Source of the DNA: a virus
Virus record (IMG/VR): IMGVR_UViG_3300037193_001461
Coordinates: 1-61,039 of that record
Direction: 5' to 3' (one strand)
Length of the DNA stretch: 61,039 bases
Shown here: positions 1 through 61,039 of the stretch, piece by piece
How positions within the stretch are numbered: position 1 is the first letter of the stretch
Layout of the letters: each line of letters starts with the position of its first letter
Notes under the pieces: model-generated
The model's database searches: none
What the model saw: only the letters and a program-made list of their open reading frames with translations
Told to the model about the DNA's origin: nothing
Made by a program: the position numbers and the translations under genes

Positions 1-547
1 AGGGGCGCTCTGTTGCTGGACCCGCCGTATCAGCGCGGCAGCGTGTGGACGCTGGACCAGCGCATCGCGCTCGTGGAGTCGTGGCTGCGCGGCCTGCCGG
101 CCGGCGTGGTCATCCTCTCCTACCGAGGCACCGACAGGTGGCAGAGCAGCGACCCGTACGAGACCGGTCAGGGCATCTGGGCCGTCATCGACGGCAAGCA
201 GCGGTTGACCACGGCCCTGATGTGGTTCTCCGGTGAGTTCGCCGTCCCGGCATCGTGGTTTCCCCTCCGAACACGTCGCGTCCACCGAGGACACCGACGA
301 CGGCCCGTACGTCCGGTACACCGGGCTGACCGTGCCGGGTCAGCGGCTCTTCGCCAACCGGGCGTTGCTCATGATCGCTGAGACCAAGGACTGTGCGACC
401 GAGGCCGATGAGGCCCGGTTCTACCTGCTCGTAAATGGCGGCGGCACGCAGCAGACCGACGCCGACATGGCCAACGCGGCCCGCGTGGCCCTCGACTCGG
501 GACTGGACAGCATGTTCCGCCGTCTGGGTCCGCCGGACGTGAACTGA
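1..547 (+). CDS. DUF262-type (ParB/Srx-like fold) protein, 5' partial, reading frame broken once
   Basis: The 5' end lies outside the window. Frame 1 reads the DUF262 signatures LLDPPYQRG, then W, and about 45 residues later DGKQRLTTALMWF. From about base 262 the family-like sequence continues in the next frame (PSEHVAS...RFYLLVNGGGT...) to the TGA at 545-547. The switch is +1 and falls at a run of four C (262-265, TTT CCC CTC C). Uninterrupted frame 1 would run to 381 in arginine-rich out-of-frame sequence. Either one extra C inactivates the gene (or is a sequencing error), or a Pro-tRNA slips +1 on CCC-C. DUF262 proteins are nucleases or NTPases of ParB-like fold, often linked to restriction; several actinophages carry short versions. 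Family call firm, substrate unknown. Confidence 0.7.
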
Positions 548-585
548 GCACGACGGCCGGCCGGGAGCCGCAATCCCGGCGACGA

Positions 586-683
586 GGGCCCCGCAGCGAG
601 GCAGCCCCGCATGTGAGCGCGAACCTTGGTCGGTTCCTCCGCGCTCCGTGGGGACCCCGGTTCGAATCCGGGCGGGCCCACCA
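586..683 (+). tRNA. tRNA-like 3' end (T-arm and acceptor with encoded CCA); 5' half not canonical
   Basis: Bases 656-672 form a perfect T-arm: 5-bp stem CCCGG/CCGGG around the loop TTCGAAT. They are followed by a 7-base acceptor strand (673-679), A680 and CCA (681-683). GGGCCC at 586-591 could pair with six of the seven acceptor bases. I could not fold a normal D-arm or anticodon arm in between; 615-646 instead makes a 6-bp stem enclosing a second hairpin. This is either a degenerate phage tRNA or the captured 3' end of a host tRNA gene, as in attP sites of tyrosine integrases. Confidence 0.4.
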
Positions 684-722
684 CCGACAGACCGACGACG
701 TCCACGGAAGCGAGACTCGACC

Positions 723-965
723 ATGAAGGCCATGACTGATGCTGAACGCCGTGCCACCCTCGTGGGTGCTGCCGATACCCGTACACGGCCGCCGTTCCCC
801 ACGCACCCGTTCGCCGGGTCCGACAAGGAGCGGGCGCAGATCGGACTCCCCGGCCACTGCGAGCGCTGCGCCGAGGTCGGCCACGTCAAGGCGCACCGCA
901 GCCTCGGGTGTGGAGACGTCGGGTGCAACTCCGCCCACGACGACCACGGAAGCGCGGAAGCATGA
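723..965 (+). CDS. small Cys/His-rich protein, possible zinc-binding
   Basis: 80 residues from ATG 723, preceded by the extended Shine-Dalgarno-like CCACGGAAG. The C-terminal half has CERC, then GCGDVGC and several His, which could hold a zinc ion; the N-terminal half is featureless. Its TGA overlaps the ATG of the next gene (ATGA at 962-965), so the two are probably translationally coupled. I recognise no family. Its place at the head of a three-gene plus-strand cluster beside the partition genes suggests an accessory or early function. Confidence 0.7.
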   Translation: MKAMTDAERRATLVGAADTRTRPPFPTHPFAGSDKERAQIGLPGHCERCAEVGHVKAHRSLGCGDVGCNSAHDDHGSAEA

Positions 966-1540
966 GCAACGCACTCCCCGAGTGGCTGGTGGACTACGTG
1001 CTGAAGCGGGACCAGCAGCGAGCCGACGAGGTGAACGCCGTGCTCGCCGCCATGAGCGAGCGGGAGCGGCGACTGGTCCGCGAAGCTGCCGTCATGGGGT
1101 ACGTCCACGGCCGCCAGCACCCGGCGGGCACCGATCACCCGAAGGACTCCACGGTCCTGGCCAACGTGATCGGGGCGTGTCTGGCGAACGGCGACCTGTA
1201 CCCAGTGACCAACGCCGTCACCAAGGCCGGGCCGCCCGTCGCCCTGACCCCGTGCACACACGACCGGTCGCTGCACGAGGCGGAGCACACCGGGCTGATC
1301 GTGGAGGGGTGCCCGTGGTGCGCCGGACGCGAGCAGCAGGGCGTGCCCGGCCACAGCAAGCCACTCGTCCGCGTGACGTCCGGCGGAGTCCGACCGACCG
1401 AACTGAACTCGGCCGAGCGCGCGATGCTGCGCTACGCCATCGGATGCGCCCGTGAGGACATGGACGATCGGGCCGACGAGTTCGCCGCCGTGGACCGGGC
1501 AGCCCTGGAGTCCCTGCGGCGTCTGGCCGGAGAGGAGTGA
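962..1540 (+). CDS. hypothetical phage protein
   Basis: 192 residues. The N-terminal ~80 residues are mostly helical and charged (DYVLKRDQQRADEV...MSERERRLV). A central segment carries CTHD and GCPWCAG, a possible zinc knuckle, and the C-terminus is again helical and acidic (REDMDDRADEF). The ATGA overlap with the upstream gene and GTGA overlap with the downstream gene fix both ends and show a three-gene coupled unit. No family recognised. Confidence 0.7.
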   Translation: MSNALPEWLVDYVLKRDQQRADEVNAVLAAMSERERRLVREAAVMGYVHGRQHPAGTDHPKDSTVLANVIGACLANGDLYPVTNAVTKAGPPVALTPCTHDRSLHEAEHTGLIVEGCPWCAGREQQGVPGHSKPLVRVTSGGVRPTELNSAERAMLRYAIGCAREDMDDRADEFAAVDRAALESLRRLAGEE

Positions 1541-1824
1541 CTGTGAACGTCGGCCGGACCAAGTGGCCGTCCGCTCAGCACCTCCAGCGGGCAGCCGGCC
1601 AGACACGCGAGCCCGATCCGAACCTGGACCCGGAACGGAAGTTCTACACGGCGCCGCTTGGGGATTGGCTCGACAAGGCGGCCAACGAACTGGCGTGGCT
1701 GGCTCCCTACCGCGAGCACGAGGGCGGCTACCGTCCTTGGCGCACCGCTACCCGCGCTGCTCACGGTGTCCTCGGTCTGCCGGATGCGGACGGCTGCTCC
1801 GTGTGCCACCCTCCCCGCCGCTGA
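1537..1824 (+). CDS. hypothetical small protein
   Basis: 95 residues from GTG 1537, which overlaps the previous stop as GTGA; a second GTG lies at 1543. Last gene of the 723-1824 cluster. It ends ADGCSVCHPPRR. The middle (WLDKAANELAWLAPYREHEGGY) looks like a compact helical domain. It is followed directly by a strong bidirectional terminator that also serves the convergent parB-like gene. No family recognised. Confidence 0.65.
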   Translation: MTVNVGRTKWPSAQHLQRAAGQTREPDPNLDPERKFYTAPLGDWLDKAANELAWLAPYREHEGGYRPWRTATRAAHGVLGLPDADGCSVCHPPRR

Positions 1825-1834
1825 CCCGCTCAAC

Positions 1835-1873
1835 GACGAAGCCCCGGGGCCGCGAGGGCTCCGGGGCTTCGTC
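1835..1873. terminator. bidirectional intrinsic terminator
   Basis: Perfect 13-bp stem GACGAAGCCCCGG/CCGGGGCTTCGTC between convergent genes. First member of a dispersed family with the same GAAGCCCCGG arm. Confidence 0.8.
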
Positions 1874-1880
1874 GCGTCCG

Positions 1881-2726
1881 TCACGGCGTGAGGCGACTGA
1901 TCTTCTTCGCGAGGTCGTCGACCTGGGCAGCGAGTTCCAGGCCGCGCTCGTGGTCGGCGGCCAGGGCGTCGGGGACGACCGTGCCGCGCAGTTGCTTGTG
2001 GGCGACGCGCAGGGCCGCGAGCCCCTGTTCTAGCCGGACGATGGCCAGTGCCTGCTCCGGGGTGTGCTCCGTCTGCTGGTCGTCCGGTGCTTCCTCCGGC
2101 CCGTGGTCCGGCTGCTCGGGGATGTAGCGCAGGCGCAGGGCCGCCGCCTTGATGCTGGCGGCCGTGAGTTTCTCTCCAGACGTCTTCACGGCCGCGACAA
2201 CCTCGCGCAGGGCTTCCGGCCCGTGGGTGTCGAGGACCGGGGCGAGGACGCGGGCCTGGGACTCCACAGGCGCGGTGTCGAAAATTTTAGACATGACGAG
2301 CATGGCCGGGGCCGCGTCGATGAGCTGGTATGCCCGGGTGCGGTCCATCTCCCACCGGTCGGTGATGTACTCCTCGAACGTCTCGTGGGTGACCTTGTAG
2401 AGTCCGCCGTCCTCGTCGCGGATCGCGCGCAGGGCCGTGCCCGCTTCCACGACGAACCGCGCCCGCGCTGCCTTGAGCGACCGGCCGGCGGTCTCCTTGG
2501 CCTCGTCGATGGCCCGCTCGAACGCGGCCAGTTTCTCCTCGGCCGTACCGGTGACGGCGGCCGGGTCGAGCGGCTGCGGGGCGAACGGGTCGACCCCTCC
2601 AGGTACTGCCCTCGGGGGCGTTGCCGTGCCGTCGTCGGGCCTCTCCGCACCCGCGTGCCGGGAGCGCAGGACGTCGGACAGGCCGCCCGCGCGGCCGGGG
2701 GCGGGGAGCTGCTTGGCGGGGCTCAC
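1881..2726 (-). CDS. ParB-like partition partner (HTH DNA-binding)
   Basis: 281 residues from GTG 2726, which overlaps the parA stop as GTGA; the longer open frame upstream is antisense-like. After a Pro-rich N-terminus, residues ~50-130 hold a segment typical of plasmid and phage accessory DNA-binding proteins (TFEEYITDRWEMDRTRAYQLIDAA), probably a helix-turn-helix. The C-terminal ~60 residues are a leucine-rich coiled coil suited to dimerisation. No canonical ParB nuclease motif is seen. Its position straight behind a Walker-type ParA strongly suggests the centromere-binding half of a partition cassette. An alternative is a general transcription regulator. Confidence 0.7.
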   Translation of the reverse strand: MSPAKQLPAPGRAGGLSDVLRSRHAGAERPDDGTATPPRAVPGGVDPFAPQPLDPAAVTGTAEEKLAAFERAIDEAKETAGRSLKAARARFVVEAGTALRAIRDEDGGLYKVTHETFEEYITDRWEMDRTRAYQLIDAAPAMLVMSKIFDTAPVESQARVLAPVLDTHGPEALREVVAAVKTSGEKLTAASIKAAALRLRYIPEQPDHGPEEAPDDQQTEHTPEQALAIVRLEQGLAALRVAHKQLRGTVVPDALAADHERGLELAAQVDDLAKKISRLTP

Positions 2727-3517
2727 CGGTCCAGCACCTTGGCGATGGACCGGTACGCCTGGGCGTGCTCCGAGTCGGGCGCGTAGTCGACGGGGGTTCG
2801 CCCGTACCGCCACGCCTCGGTGATGATGACGGACAGCGGGATCGTGCCGAGGATCGGCAGGCCGTCGAGCGACTTCAGCTCGTCCAGGACGGAGTCCGCC
2901 AGCTTGCTCGTGGGCCGGCGCAGCAGGTTGACCACCAGGCCGTGCAGTTCCAGGGGTGTGTGGCGCAGGTCCGCGTCCACGGAGGCGATCTGCGGCAGCA
3001 GCAGCTCCAGGGCCTTGAGGCTGGAGTCCTCGGCCTGCACCGGGATGAGTACGCCGTCGGCGGCGGTCAGTGCATTGTCGGTGAGGATGTCCAGGGACGG
3101 CGGGGAGTCGATGAGTACGTGGTCGTAGACGCCGCGTGCCTGAGCAAGCAGCTTGGCCAGCCGCTGCTCGCGGGCCTTGACCTTGTCGACGTCGCGGACG
3201 GCCATGAACATCTCGAACGCGTTGGGGATGACGTCGATGCGGCCGGCCGGCGCGGAGTGTGTGGTGATCAGGTCGGCGAGCGGACCGGTGAACTCCCCGA
3301 GCAGTGCCCGGTAGAGGTTGGCGGCCCCGAGCCCGGAGGGTGCCTGCCCGACCTTCAGTCCGTCGGTGAGGTGGCCTTGCGGGTCCAAGTCGACGAGGAG
3401 GACGTTACGGCCGGCTTCGGCGAGTGCCCCGGCCTCTCCGATGGTCGTCGCGGTCTTGCCGACGCCACCTTTTTGGTTCGCGATAGCGGTGATGCGCGTG
3501 GTGGTGGATGCATCCAT
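2723..3517 (-). CDS. parA: ParA-family partition ATPase
   Basis: 264 residues. Deviant Walker A KGGVGKT at residues 16-22, followed by LVDLDPQGHLT and the Walker B-type LIDSPPS. Length and motifs match small ParA/Soj ATPases lacking an N-terminal HTH (type Ib-like). Such proteins form ATP-dependent gradients on the nucleoid that segregate plasmids. The partner gene overlaps its 3' end. The 105-bp gap to the divergent gene at 3623 may hold the promoter and a parS-like site, but I see no clear iteron there. Presence in a phage with an integrase suggests a plasmid-like or stabilised lysogenic state. Confidence 0.9.
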   Translation of the reverse strand: MDASTTTRITAIANQKGGVGKTATTIGEAGALAEAGRNVLLVDLDPQGHLTDGLKVGQAPSGLGAANLYRALLGEFTGPLADLITTHSAPAGRIDVIPNAFEMFMAVRDVDKVKAREQRLAKLLAQARGVYDHVLIDSPPSLDILTDNALTAADGVLIPVQAEDSSLKALELLLPQIASVDADLRHTPLELHGLVVNLLRRPTSKLADSVLDELKSLDGLPILGTIPLSVIITEAWRYGRTPVDYAPDSEHAQAYRSIAKVLDR

Positions 3518-3557
3518 GACGCGGGAGCTTATCCGTCACCGCGTGCGTGCAGGCGTA

Positions 3558-3593
3558 TTGCCCCGCCGGGGAACCTATGATTTAGTTAAGTCA
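3558..3593 (+). promoter_or_regulatory. family-1 promoter/operator, copy 1
   Basis: -35 TTGCCC (3558-3563), 17-bp spacer, -10 TTTAGT (3581-3586) inside the near-palindrome TGATTTAGTTAAGTCA (3578-3593). It reads rightward into the gene at 3623. Same layout as six other sites in the window. Confidence 0.7.
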
Positions 3594-3622
3594 CCGAGCA
3601 CTGACCAAGGAAAGCAGGACAC

Positions 3623-4066
3623 ATGGACGCATTCACGACCCCGGGAGCCGTCCGGGGCACCGCGCTGGAACTCGCACCGTCCGCCGGCGGCAAGCCGGAC
3701 ATGACCGTACTGGGTCCGCGTACCAGCGGGCACAGCGGCGTACTGCTGGACGCCGACTGGGTGCTCCCGCTGGCCGCGTGGTTCGCCGGCGAGGCACAGC
3801 CGGTCTCGCTCGGGGGCCGTCCCGGGACGCTGTACGGGCGCACCCTGGACGTACGAGGCGACGAACGCGCTATCGTCTGGAACACGCACACCTGGGCCCG
3901 GCTGGATTGCCTGCTGCCGTTCGGCGACGCCCGGGTGACCATCGGCCCGCGCGGCAAGGGCTACGGCTCCACCGTAATGATCTCGCCCGAAGCCCGGCAG
4001 GACGTGGCCGCGTGGCTGCGCCGGGCCAACTCCGAAGGCTGGACGCGGCGCGAACTGACGGCCTGA
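3623..4066 (+). CDS. hypothetical protein under family-1 promoter
   Basis: 147 residues from ATG 3623, 10 nt after the conserved start-associated 10-mer GACCAAGGAA (3603-3612). The sequence alternates short beta-like stretches (GVLLDADWVLPLAAWFAG, LYGRTLDVRGDERAIVW) and ends with a helix (DVAAWLRRANSEGWTRREL). I recognise no family. It is divergent from parA and driven by a promoter carrying the phage palindromic operator, so it is probably an early or lysogeny-phase gene. Confidence 0.7.
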   Translation: MDAFTTPGAVRGTALELAPSAGGKPDMTVLGPRTSGHSGVLLDADWVLPLAAWFAGEAQPVSLGGRPGTLYGRTLDVRGDERAIVWNTHTWARLDCLLPFGDARVTIGPRGKGYGSTVMISPEARQDVAAWLRRANSEGWTRRELTA

Positions 4067-4150
4067 GCTGGTCGTTCGGCGATTACCGCACCCGCTGGCA
4101 CACTCCGTGCCGTACGCCGCGACCTACCCCCTGCCGGGTCGGGGCTCACG

Positions 4151-4183
4151 GTGCCCCGCCCATACCCCCCATGGGCGGGGCAC
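4151..4183 (+). terminator. strong hairpin upstream of the DUF3560 gene
   Basis: Perfect 13-bp stem GTGCCCCGCCCAT/ATGGGCGGGGCAC with a 7-base loop and no U-tract. It ends the 3623 gene or acts as a leader attenuator for the gene at 4220, whose ribosome-binding site starts 10 nt later. Confidence 0.6.
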
Positions 4184-4219
4184 TCGCAATTGGACCAAGG
4201 AACGCAAGGGGAGGCCCTC

Positions 4220-5218
4220 ATGGGCACCATCACCATCACTCACACCCGCGCCGACGGAACTCTGCTGGAGGGTTCCTGCAAGGGCGACGGAGTCCTGGAA
4301 CTCGTCCGCCCGTTCGGCTTCCGATCCTTCCCGTCACTGGGGTGCCTGGGCGTCATACGTTCCCGGGACAAGGCGGCGCAGCGGTGGCGCATCGACGGGG
4401 CCAGAGCAGCGCTGGAAGCGGCAGGCTGGACCGTGGACGTCGAGATCGACGAGGACACCGCACGCCCGTTCGCCGAGGCCGAAGCGGAGCGGGAGCAGCG
4501 CGTCGAGGAGCGGGCGGAACGATTCTCCGCGCGAGCGGAACGGGCTCGGACCGCCTCGGACGCGGCGTACCGCAGGGCGCACGAGATCGCCGACGCCATC
4601 CCGGCAGGGCAGCCGATCCTGCGCGGCCACCACTCCGAGGGCCGGCACCGGCGGGCCATCGCGCGGATGGACGCGGGCATGCGCCGCTTCATCGACGAGG
4701 GTGAGAACGCGGAGCGCTACGCCGGCCGAGCGGATGCGGCCCGCGACAGCGCTGAGCGCCGAAACGATCCGGCGGTGACGCTGCGGCGCATCGAGAAGCT
4801 GGAAGCCGATCGGCGCCGTGTGCAGCGCTCCCGGGACCGCTGCACCCCGGGCTCGGACTACGCGCGCGAGCTGGACCGGCAGCTCGCCGAACTGGACGAG
4901 CAGCTCACCCACTGGCGAGGCATCATCGCCCGTGCGGAGGCCGAGGGGTTCAAGGTGTGGTCTCGCGCCGACTTCACCAGGGGCGATTTCGTCAAGTACC
5001 GGGGCACCTGGTACGAGGTGCTTCGGGTCAACCCCAAGAGCGTGACCATTCCGCACATCTTCAACGGCGTCGGCCGGGATGTCGTGCGCAAGGACGACGG
5101 TCACCTGGACTGGACGTGGACGGCCGGGTATGCCGACGGCGTCACGGGCCGGATGAGCCCGGAGGAGATGCGCGAGCACCTCGCCGACCGGGACGGCGAG
5201 ACGGGAGGTCAGGGCTGA
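4220..5218 (+). CDS. DUF3560-family protein
   Basis: 332 residues from ATG 4220, preceded by GACCAAGGAA (4193-4202) and GGGGAGG. The middle has the DUF3560 signature: a long charged coiled coil (EAEREQRVEERAERFSAR), then AIPAGQPILRGHHSEGRHRR and an IARMDAGMRRFIDEGENAERYA-type helix. The C-terminal ~90 residues form a small beta-rich domain (GDFVKYRGTWYEVLRVN) that resembles an SH3/KOW-like fold. DUF3560 proteins are common on Streptomyces plasmids and phages; biochemical function unknown. Family call confident. Confidence 0.8.
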   Translation: MGTITITHTRADGTLLEGSCKGDGVLELVRPFGFRSFPSLGCLGVIRSRDKAAQRWRIDGARAALEAAGWTVDVEIDEDTARPFAEAEAEREQRVEERAERFSARAERARTASDAAYRRAHEIADAIPAGQPILRGHHSEGRHRRAIARMDAGMRRFIDEGENAERYAGRADAARDSAERRNDPAVTLRRIEKLEADRRRVQRSRDRCTPGSDYARELDRQLAELDEQLTHWRGIIARAEAEGFKVWSRADFTRGDFVKYRGTWYEVLRVNPKSVTIPHIFNGVGRDVVRKDDGHLDWTWTAGYADGVTGRMSPEEMREHLADRDGETGGQG

Positions 5219-5270
5219 TACCGCCTGCCTTGCGGTCGCGATGAGCGAACCGGGCGACCGGCCAGTTTAA

Positions 5271-5312
5271 CCCGGGCCCCGTTCCTGCCTGCGGGTGGGA
5301 GCGGGGCCCGGG
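5271..5312 (+). terminator. intrinsic terminator after the DUF3560 gene
   Basis: Perfect 11-bp stem CCCGGGCCCCG/CGGGGCCCGGG with a 20-base loop, followed by TGTTT. It belongs to the 324-bp gene-free stretch 5219-5542. The rest of that stretch is relatively AT-rich whiB leader with CGGTAACTCCT at 5322 and a weak GTGTG/CACAC dyad at 5463-5494; no gene seen. Confidence 0.7.
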
Positions 5313-5545
5313 TGTTTCCGTCGGTAACTCCTTTGTATACGGCCCAAGTTGGCCGACAGGGCGTTGAATCGTGGACGATTGGTGAAAGTGACCGCCTCTG
5401 AGCTGCGACAACTCACAATCGGAAACACGTCTACTACTTAGAGCGAGGGCCGTATTTATTCACGTGTGTCCCGTGCCAAACACCGGTGCACACAGCAATG
5501 ATTCGATCTGACAGGTGTCACTGCGTCCGAGGAGTCGATTAGGTG

Positions 5546-5947
5546 ATGCAGCAGCGTTTGGGAGGCGGCTACGCCGCCTCAGAGGTGCGTTGGCAGGACG
5601 ACGCGCTGTGCAACGGAGCGCCCTTGGAGGTGTTCGTTCCGGACAAAGAGGACGACGATGGCCTGGAAGCCTCGCGCTCGTACTGCAACCCGTGCCCCGT
5701 TCGGGGGACATGCCTCCGCTATGCGCTTACATACGGCCTGCGGGGGTATTGGGGCGGGACCGACACGGCAGAGCGCCGTCGTCTGAAGGCGAAGAAGGAT
5801 CGAGTGAAGTGCCCCGTCTGCACGTCCAGCCGTGTCGTTGACATGGAGGGCAGCGACGACGCACTGTGCCTGGCCTGTGGCCTGTCGTGGCTGACCGAGT
5901 CGGCCGCTCAGCCCCGCACTCGTACTAACGTGCGGGCCGTGGCCTAG
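5546..5947 (+). CDS. WhiB-family iron-sulfur regulator with C-terminal zinc ribbon
   Basis: 133 residues from ATG 5546 (GTG at 5543 possible); GAGGAG lies 10 nt upstream. WhiB hallmarks: an isolated Cys near residue 22, then CNPCPVRGTC giving C-x2-C-x5-C, and the turn GYWGGT. These hold a [4Fe-4S] cluster and contact sigma factor in WhiB proteins. Phage WhiBs are known to interfere with host WhiB functions such as septation. Beyond the usual end (~residue 90) this protein carries CPVC...CLAC, an added zinc-ribbon-like module. Likely role: transcription regulator during lysogeny or early infection. Confidence 0.9.
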   Translation: MQQRLGGGYAASEVRWQDDALCNGAPLEVFVPDKEDDDGLEASRSYCNPCPVRGTCLRYALTYGLRGYWGGTDTAERRRLKAKKDRVKCPVCTSSRVVDMEGSDDALCLACGLSWLTESAAQPRTRTNVRAVA

Positions 5948-5980
5948 CAGCCCTCCCCGATGTCAGCGGGGAGGGCTGCT
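5946..5980. terminator. intrinsic terminator after whiB
   Basis: Perfect 14-bp stem AGCAGCCCTCCCCG/CGGGGAGGGCTGCT beginning at the whiB stop codon; convergent with the minus-strand block. Confidence 0.75.
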
Positions 5981-6001
5981 AGGTGGGACCAACGTAGCGG
6001 T

Positions 6002-6031
6002 CGGGCGGCCTACTCAGTGAGTGGCCGCCCG
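6002..6031. terminator. hairpin ending the leftward block
   Basis: CGGGCGGCC and GGCCGCCCG arms around TACTCAGTGAGT. Read leftward it follows the glycosyltransferase stop and is preceded on the minus strand by an A/T-rich run. Confidence 0.6.
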
Positions 6032-6071
6032 GCCTTATTGAGTGAATTACCTCGATCTTTACGCGATCTGT

Positions 6072-7154
6072 TCACGCCGCGTGCGCCCTGGTGGCTCCCT
6101 GCACGTCACGCGCCCTCTCCCACGCCTCCCACCACCGCCAGGCGTTGCCGGACAGCCGCAGGCCCTCAGCAACCTCCCGGCCCGCTGCCGCGTGCTCCTC
6201 ACGCAGAGCCGGTGAGTCGACCAGACGTTTCAGCTCCCGGTACCAGCGCCGTGGCGTATCGGCGAGGACCCCCGCGCCGCGCTGGTGGAGCCGGACGTAC
6301 TCCGCGCGCGGTGAAGCCACCCACGGCACCCCAAGGGCGCTCAGCTCCAACGGCTTCAGCCACGACTTGGCCGCATTGAACACAGTGTCCGCCAGTGGCG
6401 CGATCCCCACGCCCAGCTCTGCCACGGCGGCCGGCCACCCCTGCGGCGTGACGCCCGTACGTCCCTGCGGGTCGGCGGTGAGGCCGAACGCGGCCCCGAC
6501 TCCGGTCGGATCACCGACGACACGGAACTGCGCGCCCTCGGACACCAGGCGCGCGACCGCCCCGCCCACCGGCGCCGGGTCGTCCGGGTGCGAGGCGAGG
6601 GCGGCGGGCCAGCCGAGGACGTCCGAGTCGGCGCGCGGCAGCCCGTAGTAGGCGTCCGGCAGGTGGTTGTAGATGACGTGGCCGCGTCCGTGCCGGGCGT
6701 AGCGTTCCAGCAGCGCCGGGGTGGACACGGTCACGAGGGTGGCGTCCCGGCACGCGGCGGCGAGGTGCTGCCATGAGTGCCGGTGGATGGCTCCGCCCCG
6801 GCCCGGCTTCCCCGCGAAGCGGGGGTGCATCGACTCATAGGCGGGGTTGCGCGGGTGCACGGTGGACAGGTCGTCGTCCACGTCGACCACCACGGCGATG
6901 CCCTTGGCCCTCAGCAGCGGGACCGCCTCGGCCATCCACTGGTGGGTAAGCCGCTGGAAGACGATGACGTCCACATCCCCAACGTCGAGGACGTCCTGGA
7001 CGTGGTCGTCCGGGCCGATGCTCAGCTTCAGTCCCCGGTCGGCGGGCGGCCGGATCTCCACATCGTGCCCCGCCGCCGCGAGCAGCTCAGCCGCCCAGAT
7101 GATCCGGAAGTACCCGCACCCGCCTGTGTCGGCCGGGTATGTGACGACTCGCAT
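6072..7154 (-). CDS. GT-B-type glycosyltransferase
   Basis: 360 residues. It begins MRVVTYPADTGGCGYFRI, a phage glycosyltransferase N-terminus, followed by Rossmann-like stretches (VDVIVFQRL, GIAVVVDVDDDL). The C-terminal half has the donor-site region typical of GT-B enzymes (GIAPLADTVFNAAKSWLKPLELSALGVPWVAS). Related proteins in mycobacteriophages are thought to decorate virion proteins with sugars. It sits last in the leftward structural/lysis block, consistent with capsid or tail glycosylation. The epimerase at 45921 could supply the sugar nucleotide. Substrate not predictable. Confidence 0.8.
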   Translation of the reverse strand: MRVVTYPADTGGCGYFRIIWAAELLAAAGHDVEIRPPADRGLKLSIGPDDHVQDVLDVGDVDVIVFQRLTHQWMAEAVPLLRAKGIAVVVDVDDDLSTVHPRNPAYESMHPRFAGKPGRGGAIHRHSWQHLAAACRDATLVTVSTPALLERYARHGRGHVIYNHLPDAYYGLPRADSDVLGWPAALASHPDDPAPVGGAVARLVSEGAQFRVVGDPTGVGAAFGLTADPQGRTGVTPQGWPAAVAELGVGIAPLADTVFNAAKSWLKPLELSALGVPWVASPRAEYVRLHQRGAGVLADTPRRWYRELKRLVDSPALREEHAAAGREVAEGLRLSGNAWRWWEAWERARDVQGATRAHAA

Positions 7155-7187
7155 TCCTCAGTCTCCGTTCCCTGGTCTACTGCCCGG

Positions 7188-7415
7188 TTACTGCCCGGAC
7201 GTTGCCTGCCCGCTGACCTGCTCGTTCGACGCCCCCTTGTTCCTGGCTGTACGGGCCCCAGACGGCCGCTTCTGGGTCTCTGCGGGCGCCTGGTCGGGCG
7301 GAGACTCCACGGCCCGCAGACGGCCCTCCAGCTCCTCCACGCGTTGCTGGAGCGGGGCGACGGCGCGGCTCACCGCCTCGTCGATGACCGCCCGCATCCT
7401 CGCGTCCTGTGACAT
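7188..7415 (-). CDS. small coiled-coil protein
   Basis: 75 residues. The N-terminal 40 residues form a heptad-patterned coiled coil (VIDEAVSRAVAPLQQRVEELEGRLRAVE); the tail is disordered and rich in Pro, Ala and Gln. It lies between the endolysin and the glycosyltransferase in a lysis-type setting. No family recognised; could be a structural or lysis accessory protein. Confidence 0.6.
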   Translation of the reverse strand: MSQDARMRAVIDEAVSRAVAPLQQRVEELEGRLRAVESPPDQAPAETQKRPSGARTARNKGASNEQVSGQATSGQ

Positions 7416-7435
7416 GGCTACGCCCTTTCGTGTCT

Positions 7436-8410
7436 TCAGCCGGCCGAGGCTTCGAGCCGGACGTCAATGGACTCGATCGCCTGCTGGATCCGGGCCACCA
7501 GGGCGTCGGCGTCGATCTCGTCGTGGTTCGCGGCGAGGGCCGCGACGGTCCGGGTCAGCTCCGCGATGGCCGCCGACTGCGCGGCCTCCGTCGCCGCCAC
7601 CCGGTCGATGCGCTTGAGGATCTCCGTCTGGACCGACGACAGGGTCCAGGTCTGATTGCTCGCCGGAGCCCCCGGCACATTGATCACGCCGTCCAGGGTG
7701 AGTACGGCGTTGGCGAACTCTGCGGGTGTGGGCATGTCGTCATCGTCCTTTCCAGGGTTCCAGGTGCGGTCGTGCCGCAGCCGCTCGGCGACGTCGGCGC
7801 GGAACTGCTTCGGCGTGAAGATGAACCGGCCGCGCGAGCCGTAGCCCTCCACCGGGCCGCGCGGGTCGGGTTTGCCCTCCACCGACGTTTCCTTGTGGCA
7901 GGCGACCGACTCCGCCGTCCAGCCGTAGTGACGGCACACGGCCGCGTTGATGCGCACCCAGGCGTCGTACTGGACGCGCGGATAGACATCCTTCTCGTCG
8001 CCGAGGTTCTCGGTCTCGATGCCGTAGGCGACGTCGTTGCCGTCGATAGTGCCCGAGGCCCTGGACGGGGCCGGGTGAACGGCCAGCTCGTCACGGAAGG
8101 ACTGGTAGGCGTTCACGGCCATCGGCCCGGCGTGGTTCGCGCGGCCAGCGCTGCACATCGTCGCCGTGCCGTCCTTGGCGAGGTGGATGTGCGCGAGCGG
8201 AGAGGGCAGACCGCGCACCCCGTCCCGGGCCACGATGTCGCGGGAGTTCCGGCTGGCGGTGTGGTGGTTGAGGATCATCCGCACCGGGCCGAAGGCCAGG
8301 CCGGTCTCGTCGTCGCGCTCGCGGGTGCGCCAGCCCGGGTACTCGGAGACCTTCACGCCCTCTTCGCGCAGGGTGCGTATGAACGTGTCGGGGGTCATCG
8401 GCGGGGCCAT
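7436..8410 (-). CDS. endolysin, N-acetylmuramoyl-L-alanine amidase
   Basis: 324 residues from ATG 8410, overlapping the upstream stop as ATGA. Residues ~1-190 are an Amidase_2/PGRP domain: MILNHHTAS supplies the first zinc histidine, HIHLAKDG a conserved strand, YGIETEN the middle, and CHKETS..GKPDP the last histidine and Lys/Asp region. The C-terminal ~120 residues are helical (TPAEFANAVLTLDGV...LARIQQAIES), probably an oligomerisation or wall-targeting part rather than a known binding repeat. It cleaves the lactyl-peptide bond of peptidoglycan at lysis. Holin-like genes lie immediately upstream. Confidence 0.88.
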   Translation of the reverse strand: MAPPMTPDTFIRTLREEGVKVSEYPGWRTRERDDETGLAFGPVRMILNHHTASRNSRDIVARDGVRGLPSPLAHIHLAKDGTATMCSAGRANHAGPMAVNAYQSFRDELAVHPAPSRASGTIDGNDVAYGIETENLGDEKDVYPRVQYDAWVRINAAVCRHYGWTAESVACHKETSVEGKPDPRGPVEGYGSRGRFIFTPKQFRADVAERLRHDRTWNPGKDDDDMPTPAEFANAVLTLDGVINVPGAPASNQTWTLSSVQTEILKRIDRVAATEAAQSAAIAELTRTVAALAANHDEIDADALVARIQQAIESIDVRLEASAG

Positions 8411-8682
8411 CACACACGCTCCGGCCAGTGCCAGGTGCCGCCCCGATGGTCGGTGAAGTCGGCCATGCAGCCGCCCGCCTTGAGAGGGTGGAAGAAGTTC
8501 CCGGTCGGGTTGAAGACGTTCAGCCCGACCCTGTACGGCTCGTCCTTGTCGACCTCGGTCACGATCGCAGCACGGCACTGCGACGCAAACGCCTGCGTGC
8601 CGTCCTCCCGGGTCGGTGTTCCGTAACTGACGTAGTGGACGACCCGCCCGACGGACGGGCGGGGCTGTGGTTCAGGACTCAT
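8410..8682 (-). CDS. small beta-rich protein before the endolysin
   Basis: 90 residues from ATG 8682 (GTG 8694 also possible). Short beta segments: VGRVVHYVSYG, CRAAIVTEVD, YRVGLNVFNPTGNFFH, then GGTWHWPE. This pattern occurs in many actinophage proteins encoded next to lysins and may be an SH3-like fold. It overlaps the holin-like gene by 11 nt and the endolysin by 4, so all are co-expressed. Function unknown. Confidence 0.65.
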   Translation of the reverse strand: MSPEPQPRPSVGRVVHYVSYGTPTREDGTQAFASQCRAAIVTEVDKDEPYRVGLNVFNPTGNFFHPLKAGGCMADFTDHRGGTWHWPERV

Positions 8683-8992
8683 CGGCGACGCCACGGCGGG
8701 CCCCCTTGATCTGTGTTCGGGCTACAAGTCCGGCCTGGTAGAACATCAGCGCCCCGAACAGGGCTGCGAGGATCCCGCGCACGATGCGCAGCACCGCTAC
8801 GTCGGCCTCGAACAAGGTGGCGCTGATGGAGATGGCCATGAACGCGGCGATGGCGAGGGCCTTGATGACGAGCAGGCGCCCTATGGGGGTCCGCCACCAG
8901 CGGGCGAGCAGGCTGTAGACGGCGACGAAGGAGAGGCACCCGACGAGAGCGATCACGCTGCCCCACAGGTTCACCATCTCCCCCGGCGTCAT
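8672..8992 (-). CDS. holin-like membrane protein
   Basis: 106 residues with three predicted membrane segments: ~10-31 (SVIALVGCLSFVAVYSLLA), ~42-61 (LLVIKALAIAAFMAISISAT) and ~72-92 (VRGILAALFGALMFYQAGLVA). The tail is charged. Small size, three helices and a place directly ahead of the endolysin make it the leading holin candidate. The start overlaps the upstream stop as ATGA. The gene at 9182 is an alternative holin or antiholin. Confidence 0.7.
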   Translation of the reverse strand: MTPGEMVNLWGSVIALVGCLSFVAVYSLLARWWRTPIGRLLVIKALAIAAFMAISISATLFEADVAVLRIVRGILAALFGALMFYQAGLVARTQIKGARRGVADES

Positions 8993-9210
8993 CGGAACTT
9001 GCCCCCAAGTGCGTCCTTGATCAGCGGGGCGAAATGGTTCCTCTCACCCAGCCGCCGCAGAGTACGCGAAATCTCCGAAATCACCGCCGTACGGGCACGG
9101 GCACTGGCGAGGTCCCGTTGCAGCTCCTGCAAGGCATCCTGGACGGCGCGCACATCGTCGGCCGTCTGCTCGCGGTCCGGCTCACGCTTCAGGCGCCTGA
9201 TCCAGGACAC
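8989..9210 (-). CDS. small coiled-coil protein in lysis cassette
   Basis: 73 residues from GTG 9210, overlapping the upstream gene by 29 nt and the downstream gene by 4. After a basic start (SWIRRLKREP), residues 15-55 form a charged coiled coil (DVRAVQDALQELQRDLASA). Probably soluble and associated with one of the flanking membrane proteins. No family recognised. A longer GTG/ATG start up to 9285 is open but would overlap the upstream gene by 104 nt. Confidence 0.55.
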   Translation of the reverse strand: MSWIRRLKREPDREQTADDVRAVQDALQELQRDLASARARTAVISEISRTLRRLGERNHFAPLIKDALGGKFR

Positions 9211-9502
9211 GGCCGCCACCTCCCCGATTGATACGGGCCGCCTCGGAGACGGCGTCCAGCACGCGTTCGGTGGTCTGTGCCGCACCCATCAGCATGTCGA
9301 GCTGGGCCTGCTGAATCTCGATCAATTGCTGGCGGCCTTCGGCGAGGGCCTGCCACAGCTCGATCTGCTTCTGCTTGTCCTCGCGCATCATGTCCACGGT
9401 GGACCGAGGCACGAGCAGGCCGCGCAGTATGAGCAGGACGACCAGAACGACGATGCCGCTGGCGCCCAGGGTCGGGGTGAGGAACGCGGTGAAGTTATCC
9501 AC
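9182..9502 (-). CDS. single-pass membrane protein with coiled coil, holin/antiholin candidate
   Basis: 106 residues. One N-terminal membrane helix (~13-31, GASGIVVLVVLLILRGLLV), then a cytoplasmic-type coiled coil (DKQKQIELWQALAEGRQQLIEIQQAQ). This layout is frequent in actinophage lysis cassettes, where such proteins partner a multi-pass holin. It is the first of four overlapping lysis genes. Confidence 0.65.
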   Translation of the reverse strand: MDNFTAFLTPTLGASGIVVLVVLLILRGLLVPRSTVDMMREDKQKQIELWQALAEGRQQLIEIQQAQLDMLMGAAQTTERVLDAVSEAARINRGGGGRVLDQAPEA

Positions 9503-9508
9503 GGCCGC

Positions 9509-10072
9509 CTACAGGGGGAGTACCCAAATACGGCGGTCGGCCGCCTGTCCGGTGCTGCTGGACACGTTGTACTGGAGCGTGAACGTGTTGCTTCCCGGCA
9601 CCAGACCGGTGGCCAGGTCGACCACACCGCCCCGGAAGTTCAGGCCTGTCGAGCCGACCGCCCCCGAGTTGGACACTGAGTATCCGAGGCTGCGGGTACT
9701 GGAGGCGGCGCGGGTGGTCGCACCGGAGATGGCGTAGCTCATCTCTACGCGGGCTGTAGTCGACTCGACGCGCAGCCGGGCCCGGTAGCCGACCAGTGCC
9801 ATCACCCCGGTGGTGACGGTGACGGACGGCCCCGGGGTGCCCGTGGCGGGGCTGCCGAAGCTGCTGGAGGTGATGTCGACATTCTCCGTGTCGATGAACG
9901 CGTCCGGTGTCCGCTCCGCGATCTGGTTGGTGGCGGACACCGCGAAAATCGACCCGGGCGTGGTCGCCTTGGCCGGGGCCGTCTCCTGGAGGTTGTCCCG
10001 GATGTAGGCGTTGAACTGGGCAGCCTGGAACACGGCGCCGGCGACAGCGGTGAACGGTGCGGTCCAGGCCAT
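9509..10072 (-). CDS. tail protein paralog C (MAWTAPFTAVAG family)
   Basis: 187 residues. It starts MAWTAPFTAVAGAVFQAAQFNAYIRDNLQET-like, nearly the same N-terminus as the proteins at 10088 and 10954. The rest is beta-rich with Ser/Thr/Gly repeats and ends RRIWVLPL like the 10088 protein. Such proteins in actinophages sit after the minor tail genes and are thought to be receptor-contacting or appendage proteins. Shared ends show recent duplication. Exact position in the virion unknown. Confidence 0.7.
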   Translation of the reverse strand: MAWTAPFTAVAGAVFQAAQFNAYIRDNLQETAPAKATTPGSIFAVSATNQIAERTPDAFIDTENVDITSSSFGSPATGTPGPSVTVTTGVMALVGYRARLRVESTTARVEMSYAISGATTRAASSTRSLGYSVSNSGAVGSTGLNFRGGVVDLATGLVPGSNTFTLQYNVSSSTGQAADRRIWVLPL

Positions 10073-10087
10073 CGGCTTCCCTTCCCT

Positions 10088-10639
10088 CTACAGCGGCAGG
10101 ACCCAGATGCGCCGGTCATAGGCGTATCCGGTGCCGGATGAGACGTTGTATTTGAGCGTGAACGTGTTCTCGCCCGGAGTGAGCAGCGTCGCGAGATCCA
10201 CCACTCCGATGCGGTGCTGGAGCCCGCTGCCCGAGTTGGACACGGAGTAGCCCAGCGACCGGGTGGTGGACGCCTCGCGTTCGGTGGCCCCGGAGATGGC
10301 GTAGCTCGCCTCCACGCGGGCGGTCACGCTCGGGACGCGCAGGTTGACCCGGTAGCCGACCAGGGCCGTGGGCCCGGTGACCACGGTCCGGGACGGCCCC
10401 GGGCTGCCGGTGGACGGGTCGTCGAACGACGTGGCGGTGATCTCCACGGACTCGTTGTCGCTGAACGCGTCCGCCGTGCGCTCCACGATTTCGTGCTGGT
10501 CCGAGACCGCGAAGATCGATCCGGGCCGTACGGCCTTGGCGGGCATCGTCTCGTTCAGGTTGTCCCGCACGAAGACGTTGATCTGGCTCGCGGTGAGCAC
10601 GCTGCCGGCGACTGCGGTGAACGGGGCCGTCCACGCCAC
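10088..10639 (-). CDS. tail protein paralog B
   Basis: 183 residues from GTG 10639 (reads VAWTAPF like its paralogs); this choice leaves a 4-nt gap to the upstream stop. The shared core includes IFAVSDQHEIVERTADAF and the C-terminus SSGTGYAYDRRIWVLPL, close to the 9509 product. Beta-rich throughout, no cysteine, no membrane segment. Probable minor tail or fibre-tip protein. Confidence 0.7.
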   Translation of the reverse strand: MAWTAPFTAVAGSVLTASQINVFVRDNLNETMPAKAVRPGSIFAVSDQHEIVERTADAFSDNESVEITATSFDDPSTGSPGPSRTVVTGPTALVGYRVNLRVPSVTARVEASYAISGATEREASTTRSLGYSVSNSGSGLQHRIGVVDLATLLTPGENTFTLKYNVSSGTGYAYDRRIWVLPL

Positions 10640-10643
10640 GGCT

Positions 10644-10940
10644 CTACGCCCCCAGGTCCGGCGGGGCGGGGTTGGGGTTGTTCTCGTCCACCACGGGCGG
10701 GGTGAGCGGCAGTTGCGGGTACTCCGCATTCTTGATGTTGGTGAAAACGGTGTTCATCTCAGCGTCGGTGGCCAGGTTCTTGGTGAACAGCACTCGCAGC
10801 ACACCGCCGAGCATGACGCAGGTGGTCGTGACGACGGCACGTACGGGGAGATCGGCCTGGCGCACGTCGTGGCCGAACTTCGAACTGACGGCGGTGAAGG
10901 TGTCGTAGACGCTGAGCGCGTACTGCTTGATGGTCGCCAC
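10644..10940 (-). CDS. hypothetical protein of tail appendage cluster
   Basis: 98 residues. Residues ~35-55 are hydrophobic (RAVVTTTCVMLGGVLRVLF), a possible single membrane or buried helix, and the C-terminus is Pro/Asn-rich (DENNPNPAPPDLGA). It lies between two paralogous tail proteins with short spacing, so it belongs to the same transcript. No family recognised; could be a tail component or a late membrane protein. Confidence 0.6.
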   Translation of the reverse strand: MATIKQYALSVYDTFTAVSSKFGHDVRQADLPVRAVVTTTCVMLGGVLRVLFTKNLATDAEMNTVFTNIKNAEYPQLPLTPPVVDENNPNPAPPDLGA

Positions 10941-10953
10941 GGGGCGGCCCTCC

Positions 10954-11493
10954 TTACAGCGGGATGACGGAGATTTCGCGGTACTGGAAGCGGGCGGTGC
11001 TCGACCCGGCGCGGTACTTCATCGTGAACGTGTTGGTCCCGGGGACCAGACCGGAGAAGACGTGGGTCATGCCGTAGCGGACGAAGTTCCCCGCCGCCAC
11101 GCCGTCGGTGAGGATGCACCAGGTATCGCTCGGCAGGACCGAGGACACCCCAGAGACGCCCACCGAAGACAGGCACGCGCTGTCGGCGGTGACGTTGGAC
11201 TGACTGGCCGCGAAGCTGACGATGGCGATGGTGCCGGTGGTCACGGTCACCGACGGGCCGGTGGTGGCCAGGTCGGTGTACGACGTGGACGTGGTGGACT
11301 CCTGCGTGCCGACGTAGTGGGTGGTGGGCACGCGGGTGGCGATGGCGTTCGGACCGGTGGAGACGAACAACTGAGACGGCGCCGTGGCCTTGGCGGGAGC
11401 CGTCTCCTGGAGGTTGTCGCGGACGTGGGTGTTGAACGCGGCAGCCGTGAATGTCGCGCCGGCCACGGCTGTCATAGGGGCGGTCCAGGCCAT
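10954..11493 (-). CDS. tail protein paralog A
   Basis: 179 residues. It starts MAWTAPMTAVAGATFTAAAFN, homologous to the products at 10088 and 9509, with the common segment VRDNLQETAPAKATAPSQLF. The middle is more diverged and ends REISVIPL. First gene of the appendage cluster, after a 225-bp gap that carries the inverted-repeat element described separately. Confidence 0.7.
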   Translation of the reverse strand: MAWTAPMTAVAGATFTAAAFNTHVRDNLQETAPAKATAPSQLFVSTGPNAIATRVPTTHYVGTQESTTSTSYTDLATTGPSVTVTTGTIAIVSFAASQSNVTADSACLSSVGVSGVSSVLPSDTWCILTDGVAAGNFVRYGMTHVFSGLVPGTNTFTMKYRAGSSTARFQYREISVIPL

Positions 11494-11540
11494 CGGTTTT
11501 CTGCCACCTCTCAGACGGGCTTATCGAAACGGATTAGTTT

Positions 11541-11630
11541 CGGTACCGCGTGTACCGTGTGCTCCGGTTAACGCTATGAGAGAGTCAATTTCTCGGTTAT
11601 AGGTCGGAGGCGGTACAGGCGGTACAGGGT
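11541..11630. repeat. element A: ~90-bp iteron/inverted-repeat element (intergenic copy)
   Basis: It aligns without gaps to 57951-58040 with about 74 of 90 identical bases. The left arm GGTACCGCGTGTACCG pairs with the right arm CGGTACAGGCGGTACA with two mismatches. Each arm is a pair of 9-bp-spaced GTACCG/CGGTAC units. Inner arms CTCCGGTTAAC and GTTATAGGTCGGAG are also inverted. It sits in the gene-free stretch 11494-11718, between the zinc-ribbon gene and the tail appendage genes. A smaller hairpin CGAAAC/GTTTCG (11525-11542) adjoins it. Confidence 0.8.
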
Positions 11631-11718
11631 TCTGCACGTCGTCGTCACCTGCGGATTTTCGGCCTTAACCCTTATAGTGCCTAACAGCTTTTCTTGATCG
11701 TTCCGCAGCGGCGGGCCC

Positions 11719-12111
11719 TCACGGCACTACCCCGTGTTCCTCGGACTCTGCCTCCAGGTCCCGCACGCTCTGCCCGTGCGGCAGGCCGAAACGGACCGCC
11801 ACCGGATGGTCCGCCGGGTACCAGTTGCGCGTCCCCGGCACCGGCCGCCGCATGAGGGCCGCGAGGATCTCGTGCTGGCTGTCCGGCCAGGAGACCGGCG
11901 CCTGCATCCCGCAGTGGCTGCACAGGAAGAAGTCCACAGGCACGTCCCGGGGCCCGCCGATGCGGGACGGCCGGTGCAGGAACTCCACGGACCCGCAGAC
12001 GCCGCCGGGGCGTGGGCAGTCGGCCACCCAGTCCCCGGCGTACACGTACGCCCGCGCCACCGCCACCCGCTCGTGCGGTACCTCCATCGGGGGCATCGTC
12101 GTCCTCCTCAT
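11719..12111 (-). CDS. small zinc-binding protein
   Basis: 130 residues from ATG 12111, which overlaps the minor tail gene's stop (ATGA). DCPRPGGVCGS and FLCSHCGMQ give two cysteine pairs likely to hold zinc. The N-terminus (ERVAVARAYVYAGDWVAD) and C-terminus (VPGTRNWYPADHPVAVRFGLPHG) are beta-like. No family recognised. Being coupled to the large minor tail gene, it may be a tail or virion-assembly accessory. Confidence 0.65.
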   Translation of the reverse strand: MRRTTMPPMEVPHERVAVARAYVYAGDWVADCPRPGGVCGSVEFLHRPSRIGGPRDVPVDFFLCSHCGMQAPVSWPDSQHEILAALMRRPVPGTRNWYPADHPVAVRFGLPHGQSVRDLEAESEEHGVVP

Positions 12112-15100
12112 GTTCCGAAAATGCCGCTGTCGAACCGGCCCTGGGCCGGGTCGTCGAAAACGAACACCGTGTCGGGGTTGTCGGCCGGCGCGAGGTCGAA
12201 CACGCCCTGGTCGAACCCCGCACCGCGCTGGTCGAACGTGAACGGGGTCGAGCTGATCACCAGATCCTTCTCGCACCCCAGCACCACCGCATGCACCGGC
12301 GGGCTCCCCGGCCGGCCGATGCGCTGCACCGTGTGAGTGACCCGCTCCACGAAGAAGTCATCGTCCAGACCCATCTCGCCGTTGACGATGCGGATGCGGT
12401 CGGAGACGGTCCGGGTGAGCACCTGCATGAAGTGCGCAGGATCCTGGCTGACTACGCGGAGCTGCACCGTGGGCCGCCGCTGCGCGTAGTGCAGCAGGAT
12501 CATGTACGCGATGGCCTCCGCGTCGGCCGCGTTCGCCCACGGCGCGGGATCCGGGTAGGACCGCTCGCCGTTCTGGGACACCGAGCCCGGGTCTGACGCG
12601 GAGACCTTCACCGTCCGACGAACCTCCAGGGACCTCGCCCGGAGCTGAAGGGATGTGACGGTCACCGGGCCGCCCACGGCGCGCAAGGTCAGCCGGGCGG
12701 AGGCGCCCGAATCCCGGCTGAGCACCGCGTCCACAGTGCCCCCGCCCGACGTGGTGAACAGGACGTCCGTCCCGGGCACCGGGGTGACGGCGCCCAGGAA
12801 CGGATCGGAGCTGGAGACCTCGATGTCCACCGCCTGCCCGGCGGCCAGGGCGTAGGAACTCTCGTCGGTCCACACCGCCGTCAGTTCCCCGCTGGGCGCC
12901 CGCTCCTCCACGTCGAACGTCACCGTGTTGACGATGTCCCGCCAGCCGTGCGCGTAGGTGAACGGCTTCGCCATATCGAACCCGGTCGCCGGCGGCGACC
13001 CGGCCGTGCAGTCCTCCAGCCGTTCGGCGGTGAACGTGGCCCGTACGTCCCGGCTCTGCGTTCGCTGAAGCCGGTGATGCCGGTCGCGGAACACGAAGGT
13101 GCCCGAGGGGTCCACATAGGCCACCGCCGGCGGGCCCTCGCTCTTCACCAGATCGGTGATGGCCGTCAGCGCGTCGGTGCCCTCCAGCCACCAGTAGCGA
13201 ACCACCGTGGCGCCCCGGTCGATGTCCCGCGCGCCCGTCCACCCGGCGAGGTCCAGCACGGTGTTCACCAGGTCGCCAGTGCGCAGCGACGCGTACACGC
13301 CCGTGGACAGCTTCACCCCGGCCAGGTCGTTCAAGCCGTCCAGGAAGGTGAAGCTAACGGTCCGGTCGCCGTAGTCGGCGTGCACGTCGAAGTCGTCGAT
13401 CCGTCCCCGGAACAGCGGGATGACCTGGCTGTTGAAGTCCACCGAGGCGGTCATGGTCCGGGCCGGGTTCAGGTTGCCGTACAGCGGCGAGGCGGTGTTC
13501 TCCGGGCTGTAGCGGCGGTGGTCGTTGTTCAAGGTGAACGCGGCCGAGCCGACGGCGGCCGGGCTGAGCTGACGTTCCTGGTCCCGGCCGTAGGTGACGG
13601 AGATGTCCGAGATGATGTCGTCGGTCACGTCCTCGGGGTCGGAGGCGGCGAAGACTGCGAAGTCCCGGAAAGAGAACGTCACCGGCAGCGTGTTGGTGGT
13701 GGAAGACCCGACGACGGTACGCAGACCTACGGATCCCGTGTCCGACAGTCCGGAGGTGGTGGCCACAACAGGCCATGCAGCCGGTTCCGGGGTCCCGGCT
13801 GGCCACACCTTGGCCGCGAGGGTGTGGCCCATGACGCGGAAGCGCGCGGTGTACACAGTCCCGACCGTGTGCGTCAGACCGGTATCCCCGGTGGCAAGGA
13901 CCGTCTCCGTACCGCCTACTCGACTGCGCAGTGTCAGGACGACGGCGCCGGTGGATGCCGCCTGCACGCGCACGTAATAGAAATTGTCCGAGTCGAGATA
14001 CCGCGCAGCGAGATGCACGTAGAGGCTGTCCCCCACGCCGGCCTGATCGATGGAATACCCCACGCGCATGTCCACGTCCGCCGACGGAGACTCCATCAGG
14101 GAAAACCGCGCAACGCCCCGCACGCTGACGGCGTGCCGCCCGGTGCCGGGGGCAACGGAGAAGTTGGACGACAGCGATCCCACTGACCACGCCTGGCCGG
14201 TATCGGCGGACCCCCACCCGCTGGTGACGCTGCGGTTGAACGAGTCTGCGATGTACTGCTCGCCGACGGCTGACAGGCTTCCCGGGACCCCGTCCGCATC
14301 CCAGTCGATACCGACCCGGTAGTCAGGCAGGCCCTGTGGGTCGCACAGGTCCCACCCGCCCGGGACGGCCTGCACCGTCGGGTTGTAGGCCGTGGCGGTG
14401 ACCCCGGCGACACCGGGCGAGGCGTACGCGGTGCTGGCGGGCGTGATGGGCTTGAGGGCCAAGGACCACATGGTGGACCCGCCCTGGCAGATGACCTCTC
14501 CGCCGGCAGACGTCGTGGACCGCTGTGTCTGCGTTCCAGGAACGAGGTCGGCCCCGGAGTCGTACAGCGCGGAGAACAGTTGATCGAAACTGCTGTCGTC
14601 CACCCGCTCGGTGTTGGTGCCGCCGGACGCGGTGACGGTACGAGCCTGCCAGGCCGAGCCGGTGCGCAGGGTCAGCAGCCAGTCCCCGGACACGGCCGTG
14701 GTGAGCTGGGGGTGCGTCTGCGTCGCGGCCGTGCTCGCGGTGCCCTGCGCGGACCACGCATCGAAGGGGCCTGCGGTGTCCACGCCGGTGTAGGCGGCGG
14801 TGTAGGCCAGGACGTACGGCGAACCGACGGGCCAGGGGCTGGAATTGAAGGTGACCGTGACGAAGGAGCCGAGGCTGCCGGTATCCCGCCGGTAGTAGAC
14901 CCGGGTGTGCACTTGATAGTCGTCGATCGTGGACGGCCCCGCGTCGGCCTTGCCGAGGTAAAGCCAGTTTGACGACAGCGACGGTGCGGAGTTGTCGTCG
15001 GTGACGATCACCATCAGCAGGAAATCGCCGGTCGTGTGGCCGGGCGGCAGCGGTACCTGCTGGGCAGCCGTGGAGACAGCCACATCGGCCTTGAGCCGGG

Positions 15101-15128
15101 TACTGACGGAGCGGAAGGCGATAGGCAT
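12108..15128 (-). CDS. minor tail protein, baseplate hub/tail-tip type
   Basis: 1006 residues, starting right after the tape measure stop. N-terminal ~230 residues: beta-rich domain with ACTG-type repeats. ~290-480: jelly-roll/concanavalin-like module (DSFNRSVTSGWGSADTG...NFYYVRV). ~490-700: hub-like region found in siphophage tail-tip proteins (DISVTYGRDQERQ..., FRGRIDDFDVHADYGDRTVSFTFLDGL). C-terminal ~250 residues: further beta domains ending near HTVQRIGRPGSPPVHAVVLGCEKDL. By position it should form the tail-tip complex and may carry cell-wall or receptor binding in the lectin-like part. Confidence 0.8.
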   Translation of the reverse strand: MPIAFRSVSTRLKADVAVSTAAQQVPLPPGHTTGDFLLMVIVTDDNSAPSLSSNWLYLGKADAGPSTIDDYQVHTRVYYRRDTGSLGSFVTVTFNSSPWPVGSPYVLAYTAAYTGVDTAGPFDAWSAQGTASTAATQTHPQLTTAVSGDWLLTLRTGSAWQARTVTASGGTNTERVDDSSFDQLFSALYDSGADLVPGTQTQRSTTSAGGEVICQGGSTMWSLALKPITPASTAYASPGVAGVTATAYNPTVQAVPGGWDLCDPQGLPDYRVGIDWDADGVPGSLSAVGEQYIADSFNRSVTSGWGSADTGQAWSVGSLSSNFSVAPGTGRHAVSVRGVARFSLMESPSADVDMRVGYSIDQAGVGDSLYVHLAARYLDSDNFYYVRVQAASTGAVVLTLRSRVGGTETVLATGDTGLTHTVGTVYTARFRVMGHTLAAKVWPAGTPEPAAWPVVATTSGLSDTGSVGLRTVVGSSTTNTLPVTFSFRDFAVFAASDPEDVTDDIISDISVTYGRDQERQLSPAAVGSAAFTLNNDHRRYSPENTASPLYGNLNPARTMTASVDFNSQVIPLFRGRIDDFDVHADYGDRTVSFTFLDGLNDLAGVKLSTGVYASLRTGDLVNTVLDLAGWTGARDIDRGATVVRYWWLEGTDALTAITDLVKSEGPPAVAYVDPSGTFVFRDRHHRLQRTQSRDVRATFTAERLEDCTAGSPPATGFDMAKPFTYAHGWRDIVNTVTFDVEERAPSGELTAVWTDESSYALAAGQAVDIEVSSSDPFLGAVTPVPGTDVLFTTSGGGTVDAVLSRDSGASARLTLRAVGGPVTVTSLQLRARSLEVRRTVKVSASDPGSVSQNGERSYPDPAPWANAADAEAIAYMILLHYAQRRPTVQLRVVSQDPAHFMQVLTRTVSDRIRIVNGEMGLDDDFFVERVTHTVQRIGRPGSPPVHAVVLGCEKDLVISSTPFTFDQRGAGFDQGVFDLAPADNPDTVFVFDDPAQGRFDSGIFGT

Positions 15129-18100
15129 CTACGCCGTCCCCCTCAGTGCACGGGGCAGCCGGTTGCGGCGGTCGAGCTGGTCCAGGGACGACACCAGCCA
15201 GTCGAGCACCTGCTGCCGGGAGCCGATCACCCCATGGTTCTGGACGGTCAGGTGGACCACGGACGCCGTCGCCGGCGAGGCAGCCTGGCGCAGGGACGCG
15301 CGGTGGCTGCGGATACGGGTCCCGGCGGGCAGTTTCATCAGCTCCGGCCCCAGCTCACCAGTCCAGTGCCACCCGGACGTCGCCCCGTCGGTGCCGAGCG
15401 CGTAGCCGCCGGCCCGGTTGTACGCGCGGGGCAGCGAGCCGTAGGCACGCAGGGCGTAGCGCATCGATGCGTAGATGTTGGCGAGTGGGTTGATGCTGAC
15501 GCCGTACATGAACGGACCTGTGTTGCGGAACCGCCCCGCGTTGGACTGGAAGGTGGGCCGGATGACCTGCATGAGGCCGACCGAGGGGTAGCCGCGCTGC
15601 CAGTTGATGTCCCACTTGTTGACGGCGCGCGGGTTGCCGCCGCTCTCCTGGTTCATGCGGCGCAACGTGATGCCGGTGTACGCGGGCGGCTGGCCCACCA
15701 TGCGCAGCGCCTGCTGTACGACGCCTGACCATCGCTTCACTCCGGAGCCGCCGATGTCGACGTTGCCGCCCCCGCCGAAGCCGAGCAGGTCCGAGCCCAC
15801 GGACTTCACAGCCTGGATCAGTCCGTCCACGGCCATGCGCGGCAGCCTGGCCGCCATGCGCGCCCAGGGGCTGGTTCCGATGGCAGCGGTGATCCGGTTC
15901 AGCGGGCCCATCAGCAGGTCCCTCGCCTTGTCCACAGGGTCGGACAGGAAGCTCAGGGCCGCCTTGCCGGTGCCGATCGCGGAGCCGAGAGCGCCTTTGA
16001 TCGTGCCGAGGATGCCGCCGTCCTCCATGAAGTGCGCGCCCGCCGCCTGCCACAGCCCCCGCGCCCGCGTGGCGTACTTGGGGTCGGTCGGGATCACGTA
16101 CTCGGGGTAACGCGGGTTCCCCTCACCGACGATGGCTGTCGGTTTGTTGAACACACCCGGCGTAGCGCGGCCGACAGTGCCGCCAGCGGCCAGCAGTTTG
16201 ACCGACTTCAGCTTGTTCTTGATCCCGATCCATCCGGCGATCCGGCCCCAGATGTTGACCAGGCCCCGGTTCCACACCCGGTCCAGCACCCAGTTGACCG
16301 GCCCCTTCGTCCGGGACTTGATCCCGTTCCAGATGGTGCCGATGCCGTCACGCATGCTGGTGAAGTGGCCACGCACCCGGTCGCGCATGGTACGTGCCCA
16401 GCCGGGGATCGTCCGGGTGAAGAAGTTCCCCATCGGGGAGAAGACCCGGTTGCGGATGGATGAGTAGGCGCCGACGAGCCGGTCCCGAAGACCGTTCCAG
16501 GCTCCGGCGGCCTTGTCCCGCATGTTCCGTACACCGGCGGGGATCCGGCGCGTGAAGTAGTCGCCGATGGGTGAGAACACCCGCGAGCGGATGGAGGCGT
16601 AGGCCCCGGCGAGCCGGTCCCTCAGACCATTCCAGGCGCCAACGACCTTGTCCCGCATGTTCCGTACACCGGCGGGGATCCGGCGCGTGAAATAGTCGCC
16701 GATGGGTGAGAAGACCTGGTTACGGACAGCGTTGTAGATCCCTGCGAGGCGGTCTCTCAAACCGTTCCAGGCCCGTACCACGAAGTCCCGCACCTTCGCC
16801 GCCCAGGCAGGGATGGTCTTGGTGTGGAAGTTGCCGAACGGGACGAACACCCTGTCCCGGACGGTGGTGTACACACCGGCGAGACCCCGGCCCAGCTGAA
16901 TCCAGGGACGGAGGATGAAGTCCCGTGCCTTCGCCGCCCAGCCGGGGATGGTGACGGTGAAGAACTGGCCGATCGGCCGCAGCACGTTGCCGACGATGTA
17001 CTGCCAGGCCGCGCTCATTCCGGCCTTGATCCGGTCCCAGTGTTTGATGATCCAGACGACCGCGAGGCCGATCGGCCCGGTGAGGGCGCCGAGGATCCAG
17101 GGCCAGTTGGTGCGCACCCAGCTCAACACGGTACGGAACGCGTTCGGGATGGTCTGGGTGAAGAACGGAACCACCGTGCCCATGAACCAGTCCACGACGG
17201 CCGACACGGCGACTTTGATCCCGGCCCAGGCTCCCTTGACGATGTTGCGGAAGGTCTCGCTTTTCTTCCAGGCCAGGTAGAGCCCGGCACCGAGGGCGAC
17301 CAGGGCCGTGATCACTAGGCCGATCGGATTGGTCAGCATCGCCACGGCGAGAGCGCGCATGGCCCCGGCCGTCAGCAGTACGGCCGCGCGGGCGATGCGC
17401 AACGCGCCGGCGAACAGCCGGGTGCCGATGGCTGCCACCCGGGCGGCTGCGGAGTAGACCGTGGTGGCGACCGCCGCGACGCGCAGGGCGGCGGCGTGGA
17501 GCACCATGGCCACCCGGACAGCGGTGATCTGAATGATCTGCAAGGCGAGCTGGCGGCCGGCTGCTGTCATAGCGAGTTGCCAGATGAGCTGCGCTGCGGC
17601 GGCGATCCGGGTCGCGATGGCAACCGCCTTCATCCGGACCCACATGATGACCAGCAGTGTGTTCTGGTAGAGCATCTGCACCCGGCTCGCACCCTGGGCC
17701 GTGCTGAAGGCCCACGTAGCCGCAGCCGCTGCCGACTGGTAAACCGCGTACAGCTTCATCGCCACGTTCACAGCGAGGATGGCCGGGACGAGCAGCCGCA
17801 GCACCGGCGTAGGAATCGCCGCGACTATCTGTGAGAAGACCTGAAGCATGAGCACACCGACGCCGCTCATCGGCCCGGCGGCCGAGAGGATGTCGCCGAT
17901 GGCTGAGGCGAACTCCTTGACGGCCGGGACGGCTCCACGCGCCTGCTCAATGAACGTGGCGAACCCCTCGGACTGTCCAAGGCCCGCGCCGAAGTCGGCG
18001 AACCGTTGCGTCAGATCGGCCAGGCCGCCGGACATGTCGCTCTGCACCGGCATGAAGGCGTTGATCATGCCAACGACGCCGACCGTGACGTTCTTGATGG

Positions 18101-18872
18101 CGGTAAGGAAGTTGCCCAGGGCGTTGCCGGCGTTTCCCTGGAGGTTGGCCCCGAATTCCTTGAAGACGCGGCCCGCCTGCCCCTCGCCGAACGAGGACGC
18201 GAACTGCCGGATCTGAAACGTCGCGATACGCACGAACGGCGTCAGCTTGGGCAGCAGATCCCGGATCTTCTCGATACCTGCCGTGAAGATCGGCATGGTG
18301 GTCCCCGACAGGGAGTCGGACCACTTCTCGATGTCGTCCTTCAGGCCCTGGAACGACTTGGCCGTCTCCCGTGTGGCCGGGGTCATGGCCTTCAGCTTCT
18401 CGTCGTAGCTGGCCTGGCTCTTGCGCGCGGCGTCGGTGGCGGAAGTGACGTCGCTCAAGGCCTTGTTGTACTCCTGCGCCTTGGCCTTGGACTCGGCCGA
18501 CATCTTCGACGTGATCTTGATTTGCTCGCCGTACTTGACGCCCATGTCCTTGGCCAGCTTCTGGGCGTGGGCCTTGGCGATGGTGGCTTTCTCGTCGGCT
18601 TCCTCGGCCGTTGCCAGCTTCTCACTGGCCTCGGTGATTTTGTTGAACTGCGGGACTACGGCCGCTGCGAAGGCACCACCCGCCGCGCCGGCGCTCACCA
18701 GGGACGCCGTCATCGCGCCGATCGCGGTAGTGATTGCTGCCGTGACCGGCATGAAAGCCGAGGCCAGAGCGTGCGACCCGATCCGCCCCAGACCCTCTAC
18801 AGCCTTCATGGCCGGGGCCGTGTCGGCGTCGATCCGGACGAAGCCGGCCCCGATGAGCGTGCCGACGGGCAT
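15129..18872 (-). CDS. tape measure protein with lytic transglycosylase domain
   Basis: 1247 residues, the longest structural protein and measure of tail length. N-terminal ~250 residues: Ala-rich helices and coiled coil (KAHAQKLAKDMG...). ~330-520: hydrophobic, membrane-like segments. ~600-900: tandem repeats of ~47 residues built on WNGLRDRLAG.Y and PIGDYFTRRIPAGVRNMRDK. C-terminal ~1050-1180: a goose-lysozyme/SLT-like transglycosylase domain (NQESGGNPRAV, SVGLMQVI, NPLANIYASM), which would open peptidoglycan during DNA entry. The catalytic Glu is probably in QESGGN. Same operon as chaperones and minor tail gene. Confidence 0.92.
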   Translation of the reverse strand: MPVGTLIGAGFVRIDADTAPAMKAVEGLGRIGSHALASAFMPVTAAITTAIGAMTASLVSAGAAGGAFAAAVVPQFNKITEASEKLATAEEADEKATIAKAHAQKLAKDMGVKYGEQIKITSKMSAESKAKAQEYNKALSDVTSATDAARKSQASYDEKLKAMTPATRETAKSFQGLKDDIEKWSDSLSGTTMPIFTAGIEKIRDLLPKLTPFVRIATFQIRQFASSFGEGQAGRVFKEFGANLQGNAGNALGNFLTAIKNVTVGVVGMINAFMPVQSDMSGGLADLTQRFADFGAGLGQSEGFATFIEQARGAVPAVKEFASAIGDILSAAGPMSGVGVLMLQVFSQIVAAIPTPVLRLLVPAILAVNVAMKLYAVYQSAAAAATWAFSTAQGASRVQMLYQNTLLVIMWVRMKAVAIATRIAAAAQLIWQLAMTAAGRQLALQIIQITAVRVAMVLHAAALRVAAVATTVYSAAARVAAIGTRLFAGALRIARAAVLLTAGAMRALAVAMLTNPIGLVITALVALGAGLYLAWKKSETFRNIVKGAWAGIKVAVSAVVDWFMGTVVPFFTQTIPNAFRTVLSWVRTNWPWILGALTGPIGLAVVWIIKHWDRIKAGMSAAWQYIVGNVLRPIGQFFTVTIPGWAAKARDFILRPWIQLGRGLAGVYTTVRDRVFVPFGNFHTKTIPAWAAKVRDFVVRAWNGLRDRLAGIYNAVRNQVFSPIGDYFTRRIPAGVRNMRDKVVGAWNGLRDRLAGAYASIRSRVFSPIGDYFTRRIPAGVRNMRDKAAGAWNGLRDRLVGAYSSIRNRVFSPMGNFFTRTIPGWARTMRDRVRGHFTSMRDGIGTIWNGIKSRTKGPVNWVLDRVWNRGLVNIWGRIAGWIGIKNKLKSVKLLAAGGTVGRATPGVFNKPTAIVGEGNPRYPEYVIPTDPKYATRARGLWQAAGAHFMEDGGILGTIKGALGSAIGTGKAALSFLSDPVDKARDLLMGPLNRITAAIGTSPWARMAARLPRMAVDGLIQAVKSVGSDLLGFGGGGNVDIGGSGVKRWSGVVQQALRMVGQPPAYTGITLRRMNQESGGNPRAVNKWDINWQRGYPSVGLMQVIRPTFQSNAGRFRNTGPFMYGVSINPLANIYASMRYALRAYGSLPRAYNRAGGYALGTDGATSGWHWTGELGPELMKLPAGTRIRSHRASLRQAASPATASVVHLTVQNHGVIGSRQQVLDWLVSSLDQLDRRNRLPRALRGTA
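16430..16930 (-). repeat. tandem coding repeats in the tape measure gene
   Basis: Units of about 141 bp recur at least three times, each containing a block for GDYFTRRIPAGVRNMRDK and one for WNGLRDRLAG. Two adjacent units are almost identical at DNA level, suggesting recent expansion. Confidence 0.75.
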
Positions 18873-19537
18873 CTACAACACCACCCCTTGCGCCGCGAGG
18901 AACGCCTGCGACGCGTCCTCGTCGCCGTGCCACCAGTACGGAGCGCCTTCCTCGATCTCCACGGGCTCGGGCGCGGCCTGGCCCGGGGTGCGCCACAGAC
19001 GGACTTCCAGGTCCGCGTCCAGCCGCTGCTGCGCCGCCTCCTCGGGCTCGTTCTCGCCCGGCTCCGTCCGCTGACACATCTCGTAGTAGACGAGGTTCAG
19101 GAAGCGATCAGCGGGGAGGCTGCGGAGATCGACACCTCGGCCGGTGTACTGGCCGTCGAGGTAGTGCCAGGTCCCGGGACGGAGGGCCCAGCCGGCGAGG
19201 ACGAGGACGGTTCGGTAGGGCGGAGCCCGTACTGCTCCATCAGCCAGGTGACGATCTCCTCCACCTGGTCGATCTCGATGGGGTTCGCCCGGTCGCGCAT
19301 GCGCGCGTTGAAGCGCTCCAGCGACTCGGGCAGCAGGACGACGTCCAGCATCGAACGGAACGCCTTGAGCTGCTGGTCCACCGTCGCCGACGTTTCCATG
19401 CTGGAAAACTCGGCCGCGAAGTCCAGCAGCACCTCGGCCGGGATGCCACGCGCGGCGTGGAACATGTCGTCGTCCACGCGGAAAGAGATGTCCTTCCGCG
19501 CCTTGCTGAAGTCCCGGATCTCCGTCGTCTCCGTCAT
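18873..19537 (-). CDS. tail assembly chaperone, long form (gpGT-like) made by -1 frameshift
   Basis: The short chaperone reads from ATG 19537 in frame 0. A second open frame, -1 relative to it, continues from about base 19225 to the stop at 18873 and reads plausibly coding sequence (YRTVLVLAGWALRPGTWHYL, FLNLVYYEMCQR). The fusion would be about 221 residues and should bridge tail tube and tape measure during tail assembly, as lambda gpG/gpGT do. The switch must occur before the frame-0 tail turns Ser/Pro-rich. I see no canonical X XXY YYZ heptamer in 19205-19260, so the exact slip point is open. Confidence 0.75.
19097..19537 (-). CDS. tail assembly chaperone, short form (gpG-like)
   Basis: 146 residues. 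It starts MTETTEIRDFSKARKDISF and contains a helical chaperone core (IPAEVLLDFAAEFSSM, RFNARMRDRANPIEIDQVEEIVTWLMEQYGLRP). The last ~30 residues are Ser/Pro/Thr-rich, typical of the terminating frame in such gene pairs. The start sits 7 nt after a TACCGT -10 box, so the mRNA may be leaderless. Confidence 0.82.
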   Translation of the reverse strand: MTETTEIRDFSKARKDISFRVDDDMFHAARGIPAEVLLDFAAEFSSMETSATVDQQLKAFRSMLDVVLLPESLERFNARMRDRANPIEIDQVEEIVTWLMEQYGLRPTEPSSSSPAGPSVPGPGTTSTASTPAEVSISAASPLIAS

Positions 19538-19544
19538 GGCGCGC

Positions 19545-19581
19545 ACGGTAAGCCCACAGCACCCCATGATCGTTCCGGAGC
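19545..19581 (-). promoter_or_regulatory. promoter of tail chaperone operon, leaderless type, with shared upstream element
   Basis: Minus-strand -10 TACCGT (19545-19550), then 7 nt to the ATG. Upstream, 19560-19581 is a 22-bp element (core CCCCATGATCRTTCCGG) repeated with one mismatch before the modification operon (52786-52807), at the same 9-nt distance from the -10 box. Confidence 0.55.
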
Positions 19582-19584
19582 GGG

Positions 19585-19959
19585 TCAGCCCGTGCGCAGG
19601 GCCTTGGTCATGAAGTCGTTTTTCTTCGTGCCCGGATGCCAAACCACGCGGGCAAAGACCGTGCCACCCTTCACGGAGAACTTCAACACCTTCGGTCCGG
19701 GTCGGCCGCCCTGGGGTATCCAGTGGGCGCGCGTGCCCTTGATGACGTACATCGTCGCGGGGTGCGTTGACTCCACGCGGACGTGTTTGCCGACGACCAC
19801 GGAGCGGACCTGTCGGCCCATTTTCCCCGGGGCCATGCGACGGGCGTTGCGCTGCACCCGTCGGGCCTTGCGGATCAGCTCTTTCATCACCGGTGAGTCC
19901 GGAGCCAGCAGCAGCTCGTTGACACCACCGGCCCGGATCTCGATGCGCGCGGCCGGCAC
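19585..19959 (-). CDS. tail completion / head-tail joining protein, HK97 gp10-like
   Basis: 124 residues from GTG 19959. Basic N-terminal helix region (MKELIRKARRVQRNARRMAP), then beta strands (VRSVVVGKHVRVESTHPATMYVIKGTRAHWI) in the pattern of HK97-gp10-like proteins that complete the tail end at the connector. It lies between a terminator-like protein gene and the tail chaperones. Family assignment is by pattern and position. Confidence 0.65.
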   Translation of the reverse strand: MPAARIEIRAGGVNELLLAPDSPVMKELIRKARRVQRNARRMAPGKMGRQVRSVVVGKHVRVESTHPATMYVIKGTRAHWIPQGGRPGPKVLKFSVKGGTVFARVVWHPGTKKNDFMTKALRTG

Positions 19960-19960
19960 G

Positions 19961-20458
19961 TCAACGCACCAGGCAGACGCGGACGGTCAGGTTCACACCG
20001 ACGCAGCCGCCCTCGGGCCCGACCGGCTCCACCGGAGTGACGAGGTAGTCCAGCACCTCGTCGTCGTGCTTGAGGCGGCACAGCGTGGTAGACACGGAGC
20101 CCAGCATCTCGGTGGCGTCCTGGAGCAGCAGGCCAGCCGCCGCGTCCAGCTCACCGGCCGGCGGGGCGGACTCCACACCGTCCGGGTTCGGGGCGCACCG
20201 CACGACGGCCACGGTGAACTGGCCCACCTCGTACGGTGGATCGCAGGCGCCGTTCACCGCCTCGGCTTCCTCGGGGAAGACATCCGACAGGTACAGCCGT
20301 GACAGGGAGACGGCGAGCATCCCGCCGCAGTCGCACGAGTCCCAGGCGATCTCGCCCGGGACCTGGCCGACACGCTTCGGCTTGGACGTGAGTCCGGTCC
20401 GGACGGACGCCACGAGGTTCTGCCCGACGGTGTACCAGCGCGCGGTTCCAGTGATCAC
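19961..20458 (-). CDS. head-tail connector / tail terminator candidate
   Basis: 165 residues. It holds several cysteines (CDCGG near residue 44, NGACDPPY, CAPNPDG) and a helical segment (LDAAAGLLLQDATEMLGSVSTTLCRL), then beta strands to the C-terminus. The gene sits between the adaptor (20455) and the HK97 gp10-like gene, the usual slot for a neck or tail terminator protein. ATGA overlap upstream. Fold not certain. Confidence 0.6.
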   Translation of the reverse strand: MITGTARWYTVGQNLVASVRTGLTSKPKRVGQVPGEIAWDSCDCGGMLAVSLSRLYLSDVFPEEAEAVNGACDPPYEVGQFTVAVVRCAPNPDGVESAPPAGELDAAAGLLLQDATEMLGSVSTTLCRLKHDDEVLDYLVTPVEPVGPEGGCVGVNLTVRVCLVR

Positions 20459-21225
20459 AGACGCCTCCTGAGCACCCGGTCGACGTCGTAGACCCGGGCG
20501 CGCTGCTTCAGCCCGTCCGGGTTCTCGGCCGCCAGGAAGAGGTCCACCAGGTACAGGCCCGTACGCCCTTCCTTGAGCAACTGCCCCATGTCGGGGTACT
20601 GGATCGTGACGCCCTGGCGGACGAGCTGAGTCACTCCCGGGGGCAGACGGCAGTCCACTCCAGACCCGGCCTTGAGGATCTCGCAGGCGAGTTCACCCAT
20701 GGCGAGGCGCCCGGAGTCGGGCACCGGTTCCCCGAGGACAGCCGTGACTGACCAAGTGCCCGGCTGACTGTCGTCCAGGGCGAGGTTGTTGCAACGCGGC
20801 CAGACGCCACCGTCGGTGCGCATCAGTGACCGGCCGTCCAGCTTGTAGGCGCCAGTCGCCATCGGCGTGCCGTCCAGCTTCACCTCTACGACGCGGCTCA
20901 CGGTGTCGGGCAGGCGGACGGTCGGGATGTGCGTACACGAGCAGCCGCCACGGCACCCGCCCGCGCAGTACGGCAGGCGGTAGAAGTCCCACGGCGGCAT
21001 CGAGTAGCCGACGGTCCAGCCCCACAGCGGCACGGACGACCAGTCGCCGCAGTCGTCCGCACAGGGTCGCAGCGTCACCGTGCACTGGCCGAAGCGGCGC
21101 CCGGACAGGGCCCACAGCACGCGCGAGGCTGCGGACACCGCGTACCCGGTCAGCTCGGGCGAGTAGGTATTCACTTCGCACGTCCAGTAGACCGGCCAGT
21201 CCTCGCACGGTCCGTCGTCAGCCAC
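20455..21225 (-). CDS. head-tail adaptor protein, cysteine-rich
   Basis: 256 residues. It starts MADDGPCEDWPVYWTC; the first half carries about a dozen cysteines (RPCADDCGDW, YCAGGCRGGCSC), unusual for a cytoplasmic virion part. The second half has the conserved actinophage adaptor pattern (LACEILKAGSGVDCRLPPGVTQLVRQGVTI) and a GLYLVDLFLAAENP helix. Position after the capsid genes and before the terminator matches the gp6/gp15-like adaptor slot. Cysteines may hold zinc or form bonds in the virion. Confidence 0.7.
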   Translation of the reverse strand: MADDGPCEDWPVYWTCEVNTYSPELTGYAVSAASRVLWALSGRRFGQCTVTLRPCADDCGDWSSVPLWGWTVGYSMPPWDFYRLPYCAGGCRGGCSCTHIPTVRLPDTVSRVVEVKLDGTPMATGAYKLDGRSLMRTDGGVWPRCNNLALDDSQPGTWSVTAVLGEPVPDSGRLAMGELACEILKAGSGVDCRLPPGVTQLVRQGVTIQYPDMGQLLKEGRTGLYLVDLFLAAENPDGLKQRARVYDVDRVLRRRL

Positions 21226-21243
21226 GGCGCCTCCCCACGTCGG

Positions 21244-22524
21244 TCATGAGCCCACCGCCACCCATGGCCCGGCGAAGTCCGTCCCTACGTTGGAGGACGG
21301 GGTGATCGATGCGGGCAGTGATGTCCGACCGGCCCCGTTCACCGCGAACCGGTACGCCGCAGGGGCCAGGCCGAGGTTCGCGGCTGTTCCGACACCGGTC
21401 CACCCGGAGGCGCGGGTCAGCGTCGGGGGAACCGATGCGTTGATCACCCAACCCGCCCAGCAGAACGAACCGGCCGTCAACGCCTGGTTGCTGATGACCG
21501 TGATCTTCAGCCCTGCCGAGGAGATGGCGGAGTCTACGTTCGTAGCAGCTAGCCGTGTGCCGTTCGGGTGGTACAGGCCGACTTCGTTCTGACCGGCTAC
21601 CGGCGAGGACCCCTGGTTCCCAACCCACCAATAGATCTTTGTGACGGGTGCGTCGGCAGCAATGTCGACGCGGGTGAGGTACAGAACGCCGTTGGACAAC
21701 TGGGTGGAGTTGACCGCCAGCGCCGGGTCGTAGCACCAGGCGGCGACACCGTGAGTTGCGGGAATTGCCTGGCCCAGCGCGTTGCCCGTGACGGCCAGGT
21801 GGCCGCTGACGGTGCCACCCGTGGCCGGGAAGGCGCCAGCGATACGGGCGTCGTCACCGGCGGCCACTGTTCCCGGACCGGTGCCGACGGACAGTACCGC
21901 AGCTCCGCCGAGACCGAGGTTGCCGCGAGCTGTGGACACCGAAGGAAGATCGGCGAGGTTGCTGGCCTTGGCCAGCTTGCTGTCGGCGTACGTCCGGTCG
22001 CCGTGCGGGTCGGTGGCCGATGCGTGCGCGGCGACCGAAGCCGACGAGGTGCCCGCCGGTTCTGCTCCGATCGCTGTAGGCGTGAGGGGGTCCGAGCCGC
22101 CGGTGGCGTGGCTGTCGGCGTGTGCGCCACCACCAGCAGTGGACGGGTCCACGAGCACAGAATAGGAACCGGCCACCGGGTCCGGGATGACGATGTCCGC
22201 CAGGACGACCGACGGTGAGGCCTTCGGCAGAGAGATGTACCGGGTCCACGCGGTGCCGTACCGGGGTGTGAAGACGACGGTGTACGTGAAGCCGGTCGGG
22301 TCGATGCCGGTGGCGTCGGTGGACACGAGGGTGAGCGGGTCGAATCGGCCGGCCGACACCCACCGGCGTGCGAGGCCGCCGAAGAGGTAATCGTCCTCTT
22401 TCACCGTAGCGAGGTCCGGCCCCGTCACGGTGAAGTGGCCTTCCAGCGGGGTTCCGTCGGGCCCGGTGAGAGGTACTCCGCCGTCGGTGACGGTGACCGT
22501 CTCGACTCCTGCGGGGATGGGCAC
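21244..22524 (-). CDS. fibre-like virion protein
   Basis: 426 residues from GTG 22524 (V-P-I-P-A-G). N-terminal ~130 residues: beta domain (VETVTVTDGGVPLTG, a substituted Ig-like start). ~150-260: low-complexity fibre motif seen in tail-fibre shafts (ATGGSDPLTPTAIGAEPAG, SASVAAHASATDPHG, DDARIAGAFPATGGTVSGHLAVTGN). C-terminal ~170 residues: beta-sandwich possibly binding carbohydrate. It lies between capsid/tube genes and the head-tail adaptor, not with the tail fibres, so it may be a head fibre or decoration protein. Confidence 0.65.
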   Translation of the reverse strand: MPIPAGVETVTVTDGGVPLTGPDGTPLEGHFTVTGPDLATVKEDDYLFGGLARRWVSAGRFDPLTLVSTDATGIDPTGFTYTVVFTPRYGTAWTRYISLPKASPSVVLADIVIPDPVAGSYSVLVDPSTAGGGAHADSHATGGSDPLTPTAIGAEPAGTSSASVAAHASATDPHGDRTYADSKLAKASNLADLPSVSTARGNLGLGGAAVLSVGTGPGTVAAGDDARIAGAFPATGGTVSGHLAVTGNALGQAIPATHGVAAWCYDPALAVNSTQLSNGVLYLTRVDIAADAPVTKIYWWVGNQGSSPVAGQNEVGLYHPNGTRLAATNVDSAISSAGLKITVISNQALTAGSFCWAGWVINASVPPTLTRASGWTGVGTAANLGLAPAAYRFAVNGAGRTSLPASITPSSNVGTDFAGPWVAVGS

Positions 22525-22534
22525 GGCTGCCCCC

Positions 22535-23017
22535 TTACGTCGCGAACCGGACGATGCCGCTGCTTGACCAGACGACAGTGAAGCTCCCGGAAACGACGGA
22601 CTGCGGCCCGCCGAAGTAGAGGTAGGCCACGCCTTGGTCGGTGACCGTGCCACCGGTGATGGAGTCGTCGTACAGCAGGCAGCCGTAGGCGTCGGACAGT
22701 GTGAGGGTGCCGGCGGCGGAGAGGTCGGCCGCGTCGAACATCACCTCACCGGATTCCGGGCTGGTGAACGTCTTGCTCGCCAGTGCACGGCCGCCGGCGG
22801 GCCAGTTGGAGCCGCCGCTGACCTCCCGCCCCGTGGTCCACGTGCCAGTGCCGTAACCGGTGTCGCTGACGACCGCATCCCGGTCCGGGGTGACGAGATC
22901 GTTGAACAGAGCAACCTTGACGGCGTCGGAGTCCAGACCGGTGTAGCCGGTCCCGGACGCCTGCATCATCGGGCCCGAGATCCACGTCCGGAAGACCCGG
23001 CTGTCCGTCCACGCCAT
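22535..23017 (-). CDS. structural protein, probable head or tube decoration
   Basis: 160 residues. It starts MAWTDSRVFRTWISGPMMQ and continues with beta-rich segments (VKVALFNDLVTPDRDAVV, ALASKTFTSPESGEVMFDAADL, VAYLYFGGPQSVV). The MAWT start recalls the appendage proteins but the rest differs. Similar small proteins occur near the tail tube in actinophages. No catalytic motif. Confidence 0.65.
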   Translation of the reverse strand: MAWTDSRVFRTWISGPMMQASGTGYTGLDSDAVKVALFNDLVTPDRDAVVSDTGYGTGTWTTGREVSGGSNWPAGGRALASKTFTSPESGEVMFDAADLSAAGTLTLSDAYGCLLYDDSITGGTVTDQGVAYLYFGGPQSVVSGSFTVVWSSSGIVRFAT

Positions 23018-23020
23018 CGC

Positions 23021-23314
23021 TCAGACCCTTCTCACATGCGCCGCCGGGGCAAAGACCGCGCAGTCCTGTCCGTCGTCCCGCTCGGTCACCACGGACATCA
23101 CTGGCCTGCCGTCGCCGTCGTACTGCACGTCCTCGCTGCCCACGTAGTCCTCGCGGGCGACGGCTCGTACACAGGCCCGCGTCCCCTCCAGGACCATGGG
23201 AGCGAGCAGACCGGCGAGGCCAGGGCAGCAGTGGAAGCGGTTGTCTGCCCCGACTGTCACCGCTGTCGCGGGACAGTTGGGGCAGACCCAGCGCTGCTCG
23301 CTCGTCAGGATCAC
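23021..23314 (-). CDS. small zinc-ribbon protein
   Basis: 97 residues from GTG 23314, overlapping the tail tube stop as GTGA; the longer frame upstream is not needed. CPNCPATAV...HCCPGLAG gives the four zinc ligands. The C-terminal half is beta-rich (VRAVAREDYVGSEDVQYDGDG). Co-translated with virion genes, so it may be a minor head component or assembly factor. Confidence 0.65.
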   Translation of the reverse strand: MILTSEQRWVCPNCPATAVTVGADNRFHCCPGLAGLLAPMVLEGTRACVRAVAREDYVGSEDVQYDGDGRPVMSVVTERDDGQDCAVFAPAAHVRRV

Positions 23315-24015
23315 GACAGAGTCAGCGGGTTGACCTGCGGGGTCGGTGGCGGCGTCGTGGTGATGTTCCACAGCCAGTGGTCTCCGGCCTGCGCGGTCTC
23401 ACCGGTCGGCAGCCAGGATGTCGAGCCTGGCCCGTCACCCCAGCCGATGGTCGGTGTCGTGGACACAGCCTGTGTCTCGGACTGGACCTGGAGTGTGGAG
23501 CGCCCGTTCTCCACGGTGTACGTGCCGATGCGGCTCGCGCCCACGTTGGGCCACGCGTTGTAGATGTACCGCTGCGCTCCCGATGGGTCGCACGAGCCGG
23601 ACCCCGCGACGCGCTGCCAGACCTCCAGCGAGTACCGGTTGGACGGTGAGCCTTCCGCGAAGGCGAAGCCCGTCCCGGTGACGCCGGCGCCGTTGACGGT
23701 CAGCTCCCGCGCGCTCGCGAGATACGCCACGCCGGTGGTGTTGATCTCACAGAAGTCGATGGTGAGCTGCATCCGCTTCAGAACGGGGTCGTCCTTCTGG
23801 TTCACGCAGGGCGTGCCGTCGGCCGTGCGCTCGAAGAACTCCTCACCGTCCTCGTACTGCGGCTCCATCTGCACCTGGACGAAGCCCTTGGTCACGACGA
23901 CCAGCGATCCGGTGCCGGTCACCGGGTTGCCACAGGCGTCCACGCGGACGATCCGGGCGTGCGTGCCCTTGATCGCGGTTGCGGCCGAAGCCACGGTTGC
24001 TACCACTGCTGTCAC
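23311..24015 (-). CDS. major tail (tube) protein candidate
   Basis: 234 residues. Beta-rich with the tail-tube-like pattern KGFVQVQMEPQYEDGEEFFERTADGTPC, then LTIDFCEINTTGVAYLASARE, and a long glycine/Ser-rich C-terminus. The N-terminus is Ala/Val-rich. Position between the capsid genes and the adaptor, and its size, fit the major tail protein. The alternative is a capsid stabilisation protein, but the body resembles tube proteins of actinosiphophages. Confidence 0.65.
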   Translation of the reverse strand: MTAVVATVASAATAIKGTHARIVRVDACGNPVTGTGSLVVVTKGFVQVQMEPQYEDGEEFFERTADGTPCVNQKDDPVLKRMQLTIDFCEINTTGVAYLASARELTVNGAGVTGTGFAFAEGSPSNRYSLEVWQRVAGSGSCDPSGAQRYIYNAWPNVGASRIGTYTVENGRSTLQVQSETQAVSTTPTIGWGDGPGSTSWLPTGETAQAGDHWLWNITTTPPPTPQVNPLTLS

Positions 24016-24018
24016 CCC

Positions 24019-24903
24019 TTACGTGGGTACGCCGAGAGTCATGAGGGCGGCCAGGTGCGCGCACTCGTAGCCGAACAAATACGTGCGGCTGGCTTGCTTG
24101 CGGACGGTGTTGGTGGACCGGTCGAACGTGCCGGGGAAGTCCCTGACCGCGACGTCGCTCCGGTAGCCGAACAGGGCGCCGGTGGCGTAGATCCACGCGG
24201 ACCCAGCCGGGGCCGCCGCACCGTCGGGCCCGGAGCCGGTGTACCCGGCAGCCGCCACGATCCGGTGGCCGCCCGGGGTCCGGAGCGCGCCGTCCTCGTC
24301 GCGGAGCAGGCTGTGCGCCTTCAGCGTGGCCAGCGCCGCCACCGGCACGTGCACCACGCCAAGACCCCCGTATTGTTCGGCGAGCGCGCCGTCCAGTCGA
24401 CCGATCGCCACGGCCGCGTCATCGGTCGTCCCCAGCACCGCGTCGGCGGCCGTCTGGAGCCGGATGCCCTGCGGGTCGTCCAGCGTGGCGTTCGCGGCCA
24501 GGTGCGGCCACACGGTCGACTGTCCGCCCGCCTGTCCGGTCCAGAACGCGCGGGAGACCTGGAACGCCTCGCTGCGGGCGAGGGCCTCGGCCGCCTGGTC
24601 CACGTCCGGCAGGCCGATGAGTGAGCAGTCGAACGCGGCGTACACCGTGAACGCGGTCGCGCCCCGGTCCACACCGCTGGCCGTGGACTCCAGATCCGGT
24701 GCGGGTGGAACGGATCCGCCGGTGCCCGTGACGGCGATGCATTCGTCCGCGTAGGTCGTCTCCGCGCCGCCGCACCAGTCTGTCCAGGTCACGCCCTGCT
24801 GCCAGTGCGGCCCTGGCGGGGACGGGTGCTGCGCCGCGTCCCACAGGTCGTTGGGGAGCGCGACGAAGTCCGGCCCGTCGACTATGCCCCGGATACCCGC
24901 CAC
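24019..24903 (-). CDS. head-associated structural protein
   Basis: 294 residues. It begins MAGIRGIVDGPDFVALPNDLWDAAQH. The central part has helical segments (VDQAAEALARSEAFQVSRAFW) and the C-terminal part repeats capsid-like strands (HRIVAAAGYTGSGPDG, GSAWIYATGALFGYRSDV). Such proteins follow the major capsid gene in several Streptomyces phages and may be a minor capsid or an encapsulin-like paralog. No enzymatic motif recognised. Confidence 0.65.
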   Translation of the reverse strand: MAGIRGIVDGPDFVALPNDLWDAAQHPSPPGPHWQQGVTWTDWCGGAETTYADECIAVTGTGGSVPPAPDLESTASGVDRGATAFTVYAAFDCSLIGLPDVDQAAEALARSEAFQVSRAFWTGQAGGQSTVWPHLAANATLDDPQGIRLQTAADAVLGTTDDAAVAIGRLDGALAEQYGGLGVVHVPVAALATLKAHSLLRDEDGALRTPGGHRIVAAAGYTGSGPDGAAAPAGSAWIYATGALFGYRSDVAVRDFPGTFDRSTNTVRKQASRTYLFGYECAHLAALMTLGVPT

Positions 24904-24937
24904 GTCACGCTCCCTCCGTCTTCACTGCGGCCAGGGT

Positions 24938-26734
24938 TCAGAGCTGGGCGCCGAGCGTCTGCCCGGCGGAGCCCGACCCGTTGACCGCGAGCGTGGCCCG
25001 GTACAGGCGGGACTCGTGACCGGGCTTGGCGACCAGGTGCGCCTCCTCGGCCCACAGGGCGGTGTGGTCGTTCTCCGCGTTCAGCGCGCTGTCGCGGATG
25101 ACGCCGAGGTCGAGCTGGAGGCCGTTGCCGTGCAGCCACGTGCCGGCCGCGTACACCATGAAGTCCACGGACGTGGGCCAGGCCGTCATGTTGGTGTCCA
25201 CCCGGCCGAACTGCCCGGTGCCGCGCACCTGCCAGTCGGAGACGAACTGCGGGCGCACAGCACGGTCGGTGAACCACGCGGTGATCTGCGCGTCCGACAC
25301 GCTCTCGCGCTCCACCGACGTCCGCCATGCGAGGTCGGCCCGGATGACTGCGAGAGTCCAGCGCGGCAGGACGACCTCCAGCACCGCGTCCTCACGCATG
25401 GCGAACTTGGCGCGGTAGTCGATCGCCGCCAGCTCGACACCGTTGAGCAGCGTCTGCGCCGCCGGCTTGTTCGCCGCGCCCAGCGCGATGGCCGAGGTAG
25501 ACCGGGCAACCATGAGGGAGATCAGCCGTGCGTTGATGACGTGCGCGTAGGCCGCGCGCAGCAGGCGGATGAAGTTCTGCGTCGCCTCGGGGTAAGCGTC
25601 GTCGGTGAGGTTGCCGGCGGTCAGGCTGATGCCGTACGCCTCCAGCCGGTCCTCGCTGAACGTCGGGCAGGGGACCCTGAGTGTCGGCTTGTTCACCGAG
25701 CCGGTGACGGTGGCGATGTCGTCGTCCTCGGTCCACAGCCACGGGTCGGACGCGTTCGAGAACGGGAAGGCGAAGCCACCGAAGCCGGAGGCCGGGTTGG
25801 ACCCGGCGTTCTGGAAGAACACGTCACCGATGGACGGGGACACCGGGTAGCGGATGCCGCCCCGGGACACGCCGACGGTCGGCAGGTCGATGAGACCCAC
25901 GGGGGTGTCGGCGATGTTGAAGAAGTCGTAGGTGACTTCGGACGGCGCGCACCACCCGCCGCCGGCGAGCAGGGCGTCCGCCTGGCCTCGCTGCTGCGTC
26001 ATCGAGTGCCACAGCTCCTCCACCGTGGAGGCGGAGGTACGGTCGTCCACGGTGTGCTCGAACTGGTTGCGCAGGCTGGCGACGAGGTGACGCGGGGCGC
26101 CACGGTCGCCGTACTGCGTGGTGGGCACCGCCTTGGCCTTGGAGCGGAACGCCTCGCTCAGGGCCTCCAGGGTCGGCAGGCTCTGCCCGGCGCCGACGCC
26201 GGGGATGTCCACCGAGGCGGTAATGGCGACGGACGAGGTACCCGGGGCCTTGGCCCTCGGGGCGCGCTCGCGCACCTGCGACAGAGAGGCGACGCGCTTA
26301 CGGACGTCGTCCGGCGCCTGGTCGCCGAAGAGGATCGAGGCCACACCCTTGGCGGTGGCCTCGGTCAGCGCGGCGAGGTCGACACGGCCGGGGCCGCCGG
26401 CGGTGACGGGGGCAGCGCCCTCGCCTCCGTCACCGCCTTCGCCGCCCTCGCTGCCATGGACGGACTGTCGCAGCAGAGCCATCTGACGAGTGCGCTCCTG
26501 CTGGGCGGTCAGGCGCTCCTCCTCCTGGCGCACCGCTCGCACACGCAGTTCGGCGCGGATGCGGTCCAGGTCGCGCGTCAGGCGCTCGCTGTACGTGATG
26601 TGTTCGGGGGCGATCTCCTGGAGGCTGGCGATGCGGTCGAACTCCGCGACCGCCGTGGTCTCCAGCTCGCGCAGCTCCGACTCCCCCACCAGCGAGAGGT
26701 CGTCGGGTGCGCTGAACAGCTCGGGCTCCGGCAC
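24938..26734 (-). CDS. major capsid protein, HK97 fold, with N-terminal scaffold (delta) region
   Basis: 598 residues from GTG 26734. Residues ~1-110 form a charged coiled coil (LRELETTAVAEFDRIASLQ, RIRAELRVRAVRQEEERL) expected to act as an internal scaffold removed by the protease. A Gly/Ser/Glu-rich linker follows. From ~200 on comes the capsid body (FRSKAKAVPTTQYGDRG, GGWCAPSEVTYDFFNIAD, LPTVGVSRGGIRYPVSP), ending with P-domain and A-domain-like strands (LEVVLPRWTLAVIRADLAWR). Unusually long for this fold because of the fused scaffold. Confidence 0.88.
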   Translation of the reverse strand: MPEPELFSAPDDLSLVGESELRELETTAVAEFDRIASLQEIAPEHITYSERLTRDLDRIRAELRVRAVRQEEERLTAQQERTRQMALLRQSVHGSEGGEGGDGGEGAAPVTAGGPGRVDLAALTEATAKGVASILFGDQAPDDVRKRVASLSQVRERAPRAKAPGTSSVAITASVDIPGVGAGQSLPTLEALSEAFRSKAKAVPTTQYGDRGAPRHLVASLRNQFEHTVDDRTSASTVEELWHSMTQQRGQADALLAGGGWCAPSEVTYDFFNIADTPVGLIDLPTVGVSRGGIRYPVSPSIGDVFFQNAGSNPASGFGGFAFPFSNASDPWLWTEDDDIATVTGSVNKPTLRVPCPTFSEDRLEAYGISLTAGNLTDDAYPEATQNFIRLLRAAYAHVINARLISLMVARSTSAIALGAANKPAAQTLLNGVELAAIDYRAKFAMREDAVLEVVLPRWTLAVIRADLAWRTSVERESVSDAQITAWFTDRAVRPQFVSDWQVRGTGQFGRVDTNMTAWPTSVDFMVYAAGTWLHGNGLQLDLGVIRDSALNAENDHTALWAEEAHLVAKPGHESRLYRATLAVNGSGSAGQTLGAQL

Positions 26735-26775
26735 TGCGGACCTCCCGGGAAAGTGGTCTGATCGAATCGGCGCGC

Positions 26776-26804
26776 ACGGTACATACGAACGGCCGAATCG
26801 CCAA
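26776..26804 (-). promoter_or_regulatory. family-2 promoter of the capsid operon
   Basis: Minus strand: -35 TTGGCG (26799-26804), 17-bp spacer, -10 TACCGT (26776-26781), then a 41-nt leader to GTG 26734. The -35 lies inside the left arm of the terminator just upstream. Confidence 0.6.
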
Positions 26805-26832
26805 AAGTCACAAGACTTAAGACGATTCGGCC
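26791..26832 (-). terminator. hairpin between the microprotein gene and the capsid gene
   Basis: Perfect 10-bp outer stem GGCCGAATCG/CGATTCGGCC, with an inner AAGTC/GACTT stem. It overlaps the capsid promoter's -35 region. Confidence 0.6.
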
Positions 26833-26843
26833 GTTGGTGCTGG

Positions 26844-26906
26844 TCAGCCGCCGATCGGGGCCGGAGGCGGCGGCGGGGGCGGGGCAGGCTTGTTACAACC
26901 GCACAT
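26844..26906 (-). CDS. 20-residue Cys/Pro microprotein
   Basis: ATG 26906 to TGA 26844. It reads MCGCNKP, seven prolines broken by an alanine, then IGG. A perfect GAGGAG lies 8 nt upstream and overlaps the stop region of the protease gene, so translation is well supported. Tiny genes starting MCGC occur at this place in other actinophages. No function known; a metal-binding or capsid-associated peptide is conceivable. Confidence 0.6.
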   Translation of the reverse strand: MCGCNKPAPPPPPPPAPIGG

Positions 26907-26911
26907 GGTGG

Positions 26912-29900
26912 TCACTCCTCTCCGTGGACTTTGCGGGACAGGGCTGTGAGGACGCGCCGGTAGGCCCACTGGTCCAGCTCGTCCTCCGTCATGGACTCGG
27001 TGAGCTGCGGGATACCGGCCGCGACGAGGGCGAGCTGCTGGCCGAGGGCCGTGCGCGTCTTCAGCTTGGGTACCGGGAACCCCGGCACGTTGACCGCGAG
27101 CAGGCCGACCAGGCGCAGCGATCCGCCGATGCGGCGCCAGTCGCCGGACACCTGCCCGGCCGCGCGCAGCTCGTGGATACGCGACTCCGGCGTGCCGGGA
27201 CGGATGGAGCCCGCTACCCAGATGCCGTGCCCGTCATTGCCGACCGCGACGTCGGCCACGGCGGCTCCGGTGTTGTCGTAGTGGTCGGCCGCCGCGCGGT
27301 AGCCGTAGGACAGCGGCGCGTGCCCGGTCCCGACGGTGATCTGACCAACGCCGACCGACGCGCCGTCCTCAGTCCACACGTTGCCGGTCATGAAGTACGG
27401 GTGAGCCTCCTCGTGCGGCGGCGTGACGCACACACCCTCCTGACCGATGTGGCAGGTACCCCACAACGCGGCGTGACCGTACACCCGGCCGTCAGGGGTG
27501 ACGGTGATCCCCGTGGGCACGCTCAGCCCCGGGTTGGTGAACCAGCCGGCCGGCGGCCGCAACGGGGCCTCCACCGTCAGGGTCCGGGCCCTCGGGACGC
27601 GCGTCTCACGCACCGCGCCGGCTGGCGTACCGCCGGCGACGACCGCGCCGTCCTCGTCCAGCAGCGCGATGTACGCCTCAGCGAACGCCGGGATGTCCAC
27701 GAGCGTCGCGGCCCGGATCCTCCCCTTGTTGAAGACGACTTTCTCAGGGGACGCGAACAGCATGTCGAACGGGTCGGGACCCTCGCCGTCGGAGTCCGGG
27801 TCGGCAGGCCACACCAGTTCCATGTCGGCGTCTTTGATGGAGTCGACGTCCACGGACACCCCGCGCAGGAACTGCCCCTTGATCTTGTTGTGGGCCGCGC
27901 GCCCGTTGTCGTCGGAGAGGTCCAGCACGCCCTCGCCCATGATCAGGCCGTTGTCCTCACGCCAGATCTTGTCGATACGGCCCACGTTGACAGCCTTGGT
28001 GCGGGGCTCCCCGCCGTGTGAGTCCTCGATGTTCCAGCGCAGGGGCAGCGGCAGGTCCGCCCAGGTGAGCGCATCGGGCTTGAACTCCCGGCCGTCACCG
28101 GTCTCGATGCCCTCCACGGTCAGCGGCCCACGCCACGGGGCGGTCTGTCCGTCACCCATCTGGTCGAGCGGCTTGCCCTCCACCACCTGCGCGTCGGCCG
28201 CCGCGCCGTGGGCCAGGGCTTCGGCCTGTCCGGCAGTCTTCTCCCCGGTTTTCACGCACTCGCCGTCGGGGCCCGGCTCCATGCCGGGCGGGCACTGCTT
28301 CTCCTCGGCCGTGGACTGCTTGTTCTCCTTGAGCCGCTTGTCCTTCGGCGTACCGGGGTTCGGCTCACCCTTGCTCAGGGACTCGGTCGCTTCGGTCGCT
28401 GTCGCGCTCGTCACGGCATGGTCTCCTTCCGCCGCGTACAGCGCGGCCAGTTGGTCGTCGGCGTCGCTCTCCGTCTTGTGGCAGCCGGACACCTCGCCGT
28501 CGGAGTCCTTCACCACCGCCCAAGGCTTGTCGCTCGGGCAGTCCGCATGGTCGTGCACCTTGTGCCATGGCATGGCGTCCTCCTCTGCCTGGTCCGCACT
28601 CGCGGTGGTCGCGTCCTGTCGAACCTCCTGCCAGACGGCTACGAGGAACCCCCGGCACGCGTTGCCGTAGCGGGCCCCGGTGCAGTCCCGGTAGCCCATG
28701 ACCGGGTACTCCGCTACGGCGGCATCGAGGGTGGCGAACGTGCGGCCGTCGATGGTCTTGCACGGCCCGCACGTCCGGTTGTCGAGGATCTCGCTCGCCA
28801 CGTACGACGAGGCCGGTGGTGCCGCGTCCATCACCGCGTGGCGACCCGCGTTCTGAGCGGCCGTCATCGCCGAGCCCACGGAGGCACGCACCGAGGAGTC
28901 GTCCACCTCGGCCAGTTCACGATCCACCTCGGAGGCGATTTGTTCCGTCGGCCGGCTCGACCGGAGCAGCCCGGACAGCTTCCGCTTGGCGGCCGTCAGC
29001 AACGCGCCAGACATGAGGTCGCTGACGAGTTCTGCGACGGAGACCAGCAACCGACGGCCGGTGAGCGCGGCTGTCACCGCGTCCTCGTCGCCGTCGGGCA
29101 GAGACCAGTTTGGCACCCGCACGCCCTGCGCCTCGGCCTCCCGCTGGCAGGCCCTGCCTGACTTGATGGCGAATTCCTCCATGAGGTCCAGCAAGGTGGC
29201 GGTGGCGGCCTGCTGGTCCAGGGACAGACCCAGCACCGCGTCGATGTCGCCGTCCGCGAGGTCCCGGGTGATCTGCTGCCGCAGGTCCAGCCGCCACGCG
29301 GCCGTCACCGACTTGAGCGCCTTCACCGCACCGGCCGTCGCCGCCTCCCATTCCGTGTACACGGAAGCGAAATCGGCGCGCGAGGCCAGCTCCAGCTCGG
29401 TCGGCTCGCGGCGCAGCGGCCCGGCGGCGGCCGTCACCGCGTCGCCGGTCAGCGGGATGTCCCGGTCCTCGTCGCCGAAGGACAGCCGGATGCGGTCGAA
29501 CGTCACCGGCCCCAGGCGCTGCTCCAACTCGGGCAGGAGTGCCGGATCGTCGCTATACGCTGCACAGACGTGCGCGGCCCACGGGCTGTGCTGCGACGGC
29601 AGCTCGGGCCGCTCGTGCGTGGACTCCAGCGCCTCAGTGACGCAGGCCCGGACTTTCAGCAGGCCGTCCAGCGGGACGTGCTCGCCGGGCTCCGCGTCAC
29701 CCACGTTCCAGACCCAGCACGGGTAATCGCCGCCCCCGTTCCAGTGAGCGGCCCCGAACGCCTTGGCCTGCACAGGCCCCAACTCGTACAGCTCGGCCAG
29801 CGGGCGCAGGATCCCCTCCAGCTCGTTGCGCTGGTCCTCCGTCCATGAAGCGCCGTCGTCGCCGAGGAAGAACAGCGTCAGGTGCAGTTCCTCGGCCGGT

Positions 29901-30034
29901 TCGCCGCCGGGTATGGCGAGGCGCTCGGCGTCCTCGGCCGTCGGCATGAGGGCGATCATGCAGCCCTGGGTGTGCGAGCCGTCGGCGGCGGCCGTCACCA
30001 CGGGCGGGTGCTGGTGGTCAGTGCGCGGGGGCAT
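26912..30034 (-). CDS. fusion: 2H phosphoesterase-like domain, MuF head morphogenesis domain, prohead protease
   Basis: 1040 residues. ~20-200: 2H phosphoesterase/LigT-like domain (IALMPTAEDAERLAI, HLTLFFLGDDG with the HxT motif, second His in HVCAAYSD). ~220-480: MuF-like head morphogenesis domain with DNRTCGPCKTIDGRTF near its end. ~480-630: charged linker with a small Cys motif. ~640-790: prohead protease-like domain (VEGIETGDGREFKPDALTW, PLPLRWN..SHGGEP, VGRIDKIW). The rest to 1040 is a beta-rich extension with a PGTPESRIHELRAAGQVSGDWR motif. It overlaps the portal gene by 17 nt. It would process the scaffold part of the capsid protein; the role of the 2H domain is unknown. Confidence 0.8.
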   Translation of the reverse strand: MPPRTDHQHPPVVTAAADGSHTQGCMIALMPTAEDAERLAIPGGEPAEELHLTLFFLGDDGASWTEDQRNELEGILRPLAELYELGPVQAKAFGAAHWNGGGDYPCWVWNVGDAEPGEHVPLDGLLKVRACVTEALESTHERPELPSQHSPWAAHVCAAYSDDPALLPELEQRLGPVTFDRIRLSFGDEDRDIPLTGDAVTAAAGPLRREPTELELASRADFASVYTEWEAATAGAVKALKSVTAAWRLDLRQQITRDLADGDIDAVLGLSLDQQAATATLLDLMEEFAIKSGRACQREAEAQGVRVPNWSLPDGDEDAVTAALTGRRLLVSVAELVSDLMSGALLTAAKRKLSGLLRSSRPTEQIASEVDRELAEVDDSSVRASVGSAMTAAQNAGRHAVMDAAPPASSYVASEILDNRTCGPCKTIDGRTFATLDAAVAEYPVMGYRDCTGARYGNACRGFLVAVWQEVRQDATTASADQAEEDAMPWHKVHDHADCPSDKPWAVVKDSDGEVSGCHKTESDADDQLAALYAAEGDHAVTSATATEATESLSKGEPNPGTPKDKRLKENKQSTAEEKQCPPGMEPGPDGECVKTGEKTAGQAEALAHGAAADAQVVEGKPLDQMGDGQTAPWRGPLTVEGIETGDGREFKPDALTWADLPLPLRWNIEDSHGGEPRTKAVNVGRIDKIWREDNGLIMGEGVLDLSDDNGRAAHNKIKGQFLRGVSVDVDSIKDADMELVWPADPDSDGEGPDPFDMLFASPEKVVFNKGRIRAATLVDIPAFAEAYIALLDEDGAVVAGGTPAGAVRETRVPRARTLTVEAPLRPPAGWFTNPGLSVPTGITVTPDGRVYGHAALWGTCHIGQEGVCVTPPHEEAHPYFMTGNVWTEDGASVGVGQITVGTGHAPLSYGYRAAADHYDNTGAAVADVAVGNDGHGIWVAGSIRPGTPESRIHELRAAGQVSGDWRRIGGSLRLVGLLAVNVPGFPVPKLKTRTALGQQLALVAAGIPQLTESMTEDELDQWAYRRVLTALSRKVHGEE

Positions 30035-31871
30035 GGCCGTTCACCGCCCTCGGCATCAGGGACGTGGTGATCATGCCGGTGGTGTCCGCGTAGGGACTGC
30101 GACCGTCGATGACCAGGCGGCCGAAGGCGTCCAGGTGGCAGAGGTACGTCCCGCTGCCTCCGGGCCGCACCGACGGGGCGGACGTGGCGACCGCGTGCGT
30201 GAACGGGCACGAGTACTCGTGCTGATCGCACAGGGCGGGGTGCATCAGGTCCCAGCGGCCGGCTGCCCCAACGCGGAGCATGTGCTGCGTACGGGCCTGC
30301 TGCACAAGGCGCTCCGCCCGCTCGGCTGCGGCCTGCTGATCCGGCGGCCCGGTCTCGTCCTGCGTCGGCCGGTGTGAAGGCGCTTCGTCGGGCGAGACCG
30401 TACGGGCCCCGGAACCCTCGCTCTCGGACGGTTGCGCGCCTCCGGGCGGCGGGGTGTTCCCCTCCTGCACGGCCTCGGCAGTGCCTGGGTCCTGCGGGGA
30501 AACGGGGACGATCTGCGGGACTTCCTCGCCAATGAGCTGAGCGAGGGCGGACGCGGCGCCGGAGGGCAGCGTGTGGATGATGACCTTGAGAGCCTGTTCC
30601 CGCAGCTCGTCGTCCGTCGGCTTGTCGTCCTCGTCGAATCCCAGCTCACGCCGGTAGGCCGTGCCGGACAGTTCCAGCCGGTCGTAGGCCAGGGTCGCGT
30701 TGCCGCTGCGGTCCGGGCTCAGGGCCAGTTCGCTCATGTCGTACCAGACAACCCACGCATCCGGGTCCTCGCCGGACGCCTCCAGCCGGGGCTGCAAGTA
30801 GCCTCGTGTGAGGGCGTCGCAGATCAGTTCCGCGAGGGGCGCGATGTGGGTCTTGAGCCCGCTCTCCTCAAGCTGCCAGGCGCCCCAGTGGTTGACGTCG
30901 CCCATGCCCAGCAGGATCTCGGCAGGCATGTCCAGCTTGGTGGCCAGACGCTTGATCGCACTGTCCCGCCGCTCGATGATCTTGTCGTCGATCTTCAGGG
31001 TGAAGTCGACGTGCTTCACCTTGTCGATCGCCTCGGCCGGACCCACCAGCGGGATAGGCACTACCGCCGACGCGGTGCCCGGGTTCTCGATCGCGGCAGC
31101 GGCGATGGCGATCCACTCCGCCATCAGCGGGTTGTCCTCTTCTTCGAACTCCTCGCGGACCGGGAAGCTCAGTTCATCGGGCAGGAGCAGGAGTCCGGCG
31201 GACGCGAGACGGGACAGGTACTCGGCCGCGATCTTCCGGTTGACCAGCTCCAGCTCACGCATGACCTCGCGGGCGCTGCGCGCCGGAGAGTCGGCCATGT
31301 GGTAGTAGCGGTCATGCGGGCGCCAGACGCGAACGACGTGGTGCTCCGGGGCGAGGTCGCGCCAGTCCTGCCCGGTGGCGACGCTGTCCTCGTCCATCAC
31401 CTGGTACTTGGCTGACTGGACGCGGATCTCGTCCACAGACCGGACCTGCCAGCGCTCCACCTTGCCGTCCTGCTCGCCAACCAGGTATCCCTCGCCAGGC
31501 AGGGAGAGCTGAACCGCGAGCCGCCGCATGATCTGCGACTGGCCAGCGACTCCGCCGCCGAACAGCATCATCAGTTCGGCGGCCGTGCCGGCGGTGACGA
31601 TCTCGGGCTCGTCGCTGTCCGGCTTCAGCCGGGCCGCCCGCAGGCGCACCCTGCTCAACATGTTCGACAACCACCCCACGCCGTAGTTGAACTCCCCGAG
31701 CGTGTCGTGAAAGCGCCAGACTTCCTCCTGCCACTTCTCCGTACGGCGCAGGAACTTGGTCTCGGGCCCCGGTGGTTCGGCGGCGGCGGCCGTCAGCGCC
31801 TCGGGCGGTGGCGCGGGCAGTGGGGCGGGCTCGTGCGCGTGACGCCCCCGGAACACGTCGTACCACGGCAT
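30018..31871 (-). CDS. portal protein
   Basis: 617 residues from ATG 31871; the open frame extends upstream but that part overlaps the next gene antisense-like. It begins MPWYDVFRGR. The body has portal-like segments: FNYGVGWLSNMLSRVRLRA, GTAAELMMLFGGG, and IKRLATKLDMPAEILLGMGDVNHW, the last strongly typical of SPP1/HK97-type portals. The C-terminal ~120 residues are Pro/Glu-rich with a His/Cys segment (LCDQHEYSCPFTHA). It forms the dodecameric DNA gate at the capsid vertex. Confidence 0.9.
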   Translation of the reverse strand: MPWYDVFRGRHAHEPAPLPAPPPEALTAAAAEPPGPETKFLRRTEKWQEEVWRFHDTLGEFNYGVGWLSNMLSRVRLRAARLKPDSDEPEIVTAGTAAELMMLFGGGVAGQSQIMRRLAVQLSLPGEGYLVGEQDGKVERWQVRSVDEIRVQSAKYQVMDEDSVATGQDWRDLAPEHHVVRVWRPHDRYYHMADSPARSAREVMRELELVNRKIAAEYLSRLASAGLLLLPDELSFPVREEFEEEDNPLMAEWIAIAAAAIENPGTASAVVPIPLVGPAEAIDKVKHVDFTLKIDDKIIERRDSAIKRLATKLDMPAEILLGMGDVNHWGAWQLEESGLKTHIAPLAELICDALTRGYLQPRLEASGEDPDAWVVWYDMSELALSPDRSGNATLAYDRLELSGTAYRRELGFDEDDKPTDDELREQALKVIIHTLPSGAASALAQLIGEEVPQIVPVSPQDPGTAEAVQEGNTPPPGGAQPSESEGSGARTVSPDEAPSHRPTQDETGPPDQQAAAERAERLVQQARTQHMLRVGAAGRWDLMHPALCDQHEYSCPFTHAVATSAPSVRPGGSGTYLCHLDAFGRLVIDGRSPYADTTGMITTSLMPRAVNGHAPAH

Positions 31872-31901
31872 ACGCAGCCTCCCCGGATCGGATCGGTGGG
31901 C

Positions 31902-31930
31902 ATGGTAGCTGCGATCACCTGAATAGCCGT
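31902..31930 (-). promoter_or_regulatory. putative family-2 promoter of the portal operon
   Basis: Minus strand -10 TACCAT (31902-31907) with 17-bp spacing to a weak -35 ACGGCT (31925-31930). Confidence 0.4.
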
Positions 31931-31947
31931 TTTCACGGCATACCTGG

Positions 31948-32679
31948 CTACGGATGCCCGGACCGGTACTGCTTGCCGGGGCCGCGCCGCCGGTTGTCGC
32001 GCTGCTCCTGCAACTCGCCGAAGGTCGCGAGGCCCTGACGGCGGCGCAGATGGCGGATGTTGTTCGCCGGGATGCCCACCTTCGGCGGGCCGTAGACGGC
32101 CAGCAGGTCGGACTCTTCCTGCGAGGCGTACCCGGCGGCGGCGATGGACTCCTCATCAGGGAAGACGTCCGCATGCCGATCGTGCTCGCGGTCGACGAGG
32201 TGGTCCTGGGTGCCGCCCAGGGAGTAGCACCAGCGGAAGTTGTCCGGCGGGTCCGGCGCCACCACCTCGTCGAACAGAGCGATCTCTTTGGTGTACGCGT
32301 AGAAGACAGTCGCAGGGGTGGCACGGATGATGCGCAGCCACGCCTGGAGGTAGTCCCGGCTGAAGAAGTCGCCACTGTCGTGGATGCGCACGTGCCGGTT
32401 CCGGTAGCGGCGGTGGGTCAGCTCCTCGGTCATCCGCCGTTCCCAGCCGGGCAAGTCGTCCAGGATCATCACCAGGTTGCGCTCGTGCGCGGCGAGGACG
32501 TTCGGGAAGCGGTAAGTCCCTGACCGGGCGTAACACAGAGGGGCGCAGGCGGAAGCCGAAGGACACGTGTTGTACGTCCGGCCATCGGGCAGCCGGCCGG
32601 CCCAGGCCGGCAATGACCAGTTGAAGATCCCTTCGCGACGCAGCTCGCTGTTCTGTCGGAGCAGCCAGTCCCGGGGCAT
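31948..32679 (-). CDS. Gp88-family protein with Cys-rich motif
   Basis: 243 residues from ATG 32679, chosen because GGGAGGA lies 6-12 nt upstream. Key segment near residue 35-60: NTCPSASACAPLCYARSGTYRF, written here as C-x5-C-x3-C-Y, followed by HERNLVMILDDL. A second block is HVRIHDSGDFFSRDYLQAW and later TVFYAYTKEI. These match the 'gene product 88' family of mycobacteriophages as I remember it. The Cys triad could hold a metal or Fe-S cluster. Function is not established; a link to nucleic-acid modification is possible but unproven. Confidence 0.65.
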   Translation of the reverse strand: MPRDWLLRQNSELRREGIFNWSLPAWAGRLPDGRTYNTCPSASACAPLCYARSGTYRFPNVLAAHERNLVMILDDLPGWERRMTEELTHRRYRNRHVRIHDSGDFFSRDYLQAWLRIIRATPATVFYAYTKEIALFDEVVAPDPPDNFRWCYSLGGTQDHLVDREHDRHADVFPDEESIAAAGYASQEESDLLAVYGPPKVGIPANNIRHLRRRQGLATFGELQEQRDNRRRGPGKQYRSGHP

Positions 32680-32708
32680 CTCGTCCTCCCGTCGGAAGCC
32701 GTTCATAC

Positions 32709-32746
32709 GTGGGCCCCGCCGATCCACCACAGCCGGCGGGGCCCAC
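32709..32746. terminator. strong hairpin upstream of the Gp88-like gene
   Basis: Perfect 12-bp stem GTGGGCCCCGCC/GGCGGGGCCCAC. It lies inside the leader of the Gp88-like gene, downstream of its promoter, so it may act as an attenuator rather than an end point. Confidence 0.55.
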
Positions 32747-32789
32747 ACCCCTGTGCACCCTGACCCGAGGAAGTCGGGCGAACGGGCGG

Positions 32790-32818
32790 ACCATACGTCG
32801 AAAGGTCGTTTTCGCCTA
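32790..32818 (-). promoter_or_regulatory. family-2 promoter of the Gp88-like gene
   Basis: Minus strand -35 TAGGCG (32813-32818), 17-bp spacer, -10 TATGGT (32790-32795). Confidence 0.5.
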
Positions 32819-32830
32819 CTCACGCACGAA

Positions 32831-32858
32831 GGCCCCGGAGCGGGGATACTCCGGGGCC
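32831..32858. terminator. intrinsic terminator
   Basis: 10-bp stem GGCCCCGGAG/CTCCGGGGCC after the minus-strand gene ending at 32875. Confidence 0.65.
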
Positions 32859-32874
32859 CGTGGGGTGGGACGGG

Positions 32875-33111
32875 TCAGAGGCGGGCGAGGAAGTCGAGCG
32901 CCTCCTGTTCGTCGGTCCACAGACCGTCTCGGTCGTCCGGGTTGAGGACCGTCTCGCGGTACGCGTCGCGGACGACGTAGAACCCTTGGGTCACCATCGG
33001 GTTCACGCTCCCCTTGAACACTCCCGCGACGTACACGCCCTTGAGCGCACCGCCCGTGGTCACCAGGTGGGCCGGGGTCGTAGCGGTGGCGGCAATGCTG
33101 AGGACGGCCAT
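32875..33111 (-). CDS. hypothetical small protein
   Basis: 78 residues. Ala/Thr-rich N-terminus, beta-like centre (VYVAGVFKGSVNPMVTQGFYVV) and an acidic end (LWTDEQEALDFLARL). Single-gene unit bounded by GAAGCCCCGG-type terminators and preceded by the start-associated variant GACCACGGAA 12 nt before the ATG. Unknown family. Confidence 0.65.
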   Translation of the reverse strand: MAVLSIAATATTPAHLVTTGGALKGVYVAGVFKGSVNPMVTQGFYVVRDAYRETVLNPDDRDGLWTDEQEALDFLARL

Positions 33112-33145
33112 GTCGACTCCTCGTTCCGTGGTCTGTTGTCCAACG

Positions 33146-33182
33146 ACGAAGCCCCGGAGTTGGTCACCCCCCGGGGCTTCGG
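33146..33182. terminator. intrinsic terminator (GAAGCCCCGG family)
   Basis: GAAGCCCCGG/CCGGGGCTTC stem at 33148-33157 and 33171-33180, right after the gene ending at 33184. Confidence 0.7.
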
Positions 33183-33183
33183 T

Positions 33184-33417
33184 TCAGTCGTCCCAGGGGT
33201 CCTCGGCGGCGTTGGCCTCGTAGTGCTCGAACCCGCGCTCCACCACCTTGCGCCAGGCGAGCCGGCGCCCGATACGCTGGTTCGCCCACGTCTTGGCCTT
33301 CGCCAGGTCCCGCGCGGCCGACTCGCTGAACGACTCGTGACAGTCGCGAACTTCGCCTTCCAGTTCCCAGCCAGGGACGTCCACGTCGATCATCATCGGG
33401 GTCAGCTTGTTCTTCAT
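33184..33417 (-). CDS. hypothetical small protein
   Basis: 77 residues. It starts MKNKLTPMMIDVDVPG. Helical C-terminal half (SAARDLAKAKTWANQRIGRRLAWRKVVERG) and acidic tail. The leader holds GACCAAGGAA (33432-33441) followed by AAGGAGCGAGACC, a strong ribosome-binding arrangement. Unknown family; small monocistronic accessory gene. Confidence 0.65.
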   Translation of the reverse strand: MKNKLTPMMIDVDVPGWELEGEVRDCHESFSESAARDLAKAKTWANQRIGRRLAWRKVVERGFEHYEANAAEDPWDD

Positions 33418-33456
33418 GGTCTCGCTCCTTATTCCTTGGTCGGGTTGTCAAAGCCT

Positions 33457-33708
33457 TCATTGACGCGTACGAACCACATCGGCCGCGCCACTCACGCCGT
33501 CCTCGTAGAACCGGTTGAACAAGCCTCCCGACAGCCCCTCGTACACGGCGCTGTTGAGTCGGCCGCCACCCTGGAGAATCGCCTCGGCAGTGGTCTCGTT
33601 CTGCTTGCCGAGCAACAGCGCGAGATAGGTGGCCTCGTCGTGCGAGAGTTCCACCAGGACGCTCTCCGGCATCTCCTCGTTGTCCAAGTTGATCTGCTTC
33701 ACCTTCAT
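33457..33708 (-). CDS. hypothetical small protein
   Basis: 83 residues from ATG 33708 with GGAGGCGAGCGC upstream. It starts MKVKQINLDNEEMPESVLVELSHDEA; this resembles small phage proteins with an N-terminal strand and two helices (TYLALLLGKQN, AVYEGLSGGLFNRFYED). No family recognised. It follows the GIY-YIG-like and GntR genes on the same strand and may share their transcript. Confidence 0.65.
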   Translation of the reverse strand: MKVKQINLDNEEMPESVLVELSHDEATYLALLLGKQNETTAEAILQGGGRLNSAVYEGLSGGLFNRFYEDGVSGAADVVRTRQ

Positions 33709-33767
33709 GCGCTCGCCTCCTACAGACGGTCCGGTGTTCAGGTCAGGATGAGCGGGTGACCGGGTGT

Positions 33768-34142
33768 TTATGCACCCGCACACCAGACGCACCTAACCGA
33801 CACGCAGATACGAGCACCCCACGGGTGATCGCTGTACCCCGCTGCCCGGACGTCGGGGTCTCTGAGATTCGCCGTTCGAACTGCTCTCTGCACAGCTTTC
33901 ACGGGATCTCCGAGAGGAGTGAGGTCGAACCACTCCCCTCGGACGTGGTGACCCGCGAACACCCCGTGGAGGTGCCGTTCCAGCGTGAAATCTCCCACGC
34001 AGTGCCAAAGCACGGACAGAGTGAACGGCGACCCCGATTGAAGTTGCTGAGCGCGTCTCTCCGGAGCTACAGACGTACCGATCTTTACGTGCGGCAGGCC
34101 GTCACCCCCGATCACGTACAGACGTGTAGCACCCTCGCTCAT
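33768..34142 (-). CDS. T5orf172 / GIY-YIG-like nuclease-fold protein
   Basis: 124 residues. It starts LYVIGGDGLPHVKIGTSVAPERR, the Y-(V)I-G...KIG pattern of the T5orf172/MUG113 branch of the GIY-YIG superfamily, followed by LQSGSPFTLSVLW and the Glu/His segment LERHLHGVFAGHHVRGEWFDL. Stand-alone T5orf172 domains occur in many phages, sometimes fused to repressors. The ATGA overlap with the gntR gene suggests a joint regulatory role, though DNA cleavage cannot be excluded. Confidence 0.75.
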   Translation of the reverse strand: MSEGATRLYVIGGDGLPHVKIGTSVAPERRAQQLQSGSPFTLSVLWHCVGDFTLERHLHGVFAGHHVRGEWFDLTPLGDPVKAVQRAVRTANLRDPDVRAAGYSDHPWGARICVSVRCVWCAGA

Positions 34143-34888
34143 GCGCTCGCCTCATGCCAGAGGCCCGGAGCGTAGACGTCCTCCATCACCTCAAGAGGGC
34201 CGTCCTCATCGTGGTACGCGACGTGCGTCACGAACACGGGCACAGCCACGTCAGCCTGCGGAAGCTGGACCCCCAGGAGACCCAGTTCGTCGCGGGTCGC
34301 GTGCCGAGCCGCGCGCAGTTCCGGAGAGCTGTGGATCTGCTGACCGGTGCTCTGCGTGTACTCCACGTGCCAATGCACAGGGCCGCGCGGCCCCTGCTTG
34401 AGCAGGTCCGACACGACGGCCAGGGCACGAGGGTGGATGTACTCGATTCCGATCACTTTCGGAATGCCGTCCTGCTGGAAGACCCGGCGCCGGATCACGA
34501 TCTCGTCGTGCAGTTCCACACCGAGCAGCCGGGCGACGAACGGATCCGCACAGGAACGCAGCATCGCGGTGTGGCCGATAGAGGTCTCGCCCGGAGCGTA
34601 GTTGGGCCCGCCCCTCAAGACTCGGTTGACCCGGGCCGCCCCGGACGCCGGCGCGATGCGCGGCCGTTCGGTCACGACCGTACCGAGGCCCCCGCGAGAC
34701 GCGACCAGCCCCTCGTCCTTCAGCACCTTCAGTGCCCGGCTCACGGTCTTGGCGGACACGTCGAATTGCTGCCGGACGCCGTCCACCGACGGCAGCGTGT
34801 CTCCGGGCTCCAGCTCCCCGTCCGCGATGAGTCGGCGGAAGTGGGCCGCCACGTCGGCGTACCCCGCTCCGCTGCTGCGATATGCCAT
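34139..34888 (-). CDS. GntR-family transcription regulator with UTRA domain
   Basis: 249 residues from ATG 34888; AGGAGG at 34893-34898 fixes the start. Residues ~8-75: winged helix typical of GntR (YADVAAHFRRLIADGELEPGD, VDGVRQQFDVSAKTVSRALKVLKDEGLV). ~90-245: UTRA-like effector domain (VIRRRVFQQDGIPKVIGIEYIHP ... DVAVPVFVTHVAYHDEDGPLEVMEDVY). GntR/HutC proteins are ligand-controlled repressors and conjugative-plasmid regulators (KorSA) in Streptomyces. Dyads in the divergent region are probable operators. It may control the gene at 35079 and itself. Confidence 0.88.
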   Translation of the reverse strand: MAYRSSGAGYADVAAHFRRLIADGELEPGDTLPSVDGVRQQFDVSAKTVSRALKVLKDEGLVASRGGLGTVVTERPRIAPASGAARVNRVLRGGPNYAPGETSIGHTAMLRSCADPFVARLLGVELHDEIVIRRRVFQQDGIPKVIGIEYIHPRALAVVSDLLKQGPRGPVHWHVEYTQSTGQQIHSSPELRAARHATRDELGLLGVQLPQADVAVPVFVTHVAYHDEDGPLEVMEDVYAPGLWHEASA

Positions 34889-34918
34889 GTTTTCCTCCTG
34901 AGCGCGTGTCTGTACAAG

Positions 34919-35007
34919 GTACATGATGAACCAACTAATTGAACCTCTCTTGCCCTGGCAGGGTCGTACATGTACGTTGGTGCAGAGCTACCGAGTTCAT
35001 GATGAAC
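34919..35007. promoter_or_regulatory. putative GntR operators and divergent promoter
   Basis: GTACATGATGAAC (34919-34931) and the perfect 13-bp dyad GTTCATGATGAAC (34995-35007) share CATGATGAAC. Between them is the 12-bp palindrome CGTACATGTACG (34965-34976). A rightward promoter TTGCCC (34950-34955), 17 bp, TACGTT overlaps that palindrome. Such spaced dyads next to a gntR gene fit autorepression. Confidence 0.6.
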
Positions 35008-35078
35008 CCGGCTGGTACTCACAAGGGCGTACCCGTTGATTCGCTTAATCACACCCGAGCTGGACCACGGAGGATCGC

Positions 35079-35459
35079 ATGGCCGCCACCATCGCACTGC
35101 CTGCCACCGTCGAGATCGCCGACCGCGCGGCGGCCATCCACGCCACGTGGACGGCCGACCTGGAGATGCCCGACGTCTCCGGATGCATGGCCGACGCGGT
35201 CCGGGTCCTGGCCGTGCGGGCCGCCGTGCACGAGGCCACCGGCTACGAGGGCGCGGCAGCCCTCCCCGCCCCGGCGGTTGTGGAGCTGTCAGCCTTGCTG
35301 ATGGAACGCCAGTTCCCGGAGCTGCACGATGTGCTGAACCGCTCCGGACACAGGTTCATCGCGGGCGCCTGGGGCACGCGGTGGATGCCCGGCGACTACC
35401 TCCACGAGGTCTACGCCGGCGCGTTCGGCCCGGTCGGCGGCCGACACTGGCCGGTGTGA
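35079..35459 (+). CDS. hypothetical protein divergent from gntR
   Basis: 126 residues from ATG 35079, preceded by GACCACGGAGGA. Ala-rich helices (ADRAAAIHATWTADLEMPD, ADAVRVLAVRAAVHEATGY), then PELHDVLNRSGHRF and an aromatic C-terminus. The upstream inverted repeat TGATT/AATCA (35039-35053) may be part of its control. Unknown family; only plus-strand gene between 6 kb and the integrase. Confidence 0.65.
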   Translation: MAATIALPATVEIADRAAAIHATWTADLEMPDVSGCMADAVRVLAVRAAVHEATGYEGAAALPAPAVVELSALLMERQFPELHDVLNRSGHRFIAGAWGTRWMPGDYLHEVYAGAFGPVGGRHWPV

Positions 35460-35505
35460 CGTAGCCCCACGGACCCGGTCTCAAGGGCGCGGGCCGGGAC
35501 CGACA

Positions 35506-35543
35506 GCGAAGCCCCGGAGGTGTGGTGGCCTCCGGGGCTTCGT
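35506..35543. terminator. bidirectional terminator (GAAGCCCCGG family)
   Basis: Perfect 14-bp stem CGAAGCCCCGGAGG/CCTCCGGGGCTTCG between convergent genes. Confidence 0.8.
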
Positions 35544-35554
35544 CGTGTCTGCGG

Positions 35555-35905
35555 TCAGGCACGGACGGCGCCGACGGGCTCGCCGCCGGTCAGCAGGGAG
35601 TCGATGCTGTTGGCGATGTCCATCAGCAGGTTGCCGACGCGGTCACGCTCCACGCCCACCTCGTAGACGTCGGTGACGCGGCGGTTTCGGCGGTAGATGC
35701 CGGCGACGCGGGAGCCGGTGCGGCCGATGCGGACGGCCAGGCCGGGCAGGGGGTTGTCGGCGTCGTAGCGGTGGCCGTAGCCGTCGCGGGTGATGTAGTC
35801 GACGATGCCGGCGATGCCGAAGATCTTGTGCTCGGCCAGCAGCTCCTCGTGCTCGCGCAGGACGGCGGCGATGCGGATCATGTGGGGAGCGGTCTCGCGG
35901 GTCAT
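35555..35905 (-). CDS. hypothetical protein under family-1 promoter
   Basis: 116 residues. Helical start (HMIRIAAVLREHEELLAEHKIFGIAGIVDYI) followed by beta-like basic stretches (LAVRIGRTGSRVAGIYRRNRRVTDVYEVGVERD). Ribosome site GACCAAGGAA at 35920-35929. Controlled by the TGATTTAATTAAGTCA operator-promoter at 35944. Unknown family. Confidence 0.65.
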   Translation of the reverse strand: MTRETAPHMIRIAAVLREHEELLAEHKIFGIAGIVDYITRDGYGHRYDADNPLPGLAVRIGRTGSRVAGIYRRNRRVTDVYEVGVERDRVGNLLMDIANSIDSLLTGGEPVGAVRA

Positions 35906-35943
35906 GGTCGGTTCCTTCTTTCCTTGGTCTGCGTCCCTCTCGA

Positions 35944-35979
35944 TGACTTAATTAAATCATAGACTCGGCGAGCAGACAA
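35944..35979 (-). promoter_or_regulatory. family-1 promoter/operator, copy 2
   Basis: Minus strand TTGTCT, 17-bp spacer, TTTAAT within TGATTTAATTAAGTCA (35944-35959). Confidence 0.75.
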
Positions 35980-35995
35980 CCCCGAACGCGACGAA

Positions 35996-36020
35996 GCCCC
36001 GGGACGCAGTGTCCCAGGGC
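35996..36020. terminator. weak terminator hairpin
   Basis: GCCCCGGGAC and GTCCCAGGGC arms with one mismatch; a shortened member of the GAAGCCCCGG family, after the gene ending at 36028. Confidence 0.5.
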
Positions 36021-36027
36021 CGACGGG

Positions 36028-36684
36028 TCAGGCCGCGACGGCCCGGCGCTTCGGCGCGCGGCGGACGTTCTTGACGGCGTAGTCCTTCGGGTCCTCCGAC
36101 TGGAGCGGCCAGGTCTGGCCGGTGCGCTCCATCTCCGCGCGCTGCTTGGCGTTCTTCTCAACCCGGAAAGCCACCGCCTCGGCGACTGCCACCTGCGCGG
36201 CCTCGTCCTTGTCCGCCGCCTGCACCACACGGGTGCCGGCTCCGATGACGCCGCCGGTCTTCGGGTGGCGCACCTCGATCAGCACGCGGAAGGTCTCCGT
36301 CTCCTCGCGGACCTCACGCGCGGTGTCGCGGACGGTGCTCATGACCTCCACGGCCCGGTCCATCGGGACGTCCTCGTCGCCACGCTCCTCGCGGACCACC
36401 GCGTACACGGCCGCGTACATCTCGCGGACCATCAGCCGGCCGGCGGCCATCTTGCGACCCACGAGGCCGGCCGCCGTTTCGAGCTTCTCCTTCGCCTCGG
36501 CGATCTTGCCGGCGTAGTAGAACGCCTGGTCTGGTGAGTAGTTCTCGCGGATGGTTCGCTCGACGAGGCCGAGGCCGTCACGGATCGTCTTGTTGGCGGT
36601 GGCCTGACTGATGAGTCCGCTGCGGACGTAGGGCGCCATCGCGTCGCGGGCGGCTCGCTCCGTCTGGGTCATCTGTCGGGTCAT
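36028..36684 (-). CDS. hypothetical helical protein under family-1 promoter
   Basis: 218 residues. N-terminal helices (RAARDAMAPYVRSGLISQATANKTI), a middle coiled coil (KIAEAKEKLETAAGLVGRKMA), and a C-terminal double-strand-like section (FRVLIEVRHPKTGGVIGAGTRVVQ). Ends with a basic tail (RRAPKRRAVAA) suggesting nucleic-acid contact. GACCAAGGAA at 36698-36707. Unknown family; the first gene left of the integrase, so possibly an early function. Confidence 0.65.
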   Translation of the reverse strand: MTRQMTQTERAARDAMAPYVRSGLISQATANKTIRDGLGLVERTIRENYSPDQAFYYAGKIAEAKEKLETAAGLVGRKMAAGRLMVREMYAAVYAVVREERGDEDVPMDRAVEVMSTVRDTAREVREETETFRVLIEVRHPKTGGVIGAGTRVVQAADKDEAAQVAVAEAVAFRVEKNAKQRAEMERTGQTWPLQSEDPKDYAVKNVRRAPKRRAVAA

Positions 36685-36725
36685 CGTCGGTCCCTCTTTC
36701 CTTGGTCACCCGGGCCCTTGCCCGA

Positions 36726-36761
36726 TGACTTAATTAAATCACAGGTGCGGCGAGCGGACAA
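36726..36761 (-). promoter_or_regulatory. family-1 promoter/operator, copy 3
   Basis: Minus strand TTGTCC, 17-bp spacer, TTTAAT within TGATTTAATTAAGTCA (36726-36741). The 182-bp gap to the integrase holds this and the integrase promoter. Confidence 0.75.
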
Positions 36762-36852
36762 CCCGCAGAGTGCCACGGAACTCCGCTCCCGCAGAATCGT
36801 TCTGGGAGACGCGCAAAACGTGTGTTTGGCATCGGATGATCTTGGACCCCGG

Positions 36853-36866
36853 TAGGCTCATCAGCC
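36853..36866 (+). promoter_or_regulatory. putative leaderless -10 box of the integrase gene
   Basis: TAGGCT at 36853-36858 lies 8 nt before GTG 36867, matching the leaderless arrangement seen before 38411 and 39302. No clear -35. Confidence 0.4.
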
Positions 36867-37967
36867 GTGACGATCACGACCAAGGAACGCGGAACGCTCA
36901 CCATTGACGACCCGGCGCTGCGCGCGCTGTCGCGGCTGCGCGAGCGGCTGGGCACCGTCGCGCCCCGCGCCCCGCGCACCCGGCGGCTCGGGCCGCGCGT
37001 CCACCGGCTCGATCTGCTGCACGAGTTGTGCGAGGCGCAGACGTTCGAGCATGTGGTGGGCTGGCTGTCCTCCGAGCGGTTCACCTCCGACGGCACCCGG
37101 CGCGAGTACGCCGACGACGTCCGCCACTGGGCGCGCGCCGGCCGGGAGCTGGTCGGCACGGAGCCGTGGTACCTCGGGGCGATCACGTCCGACGTCATCC
37201 CGGCCTGGCGCGCGTGGACGGATGACATCGGCCTCGGGCCCCGCCGGGTCAACCGGCTGGCGTCGTCGCTGACTTCGCTGATCGAGTACACGAAGTTCCG
37301 CACCCGGCTGGAGATCATCAACCCCGTCACGAAGTACGACCGGCCGGTGATCGACCAGCACGACGAGACGGCGATGACGCCGATTCTGGAGGTGGAGGAG
37401 TTCCAGGCTGTTGTCGAGCAGGCGGCGACGCCCCGACAGGCGTTCGTCCCGGTGCTGATCTACACCCTGGCAGGCCGGGTGTCGGAGTGCTGCGCGGCCG
37501 GGCTGCACCACATGGACTCCACCGGCGGCGAGTGCAAGCTGGACCTCACCCGCAAGGGCGGCAAGGGCCGGAAGTTCACCCTGCCGCCGCTGCTGTGCGA
37601 GCTGGGCGCCCGGTGCTGGGAGGGGCGCACCTCGGGACCGCTGTTCATGGACGACGATGACCGGCCGATGGACCGGCACGCGGTGGACCGGCTGCTGAAC
37701 CGCCTCGGCCGCGCGGCCGGGGTGCTCCCGGGCCGGGACCTCACCCCGCACGTGCTGCGCGCGAGCAAGCTGACCCACATGTACGACGAGGGCCAGAAGT
37801 CGGAGAACGGGAAGCCGACGCCGGACGACATCCGCCGGTTCGCCGACCACAGCCACATCTCCACGACGATGCGGTACATCCGGCGCCGGGACGACGAGGC
37901 GCTCAAGCGCGAGCACGCGGCGGCGGCCGTGAAGGTGTACGAGGGCCTCGTGGACCGGTTCCTGTGA
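36867..37967 (+). CDS. int: tyrosine recombinase (integrase)
   Basis: 366 residues from GTG 36867. N-terminal ~60-150: SAM-like core-binding domain (FEHVVGWLSSERFTSDGTRREY). Catalytic residues visible: R204 in LAGRVSE, Lys in KGGKGRK (~233-236), H295 and R298 in HVLR, H328 in ADHSH, Y337 in TTMRYIRR. The set is complete, so the enzyme should be active in integrating phage DNA at an att site. The start-associated 10-mer GACCAAGGAA lies inside the first codons (36878-36887), so an internal non-ATG start cannot be excluded. No attP was found next to the gene. Confidence 0.92.
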   Translation: MTITTKERGTLTIDDPALRALSRLRERLGTVAPRAPRTRRLGPRVHRLDLLHELCEAQTFEHVVGWLSSERFTSDGTRREYADDVRHWARAGRELVGTEPWYLGAITSDVIPAWRAWTDDIGLGPRRVNRLASSLTSLIEYTKFRTRLEIINPVTKYDRPVIDQHDETAMTPILEVEEFQAVVEQAATPRQAFVPVLIYTLAGRVSECCAAGLHHMDSTGGECKLDLTRKGGKGRKFTLPPLLCELGARCWEGRTSGPLFMDDDDRPMDRHAVDRLLNRLGRAAGVLPGRDLTPHVLRASKLTHMYDEGQKSENGKPTPDDIRRFADHSHISTTMRYIRRRDDEALKREHAAAAVKVYEGLVDRFL

Positions 37968-37973
37968 CACGAC

Positions 37974-38003
37974 GAAGCCCCGGACCACGGGGTCCGGGGC
38001 TTC
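37974..38003. terminator. bidirectional terminator (GAAGCCCCGG family)
   Basis: Perfect 13-bp stem GAAGCCCCGGACC/GGTCCGGGGCTTC with a 4-base loop, between int and the convergent gene. Confidence 0.85.
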
Positions 38004-38018
38004 GGCTGTAGGGGTCGG

Positions 38019-38411
38019 TCAGGCCACGGTGCACCCGGCGGACTCCAGTGCCTCCGCGATGGTGCCCCGTTCAGCGGCCGTCAGCGGGCGGGTGCTGTCC
38101 CACTCGTTGTGCGGGTCCCAGCCGAACAGGACGACCGGCCCGCGCGTCTCCTGCCCGACGGAGGGGCCCGCAGCCGGCGAGAGCCCTGCGACGTGCGCGA
38201 GCACGGCCCCGGCGTACGGGTTGGGCGCGTACACGTCGGGCAAGATCAGCGCGCAGTCGGACATGGCGATGCGCAAGCGGGAGCCGTCGGTGAGGAAGGC
38301 CCGGCCGATTCCGTGCGGGCCCAACTGCGCGTTGGCTGCGGCGATCTGGTCGCCCCACTCGGCGCGGCCGTCGGGGTGGATCAGGATGTACACGGGTTCC
38401 GTGGTCGTCAT
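38019..38411 (-). CDS. hypothetical protein, possibly DUF3846-like
   Basis: 130 residues from ATG 38411. It starts VYILIHPDGRAEWGDQIAAANAQLG, then LRIAMSDCALILPDVYAPNPYAGAVL and the acidic end LTAAERGTIAEALESAG. The strand-helix-strand layout weakly recalls DUF3846 proteins of Streptomyces plasmids and phages. A TAGCGT box sits 7 nt before the ATG, so it may be translated leaderless. Function unknown. Confidence 0.65.
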   Translation of the reverse strand: MTTTEPVYILIHPDGRAEWGDQIAAANAQLGPHGIGRAFLTDGSRLRIAMSDCALILPDVYAPNPYAGAVLAHVAGLSPAAGPSVGQETRGPVVLFGWDPHNEWDSTRPLTAAERGTIAEALESAGCTVA

Positions 38412-38418
38412 GGCCAGC

Positions 38419-38424
38419 ACGCTA
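38419..38424 (-). promoter_or_regulatory. leaderless -10 box (TAGCGT)
   Basis: Minus-strand TAGCGT, 7 nt before ATG 38411, within CCGGTAGCGTGC. The same string precedes ATG 39302. Confidence 0.45.
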
Positions 38425-38448
38425 CCGGTACGGACTGACAACGGGCGG

Positions 38449-39054
38449 TCACTCCAGCAGCTTGGCTACGACCGGGCTAGCGTCCTCGTTGACGTACCGT
38501 GCGATCCGGGCGACGGTCTCCCGAGCCTCGTCCGCCAGGGTGCGGCCCTCATACGCCGTGGGTGTCACCAGGCTCCACTCACGGCCAGGGACGCGGATGA
38601 CGGCCGATGCGAGAACGGCGAGCCGCTTGGTGTCGTCAGGCTCCCGCACGCCCGCGTATTCGCCGGTATCGCCCCAGCCCCGGTCTTCCACCCAGTCCTG
38701 CCAGGCATACGGAAACCGCTTCGCCCCGCCGCCGATCTGACGGTGGTCGAGGGGTACGCGGATCTCGGCGTACAGGCCGTGATCGTCCTCGTCGCGGTGC
38801 AGAGAGATGTTGCGGAGATCCGGGCGGGTCCGCACGTACCCCGGAGCCATGACGGGCCCGGTGGCCACGGTCCAGGCGTGCACGGCGAACTCCGCAGGGT
38901 CTTTGACCGGGGCAGGCTCGTCGGTCCAACTGTCCCGGAACAGGCCGTTGTTCAGGCGCAGGTACTCCGCGTACCGGGAGTACCCGTTGCTGGCGTTCTC
39001 CCGGTCGTAGACGTCGTCAACAGTGGCCAGAGTCGTCTCACTCCACTTGATCAC
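38449..39054 (-). CDS. hypothetical protein
   Basis: 201 residues. Mixed alpha/beta: YSRYAEYLRLNNGLFRDSW, ISLHRDEDDHGLYAEIRVPLDHRQIGG, and a helical end (RTLADEARETVARIARYVNED). The start overlaps the upstream gene's stop (ATGA). No motif or family recognised. Part of a leftward chain of small accessory genes between the integrase and the helicase. Confidence 0.65.
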   Translation of the reverse strand: MIKWSETTLATVDDVYDRENASNGYSRYAEYLRLNNGLFRDSWTDEPAPVKDPAEFAVHAWTVATGPVMAPGYVRTRPDLRNISLHRDEDDHGLYAEIRVPLDHRQIGGGAKRFPYAWQDWVEDRGWGDTGEYAGVREPDDTKRLAVLASAVIRVPGREWSLVTPTAYEGRTLADEARETVARIARYVNEDASPVVAKLLE

Positions 39055-39302
39055 CGCCGGGCCTCCCGCGCACCAGCGGTGACGCCGTCCAGGAAGGCGT
39101 ACACGCTCGCCCGGTCCATCGGGCTCTGGCCGCTGCCACCGACGTGTACCGCGTACCTGTCGCCGTCTAGCTCGATGACGTGGATGCGCAGCCCTGTCTC
39201 ACAGGCAGCGACACCGGCAGTCCACTGAACCTCCAGAAGGGGCGGCCAGTTGGGGTCGTACGGCGGGTTGTGGCTTCCGTCGGGGTTCCTGGTGACGTCC
39301 AT
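39051..39302 (-). CDS. hypothetical small protein
   Basis: 83 residues. Pro-rich start (NPPYDPNWPPLLEV), one strand-turn-strand (GLRIHVIELDGDRYAVHVGG) and a helix (DRASVYAFLDGVTAGAR). Probably leaderless: TAGCGT lies 6 nt before the ATG. It overlaps the next gene by 4 nt. Unknown family. Confidence 0.62.
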   Translation of the reverse strand: MDVTRNPDGSHNPPYDPNWPPLLEVQWTAGVAACETGLRIHVIELDGDRYAVHVGGSGQSPMDRASVYAFLDGVTAGAREARR

Positions 39303-39308
39303 GCCCGC

Positions 39309-39314
39309 ACGCTA
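39309..39314 (-). promoter_or_regulatory. leaderless -10 box (TAGCGT)
   Basis: Minus-strand TAGCGT, 6 nt before ATG 39302, in GCCGGTAGCGTGCGGGC. Confidence 0.42.
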
Positions 39315-39440
39315 CCGGCCGCGCTGGGCACCCCGGGCGCGTTTGCGCCGACGTGTCCACCACCGGTGTACGGCGAGGCCAGCCCACGCGACGGTGGCCA
39401 GGCCGAAGGAGACTGCGAGGACCAGCAGCGGGGAGTTCAC
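39312..39440 (-). CDS. 42-residue single-pass membrane protein
   Basis: From GTG 39440 (VNSPLLVL), overlapping the DUF1360-like gene's stop as GTGA. One hydrophobic helix (LLVLAVSFGLATVAWAGLAV) followed by a strongly basic tail (RRRKRARGAQRGR), so the C-terminus should face the cytoplasm. Coupled with a membrane protein upstream, possibly as a partner subunit. Unknown family. Confidence 0.55.
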   Translation of the reverse strand: MNSPLLVLAVSFGLATVAWAGLAVHRWWTRRRKRARGAQRGR

Positions 39441-39868
39441 GCCCACTCCCGCGAGGCGAGCAGCGCGGCGCCGGCCCACACCGCACCCCACACGAGGAAC
39501 GGGGCGGGCACGCCGACGGTGAACGCCACGGCGGCCGTGACGGCGGCGGACAGCCACCCGGACACGCACCACGGGCAACTGACCAGCTCCGCCAGCCAGT
39601 ACGGCGACGCCTTGGTCCGGCGCACGTAGCGGTTCACCTGGCCATCGACGAGCGTCAGCATGCCGAGAGCGGGGTGCCGGACGAACGGCTCGTCGTCCGA
39701 CGGACTGGCCGGGGCCCACTTCTCCTGTTCCTTCATGCTGAGCGGACGCCACCCGCCGGCGAGCCTGTCACGCAGCCACAGCACGGGCGGGAAATCGTCT
39801 TTCACCACGAGGCGCGTCGCGCGGTAGTTGGCAAGGATCATGCAGGCGATGAGCAGCCAGACGGGCAC
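39437..39868 (-). CDS. DUF1360-like membrane protein
   Basis: 143 residues from GTG 39868. N-terminal helix (VWLLIACMILANYRATRLVVKDDFPPVLWLRDR) matches the DUF1360 start, where T/R-L-V-x-D-D is conserved. After a soluble loop comes CPWCVSGW and two helices (AVTAAVAFTVGVPAPFLVWGAVWAGAALL). Such proteins are common in actinophages and actinobacteria, location inner membrane, role unknown. Might act with the neighbouring small membrane proteins in superinfection or lysis control. Confidence 0.75.
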   Translation of the reverse strand: MPVWLLIACMILANYRATRLVVKDDFPPVLWLRDRLAGGWRPLSMKEQEKWAPASPSDDEPFVRHPALGMLTLVDGQVNRYVRRTKASPYWLAELVSCPWCVSGWLSAAVTAAVAFTVGVPAPFLVWGAVWAGAALLASREWA

Positions 39869-39925
39869 AGTCGGGGCTCCATGGTCTGAAGAACGGGACG
39901 CCCTGTCGGGCGACGATTGGAGGTG

Positions 39926-39974
39926 GCCACCAGGCCGAGCGCCCCGCCATAAGGGAGACGTTCGGCCTGGTGGC
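39926..39974 (-). terminator. intrinsic terminator
   Basis: Perfect 13-bp stem GCCACCAGGCCGA/TCGGCCTGGTGGC, after the gene ending at 39984. Confidence 0.7.
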
Positions 39975-39983
39975 GAGGTTCCG

Positions 39984-40349
39984 TCAAGCGACGAGTTTCC
40001 CCGGAGGCGAGACGGACGCAGGCACGGGCGCGGTGACGTTCGGACGCGTGAAGCGCCAGGCGACGAACACCATGACGGCGCCGACGACCTTCGCCTGCGT
40101 CTCGGCGTCCCACTCGAAGGCGAAGTAGCTGACGAGGGACACACCTGCGACCACGAGGCCGTTGACGGCCGCGATGATTCCGTCCCCGACCTGAACGGCG
40201 ACGATGACACCGAGCCCAGCGGCGACAGCCGCTGTGATGATGGACTGGAGCTGGTCGTCGAACCCGAGGCCGAAGGCGGAGAGGATCTGCCACAGCGCTC
40301 CGACGGCTGCCAGCCACACGGCCGGCTCCCGGCCGTAGACCTTGCCCAT
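39984..40349 (-). CDS. membrane protein, holin-like
   Basis: 121 residues. Three hydrophobic stretches: ~10-26 (AVWLAAVGALWQILSAFGL), ~35-65 (SIITAAVAAGLGVIVAVQVGDGIIAAVNGL) and ~65-95. The PAVWLAAVGAL start is shared by actinophage proteins annotated as holins. It is far from the endolysin at 7.4 kb, so it may be a second holin or serve another membrane function. Flanked by terminators, so it forms its own unit. Confidence 0.65.
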   Translation of the reverse strand: MGKVYGREPAVWLAAVGALWQILSAFGLGFDDQLQSIITAAVAAGLGVIVAVQVGDGIIAAVNGLVVAGVSLVSYFAFEWDAETQAKVVGAVMVFVAWRFTRPNVTAPVPASVSPPGKLVA

Positions 40350-40420
40350 GATTGCCTCCCGAGGGTCAGTCGCCGGGAAGGGTAGGGCAGATTCGCTGAA
40401 TCACCGATCCGGAGCACAAC

Positions 40421-40452
40421 GAAGCCCCGGGCCGGGAGGGCGCCGGGGCTCG
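40421..40452. terminator. terminator (GAAGCCCCGG family)
   Basis: GAAGCCCCGG and CCGGGGCTC arms, after the gene ending at 40465. Confidence 0.6.
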
Positions 40453-40464
40453 GGCTCGGGGCTG

Positions 40465-40671
40465 TCAGACCAGGTCGACCATCGAGCGCGGCACCATCAT
40501 GGTCTCGCCCGTGGGGTTGCCCGTGGCATCCACGAAACCAATCGAGACCTTGTCGGAGGCGGCACGGTATCCGAGCACGATGCCTTCCGCGCCTGCGGCC
40601 CAGTCGTTGCGCTCGCTGATCCGAACCCGGGAGTTGGTGCTCGCTGCTTTCTTGGCCTGCGTTGCGTTCAT
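40465..40671 (-). CDS. hypothetical small protein under family-1 promoter
   Basis: 68 residues. Basic N-terminus (MNATQAKKAASTNSRVRISER), then a beta-barrel-like run (GAEGIVLGYRAASDKVSIGFVDATGNPTGE) resembling KOW/SH3 domains. GACCAAGGAA at 40685-40694. Monocistronic: promoter-operator upstream, terminator downstream. Unknown family. Confidence 0.65.
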   Translation of the reverse strand: MNATQAKKAASTNSRVRISERNDWAAGAEGIVLGYRAASDKVSIGFVDATGNPTGETMMVPRSMVDLV

Positions 40672-40704
40672 CAAAGGTTCCTCATTCCTTGGTCGTTGTC
40701 CCGA

Positions 40705-40740
40705 TGACTTAATTAAATCATAGTCGGGTCGACCGCGCAA
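40705..40740 (-). promoter_or_regulatory. family-1 promoter/operator, copy 4
   Basis: Minus strand TTGCGC, 17-bp spacer, TTTAAT within TGATTTAATTAAGTCA (40705-40720). Confidence 0.75.
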
Positions 40741-40751
40741 CCCGGTCGGGT

Positions 40752-41042
40752 CTACCGATCCGCCCCAGGCGGCAAGCCGAGGGCGCGGTCCAGCTTGGCC
40801 TCGATGCGCTCCAGGTCCCGGGCGTCGGCCTTGAACATCACGTGCTTCGCGCCAAGCAGCAGGATGGCCTGGAACACGAGCTGGAGCCACTCCGACTGCC
40901 AGTTCTCGAACGTGGCCGACCAGAACTCCGACCAGCCCTCTTGGTCGATCTTGGGTTGCATGGCGATGAGCTGCCCGGCCCACGAGCCGGCGAACAGCAG
41001 GACGAGGATGTAGACCGCGCCCCAGCGGCGGAAGTGCTTCAC
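40752..41042 (-). CDS. DUF6766-like membrane protein
   Basis: 96 residues from GTG 41042, with GGGAGGACC upstream. It starts KHFRRWGAVYILVLLFAGSWAGQ, contains EFWSATFENWQSEWLQLVFQ, a strongly conserved string of the DUF6766 family as I recall it, and a second helix. C-terminal coiled tail (RDLERIEAKLDRALG). DUF6766 proteins are widespread in Streptomyces; function unknown. Possibly acquired from the host. Confidence 0.75.
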   Translation of the reverse strand: MKHFRRWGAVYILVLLFAGSWAGQLIAMQPKIDQEGWSEFWSATFENWQSEWLQLVFQAILLLGAKHVMFKADARDLERIEAKLDRALGLPPGADR

Positions 41043-41110
41043 GGGGTCCTCCCGGAGTAGGCCCGCGCAGGGTAGGGCAGGTCCGGGGAATCGCCGACTC
41101 ACGGACGCGA

Positions 41111-41144
41111 CGAAGCCCCGGGCCGCGAGGGCGCCGGGGCTTCG
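41111..41144. terminator. terminator (GAAGCCCCGG family)
   Basis: Perfect 11-bp stem CGAAGCCCCGG/CCGGGGCTTCG after the SF3 helicase gene. Confidence 0.75.
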
Positions 41145-41156
41145 GGGCTGAACGGG

Positions 41157-42083
41157 TCAGGCCGCCGCGTACCCGCGCACGGCGCCCTCCACGATCCACC
41201 GCAGGACGGCCCGCAATGCCTCGGGCTCGCGGACGCGTCGGCCCAACGACGGGTCCGTCTCGCGCAGGCTCGTGAACTCCACCGGGTGCAGGCGCCGCCT
41301 GGTTCCCTCGTCCGTCGTCAGCTCGGACGGCGGCAGGTTCGTCATGAGGAGCAGGCTATGCGAACGCTTGAACGTGATGGGGCCCTGCCGCATCCGACGT
41401 CCGTGGACGAGTTCCACGGACGTCAGCCGCTTCACCCGGTCCATGTCGCCGGGCCCGGCGTCGTCCATCACGAGGAGCCGGGTGCCGCGAAGGTCGAGCA
41501 GTTCGAGCGGATCCCGCAGGCTTCCGTCCGTGGCCAGGGTGTACGAGCCCAGAGCCGATCGGATCGCTTGCACGAATGTCGACTTCCCCGACGCCCCCGG
41601 GCCGTGGATGAGCGTGACGTCGTCCAGCGGACCACCCGCCACGGCCCCGGCGATGCGGGTCTGGAGCTGGTTCCGCGCGGGCGCCGGGATGGCTGAGAGC
41701 ACCTCGTCCCACGCGTTGGACTGCGCTTCGGGGTCGTAGTCGACGGACGCCACCTTGGTCAGACGCAGCGTCGGGTCGTGAGGGTGCAGCTCGCCGGTAC
41801 TGAGGTTCACCACGCCGTTCTGCACGTTGAGCAGGTGCGGGTGGGCGTCCAGGGACTGTGCTCCGATCTCCAGAACTCCTTGGAGCTGGTGCACGATCTG
41901 CCGAGCGGTGAGTGGAGCGTGCCCCATCTCGTCCATCGCTCGGCTCACCAGGCTGACGGGTTCGGTCCCCTGCGCTTCGTTCCAGACCTCACCGTTCCAG
42001 AGCATCCACCCGATGCCGGAGGCCCAGCAGAGATCCTCCTTGAGAGTGTCCGCGATGTCCGACGGGTTGATGTCGACCTTCAT
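41157..42083 (-). CDS. stand-alone SF3 (D5-like) helicase, paralog of the large replication protein
   Basis: 308 residues from ATG 42083. It begins with a D5_N-like part (LKEDLCWASGIGWMLWNGEVW, VQNGVVNLSTGELHPHDP) and continues with the SF3 ATPase: Walker A GPGASGKST near residue 150, Walker B-like RLLVMDDAG, motif C-like SHSLLLMTN, then the arginine-finger region. These parts parallel the helicase segment of the 1452-residue protein at 55927, but primase, exonuclease and polymerase domains are missing. It may replicate a plasmid-like form, load on a second origin, or act as a regulator. Driven by a family-1 promoter. Confidence 0.8.
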   Translation of the reverse strand: MKVDINPSDIADTLKEDLCWASGIGWMLWNGEVWNEAQGTEPVSLVSRAMDEMGHAPLTARQIVHQLQGVLEIGAQSLDAHPHLLNVQNGVVNLSTGELHPHDPTLRLTKVASVDYDPEAQSNAWDEVLSAIPAPARNQLQTRIAGAVAGGPLDDVTLIHGPGASGKSTFVQAIRSALGSYTLATDGSLRDPLELLDLRGTRLLVMDDAGPGDMDRVKRLTSVELVHGRRMRQGPITFKRSHSLLLMTNLPPSELTTDEGTRRRLHPVEFTSLRETDPSLGRRVREPEALRAVLRWIVEGAVRGYAAA

Positions 42084-42110
42084 GGATTCTCCTCGTTCCG
42101 TGGTCACTGA

Positions 42111-42147
42111 TGATTTGACTAAACCACACTGCCGTACGGCCGGACAA
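42111..42147 (-). promoter_or_regulatory. family-1 promoter/operator, copy 5 (diverged)
   Basis: Minus strand TTGTCC (42142-42147), 18-bp spacer, TTTAGT; the palindrome is weakened to TGGTTTAGTCAAATCA. Confidence 0.6.
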
Positions 42148-42154
42148 CCCCGCG

Positions 42155-43534
42155 TCACCCAATCGCCCGCGTAGCCGTGGCGAGGCCCTTGGACGACGTC
42201 GTGCCGGTCATCGTCGCCTTTACGATCCGCTGGTGCCAGGCCGGCCACACCATCGCGTCCAGCCGGTCCGGAGACCAGTCCAGCTCGTCGTACCAGGTAC
42301 ACATCTGGTCCTCCAGCTCCGGGAATTCCCCGGCCATGTGCCAACGGCCCTGCTCGCTCAAGGCGCTGACCGGTTCGGCGCGCACCTTCTTGCCCCGCGT
42401 CGCGCGCACGGTCTTGATCGGGATGTTGACACCCATGGCGTCGGCGGCAGCCCGGATCGTGTGGACGGCCATGTCCCCGCCGAAGTTGACCTCTACGCAG
42501 ATGTCGTCCGCCTCGAAGTCGACGGCCGCCTGGACCGTCCGGCGCCCCCAGCCGTCCGGGGACATGTGGCACGAGCGATCGGCCAGGACGTATCCGTGTG
42601 CGAGCAGCGCCCGGCGCTCCTGACCATTCACCACCCGCAGGTGCTCCTGCATCGCCTTACCGACCACGACGATGCCCTGTTCGCCCCGGCCGCCCGAGGG
42701 GTCCACGCCGACGGACGTACGCATCAGGGACGGCAGGTCGCTCGGGCGCACCCGGTGGTCGTCGATCATCGGCCGGGACCACAGCGCGTTCTCGTCGGCG
42801 TCGATGATCTCCGCGTGGAGTTCCTGGCGGCCGATCTGCGTGCCCGCGTAGGCGTCTTCCAGTGCGCTACGAATGTCCTCGGGAAGGTGCGGGTTGTCGT
42901 ACATGGACGCGTGCGTACGTACGACGTTGGCTATCTCGCCGGCCGCGAGTTTCTTGATCAGGGTTCGGGGCTTGGGAGTGGTGGATGCGATCCAGTGCGG
43001 ACGCGGGCCGGTGCGCAGACCGAACCGCATCTGGTCCCACGTCTGATCCAGGTAGCGCCACGCGGCCAGCTCCTCGGCCCATACGGTGCAGCGATTGCCA
43101 CCGGACCGGAGGCGCTCGACGTCCTCGGGCGAGTGCGCCCCGAAAATCTTCGCCTCGGAGCCGTTCGGCCAGCGGATGACCGTGCCGCCCTGCACGGTCC
43201 GTATCACCGCCTCGGGGCTGTGCACCCGCAGGCCGGACGGCCCCGCGTAGCAGGACGTGACCGCGTCGCCGAGGGTGGGGGCGATGATGCCGATCCAGTG
43301 CGGCACGGGGCCGGGCAAGCACGGCGGACCCATGACGTGCTCGTGGATGTACCGCGCGCAGGCGTCCGTCTTGCCGGCGCCACGGCCGGCGAGGAGCAGC
43401 CAGCCGTACCAGTCGCCCTCGGGTGGGACCTGGTGGGGCAGCGGGGTCCAGCGCGGCTCGGTCACCAGGCGCGCGTGCATCAGCAGCTTGTCCGCCGCCG
43501 CGCGGCTCAGCATCCGATCCACCATGAAGGTCAT
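42155..43534 (-). CDS. terL: terminase large subunit
   Basis: 459 residues from ATG 43534 (ATG 43525 also possible). ATPase: Walker A LAGRGAGKT at ~48-56, adenine-binding region upstream, Walker B-like TVWAEELAAW. Nuclease: Asp in VGVDPSGG, then DICVEVNFGG and the third acidic patch near DWSPDRLDAMVWP. Length and layout match Terminase_6-type enzymes of siphophages. It cuts and pumps DNA through the portal. Separated from the portal gene by ~10 kb of integrase and accessory genes, an unusual split. Confidence 0.93.
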   Translation of the reverse strand: MTFMVDRMLSRAAADKLLMHARLVTEPRWTPLPHQVPPEGDWYGWLLLAGRGAGKTDACARYIHEHVMGPPCLPGPVPHWIGIIAPTLGDAVTSCYAGPSGLRVHSPEAVIRTVQGGTVIRWPNGSEAKIFGAHSPEDVERLRSGGNRCTVWAEELAAWRYLDQTWDQMRFGLRTGPRPHWIASTTPKPRTLIKKLAAGEIANVVRTHASMYDNPHLPEDIRSALEDAYAGTQIGRQELHAEIIDADENALWSRPMIDDHRVRPSDLPSLMRTSVGVDPSGGRGEQGIVVVGKAMQEHLRVVNGQERRALLAHGYVLADRSCHMSPDGWGRRTVQAAVDFEADDICVEVNFGGDMAVHTIRAAADAMGVNIPIKTVRATRGKKVRAEPVSALSEQGRWHMAGEFPELEDQMCTWYDELDWSPDRLDAMVWPAWHQRIVKATMTGTTSSKGLATATRAIG

Positions 43535-43573
43535 TGTCGGTCGCGCGGCGGCGCACGGTTTCCGGAGCACGAC

Positions 43574-43605
43574 GGAGCCCGCCTCACGGGGGCAAGGCGG
43601 GCTCC
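43574..43605. terminator. intrinsic terminator upstream of terL
   Basis: Perfect 10-bp stem GGAGCCCGCC/GGCGGGCTCC between the DUF6085-like gene and terL. Confidence 0.65.
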
Positions 43606-43628
43606 AGATTGAGTGACCTGTCCGCCAC

Positions 43629-45758
<2,130 letters not shown>

Positions 45759-45786
45759 GGTGGCCGCTCCTTCCGTAGATTTGGGT

Positions 45787-45819
45787 GGGCCCCGGGTCAC
45801 GTCCACTGACCCGGGGCCC
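45787..45819 (-). terminator. hairpin in the leader of the triple-HTH gene
   Basis: Perfect 13-bp stem GGGCCCCGGGTCA/TGACCCGGGGCCC between the family-1-like promoter and the GTG; possible attenuator. Confidence 0.6.
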
Positions 45820-45871
45820 TTGTCGACTGGCGACGGCTCGGGTGCTCTCCGCCGGGCCTGCCAGGACTCTC

Positions 45872-45907
45872 TCATTTAGTTAAATCCCCCATAGGTGGTT
45901 TTGTTAA
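45872..45907 (-). promoter_or_regulatory. family-1 promoter/operator, copy 7 (diverged)
   Basis: Minus strand -35 TTAACA (45902-45907), 17-bp spacer, -10 TTTAAC (45879-45884); both hexamers lie in TTAA-containing dyads. Confidence 0.55.
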
Positions 45908-45920
45908 ACCATCCTCCGCT

Positions 45921-47003
45921 CTACAGCGCCAGCCACATCGGGTTGGCCAGGGACCAGCGCACCGTGCGCTCGATGGACCGCTCCAGCGGCACAGGAGGCT
46001 TCCACCCGAGGGACGCGATCTTCGAGCCGTCGAGGGCGTAGCGCAGGTCGTGGCCGGGTCGCGAAGCGTGGAAGGAGACCGGCTCGATCAAGTCGTCCAC
46101 GACGTCGGAGTCCAGGCCCATGACGCGTCCGATCATGTGCACCAGCTCGATGTTGTTCACCTCGCGTTCGCCGACGATGTTGTACCGCTCCGGACGGGTG
46201 AACACGCCGTCGCGGTACCGGGCCGGGCCCATGTCGACCCGGATCGTCTCGCCACCGAGGGTGCGCACCTCGGGCTCATCCTCGGTGTACCGCCGCGTCA
46301 GCCACAGCCAGGCGTCCGCGAGGTTGCGCGCGTGCAGGTAGAACCGGCTGCCGGGAGTGCCGTTGGGCGCGGTGTGCACGGTGATGGACCGACCGTCGCG
46401 CAGACTCTTGATGATCTTCGGCAGGAACTTCTCCCCGTCCTGCATCTCGCCCACGATGTTCATCGTGTTCGTCAGGACGACCGGCACGCCGTAGGTCCGC
46501 CAGTAGCTGATGGCGATGGCTTCCTGCGCCGCCTTGCTCGCTGAGTACGGGTTCGACGGTACGGCCGGTTCCCACTCGGTGTGCTTGTACTCGCCGTACG
46601 CCGGGCCGTACACCTCGTCCGTGGACATCTGGAGGAACACCCGGGGCCCGATAGCCCGCGCCACCTCCAGGACGTTGAGCATCAGGGAGACGTTGTTCTC
46701 CACGAACGTCACCGGGTGGGAAATGCTGCGGTCCACGTGGCTCTCGCTCGCCACGTTCATGATGACGTCGCAGTCCTCGAACTGGTGCAGCGTCAGCGGG
46801 TCGGCCGGCGCCCGCATGTCCCAGTGCACCGTGTGCACCCGGTCCTGCCATTCGGTGTCGCACACTGCCGAGGCGATGCGGGCGGGCAAGCCTTTGTGGT
46901 GGAAGGACACAGGGCAGGTGATTTGCCAGTCCGTGTTGGTCAGCAGATGGCGCAGAACGTGGCTTCCGACGAACCCCGCCGCACCCGTGAGCAGAACGTG
47001 CAT
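45921..47003 (-). CDS. RmlB-like NAD-dependent sugar-nucleotide epimerase/dehydratase
   Basis: 360 residues. Extended SDR: NAD-binding TGAAGFVGSHVLRH at ~6-19, active-site loop MSTDEVYGP, and YSASK (the Tyr/Lys pair) about 25 residues later. STDEVYG is typical of dTDP-glucose 4,6-dehydratases; NVASESHVDRSI is a second RmlB signature. Full length, no truncation. It should convert an NDP-hexose to a 4-keto-6-deoxy sugar. With the glycosyltransferase at 6072 it suggests sugar decoration of virions, DNA or host wall. Own promoter TCGGCG-17-TACCAT upstream. Confidence 0.85.
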   Translation of the reverse strand: MHVLLTGAAGFVGSHVLRHLLTNTDWQITCPVSFHHKGLPARIASAVCDTEWQDRVHTVHWDMRAPADPLTLHQFEDCDVIMNVASESHVDRSISHPVTFVENNVSLMLNVLEVARAIGPRVFLQMSTDEVYGPAYGEYKHTEWEPAVPSNPYSASKAAQEAIAISYWRTYGVPVVLTNTMNIVGEMQDGEKFLPKIIKSLRDGRSITVHTAPNGTPGSRFYLHARNLADAWLWLTRRYTEDEPEVRTLGGETIRVDMGPARYRDGVFTRPERYNIVGEREVNNIELVHMIGRVMGLDSDVVDDLIEPVSFHASRPGHDLRYALDGSKIASLGWKPPVPLERSIERTVRWSLANPMWLAL

Positions 47004-47039
47004 ACGCCACCAGTTTCCTCGGTCTCTGATCGTGGCCGG

Positions 47040-47068
47040 ATGGTAGCCATGGACCCAGAAATCGCCGA
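47040..47068 (-). promoter_or_regulatory. family-2 promoter of the epimerase gene
   Basis: Minus strand -35 TCGGCG (47063-47068), 17-bp spacer, -10 TACCAT (47040-47045). Confidence 0.5.
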
Positions 47069-47096
47069 ACCGCCCGGTGCGGCGCCGGGCGGTTCG
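47066..47096. terminator. terminator after the small terminase gene
   Basis: Perfect 12-bp stem CGAACCGCCCGG/CCGGGCGGTTCG. Confidence 0.75.
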
Positions 47097-47136
47097 GTCT
47101 AAGTGACAACGGGTTTCATACCCGAACGGGGCGCGG

Positions 47137-47772
47137 CTACTCTCCGGGCTCCTCGGCCTCGCCGACGACTTCGCCCTCCAGAACCCGCAGATGCGCGCCG
47201 GCCGCTTCCAGCATCCGCTGCCGCTGCGCGGGCTCCATCTCGATCGCGTTCGCGCCGGCCAGGATCGCCTCCACGACTACGTTCGTCTCCTCGTCCACCC
47301 GGCGGTCCAGAGCGATCGTCAGCCTCTCCGACGCGTCCGTACCGTCGATCTTCGCCTGCCGCTCCTCGATCTTCATCAGCCTGTCCACGGCCGCGAGCAC
47401 TGGGGCGTCATCGCGCAGCGGCTGGCCGTCCTCGTCGCGGACGATCTGCCCCGCGTGCAGCACGTAGTGCGGCCGGGCGAGGACCGCGTGGACCTGCCGG
47501 CGCAGCCCGTCCAGCCGCATCCGCGCGGCCTCGCGGTACTCCTCCAAGCTCATGCTCAGCTCTTTGTTGGCCTGCTTCAGCGCGCGGGAGACGTCCACGC
47601 ACGCGGCAGCGGCCGACGGGTTGCCGTCTGAGTCCACGTAGTGCGGGGCCATCTGCTCGGCGACCTGCTGCCAGGACAGGCCACGGTTCTTCAGCTCGAT
47701 CGCCCGTGCGCGCCGCTGCGCCACCACGGCCCGGTGGCTCGGCTGGTGGCTGGGCGGGTCACCCTTCGCCAT
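47137..47772 (-). CDS. putative terminase small subunit
   Basis: 211 residues. N-terminal HTH-like domain (RARAIELKNRGLSWQQVAEQMAP...AAACVDVSRALKQAN), a central helical stretch (LEEYREAARMRLDGLRRQVHAVL) and KIEERQAKIDGTDASERL, a pattern I associate with actinophage small terminases (RxxRLxGLDAP-like). It would bind pac/cos DNA and recruit TerL. It is 3.6 kb upstream of terL with lysin, regulator and epimerase genes in between. Confidence 0.65.
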   Translation of the reverse strand: MAKGDPPSHQPSHRAVVAQRRARAIELKNRGLSWQQVAEQMAPHYVDSDGNPSAAAACVDVSRALKQANKELSMSLEEYREAARMRLDGLRRQVHAVLARPHYVLHAGQIVRDEDGQPLRDDAPVLAAVDRLMKIEERQAKIDGTDASERLTIALDRRVDEETNVVVEAILAGANAIEMEPAQRQRMLEAAGAHLRVLEGEVVGEAEEPGE

Positions 47773-47811
47773 GGCTCTTAGCCTCCCTAACGGTTAACGG
47801 ATCTCCACCCG

Positions 47812-48414
47812 TCACCAGCCCCGTCGGGGGTGCCGCCCCGGAGGCCCGATGAGGTCGAACAGGTCCGCGCGCTGCTGGGGGTCGTCCAGGAAGACCCCGG
47901 TGTACGACGCGGTGACCATCACCGCCCCCGGCTTGCGTGCCCCACGGTGGGCGAGGCAGCCGTGTTCGGAGCGGATCACGCACGCGGCGCCGAGGACGTC
48001 GAGGTGCTTGTCCAGCGCGTCGGTCACCTGCTTGGTGAGCTGCTCCTGGGTTTGCAACCTCCGCGCGTACACGTCCAGGACGCGGGGCAGCTTGGACAGC
48101 CCCGCCACCCTCGCGCCGGGGGTGGGCAGGTAGGCGATGTCCGCCGTGCCGGTGAACGGCAGCAAGTGGTGTTCGCAGACGGACGTGAACTCCACGCCAG
48201 TCACCGCGATGGGTTGACCGCCCCGGTCCACCTCGAACGTCCGCTCCAGCAGCGCGCCGGCGTCCTGCGCGTAGCCACCGGTGAACTCCTCCAGCGCCCG
48301 TAGCATCCGCGTCGGCGTCCCTGCCAGGGCCTCGGAGTCGGGGTCCAGACCCCGGGCGGTGAACCAGGCACGCAGTCCAGTGACGAACAGGTCTTCCACG
48401 GTCGTCTCGCTCAT
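47812..48414 (-). CDS. folE: GTP cyclohydrolase I
   Basis: 200 residues. Zinc-site Cys and His in SVCEHHLLPF, substrate loop GLSKLPRVLDVYARRLQTQEQLT, and the second zinc Cys in EHGCLAHRG. All conserved FolE type IA residues appear present. It converts GTP to 7,8-dihydroneopterin triphosphate, the first step towards preQ0. Last gene of the six-gene overlapped set; its start overlaps the queE stop (ATGA). Downstream gene is terS after a short gap. Confidence 0.95.
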   Translation of the reverse strand: MSETTVEDLFVTGLRAWFTARGLDPDSEALAGTPTRMLRALEEFTGGYAQDAGALLERTFEVDRGGQPIAVTGVEFTSVCEHHLLPFTGTADIAYLPTPGARVAGLSKLPRVLDVYARRLQTQEQLTKQVTDALDKHLDVLGAACVIRSEHGCLAHRGARKPGAVMVTASYTGVFLDDPQQRADLFDLIGPPGRHPRRGW

Positions 48415-49124
48415 CGGCCTCGCTCATCTCCCCACGCGTGCACGTGAAGCCGCGTGGTCACGTTGAATCCGGCCGCCACCGCCGGGTCGGCGATGACACC
48501 GAGCCGGCCGGCCAGGGTGGCGGAGTCGGTGCCCTCCGGCATGACCCACACCCGGCGGGCCGGGATGCCGTGCGCGGCAGCCAGCTCGGCCGCCTCGGTG
48601 ACGTCGGCTGCGTCACGGCAGACGAACTTGAACACCGCCTTCCCCGTGGCCATGAGGGACTTGAGCGCCACCGGGTTGATCCGGCGGTCCTCGGCAACCC
48701 CGGAGTGCGCCAGCTTCGGCGAGACGGTGAAACGGGTCATCAGCTTCGCCGTCTCCTCCGTCGGCTCCACCGTTCCGTTCGTCTCGACCTCCGCCCTCAC
48801 ACCGGCGCCGGTCAACCCGCGCAGCACCGCGTTCCAGCCGGCGTAGCGTTGCTGAAGCAGGGGCTCGCCGCCCGAGATGATGACGAACCGGCACCCGGTG
48901 GCCAGCAGCCGCTCGATGATGTCGTCGGCGTCCATGCGACGCATTTCGGCGCGCAAGTCGAACCGGCCGGCGTCCCAGGTGAACGCGGAATCACACCACG
49001 AGCATGTGAGGTTGCAGCCCCCGAGGCGCAGGAAGGCGCACCGCTGCCCCAGCGTCGGGCCCTCGCCGGACACCGTGGGGCCGAAGATCTCGGAGACGAC
49101 CAGTGACGGCCGCTCCCCCGTCAC
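48411..49124 (-). CDS. queE: 7-carboxy-7-deazaguanine synthase (radical SAM)
   Basis: 237 residues from GTG 49124, overlapping queD's stop (GTGA). Radical SAM cluster CNLTCSWC (C-x3-C-x2-C) with FGPTVSGEGPTLGQRCAFLRLGGC before it, the QueE N-terminal signature. SAM-binding GGEPLLQ and ETNGTVEP follow. It turns carboxytetrahydropterin into 7-carboxy-7-deazaguanine. Complete length. Confidence 0.95.
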   Translation of the reverse strand: MTGERPSLVVSEIFGPTVSGEGPTLGQRCAFLRLGGCNLTCSWCDSAFTWDAGRFDLRAEMRRMDADDIIERLLATGCRFVIISGGEPLLQQRYAGWNAVLRGLTGAGVRAEVETNGTVEPTEETAKLMTRFTVSPKLAHSGVAEDRRINPVALKSLMATGKAVFKFVCRDAADVTEAAELAAAHGIPARRVWVMPEGTDSATLAGRLGVIADPAVAAGFNVTTRLHVHAWGDERGR

Positions 49125-49558
49125 CCCGGCTCCCCGGTCCACGACGCCTCGTTGACGGCCGTCTCCCGTACGTCCACGCTCACCACCCGGGCGCCCTTGG
49201 CGTGCGGCACCTGAGTGAGGATCCCCGAGGCGATGGACGCCAGCAGCTCCGCCGTCGCCTCCACGGTCGGCCAGGAGTCCTCGAACTCGAAGACCTTGCA
49301 GCCCATGGAGCACAGGACGGCCCGCAACGGGTCATCGGTACCGAGCATCGCGCCGTGGTCCAGGTGGGTGTCGATCCACTCGCGCACGGCACGCTTGAAC
49401 GCGCCGAACTCCACGACGATCCCCGCCTCGTCGAGTGCGGGAGCCGCCACGGTGATTTCCACCCACCACGAGTGCCCGTGCAGGTTGAAGCACTTGCCCC
49501 CGAGTTCGGGCAGCCGGTGGGCCGTCTCGAAGTTGTGCTTCACCGTCACGCTGTTCAT
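49121..49558 (-). CDS. queD: 6-carboxytetrahydropterin synthase
   Basis: 145 residues. Zinc His in FETAHRLPE and NLHGHSW, catalytic Cys in GGKCFNLHGH, and VVEFGAFKRAV, all QueD hallmarks. It converts dihydroneopterin triphosphate to 6-carboxytetrahydropterin. The Asp-His pair DHGAML..D is also in place. ATGA overlap with queC upstream. Confidence 0.95.
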   Translation of the reverse strand: MNSVTVKHNFETAHRLPELGGKCFNLHGHSWWVEITVAAPALDEAGIVVEFGAFKRAVREWIDTHLDHGAMLGTDDPLRAVLCSMGCKVFEFEDSWPTVEATAELLASIASGILTQVPHAKGARVVSVDVRETAVNEASWTGEPG

Positions 49559-50229
49559 GCCGCGTACTCCGTCGGGTCGGTGATCCCGGCGTCAGCGAAG
49601 GCTTCCTTGCGTTCGGTGCACGTCCCGCAGGTACCGCAATGCACCTCGCCGCCCTTGTAGCAGGACCAGGACATGTGCACTGGAGCACCGATGGTCTCCG
49701 CGTAGGCCGCGATCTCTGTCTTCGTCCGGTCGACGAACGGGGTGACGATCTGCGGGGTGTGCATGCCCTTGAGCGCGACGGCCGCCAGCTCGCGCAGCGC
49801 GTCCACGAACTCCGGTCGGCAGTCCGGATAGATGGCGTGGTCGCCTGCGTGGACGCCGAGGCCGATCAGCTCCGCGCCCCGGGCCGAGGCCACCCCGATG
49901 GCGATGGACGCCATGACGGCGTTGCGGTTCGGTACCACCGTGGCCTTCATCGACTCGGCCGCGTAGTGTCCGTCCGGCACGTCCACGTCGGGGTCGGTGA
50001 GGGAGGATCCGGGCAGCAGCGGGGCGATGGACGACAGGTCCACGACGTGGTGCTCCGCGCCCAGGTACCCGGCGATACCGGCCGCCGCCTCCAGCTCGCG
50101 CCGCCGGTGACGCTGGCCGTAGTTGAACGACAGCAGGAGCAGGTCGTAGCCCTTGCGGGCATAGTGGGCGGCGAGTGTCGTTGAGTCCATGCCCCCGGAG
50201 AACGAGAGCACGGCGAGGGGTTTGATCAC
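49555..50229 (-). CDS. queC: 7-cyano-7-deazaguanine (preQ0) synthase
   Basis: 224 residues from GTG 50229, overlapping the upstream stop (GTGA). PP-loop SFSGGMDSTTLA at ~9-20; NRNAVMASIAIGVA; C-terminal zinc site SCYKGG..HCGTCGTCTERK with four Cys. It uses ATP and ammonia to make preQ0. No QueF, ArcS or Gat-type domain is fused, so preQ0 itself is the expected base. Confidence 0.95.
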   Translation of the reverse strand: MIKPLAVLSFSGGMDSTTLAAHYARKGYDLLLLSFNYGQRHRRRELEAAAGIAGYLGAEHHVVDLSSIAPLLPGSSLTDPDVDVPDGHYAAESMKATVVPNRNAVMASIAIGVASARGAELIGLGVHAGDHAIYPDCRPEFVDALRELAAVALKGMHTPQIVTPFVDRTKTEIAAYAETIGAPVHMSWSCYKGGEVHCGTCGTCTERKEAFADAGITDPTEYAA

Positions 50230-51134
50230 GGAGTGTCCTTCCGTAGGTCGGCGGTGATGGCCTGAGCCGCCGGGATGAAGTTGCTGATGGTCGTGTCGGC
50301 GAGGAACAGGCAGGTGCCCCGGGAGGTCCAGCCGGGCGGCGGGGTGACGTCGTGACGGTGCTGGAGCCACTGCCCGAGCCGGTGGTAGGCGAGGGCCGGG
50401 ACGCCGCGCATCAAGCGGTCCTCGTAGCGGAACCGCTCGGGAGTCTTGTCGGCCTTCAGCCCGAACCCTGAACAGGCAACCGCGTCCGGATCAACTCCGT
50501 ATGTGCGGATGAGCGCAGCACGTCTGCGGGCGCCGGCGCGGTCTCCCACCACTACCTGCGCGATCCGACCCGCCCTCTCGTCAAAGAGCTTAAGCAGACC
50601 GAACTTGGCGCCATGGCTCCAGGTGGAGGAGTCCACCGAGTAGAACGGCAACGCGGCCATGGCTGTGGAGTTGGTCTGTCCGAAGCCGTGGAAGACCGTG
50701 CCGTGCTCATTGCCGATGCGGAAGCACTTGACCAGCCAGCGCATGACCTCGCCGTACATCCGGGTGTACGGCACCATGCCGCCGAGAGCGACGTACCGGT
50801 ACTGCGCGCACAGCTTCTCCAGCCGGTCCCACGGGGAACCTGTGTGGAAGACCGGTAGGACGTTCAGTCCCATGTCCTCCAGCGCGAGCGTGTTGCGCTG
50901 CGTCGCGTCCGGGTCACCGATGACATCGAGCGTCGCCGCTGTGGTAATGAGGTGCTGCCAGTCCTTCAGCCAGGCCGCGTAGTCGGCGAGGCGGATGGTC
51001 GTGCCGAGGGTGGCGGCGGAGAACGCGCCCGAGTCGGCGAACACTTCCACGGGCAATCCGCCGGCTGCGTCCGCGATGGCCTGGAGATCTTTGCCGCGCC
51101 CGTAGTGGAACGACATCAGAAAGCGGAACGTCAT
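50226..51134 (-). CDS. dpdA: DpdA-like DNA guanine transglycosylase, copy 2
   Basis: 302 residues from ATG 51134 (ATGA overlap with the first copy). TGT-fold features: VEVFADSGAFSAATLG with the substrate Asp, TLDVIGDPDATQRN, YVALGGMVPYTRM, FHGFGQT, and YSVDSSTW, whose Asp is a likely nucleophile. Highly similar to the 51131 product over the first ~210 residues, more different at the C-terminus. It should swap guanine for preQ0 in phage DNA. Different C-termini suggest different DNA or base preference. Confidence 0.85.
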   Translation of the reverse strand: MTFRFLMSFHYGRGKDLQAIADAAGGLPVEVFADSGAFSAATLGTTIRLADYAAWLKDWQHLITTAATLDVIGDPDATQRNTLALEDMGLNVLPVFHTGSPWDRLEKLCAQYRYVALGGMVPYTRMYGEVMRWLVKCFRIGNEHGTVFHGFGQTNSTAMAALPFYSVDSSTWSHGAKFGLLKLFDERAGRIAQVVVGDRAGARRRAALIRTYGVDPDAVACSGFGLKADKTPERFRYEDRLMRGVPALAYHRLGQWLQHRHDVTPPPGWTSRGTCLFLADTTISNFIPAAQAITADLRKDTP

Positions 51135-52054
51135 GCGACACCCCCGAGGGCACTGTCTCGCTCTGCCCGGAGCGCCCGCGCGGCCTGCTTGAACCGAGCC
51201 GCAAGGGCGTCCGCAAGGAACAGCACCGTGCCCGGGTGTCTCCAGCCCGTCGGCGCGGGGACTTGGTGGCGGCGGGACAGCCACTCGCCGAACCGGTGGA
51301 AGGCGACGGCTGGTGCCCCGCGCATCATTTGTGCTTCTACCGCGTATTGCTCCGGGGCCCGTCGCGTGAATTGGGCGAACCCGGGTCGGCCGACCAGCTC
51401 CGGGTCGGCTCCGTGGGAGCGCAGCAGCCTGGAGTACTTCCGGGCCGGCGCGGGCTGGGAGACCTGGACGAGCCGGGCCCTGCCTTCGTCCCACAGTGGG
51501 ATCTGACCGAAGCGCGAGCCTGCTCCCCAGGCGGAGGAGTCCACGCTGTAGAACGGCAGAGCCGCGACGGTGGCGAACCGCGTCTGGCCGAAGCCGTGGA
51601 AGACCGTGCCGTACTCCTTACCGATGCGGAACGCCTTGACCAACCACCGCAGCACCTCGTCGGGGTATTTGGAGTACGGAACCATGCCGCCGAGAGCGAG
51701 GTACGGATACGTCTTGCACAGCCGCTCCAGCACCGGCCACGGGGTGCCGACGTGGAAGGTGGGCAGGACCCGGAGACCGGCGCCCAGCAGGGCCTCGGTG
51801 TTGCGGTGTGTGGCGTCGGCGTCACCGATGACGTCCAGGGTCGCCGCCGTGGTGATGACCGGAGACCACTCCTCCAGCCAGGCCGCGTAGTCCTTCAGGT
51901 TCACCGTGGCGCCGGTGGTGGCAACGGAGAAGGCGCCCGAGTCGGCAAAGATCTCCACCGGCCCGCCGTAAAGCGTACGCAGTTCCGCCGTCAGTTCCGC
52001 CAGGTCCCGGCTGCGAAAGAAGGCGTAGGAGAACAGGCAGCGCAGCGGTGTCAC
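51131..52054 (-). CDS. dpdA: DpdA-like DNA guanine transglycosylase, copy 1
   Basis: 307 residues from GTG 52054, overlapping the ParB-like stop (GTGA). Shares with copy 2 FADSGAFSVAT, DYAAWLEEW, TTAATLDVIGDADAT, LALGGMVPYSKY, WLVKAFRIG, VFHGFGQT and YSVDSSAW. Tandem paralogs in one operon are unusual. Shorter than bacterial DpdA and lacking its C-terminal extensions; it resembles the phage type. Product predicted: 2'-deoxy-preQ0 in DNA. Confidence 0.85.
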   Translation of the reverse strand: MTPLRCLFSYAFFRSRDLAELTAELRTLYGGPVEIFADSGAFSVATTGATVNLKDYAAWLEEWSPVITTAATLDVIGDADATHRNTEALLGAGLRVLPTFHVGTPWPVLERLCKTYPYLALGGMVPYSKYPDEVLRWLVKAFRIGKEYGTVFHGFGQTRFATVAALPFYSVDSSAWGAGSRFGQIPLWDEGRARLVQVSQPAPARKYSRLLRSHGADPELVGRPGFAQFTRRAPEQYAVEAQMMRGAPAVAFHRFGEWLSRRHQVPAPTGWRHPGTVLFLADALAARFKQAARALRAERDSALGGVA

Positions 52055-52737
52055 TCCCCAGCCCTCACCCGCTGCACGAGGAACATAAAACGGACGGAAT
52101 CGTCGCCGGGGTCCTCGCAGTCCTTCGTCACGTCGTAGAAGTCGTCACGGACGTTCGGCGGGACCCGGACCCGGATGACCGGCCACAGGTCGGTCTCCAG
52201 CGGCTCGCCGTACTCCTCCGCGAGGTCGTCCAGAGACGGCGGAGGTTCGACGGCTGAGGGCAACTCGGTGAACAGCTCCGCCTCGCTCGGCCCGTACCCC
52301 GTACCCACGAAGTCGTCGTCCAGCGTGGCGAGCAGCGCGTCCAGGGCGTCGCGGTCGTAGTCGCCCTCGTCGGCCGCCTTGTTGTCGACCAGGTTGATAC
52401 GTGTCGCGGTCGCGTCGTCGCACTCGACGAGGTGCGCGAGCGCCGTCGGGTCCTCGCGGTCCACCTCGGTGCAGATCTGGCACGGCCGGTCGTTGGCCAG
52501 CTCCCAGTCCTGGCAGCCGGCTCGCTCGTCCTCCTCGTGGCGCAGGAGCGCGAGGTAGGTGTGATTGCCGGCGAGGATCGTCAGCGTCTCGTCCTGTTGC
52601 CGTACCACCAGCGGCTTGTACTGACCATTGGCCCGAAGGGAGTCCAGGACCAATTCGACGTTGCCCCGGCGCGCGTTGCCCTCGAACGGGGTCAGGTCTT
52701 CCAGCGGAACCCGCTCGGTCCCGACGGTCGTGGTCAT
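52051..52737 (-). CDS. ParB-like nuclease-domain protein heading the modification operon
   Basis: 228 residues from ATG 52737. ParB N-terminal motifs: VPLEDLTPFEGNARRGN, SLRANGQYKPLVV, ILAGNHTYLALL (the GNH motif). Middle has two Cys (CQDW...CQIC) and INLVDNKAADEGDYD; C-terminus is acidic. Bacterial Dpd systems pair DpdA with DpdB, a ParB-like ATPase; this gene, coupled by a 4-nt overlap to dpdA, may do the same job. Alternatively a methylase-type ParB regulator. Confidence 0.78.
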   Translation of the reverse strand: MTTTVGTERVPLEDLTPFEGNARRGNVELVLDSLRANGQYKPLVVRQQDETLTILAGNHTYLALLRHEEDERAGCQDWELANDRPCQICTEVDREDPTALAHLVECDDATATRINLVDNKAADEGDYDRDALDALLATLDDDFVGTGYGPSEAELFTELPSAVEPPPSLDDLAEEYGEPLETDLWPVIRVRVPPNVRDDFYDVTKDCEDPGDDSVRFMFLVQRVRAGE

Positions 52738-52770
52738 CGTCTCCCCTTCGCCTGGCCGACAGACGCGGGG

Positions 52771-52807
52771 ATGGTACGGCCGGAACACCCCATGATCATT
52801 CCGGAGC
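52771..52807 (-). promoter_or_regulatory. promoter of the 7-deazaguanine operon with shared upstream element
   Basis: Minus-strand -10 TACCAT (52771-52776); a 22-bp element with core CCCCATGATCRTTCCGG (52786-52807) lies 9 nt upstream of it, as before the tail chaperone gene. Confidence 0.5.
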
Positions 52808-52809
52808 AC

Positions 52810-52848
52810 GACGAAGCCCCGGGGCCGCGAAGGCTCCGGGGCTTCGTC
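52810..52848. terminator. terminator (GAAGCCCCGG family)
   Basis: Perfect 13-bp stem GACGAAGCCCCGG/CCGGGGCTTCGTC, nearly the same as 1835-1873, closing the 55600-52863 unit. Confidence 0.8.
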
Positions 52849-52862
52849 GGTTCGGCGGCGGG

Positions 52863-53345
52863 TCAGTGGCAGGTGGACCGCGTGGGCCGCCCGGTCTTCC
52901 GCCAGGGCCCCAGCAGCGCTACGACGGCCCGCAGAGCAGCTCGCATGGCCGGGGCGTCGGGATCCTCGAACGTCCCTGCCAGTCGCACGCTGTAGGCGTC
53001 CTGCTCCCGGTCGCCGGTTCTCGGCGGCCACTCCGTCTTGGATCCATCGGGCCCCAGCTCGCCTAGCGCCGTCTCCGCCCGGGACAGCACCGTCCGCACG
53101 GAGGTCAGCGCCTCCCCGGCGTCCCGGCCCCGGTCGGCCGCCGCGTCGGAACCCGCGTCGGTCACGGTGACGCGGGGCGAGTCGTCCCGGTCGGTGAACA
53201 CGTCCTCGATCCACCCGGCCGCCACGCGGGACAGCTCTCGGTCCTCGTAGTAGTACTCCTCCCGGGCCAGGCGCCCGGAGTCCGGGCCGTTCCACTCGAT
53301 GTCCACGATCAGCCGTGTGCGCCTTGGCGGCGCTTCCTCAGTCAT
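52863..53345 (-). CDS. hypothetical protein
   Basis: 160 residues. A beta strand start (RTRLIVDIEWNGPDSG), helix (ELSRVAAGWIEDVF), an acidic segment and a long helix (VRTVLSRAETALGELGP). No motif recognised. Last gene of the 55600-52863 unit, overlapping its neighbour by 8 nt. Confidence 0.65.
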   Translation of the reverse strand: MTEEAPPRRTRLIVDIEWNGPDSGRLAREEYYYEDRELSRVAAGWIEDVFTDRDDSPRVTVTDAGSDAAADRGRDAGEALTSVRTVLSRAETALGELGPDGSKTEWPPRTGDREQDAYSVRLAGTFEDPDAPAMRAALRAVVALLGPWRKTGRPTRSTCH

Positions 53346-53856
53346 CGACGCCCAGCCTCTCCATCTCGTTGCGCGGGGTCAGGCTCTTGCAGCCGCACGG
53401 ACCGACCTCGGAGACGTGGTCGGGACACGGATCGCTGTGGCGCAGGTGGCCGCAGTCGGGGCAGAGCTGCTCCGACAGAGCCTCGGCCGTGTCCACTCCT
53501 GCCAGGCACCCGCATTCGTCCACGTCGCCCGGCGCCCCGGGCATCGTCAGCTCACGGCACGGCTTGTCGTGCGAGGCGTGACCACAGGACCGGCACACGG
53601 TCGACCGCACCGGTATCGGCTGAACATCGACAACCCGCGCCCCAGCCATGAACCGGAACAGGTCCGCCTTGCACCCAGGGCACAGCTCCTGCTTGCGCAG
53701 TTCGCCGTCCTCAGTGGGCAGCGCCGGACGAGTCCAGCCGTCCGGCAGCTCGGGCCGGGCCGTCGGGATGGCTGGGCCGGTGAGCCCGGCGAACAGCATC
53801 ACGCCGGAGGTCTGCTCCTGGAACCCGCAGCGGTCGCACTCCACGTTGACGCTCAT
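53338..53856 (-). CDS. multi-zinc-ribbon protein
   Basis: 172 residues from ATG 53856. Eight or more Cys pairs: CDRCGF, LCPGCKAD, CRSCGHASHDKPC, ECGCLAG, LCPDCGHLRHSDPC, GPCGCKS. Two copies of CxxCGH-x4-5-D-P/K-C suggest duplicated zinc knuckles. Probably binds nucleic acid or acts as a protein adaptor; no enzyme motif. GTG/ATG spacing and the SD GCGAGGAACGAGGA support the start. Confidence 0.7.
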   Translation of the reverse strand: MSVNVECDRCGFQEQTSGVMLFAGLTGPAIPTARPELPDGWTRPALPTEDGELRKQELCPGCKADLFRFMAGARVVDVQPIPVRSTVCRSCGHASHDKPCRELTMPGAPGDVDECGCLAGVDTAEALSEQLCPDCGHLRHSDPCPDHVSEVGPCGCKSLTPRNEMERLGVDD

Positions 53857-54008
53857 TCCTCGTTCCTCGCTTCCTTGGCCGGCGCCTCGTGCGTGATCGG
53901 GTTGCAGCGTCCGCAGCCCCACACGTCGTGCAGGTCCGCCGGCTGACCGGGAGCGCCGGGGCACGGGGCCCCGGCGTCCGTGCGCCACCCTTCCTTGGTC
54001 CACGGCAT
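53853..54008 (-). CDS. 51-residue small Cys protein
   Basis: From ATG 54008 (MPWTKEGWRTD). CPGAPG and WGCGRCNPIT carry three cysteines. The 10-mer GACCAAGGAA falls inside its first codons, as in the integrase. It overlaps the next gene by 4 nt. Unknown family. Confidence 0.6.
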   Translation of the reverse strand: MPWTKEGWRTDAGAPCPGAPGQPADLHDVWGCGRCNPITHEAPAKEARNEE

Positions 54009-54010
54009 CG

Positions 54011-54784
54011 CTACGCCGCTTCCCCGACCGCCGGGGCGCCGTCCACACCGGCGAGGTCCATGTCCCGGACCAGGTCGCAGCCGGGGCACTCGCACCGGCC
54101 GGACACTCGCTCCACCTTCTCGCCGTGTTCGCTGTGCAGCCTGCGGCCCTGCTCGGTGATGAACTCGCGCAGGCGCTGGATCTCGGCTGACTGCGCGTCG
54201 ACCAGCTTCACTCCCTCGTCGGTCCGGGCGACCTCGTCCAGCACGCCCCGGGTGACCACGCCGTCCAACTGCCACCGGACCCGCTGCGCCGCGTTCTTGA
54301 GTTCCTCCACGACCTTCGGGCCGGGACGCTCGGGCAGTTCCGAGACGCGGTAGACCAGGCCGGTGAGGGGCAGGGCCGACCGACGGACGATGGCTTCCAG
54401 GTACATGCCTCCCCGGGCCTCCACCGCCTCTTTGGCCTGACGATTGGCCGCCGCGTAGACCGAGCGGTCGTGATTCACCCGGTCCTGGAGCAGCGTGCTG
54501 TAGGCGTTGTGGTGGCGCCGTGCTTCTGCATACGCCTGCTCCACCTCGCGGTTCAGCAGCTCCGCGTCGGACAGGCCGGTCACGTCCTCGCCGGCGCGCT
54601 CGTACTCCTCGCGCAGCGAGGCGATGCGATCGGCCGCGTTCTTGCGGGCCCACGCGGGGACGGGGCCGGCGCCACGGCCGAGGGCCAGGGTCACCAGCTC
54701 GTCGTCGTTCAGACGGGACACGTCCTGCCCCAGCTCGACGAGAGCCTCACGCAGGGCCTTGATCTTTCCCGCTGCGATCGTCAT
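54011..54784 (-). CDS. helical protein with C-terminal CxC-C motif
   Basis: 257 residues from ATG 54784; ATGA overlap upstream and GACCAAGGAA 14 nt before. Long helices dominate (RIASLREEYERAGEDVTGL, VEQAYAEARRHHNAYSTLLQDRV, LVDAQSAEIQRLREFITEQGRRL). Near the end CECPGCDLVRD may bind a metal. Possibly a recombination or replication accessory; no family recognised. Confidence 0.65.
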   Translation of the reverse strand: MTIAAGKIKALREALVELGQDVSRLNDDELVTLALGRGAGPVPAWARKNAADRIASLREEYERAGEDVTGLSDAELLNREVEQAYAEARRHHNAYSTLLQDRVNHDRSVYAAANRQAKEAVEARGGMYLEAIVRRSALPLTGLVYRVSELPERPGPKVVEELKNAAQRVRWQLDGVVTRGVLDEVARTDEGVKLVDAQSAEIQRLREFITEQGRRLHSEHGEKVERVSGRCECPGCDLVRDMDLAGVDGAPAVGEAA

Positions 54785-54993
54785 GCCGTCTTCCTCGTTT
54801 CCTTGGTCTCGATGCTGCTCAGGATCGTCGCGTAGTCGTCGGCCCGTGCCTGCACGTCCCTGACTTTGCGGGCCAGGGCGGACGCGCGGGGGCTCAGGGC
54901 AGGTATGCTCCGCTGCTCCTGCCGGAGCCGTTCGGCTTGGTGGGAGAGCTGCGCGTGACGCAGCCTCAGTTCCTGCACCGTCATGGGGCTCAC
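54781..54993 (-). CDS. small coiled-coil protein
   Basis: 70 residues from GTG 54993 (GTGA overlap); ATG 54984 also possible. Nearly all helical: QELRLRHAQLSHQAERLRQEQ and ALARKVRDVQARADDYATIL. Likely forms dimers. Unknown family. Confidence 0.6.
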   Translation of the reverse strand: MSPMTVQELRLRHAQLSHQAERLRQEQRSIPALSPRASALARKVRDVQARADDYATILSSIETKETRKTA

Positions 54994-55205
54994 GACTCGG
55001 CCTCCTCGCCGCTCCAGTGGTGCACCGTCTCCCAGTGCCGTCCACGGCCGCCGATGGAGCGGTCCACGCGGACCTCCCACTTGCCGTCGGTCCGGGACAT
55101 CGTCCTGAACCGGTAGGTAGACCGCCCGATCTTGCGGAGCCAGCTCCGGTAGGCCGTCGCACTTTCGTGGGTGCGCGGTTCGATCACTTCACGCTGCGCC
55201 GCCAT
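54990..55205 (-). CDS. hypothetical small protein
   Basis: 71 residues from ATG 55205. Basic and aromatic (YRSWLRKIGRSTYRFRTMSRTDGKWEVRVD), maybe a small beta domain binding nucleic acid. GTGA overlap downstream. Unknown family. Confidence 0.6.
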   Translation of the reverse strand: MAAQREVIEPRTHESATAYRSWLRKIGRSTYRFRTMSRTDGKWEVRVDRSIGGRGRHWETVHHWSGEEAES

Positions 55206-55207
55206 GG

Positions 55208-55600
55208 TCAGCCCTCCGTCTCCGGGATCGACTCGACGTGCGTCAGTGCGATCCACGCGCCATGCCCGGTGACGAACACGACGGCGGTGTGTCCCTCGGT
55301 CACCCACGCCGCGCTGCGGGTGCGCCCCTTCTGGCCGGCGCCCTCGCGCGCCCCGGTCCAGTACCGCACCGGCGTGCCCTCGGGGTACGTCAGGTTCCAC
55401 GCCTCCGCGCGCTCGGCCGGCGTCAAGCGTCGGGCCGAGATGGGGTCGGTGCCAACCAACCGGTGCAGAACGGGGTCGACGTGGTTCAGGACGTCCCGCT
55501 TGTCGGGGTCCGACACGGCCTCCCTGCCGCTCACCTGAGTTTCGGCGCCCTGCCTGGTGAGGTCGGACACCCGGACGTCGTCCAGGGGGTTGTGGTCCAT
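55208..55600 (-). CDS. hypothetical protein, first gene of a family-1 operon
   Basis: 130 residues from ATG 55600; GACCAAGGAA at 55611-55620. DNHVDPVLHRL-like helices, then ARYWTG-type beta stretches (GTPVRYWTGAREGAG, AAWVTEGHTAVVFVTGHGAWIALTHV). No motif recognised. It heads a run of seven closely spaced genes down to 52863. Confidence 0.65.
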   Translation of the reverse strand: MDHNPLDDVRVSDLTRQGAETQVSGREAVSDPDKRDVLNHVDPVLHRLVGTDPISARRLTPAERAEAWNLTYPEGTPVRYWTGAREGAGQKGRTRSAAWVTEGHTAVVFVTGHGAWIALTHVESIPETEG

Positions 55601-55646
55601 GGGTCCCGCCTTCCTTGGTCGTGGCCCGGCGACCAGCCGGACCATT

Positions 55647-55682
55647 CGATTTAATTAAACCACGGTCGCGGTGCCGGGACAA
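55647..55682 (-). promoter_or_regulatory. family-1 promoter/operator, copy 6
   Basis: Minus strand TTGTCC (55677-55682), 17-bp spacer, TTTAAT within TGGTTTAATTAAATCG (55647-55662). Confidence 0.72.
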
Positions 55683-55708
55683 CCCCTCAGAGCCGCCCCG
55701 GCACCGAC

Positions 55709-55921
55709 TCACGGGTGAGCCGCCAGACGCAGCCGCTCGCCACCCTGCGCCCGGATACGCCGGACGTCCTCGGCCTCATCGGGCCAGGTGAACTCCATAC
55801 CCAGGCAGGGCACATCGCCGTACGTCCGAGGGACATGGCAGTACGCCGGACCGGTGTGCAGCCGGACCAGCCACACCACCCGGCCGCACGCCGGGCACAT
55901 CTCCGTACCGATCGTCGTCAT
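55709..55921 (-). CDS. small zinc-ribbon-like protein
   Basis: 70 residues. CPACGRVVWLVRLHTGPAYCHV supplies three or four zinc ligands, then TYGDVPCLGMEF. The acidic helical C-terminus ends RLRLAAHP. Five bases separate it from the large replication gene, so it shares that transcript. Unknown role. Confidence 0.62.
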   Translation of the reverse strand: MTTIGTEMCPACGRVVWLVRLHTGPAYCHVPRTYGDVPCLGMEFTWPDEAEDVRRIRAQGGERLRLAAHP

Positions 55922-55926
55922 GGCCG

Positions 55927-58900
55927 TCAGTCCTTCGCGTAGCAGGAAGCCCAGTCACGGGCCGCCTTGCTCGCACCGGCGGTGATGGGCACGCCCTTGA
56001 ACTCGAACGTGAACGCCTCCAGCACGGCCTCCTTGACGCCCTCCGCCATATGCTCGGGGACGCACAGGACCACCTCGTCGTGCACGACGCAGCGCAGCCA
56101 CTCCAGCGCCTCGGGGATCATGTCCACGAGGCGCAGCAGGGCCGAGCACATGATGTCCCGGGCGCCGCCCTGGCCCATGAGCGCCGGGGCCTGCGTCCAT
56201 GCACGGTCGGGGTTGCAGCGCATGAGCCGACCGAACCCGTTGTCGAGCAGCTCGCCGGCCGCCGCCCGCTCCCGGACTTCCTGCCTCCAGGCGCACAGCA
56301 CGGGGTACTGCGCGTTCATCTGGTCGTCGAACTTCTGCGCCAGCTCCATCTCCACACCGCTGTTCGCGATGCCCTTGACGGACATCCCGTAGTTCCAGCC
56401 GTGACCGATGCGCTTGGCGTACTCACGCCACTCGCCCTCCGACGTCCCGAACACGGTCTCAGCGACCATCGAGTGTGCGTCGGCCCCAGGCGCGAAGTTC
56501 TGCATGTACGCGGGGTCCTGGCAGTGCCCGGCAATGGCGCGCATGTCGACCTGGTCCAGGTCGAAGCAGATCAGCACGTGGCCGTCGTCGGCGATGAGCG
56601 GGCGCCGCTGGTGTACCTTGCCTCCGCGCTTGGCCATGTTGGTAACCGACGGGCGGACGTACGCCCACCGGCCGGCGCCCTGAAGGTCGCCGACCTGCGG
56701 GTGGATCCGGTCGCCGACGAGGTGGTCCATGATCTCCTGGTACTTCTGCACCGACGAGGTCACGGTGACGATGTGGCCGCACATCTCACGCAGTGCATCC
56801 ACGTCGGCGCCGCGCTCGGAGAAGAACCGCAGCGCGTTGGGGTTGAGCATGCCCGGAATCTGCTTCGCGTCCGCGCCCTTGCCGCGCATGTAGCTGCCCT
56901 CGCCCAGCGCGTCCTTGTTGAGGCTGATCAGCCCGGAGGCCGTCTGCGGGTACGACGTGGCGCCCCGGTCGGCGAAGGCCCGGATGATGGCTTCACGGCC
57001 CTCGGTGGTGGACAGCGGGGACTTGATCGGCTCGTCGGTGAAGACGCGGTTCTTGCCCCGGCCCTTGCCCACCGACCGGGTCAGCGGCACGCCGCAGTTC
57101 TCGTGCAGCCACTCCAGCGACTGGCGCCGCTTGTCCGCCTCCGCGTCGACCAGCCCGCGCAGGACGGGGACGTCGACCTTCCAGCCGGTCAGGGTCGGCC
57201 GGTGCTGAATGTGGGCCACCCGCATCTCGCGCTTGAGGTACGGCGTCGGCTCGCCCAGGGTGCGCCGCACACCCCGGGTGGCCTTCAGGTCGCCGCTGAA
57301 GTACGCGCGGTACTCAGGGTCGTCGGCGGGGATCCGGCCGTAGCCGATCTCCTCGCGCTCCTCCCGGGTCAGCTTCTGGCCGTCGATCTCTTCGGGGCCG
57401 TGCTTGAAGGCCAGGGCCTTCAGGTCGTCGGTCTTGCCGGGCATGCCGAGGCGCTCCGCGAGGGCGTCCAGGCCGTAGTAACCCTTGGTCGCCCAGGGCT
57501 TCTCGTGCGCGGCGCCGGGCGGGTCGACGGTCTGAGCCCACCGGAGGGTGTCCACCGTCTTGGCGGCCAGCCTGTCGTAATCGGCGCCGTGGTGGCGGGC
57601 GAGGGCCATCAGGTCGAACCCGAGCAGGTTGTGGCCGTAGATCTCGTCCGCGTCCTCCAACCGCTTGATCAGTTCCTCGACGGAGTTGACGACAACCTCC
57701 GTGCCGTCCTCGGTGATGTAGCCGGACAGCTTCACGTACGGGTCGCCGCCGAGGTCGGTGTGGGTGTGCAGCCGCTTGGCGGAGTGTGACTCGATGTCGA
57801 ACCCGATGAGGCCGCCGGCACGGGGCTGGGTGGTCTCGGCCTCGGGCGCCGGGGACGGGGCGGGGATTGGGGCCACGGGTGCGTGATCGGGTTCCGCTTC
57901 CGCGAACGGATCACCCGCGAACGGGTCGTCCAACGGACCTGGGATCGCGGCTGTACCGCCTGTACCGTGTGCTCCGGTAACTCCTATAGGAGAGTCAGTT
58001 TCACGGTTATACGGAGTAGGCGGTACAGGCGGTACACCGTCGTCTTCCCCCGGGTTGACCTCGTCTTTTTCGTTCGGGTCCTGGAAGCGCACCCCGAGCC
58101 ACGCGTAGTAGTTGACGCCCGTCGGCTCCATGAAACCGAGCGTCGACCGCCCTTCCCGCGCTCGGATCTTCTTCCGCTGCACCGAGTTCCGCGCGCACTC
58201 GTCGTGGCTTCCGAATCGGCCGACGAACGTCCGGTCCGTCCACTCCCGGTGACCCTTGTCGGCGAGGTACTTGTTGAAGACCTCGTGCAGTTCCTTGGCG
58301 AGGATGTGGGAGTTCCAGTCGAACCGCAGGCAGTCGCCGATGAAGGACAGGATCAGGTCCGACTCCTTGCGCCACTCCAGCGTGTCCTCTTCCACCCGCT
58401 TGGGGGGCGCGGGCATGATCATGTCGGCCGCGTACCAATTGCGTGCGCCATCCACGAGCCATGCCAGGACGGCCTCGGCGACCCGTTCGTCCGTCCGCAG
58501 ACGCTGGCGCAGGTTCGGGTCGCCCACCTTGTCATTCGGGCCCGTGCACGCCTCCCCCGGCTTCCTGAACGTGAACGGGAAACACAGCATGGCGAGACGC
58601 CTCCACGTTCCGTGGTCGGTCTCGTCCACCAAGGGCTTGAAGTTCGTGTTGATGATCAGGCTGTGCGTCGTGGCGAAGGTGATGTTGTCCTGCCGGATCT
58701 TGCGTGCGGTGATCTGCTCGGTGCCCGCGAGCTTCTTGACCCGGGTCACGTCCAGCCGCTTCGCCTCGGGGGTCTCCTCCAGTACGGCGAGACGGGCGCC
58801 CATGAACGGCATCATCTCCGTGGAGTGACCGTCCGAGGCATTGCCCAGCAGGGCCTTGTCGGAGACGGCCGTGTGGTACCCACCCTTTTTGCCGGCGGCC

Positions 58901-60285
58901 TTGGCGATGGAGTCCATGACCGACGACTTGCCGTTGGACCCACCGCCCTGGCAGATGAGGATCACGTCGTCCGGCGGTGTGTGCCCGGTGATGGCCTGGC
59001 CGTTGCGGATCTGGAACCAGTCGCGGGAGTCGTCCGGGACGGCCTCCAGTGCAGTGGTCCAGTCGGGGTGTACGGCGCCCTTCACGTAGTCACACCCGGT
59101 GATCTTTGTCATCAGCCGGTCCGGGTCGTGGGGCGTCAAGACGCCGCTGCGCAGATCCAGGATGCCGTTCTGGCAGTTGATCACGTCCGGGTCGTAGTCG
59201 AAGTCGTTGGCATCGGCCAGGACCCCGCTGACACCCCGGGCCAGCTTCAGCAAGTTGCCCAGCTTGGAGGCTGAAAGGGCGCCCTTCCACCCGTCCAACT
59301 GAGAGCGCAGGTCCTTGCCCCCGCGCATCTCTTCCAGGGTCCGGTCCCACCCCGCACGGACCCACAGCCGGATCTCCTCCAGCACCTGGGCGTCCGGGCA
59401 CTCAGCCCACACCTTGCCGTCCCAGTTCATCCACCCGAGGCCGGAGGCCCACCGGTAGTGACCCTCCAGGGCTTCCATGCACAGCTTCTCGACCAGAACG
59501 GCATCGCTGAACGCGGCGTCCCGGGTGTTGTCGGACGGCACTTCCACCGTGGCCGCGTCCCGCAGGCCCTGGAGCGTACCGCCGGCGTGGAAGTAGTCGT
59601 CCACACCCTTGACCTGAGCCCCGTTCACTTCCTCCGGGACGATCAGGTAATAGACGTTCTCCACCCGCCGGGTCTCCAGCCACCGGCCCAAGCGGACCAT
59701 GGCGGAGAGTACGTCGGACTTGCGTCGGGCATCCGCATCGAAGCAGATGATCACGTTGCGGCCTTTGAGGGGGACGTCCTCCCAATCGCCGAGCGTGCCG
59801 AGGGTTCCGCGAAAATTGAATACCCCGGACAAGGTGACAACGGCGAGGCCCTTGGACGCGAGAGCGTCCGCCTTTTTGATCCCTTCCGTGATCCACAACG
59901 GGGTCTCACGGAGCTTCTGGAGATCGGTCGGGCGGACGAGGTGCGCCACCGCCGGCGGGATGTCCAGGCGCGGCTTCCCCACCGGGGTCGCGTACTTCAC
60001 CCTCTTCTCGTTGTACGCCTGCGGCTCACCGGGCTTGAACATAGCTCCGATGCGTTCACCGGTAACCCGGTACATCGGCAGGAGCAGGCCCGGAAACGCG
60101 CTCTCCTCGCGCCAGGCCCAGACGGGGATCTTCTCCTGGCGCAGCCGTGCGCGGTCCTCGTCGGTGCCGTAGAGGGTCTCGTAGCCCCGGGCGTCGCGCA
60201 CCTCGGGGCTGATCTCGCTCGCGTCCAGCTCGGCCAGATGATGGTCCGACAACTGCCCCGCGTTCGCTTCCACGTACGTGGTCAT
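55927..60285 (-). CDS. primase/SF3 helicase fused to 3'-5' exonuclease and family A DNA polymerase
   Basis: 1452 residues. ~1-235: DUF3854/TOPRIM-like domain (LWITEGIKKADALASKGLAV, VIICFDADARRK). ~250-400: D5_N. ~440-560: SF3 ATPase, Walker A CQGGGSNGKSS near 445-455. ~735-800: Pro-rich linker (VPPVPPTPYNRE) encoded by the second inverted-repeat element. ~820-960: DnaQ-like exonuclease (LIGFDIESHSA). ~1230-1450: PolA palm (ICFDLDQVDMRAIAGH, GWNYGMSVKGIANSG, VVHDEVVL). Usually two genes in actinophages. Preceded by two copies of GACCAAGGAA. Confidence 0.9.
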   Translation of the reverse strand: MTTYVEANAGQLSDHHLAELDASEISPEVRDARGYETLYGTDEDRARLRQEKIPVWAWREESAFPGLLLPMYRVTGERIGAMFKPGEPQAYNEKRVKYATPVGKPRLDIPPAVAHLVRPTDLQKLRETPLWITEGIKKADALASKGLAVVTLSGVFNFRGTLGTLGDWEDVPLKGRNVIICFDADARRKSDVLSAMVRLGRWLETRRVENVYYLIVPEEVNGAQVKGVDDYFHAGGTLQGLRDAATVEVPSDNTRDAAFSDAVLVEKLCMEALEGHYRWASGLGWMNWDGKVWAECPDAQVLEEIRLWVRAGWDRTLEEMRGGKDLRSQLDGWKGALSASKLGNLLKLARGVSGVLADANDFDYDPDVINCQNGILDLRSGVLTPHDPDRLMTKITGCDYVKGAVHPDWTTALEAVPDDSRDWFQIRNGQAITGHTPPDDVILICQGGGSNGKSSVMDSIAKAAGKKGGYHTAVSDKALLGNASDGHSTEMMPFMGARLAVLEETPEAKRLDVTRVKKLAGTEQITARKIRQDNITFATTHSLIINTNFKPLVDETDHGTWRRLAMLCFPFTFRKPGEACTGPNDKVGDPNLRQRLRTDERVAEAVLAWLVDGARNWYAADMIMPAPPKRVEEDTLEWRKESDLILSFIGDCLRFDWNSHILAKELHEVFNKYLADKGHREWTDRTFVGRFGSHDECARNSVQRKKIRAREGRSTLGFMEPTGVNYYAWLGVRFQDPNEKDEVNPGEDDGVPPVPPTPYNRETDSPIGVTGAHGTGGTAAIPGPLDDPFAGDPFAEAEPDHAPVAPIPAPSPAPEAETTQPRAGGLIGFDIESHSAKRLHTHTDLGGDPYVKLSGYITEDGTEVVVNSVEELIKRLEDADEIYGHNLLGFDLMALARHHGADYDRLAAKTVDTLRWAQTVDPPGAAHEKPWATKGYYGLDALAERLGMPGKTDDLKALAFKHGPEEIDGQKLTREEREEIGYGRIPADDPEYRAYFSGDLKATRGVRRTLGEPTPYLKREMRVAHIQHRPTLTGWKVDVPVLRGLVDAEADKRRQSLEWLHENCGVPLTRSVGKGRGKNRVFTDEPIKSPLSTTEGREAIIRAFADRGATSYPQTASGLISLNKDALGEGSYMRGKGADAKQIPGMLNPNALRFFSERGADVDALREMCGHIVTVTSSVQKYQEIMDHLVGDRIHPQVGDLQGAGRWAYVRPSVTNMAKRGGKVHQRRPLIADDGHVLICFDLDQVDMRAIAGHCQDPAYMQNFAPGADAHSMVAETVFGTSEGEWREYAKRIGHGWNYGMSVKGIANSGVEMELAQKFDDQMNAQYPVLCAWRQEVRERAAAGELLDNGFGRLMRCNPDRAWTQAPALMGQGGARDIMCSALLRLVDMIPEALEWLRCVVHDEVVLCVPEHMAEGVKEAVLEAFTFEFKGVPITAGASKAARDWASCYAKD
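57951..58040. repeat. element B: ~90-bp iteron/inverted-repeat element inside the primase-polymerase gene
   Basis: Perfect 16-bp outer inverted repeat: TGTACCGCCTGTACCG (57952-57967) and CGGTACAGGCGGTACA (58021-58036), each a pair of 9-bp-spaced GTACCG units. The 53-bp AT-richer core carries CTCCGGTAAC/GTTATACGGAG and the 12-bp palindrome CTCCTATAGGAG. Homologous to 11541-11630. It encodes about residues 750-778 of the fusion protein's linker. Confidence 0.85.
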
Positions 60286-60338
60286 CGGTTTCCTGCTTCC
60301 TTGGTCAGTGCTTCCTTGGTCTGCGGGGGTGTGGGCAC

Positions 60339-60821
60339 TTACTCTCTCCTCCCCTTCCGGCCGGCCGGGCGCCGACGATCGGACCAGGCAGCGTTAGCTG
60401 CGTCCCACGCCGGTGCGAACCTGGCCCCGGTCCACATGCGGTGGACGTCGGCGACAAGGCCGGTCGGGTGCCAGACGCGGACGGTGTGATCCCGTCCGCA
60501 GACGTCTCCCCGGCGGTGCAGGCCGCGCACCGTGAACAGCATCAGGCCGCTTGCCGTCACCGTGCCCGCCCAGCGCGGATCGTCAAAGGTATCCGCGAGC
60601 GGCTTTATCTCCATCCACGCCTGGTCAGCGCCCTGATGGGGCCGTACGCGGAAGTCCGGCAGGTACCCCCGGGCTCCGATGCGGTACGCCTGCGGCTCGT
60701 ACTCCCACGGGATGCCCGCGTGCTCGAAGAAGACAATCCACCGGGCTTCCAGCCGCGAACGTGTGGTGACCCCGTGCACGGTCGTCGGGATCGGCTTGAC
60801 GGCCTGGTAGATGGGGTTCAC
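60339..60821 (-). CDS. PD-(D/E)XK nuclease-like protein
   Basis: 160 residues from GTG 60821 (VNPIYQAV), overlapping the upstream HTH gene's stop (GTGA). TTRSRLEARWIVFFEHAGIPWEYEPQAYRIG, then GYLPDFRV and WMEIKP give the pattern E...PD-x(n)-ExK of restriction-like nucleases. Similar small proteins in actinophages are annotated as endonucleases or Holliday-junction resolvases. C-terminus basic. Located just ahead of the replication fusion, so probably recombination or replication repair. Confidence 0.75.
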   Translation of the reverse strand: MNPIYQAVKPIPTTVHGVTTRSRLEARWIVFFEHAGIPWEYEPQAYRIGARGYLPDFRVRPHQGADQAWMEIKPLADTFDDPRWAGTVTASGLMLFTVRGLHRRGDVCGRDHTVRVWHPTGLVADVHRMWTGARFAPAWDAANAAWSDRRRPAGRKGRRE

Positions 60822-61039
60822 GACGCCCTGCCAGTGGCCGCCGGCGACTGGGCCGCGTGGCTGACGACGATCGGCGTGTTGCGCGTGGCCAGCCACGCCT
60901 CGGACTCGGCCTCGGAGATCCACACTCGGCCGTTGCCCGTCTTGTGCTTGGTCAGCGGGACGTCCGGGTCGTCGAGCCACCGGTACACGGACCCCGTATG
61001 GACCTCGTGACGGGCCGCTACCTGGGCGACCGTCAGAAA
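60818..61039 (-). CDS. excisionase/MerR-like HTH protein, 5' partial
   Basis: 74 codons to the TGA at 60818-60820; the start lies beyond the window. TVAQVAARHEVHTGSVYRWLDD is a winged helix-turn-helix of Xis/BldC type, followed by a wing (GNGRVWISEAESEAWLATR). Could be an excisionase for the integrase or a small regulator of the replication genes. Confidence 0.72.
   Translation of the reverse strand, partial: FLTVAQVAARHEVHTGSVYRWLDDPDVPLTKHKTGNGRVWISEAESEAWLATRNTPIVVSHAAQSPAATGRAS

What the first reader, a model, noticed from the sequence alone, without database searches (positions are those of the whole stretch)
47812..52737. Six-gene coupled 7-deazaguanine DNA-modification operon with two tandem DpdA paralogs and a ParB-like partner
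FolE, QueE, QueD and QueC, all with intact active-site motifs, give a full GTP-to-preQ0 route. Directly upstream are two DpdA-like transglycosylases that share most core motifs but differ at their C-termini, and a ParB-domain protein. Every junction from the ParB-like gene to folE is a 4-nt ATGA/GTGA overlap. DpdA enzymes insert preQ0 or derivatives into DNA in phages and bacteria, and bacterial DpdA works with the ParB-like DpdB. Two DpdAs may divide DNA sites, strands or bases. No QueF, ArcS or DpdC is seen, so deoxy-preQ0 is the predicted mark. It would protect against host restriction.
Basis: partly seen in the sequence, partly recalled or inferred. Interest (0 to 1): 0.88.

Follow-up and report, generated by a model that had tools for sequence, protein, structure and literature searches.

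The report
preQ0 DNA-marking operon with doubled DpdA
A Streptomyces phage (or phage-plasmid) carries genes predicted to make the modified base preQ0 and swap it for guanine in its own DNA, a known phage disguise, but with two intact copies of the swapping enzyme instead of one, a doubling that has arisen several times in related phages and apparently has not been discussed in print.

Summary
On the minus strand, 52737-47812, seven genes (not six) lie head to tail with 4-nt overlaps at every junction: parB-like, dpdA-1, dpdA-2, queC, queD, queE, folE. Active-site residues of the four preQ0 enzymes are intact. The two DpdAs are 54% identical, both under purifying selection, and both keep every catalytic residue invariant in the family. 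The operon is of the Rosebush actinophage type (parB-dpdA-queC-queD-queE-folE), whose best-studied member has about 28% of its G as deoxy-preQ0, so deoxy-preQ0 is the likeliest mark; no QueF, DpdC-like or glutamine-amidotransferase gene is in the record. The second dpdA is unusual but not unique: Microbacterium phages Megan and Nicole72 and 14 other operons of 82 sampled have two, in at least five separate parts of the DpdA tree, as do prophages in Streptomyces and Kutzneria. The ParB-like protein has the ParB/sulfiredoxin fold and lies next to dpdA in 68 of 82 operons, but does not match bacterial DpdB models; a collinear Streptomyces phage-plasmid, pS1D4-14.2, keeps it while lacking the whole dpdA-folE block. 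How the two DpdAs divide the work (site choice, heterodimer, dosage) is unresolved.

The parts
52051..52737 (-). ParB-like protein (228 aa), first gene of the operon; ParB_N/sulfiredoxin-type nucleotide-binding fold
   Evidence: phrog_723 E 1.4e-39; family profile matches Spo0J/ParB structures, E 3.7e-11; AF2 model pLDDT 92 matches ParB CTPase 6sdk, E 2.6e-6
51131..52054 (-). DpdA-1 (307 aa, GTG start), predicted DNA preQ0 transglycosylase
   Evidence: phrog_887 E 9.8e-42; tblastn to Rosebush-group DpdA E 2e-19 and Bippervirus DpdA 5e-43; D38, D74, H153, D172 invariant in 106 DpdAs; AF2 model pLDDT 94 with these at barrel strand ends
50226..51134 (-). DpdA-2 (302 aa, ATG start), paralog of DpdA-1, 54% identical
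   Evidence: phrog_887 E 1.9e-48; tblastn to Rosebush-group DpdA E 2e-23; 54% to DpdA-1; dN/dS about 0.19 against its ortholog
49555..50229 (-). QueC, 7-cyano-7-deazaguanine (preQ0) synthase, 224 aa, no fused amidotransferase domain
   Evidence: PF06508 E 1.6e-60, TIGR00364 above cut-off; residues aligned with E. coli QueC
49121..49558 (-). QueD, 6-carboxytetrahydropterin synthase
   Evidence: PF01242 E 1.2e-25, phrog_2389 1.6e-34
48411..49124 (-). QueE, 7-carboxy-7-deazaguanine synthase (radical SAM)
   Evidence: phrog_2076 E 2.2e-61, TIGR03365 7.5e-32; CxxxCxxC and GGEP
47812..48414 (-). FolE, GTP cyclohydrolase I
   Evidence: PF01227 E 3e-54; Zn ligands aligned with E. coli FolE
47137..47772 (-). 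Downstream flank of the cassette: 'RNaseE'-annotated phage protein (phrog_645, weak terminase-small-subunit signal); not part of the pathway
   Evidence: phrog_645 E 2.4e-14; retained in the sister phage-plasmid that lacks dpdA-folE
47800..52258 (.). Stretch present here but replaced by about 1 kb with two unrelated small ORFs in the collinear phage-plasmid pS1D4-14.2: dpdA-1 to folE as an exchangeable cassette (plus the divergent 3' third of parB)
   Evidence: blastn of window against L132: matches stop at window 47799 and resume at 52259

Best explanation
This is a self-contained 7-deazaguanine DNA-modification operon of a temperate Streptomyces phage or phage-plasmid. FolE, QueD, QueE and QueC turn GTP into preQ0. 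Two catalytically competent DpdA paralogs then exchange guanine in the phage's own DNA for preQ0 through a (beta/alpha)8-barrel active site with three invariant aspartates (D38, D74, D172) and a histidine (H153). The resulting deoxy-preQ0 shields the DNA from host restriction. The ParB-like protein probably loads on DNA and helps DpdA reach its targets. I infer, more weakly (about 0.45), that the second DpdA was kept because the two enzymes differ in target choice: identity is highest around the active site and lowest in the N-terminal 30 residues and the C-terminal third. SHOWN by sequence: gene content, order, intact active sites, purifying selection on both copies, repeated origin of two-copy operons. 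INFERRED from tested relatives: preQ0 insertion and restriction protection. INFERRED only: the role of ParB and the division of labour.
For: Complete pathway with intact residues. Both DpdAs are homologous to DpdAs of Rosebush-type phages, which carry dPreQ0 (PMC6884629), and of Seurat-type phages related to CAjan, whose dpdA deletion abolishes dPreQ0. D38, D74, H153 and D172 are invariant in 106 of 106 sequences, both members of every pair included, and sit at barrel strand ends in a pLDDT-94 model. The family profile finds 7ui4, a DNA-guanine transglycosylase, at E 0.0099 over its catalytic segment. dN/dS is about 0.18 (dpdA-1) and 0.19 (dpdA-2), like queC. Identity between the copies: 69% around strand ends, 51% elsewhere in the barrel, 41% in the C-terminal part. 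Two-copy operons occur in 17 of 82 loci in at least five starred parts of the tree. No QueF, DUF6884, GATase_6 or DUF5591 in the record, nor QueF/DUF6884 in four related contigs.
Against: No chemistry was measured. Homology to classical TGT could not be shown directly (hhalign to E. coli Tgt, probability 1.4%), and Foldseek found only generic TIM barrels. PADLOC's bacterial DpdA model matches DpdA-1 only at E 0.065. The record is linear and shorter than its relatives (92.6 and 98.8 kb), so a missing gene cannot be excluded. ParB is kept without dpdA in pS1D4-14.2. Nothing in the sequence shows what the two copies do differently.
Confidence: 0.72

Rival explanations
1. The two DpdAs form an obligate heterodimer, as eukaryotic TGT (QTRT1/QTRT2) does, and act as one enzyme with one specificity.
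For: TGT enzymes act as dimers (established knowledge; PMC6884629 refers to it). The two genes are always close and usually overlap or abut, which suits equal dosage.
Against: In the eukaryotic case one subunit has lost catalysis; here all catalytic residues remain in both members of essentially every pair (only L049_2nd departs, at H101 and S173). Most relatives manage with one DpdA (65 of 82 loci). In L091 the two dpdA genes are separated by parB and queC.
Confidence: 0.2
2. Plain dosage: two copies only raise the amount of enzyme so that replicating phage DNA is modified in time.
For: Duplications recur and some pairs are less diverged (L026 and L064, 69% identical). Both copies keep all catalytic residues.
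Against: In the window clade the two copies have stayed distinct through speciation: each is closer to its ortholog in L007 (80% and 84%) than to its partner (54%), with 63 fixed differences, 21 of them charge-changing. In L049 and L091 the second copy is remote (32%), not a recent duplicate.
Confidence: 0.2
3. The two DpdAs use different bases, e.g. one inserts preQ0 and the other the intermediate CDG or a host-derived 7-deazaguanine.
For: Some phage DpdAs seem promiscuous for pathway intermediates (nt-1, PMC6884629). DpdAs in queC-lacking operons mostly have A or G where preQ0-pathway DpdAs have D78.
Against: Both window copies keep D78 and the same LDVIGD, GGMVPY and YSVDSS motifs. queC is present and intact.
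Confidence: 0.1
4. The ParB-like protein is not a modification partner but has its own role (replication, partition, nuclease, DNA binding), and only travels next to dpdA.
For: pS1D4-14.2 keeps it (68% identical) while lacking dpdA-folE. Relatives occur in many phages. No match to PADLOC DpdB.
Against: A ParB-type gene lies within 350 nt of dpdA in 68 of 82 loci; parB is doubled in several operons, and L091 has dpdA-parB-queC-dpdA-parB. The same ParB domain type is fused to DNA methyltransferases (phrog_498, PADLOC MTase_II).
Confidence: 0.35
5. The operon feeds queuosine-like modification of host tRNA rather than DNA.
For: Database names for these proteins are 'queuine tRNA-ribosyltransferase'.
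Against: Related operons yield modified phage DNA and deletion of dpdA removes it (PMC6884629). No queF is in the record.
Confidence: 0.04

Closest known systems
Rosebush-type mycobacteriophage preQ0 operon (Mycobacterium phages Allegro/Rosebush, Saguaro, Quesadilla, CRB2)
   Same: ParB-like (or HTH-annotated) gene, DpdA, QueC, QueD, QueE, FolE in the same order, mostly with short overlaps, upstream of terminase genes; Rosebush DNA carries dPreQ0 at ~28% of G
   Different: One DpdA, about 30-32% identical to DpdA-1 in the full alignment; C-terminal GPHLHLA-type motifs, up to three, in place of a single GTxLFLA motif
Microbacterium phages Megan (NC_073368) and Nicole72 (OR159674), cluster EC
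   Same: ParB-like, two adjacent DpdA genes, QueC, QueD, QueE, FolE, then terminase; in Megan both annotated as queuine tRNA-ribosyltransferase
   Different: Their pair is a separate duplication (46-48% to each other, about 28% to DpdA-1). Their QueC gene is longer and two small genes are inserted
IMG/VR contig 3300049139_000233 (92.6 kb; L007) and prophages of Streptomyces sp. Ag109_O5-1, S. diastatochromogenes ATCC 12309 and Kutzneria viridogrisea DSM 43850
   Same: Same clade of DpdA and two dpdA genes in a preQ0 operon
   Different: Outside L007 the copies are combined differently: the first copy in the Streptomyces-type operons belongs to another branch; in Kutzneria parB lies between the two dpdA genes
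Streptomyces sp. S1D4-14 linear phage-plasmid pS1D4-14.2 (NZ_CP041606)
   Same: Collinear with the window at about 80% DNA identity over about half of the compared length; ParB-like gene, epimerase, P4-type primase, ParA and tyrosine recombinase present
   Different: Lacks dpdA-1 to folE entirely; two small unrelated ORFs are there instead
Bacterial Dpd restriction-modification islands (dpdA-K)
   Same: DpdA-type transglycosylase with a ParB-superfamily companion and preQ0 supply
   Different: No DUF6884/DpdC or PADLOC DpdB match here; DpdA is shorter and only weakly similar to the bacterial model

Membership tests
Phage preQ0 DNA-modification clusters (group 2 of Hutinet et al. 2019) | A DpdA homolog | tested here: met
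   Two; phrog_887 E 9.8e-42 and 1.9e-48; tblastn to Rosebush- and Seurat-type DpdAs
Phage preQ0 DNA-modification clusters (group 2 of Hutinet et al. 2019) | FolE, QueD, QueE and QueC all present with intact active sites | tested here: met
Phage preQ0 DNA-modification clusters (group 2 of Hutinet et al. 2019) | No amidotransferase or QueF | tested here: met
   PF14489, PF13522 and PF17884 give no match in the record, with positive controls; the record may be incomplete
Phage preQ0 DNA-modification clusters (group 2 of Hutinet et al. 2019) | dPreQ0 in virion DNA | not testable with these tools
   Needs LC-MS/MS
Phage DpdA family | Invariant catalytic Asp/His residues | tested here: met
   D38, D74, H153, D172 in 106 of 106, both window copies included
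Phage DpdA family | Single copy per operon (customary rather than defining) | tested here: not met
   Two here and in 16 further loci of 82
TGT superfamily | Detectable profile similarity to TGT or a solved DNA-guanine transglycosylase | tested here: inconclusive
   7ui4 at E 0.0099; hhalign with E. coli Tgt 1.4%; Foldseek only generic TIM barrels. PMC6884629 describes phage DpdAs as TGT homologs
Bacterial DpdB | Match to DpdB/DndB-type models | tested here: not met
   No PADLOC DpdB match for P0001 or any of 29 relatives; Pfam shows ParB_N only, no DndB
ParB/sulfiredoxin superfamily | ParB_N fold | tested here: met
   ParB_N in 14 of 29 relatives, best E 7.2e-10; profile to 1vz0 E 3.7e-11; Foldseek to 6sdk E 2.6e-6
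Bacterial Dpd R-M island | dpdC and restriction genes dpdD-K | tested here: inconclusive
   DUF6884 (DpdC) absent; the operon holds no further gene; dpdD-K were not each searched for across the record

The most novel reading that the evidence does not exclude
Two-enzyme base exchange: in several actinophage lineages dpdA was independently doubled and the copies specialised for different DNA targets (sequence contexts or strands), possibly guided by ParB-type proteins, so that the phage marks its genome in two contexts and escapes a wider set of host restriction systems. The dpdA-que-folE block behaves as an exchangeable cassette of Streptomyces phage-plasmids.
Probability: 0.35. Interest if true: 0.65.

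Novelty: new variant of a known kind. Interest (0 to 1): 0.45.

Why it matters
DpdA target choice is poorly understood, and DpdAs that insert the same base give different restriction patterns (Rosebush and CAjan, PMC6884629). Naturally paired paralogs in one operon, arisen repeatedly, are a ready comparison for finding what sets DpdA specificity. Cultured phages (Megan, Nicole72) and lysogens (Streptomyces, Kutzneria) with such pairs exist, so the question can be tested directly. The sister phage-plasmid without the cassette is a natural control for what the modification does.

Tried and rejected
Single ancient duplication behind all pairs: rejected; pairs fall in at least five separate starred parts of the tree, and the window's pair is closer to itself and its clade than to Megan's. 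Inactive-partner model: no loss of catalytic residues found (a first table was out of register and was replaced). One copy decaying: dN/dS about 0.18-0.19 for both. Fold comparison of DpdA-1 with the PDB: only generic TIM barrels, no help. hhalign with E. coli Tgt: no significant match. D78/queC correlation: strong in raw counts but essentially one clade, so not significant on the tree. Promoter/terminator scan: nothing above shuffles. Close DNA match to the operon in the phage collection: none; only short matches elsewhere in the region. Literature on doubled dpdA: no hit in the open library for six phrasings; Cui 2023 and Gedara 2023 (NAR) are not held, so mention there cannot be excluded.
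Full report
WHAT IS THERE. The window is a whole IMG/VR virus record of 61,039 bases, linear, 69% G+C. On the minus strand seven genes follow each other with 4-nt overlaps: parB-like 52737-52051, dpdA-1 52054-51131, dpdA-2 51134-50226, queC 50229-49555, queD 49558-49121, queE 49124-48411, folE 48414-47812. The finding's title says six; its coordinates span seven. Pfam, PHROGs and NCBIfam identify the four pathway genes. Alignment with E. coli FolE, QueC, QueD and QueE shows the metal, nucleophile and cluster-binding residues in place.

THE TWO DpdAs. They share 54% identity: 61% in the first 190 residues and 40% after, and 69% around the barrel strand ends against 51% in the rest of the barrel. 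Both keep D38, D74, H153 and D172, which are invariant in 106 non-redundant DpdAs. An AlphaFold2 model of DpdA-1 (mean pLDDT 94.1) has the strand/helix order of a (beta/alpha)8 barrel, in which invariant residues S9, D38, D74, H101, G122, H153 and D172 lie at or just after the ends of strands 1 to 7. Against the orthologs in a related contig, dN/dS is about 0.18 (dpdA-1) and 0.19 (dpdA-2), similar to queC. So neither copy is decaying and neither looks like an inactive subunit.

MECHANISM FROM RELATIVES. Both DpdAs match DpdAs of Rosebush-type mycobacteriophages and of Seurat/9g-type coliphages. In PMC6884629 Rosebush DNA has dPreQ0 at ~28% of G, CAjan ~32%, and a CAjan dpdA deletion loses both the base and the restriction resistance. 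Those phages have DpdA plus FolE, QueD, QueE and QueC and no amidotransferase, as here: QueF (PF14489), DUF6884 (the DpdC domain according to PMC11888242), GATase_6 and DUF5591 find nothing in the record, with positive controls. QueF and DUF6884 are also missing from four related contigs. Deoxy-preQ0 is therefore the likeliest mark, by analogy. Two limits: phages 7-11 and MED16 carry dADG although no responsible gene was identified, and this record may be a fragment, since relatives are 92.6 and 98.8 kb.

HOW COMMON IS THE DOUBLING. Among about 240 phage records with a DpdA match, only Microbacterium phages Megan and Nicole72 have two places; their operon is ParB, DpdA, DpdA, QueC, two small genes, QueD, QueE, FolE, with one more small gene between the DpdAs in Nicole72. 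A scan of viral contigs gave 80 best loci, and a second added more. In a non-redundant set of 82 operons with enough upstream sequence, 17 (the window included) have two dpdA genes. This sample is chosen by similarity to the query, so 17/82 is not a frequency in nature. In a maximum-likelihood tree the pairs fall in several starred clades: the window clade, Megan/Nicole72, L037/L114, L059/L062/L064, and L079; in L049 and L091 the second copy is a distant DpdA. Doubling therefore happened repeatedly. Within the window clade copies have been reshuffled: the window's first copy groups with the second copies of L022-L024, whose first copies form another branch. Prophages in named chromosomes (Streptomyces sp. 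Ag109_O5-1, S. diastatochromogenes ATCC 12309, Kutzneria viridogrisea DSM 43850) carry two-dpdA operons. I found no paper in the held library that mentions two dpdA genes; the Nicole72 announcement mentions only the preQ0 pathway. Two key NAR papers were not held.

THE ParB-LIKE PROTEIN. Its family profile matches Spo0J/ParB structures (E 3.7e-11), and its model (pLDDT 92) matches ParB CTPases and sulfiredoxin. A ParB-type gene lies within 350 nt of dpdA in 68 of 82 operons. It is itself doubled in some (L021, L059, L063, L064, L067, L070), and L091 reads dpdA-parB-queC-dpdA-parB. The same domain is found fused to DNA methyltransferases (phrog_498; PADLOC MTase_II, 23 of 29 members). This fits a DNA-loading helper for modification enzymes. 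It does not match PADLOC's DpdB models, so I do not file it as DpdB, although PMC6392294 suggested that for phage CRB2.

THE ELEMENT AND ITS EMPTY-SITE RELATIVE. The window has portal, capsid, tape-measure and terminase genes, an endolysin, a tyrosine integrase (36867-37967), ParA (2723-3517) and primase-like genes. The linear Streptomyces plasmid pS1D4-14.2 is collinear at about 80% DNA identity over about half of the compared length, and its gene list is that of a phage-plasmid. There, blastn matches stop at window 47,799 and resume at 52,259: the dpdA-1 to folE block is missing, two small unrelated ORFs (181 and 89 aa) take its place, and the ParB-like gene is kept at 68% identity. The modification genes thus behave as an exchangeable cassette, and ParB can persist without them. 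This is the strongest evidence against ParB being a dedicated DpdA partner in this lineage.

VERDICT. The system is a member of the known phage preQ0 clusters, Rosebush-type, in a variant with two DpdAs. The variant exists in public records but appears undiscussed. Its function (different targets, heterodimer or dosage) is open, and testable with cultured phages. I rate it a new variant of a known kind, interest 0.45.

Noticed in passing
L003, L045, L054, L059, L062-L065, L070, L093, L095 (residue equivalent to D78 of DpdA-1): In operons that lack queC, 15 of 17 DpdAs have A or G where 68 of 76 DpdAs from queC-containing operons have D. It fits a switch to the QueC substrate CDG, but it is essentially one clade and not significant on the tree.
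   Followed up: partly
C-termini of actinophage DpdAs; window 51131-52054 (GTVLFLA) and 50226-51134 (GTCLFLA): A short motif of the form G[TP]x[VLI][YHF]LA, single in the window's DpdAs and repeated 3-4 times in Rosebush-type DpdAs, L024, L027 and L029; in 28 of 107 DpdAs against 1.4 expected in shuffles. Function unknown.
   Followed up: partly
window 1-61039 versus NZ_CP041606 (pS1D4-14.2): The window is collinear with a linear Streptomyces phage-plasmid, so the virus probably can persist as a plasmid; both also encode a tyrosine recombinase.
   Followed up: partly
L021, L059, L063, L064, L067, L070, L091: ParB-like genes are doubled beside dpdA, sometimes with a single dpdA; L091 has dpdA-parB-queC-dpdA-parB.
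   Followed up: no
L012 (Mycobacterium phage Funsized), 1296-1694: A QueF-like gene sits between parB and dpdA in an otherwise Rosebush-type operon, suggesting a different mark such as preQ1.
   Followed up: no
window 45921-47003: NAD-dependent epimerase/dehydratase (phrog_540, E 2.8e-77) near the operon, also kept in the sister phage-plasmid; role in the phage unclear.
   Followed up: no
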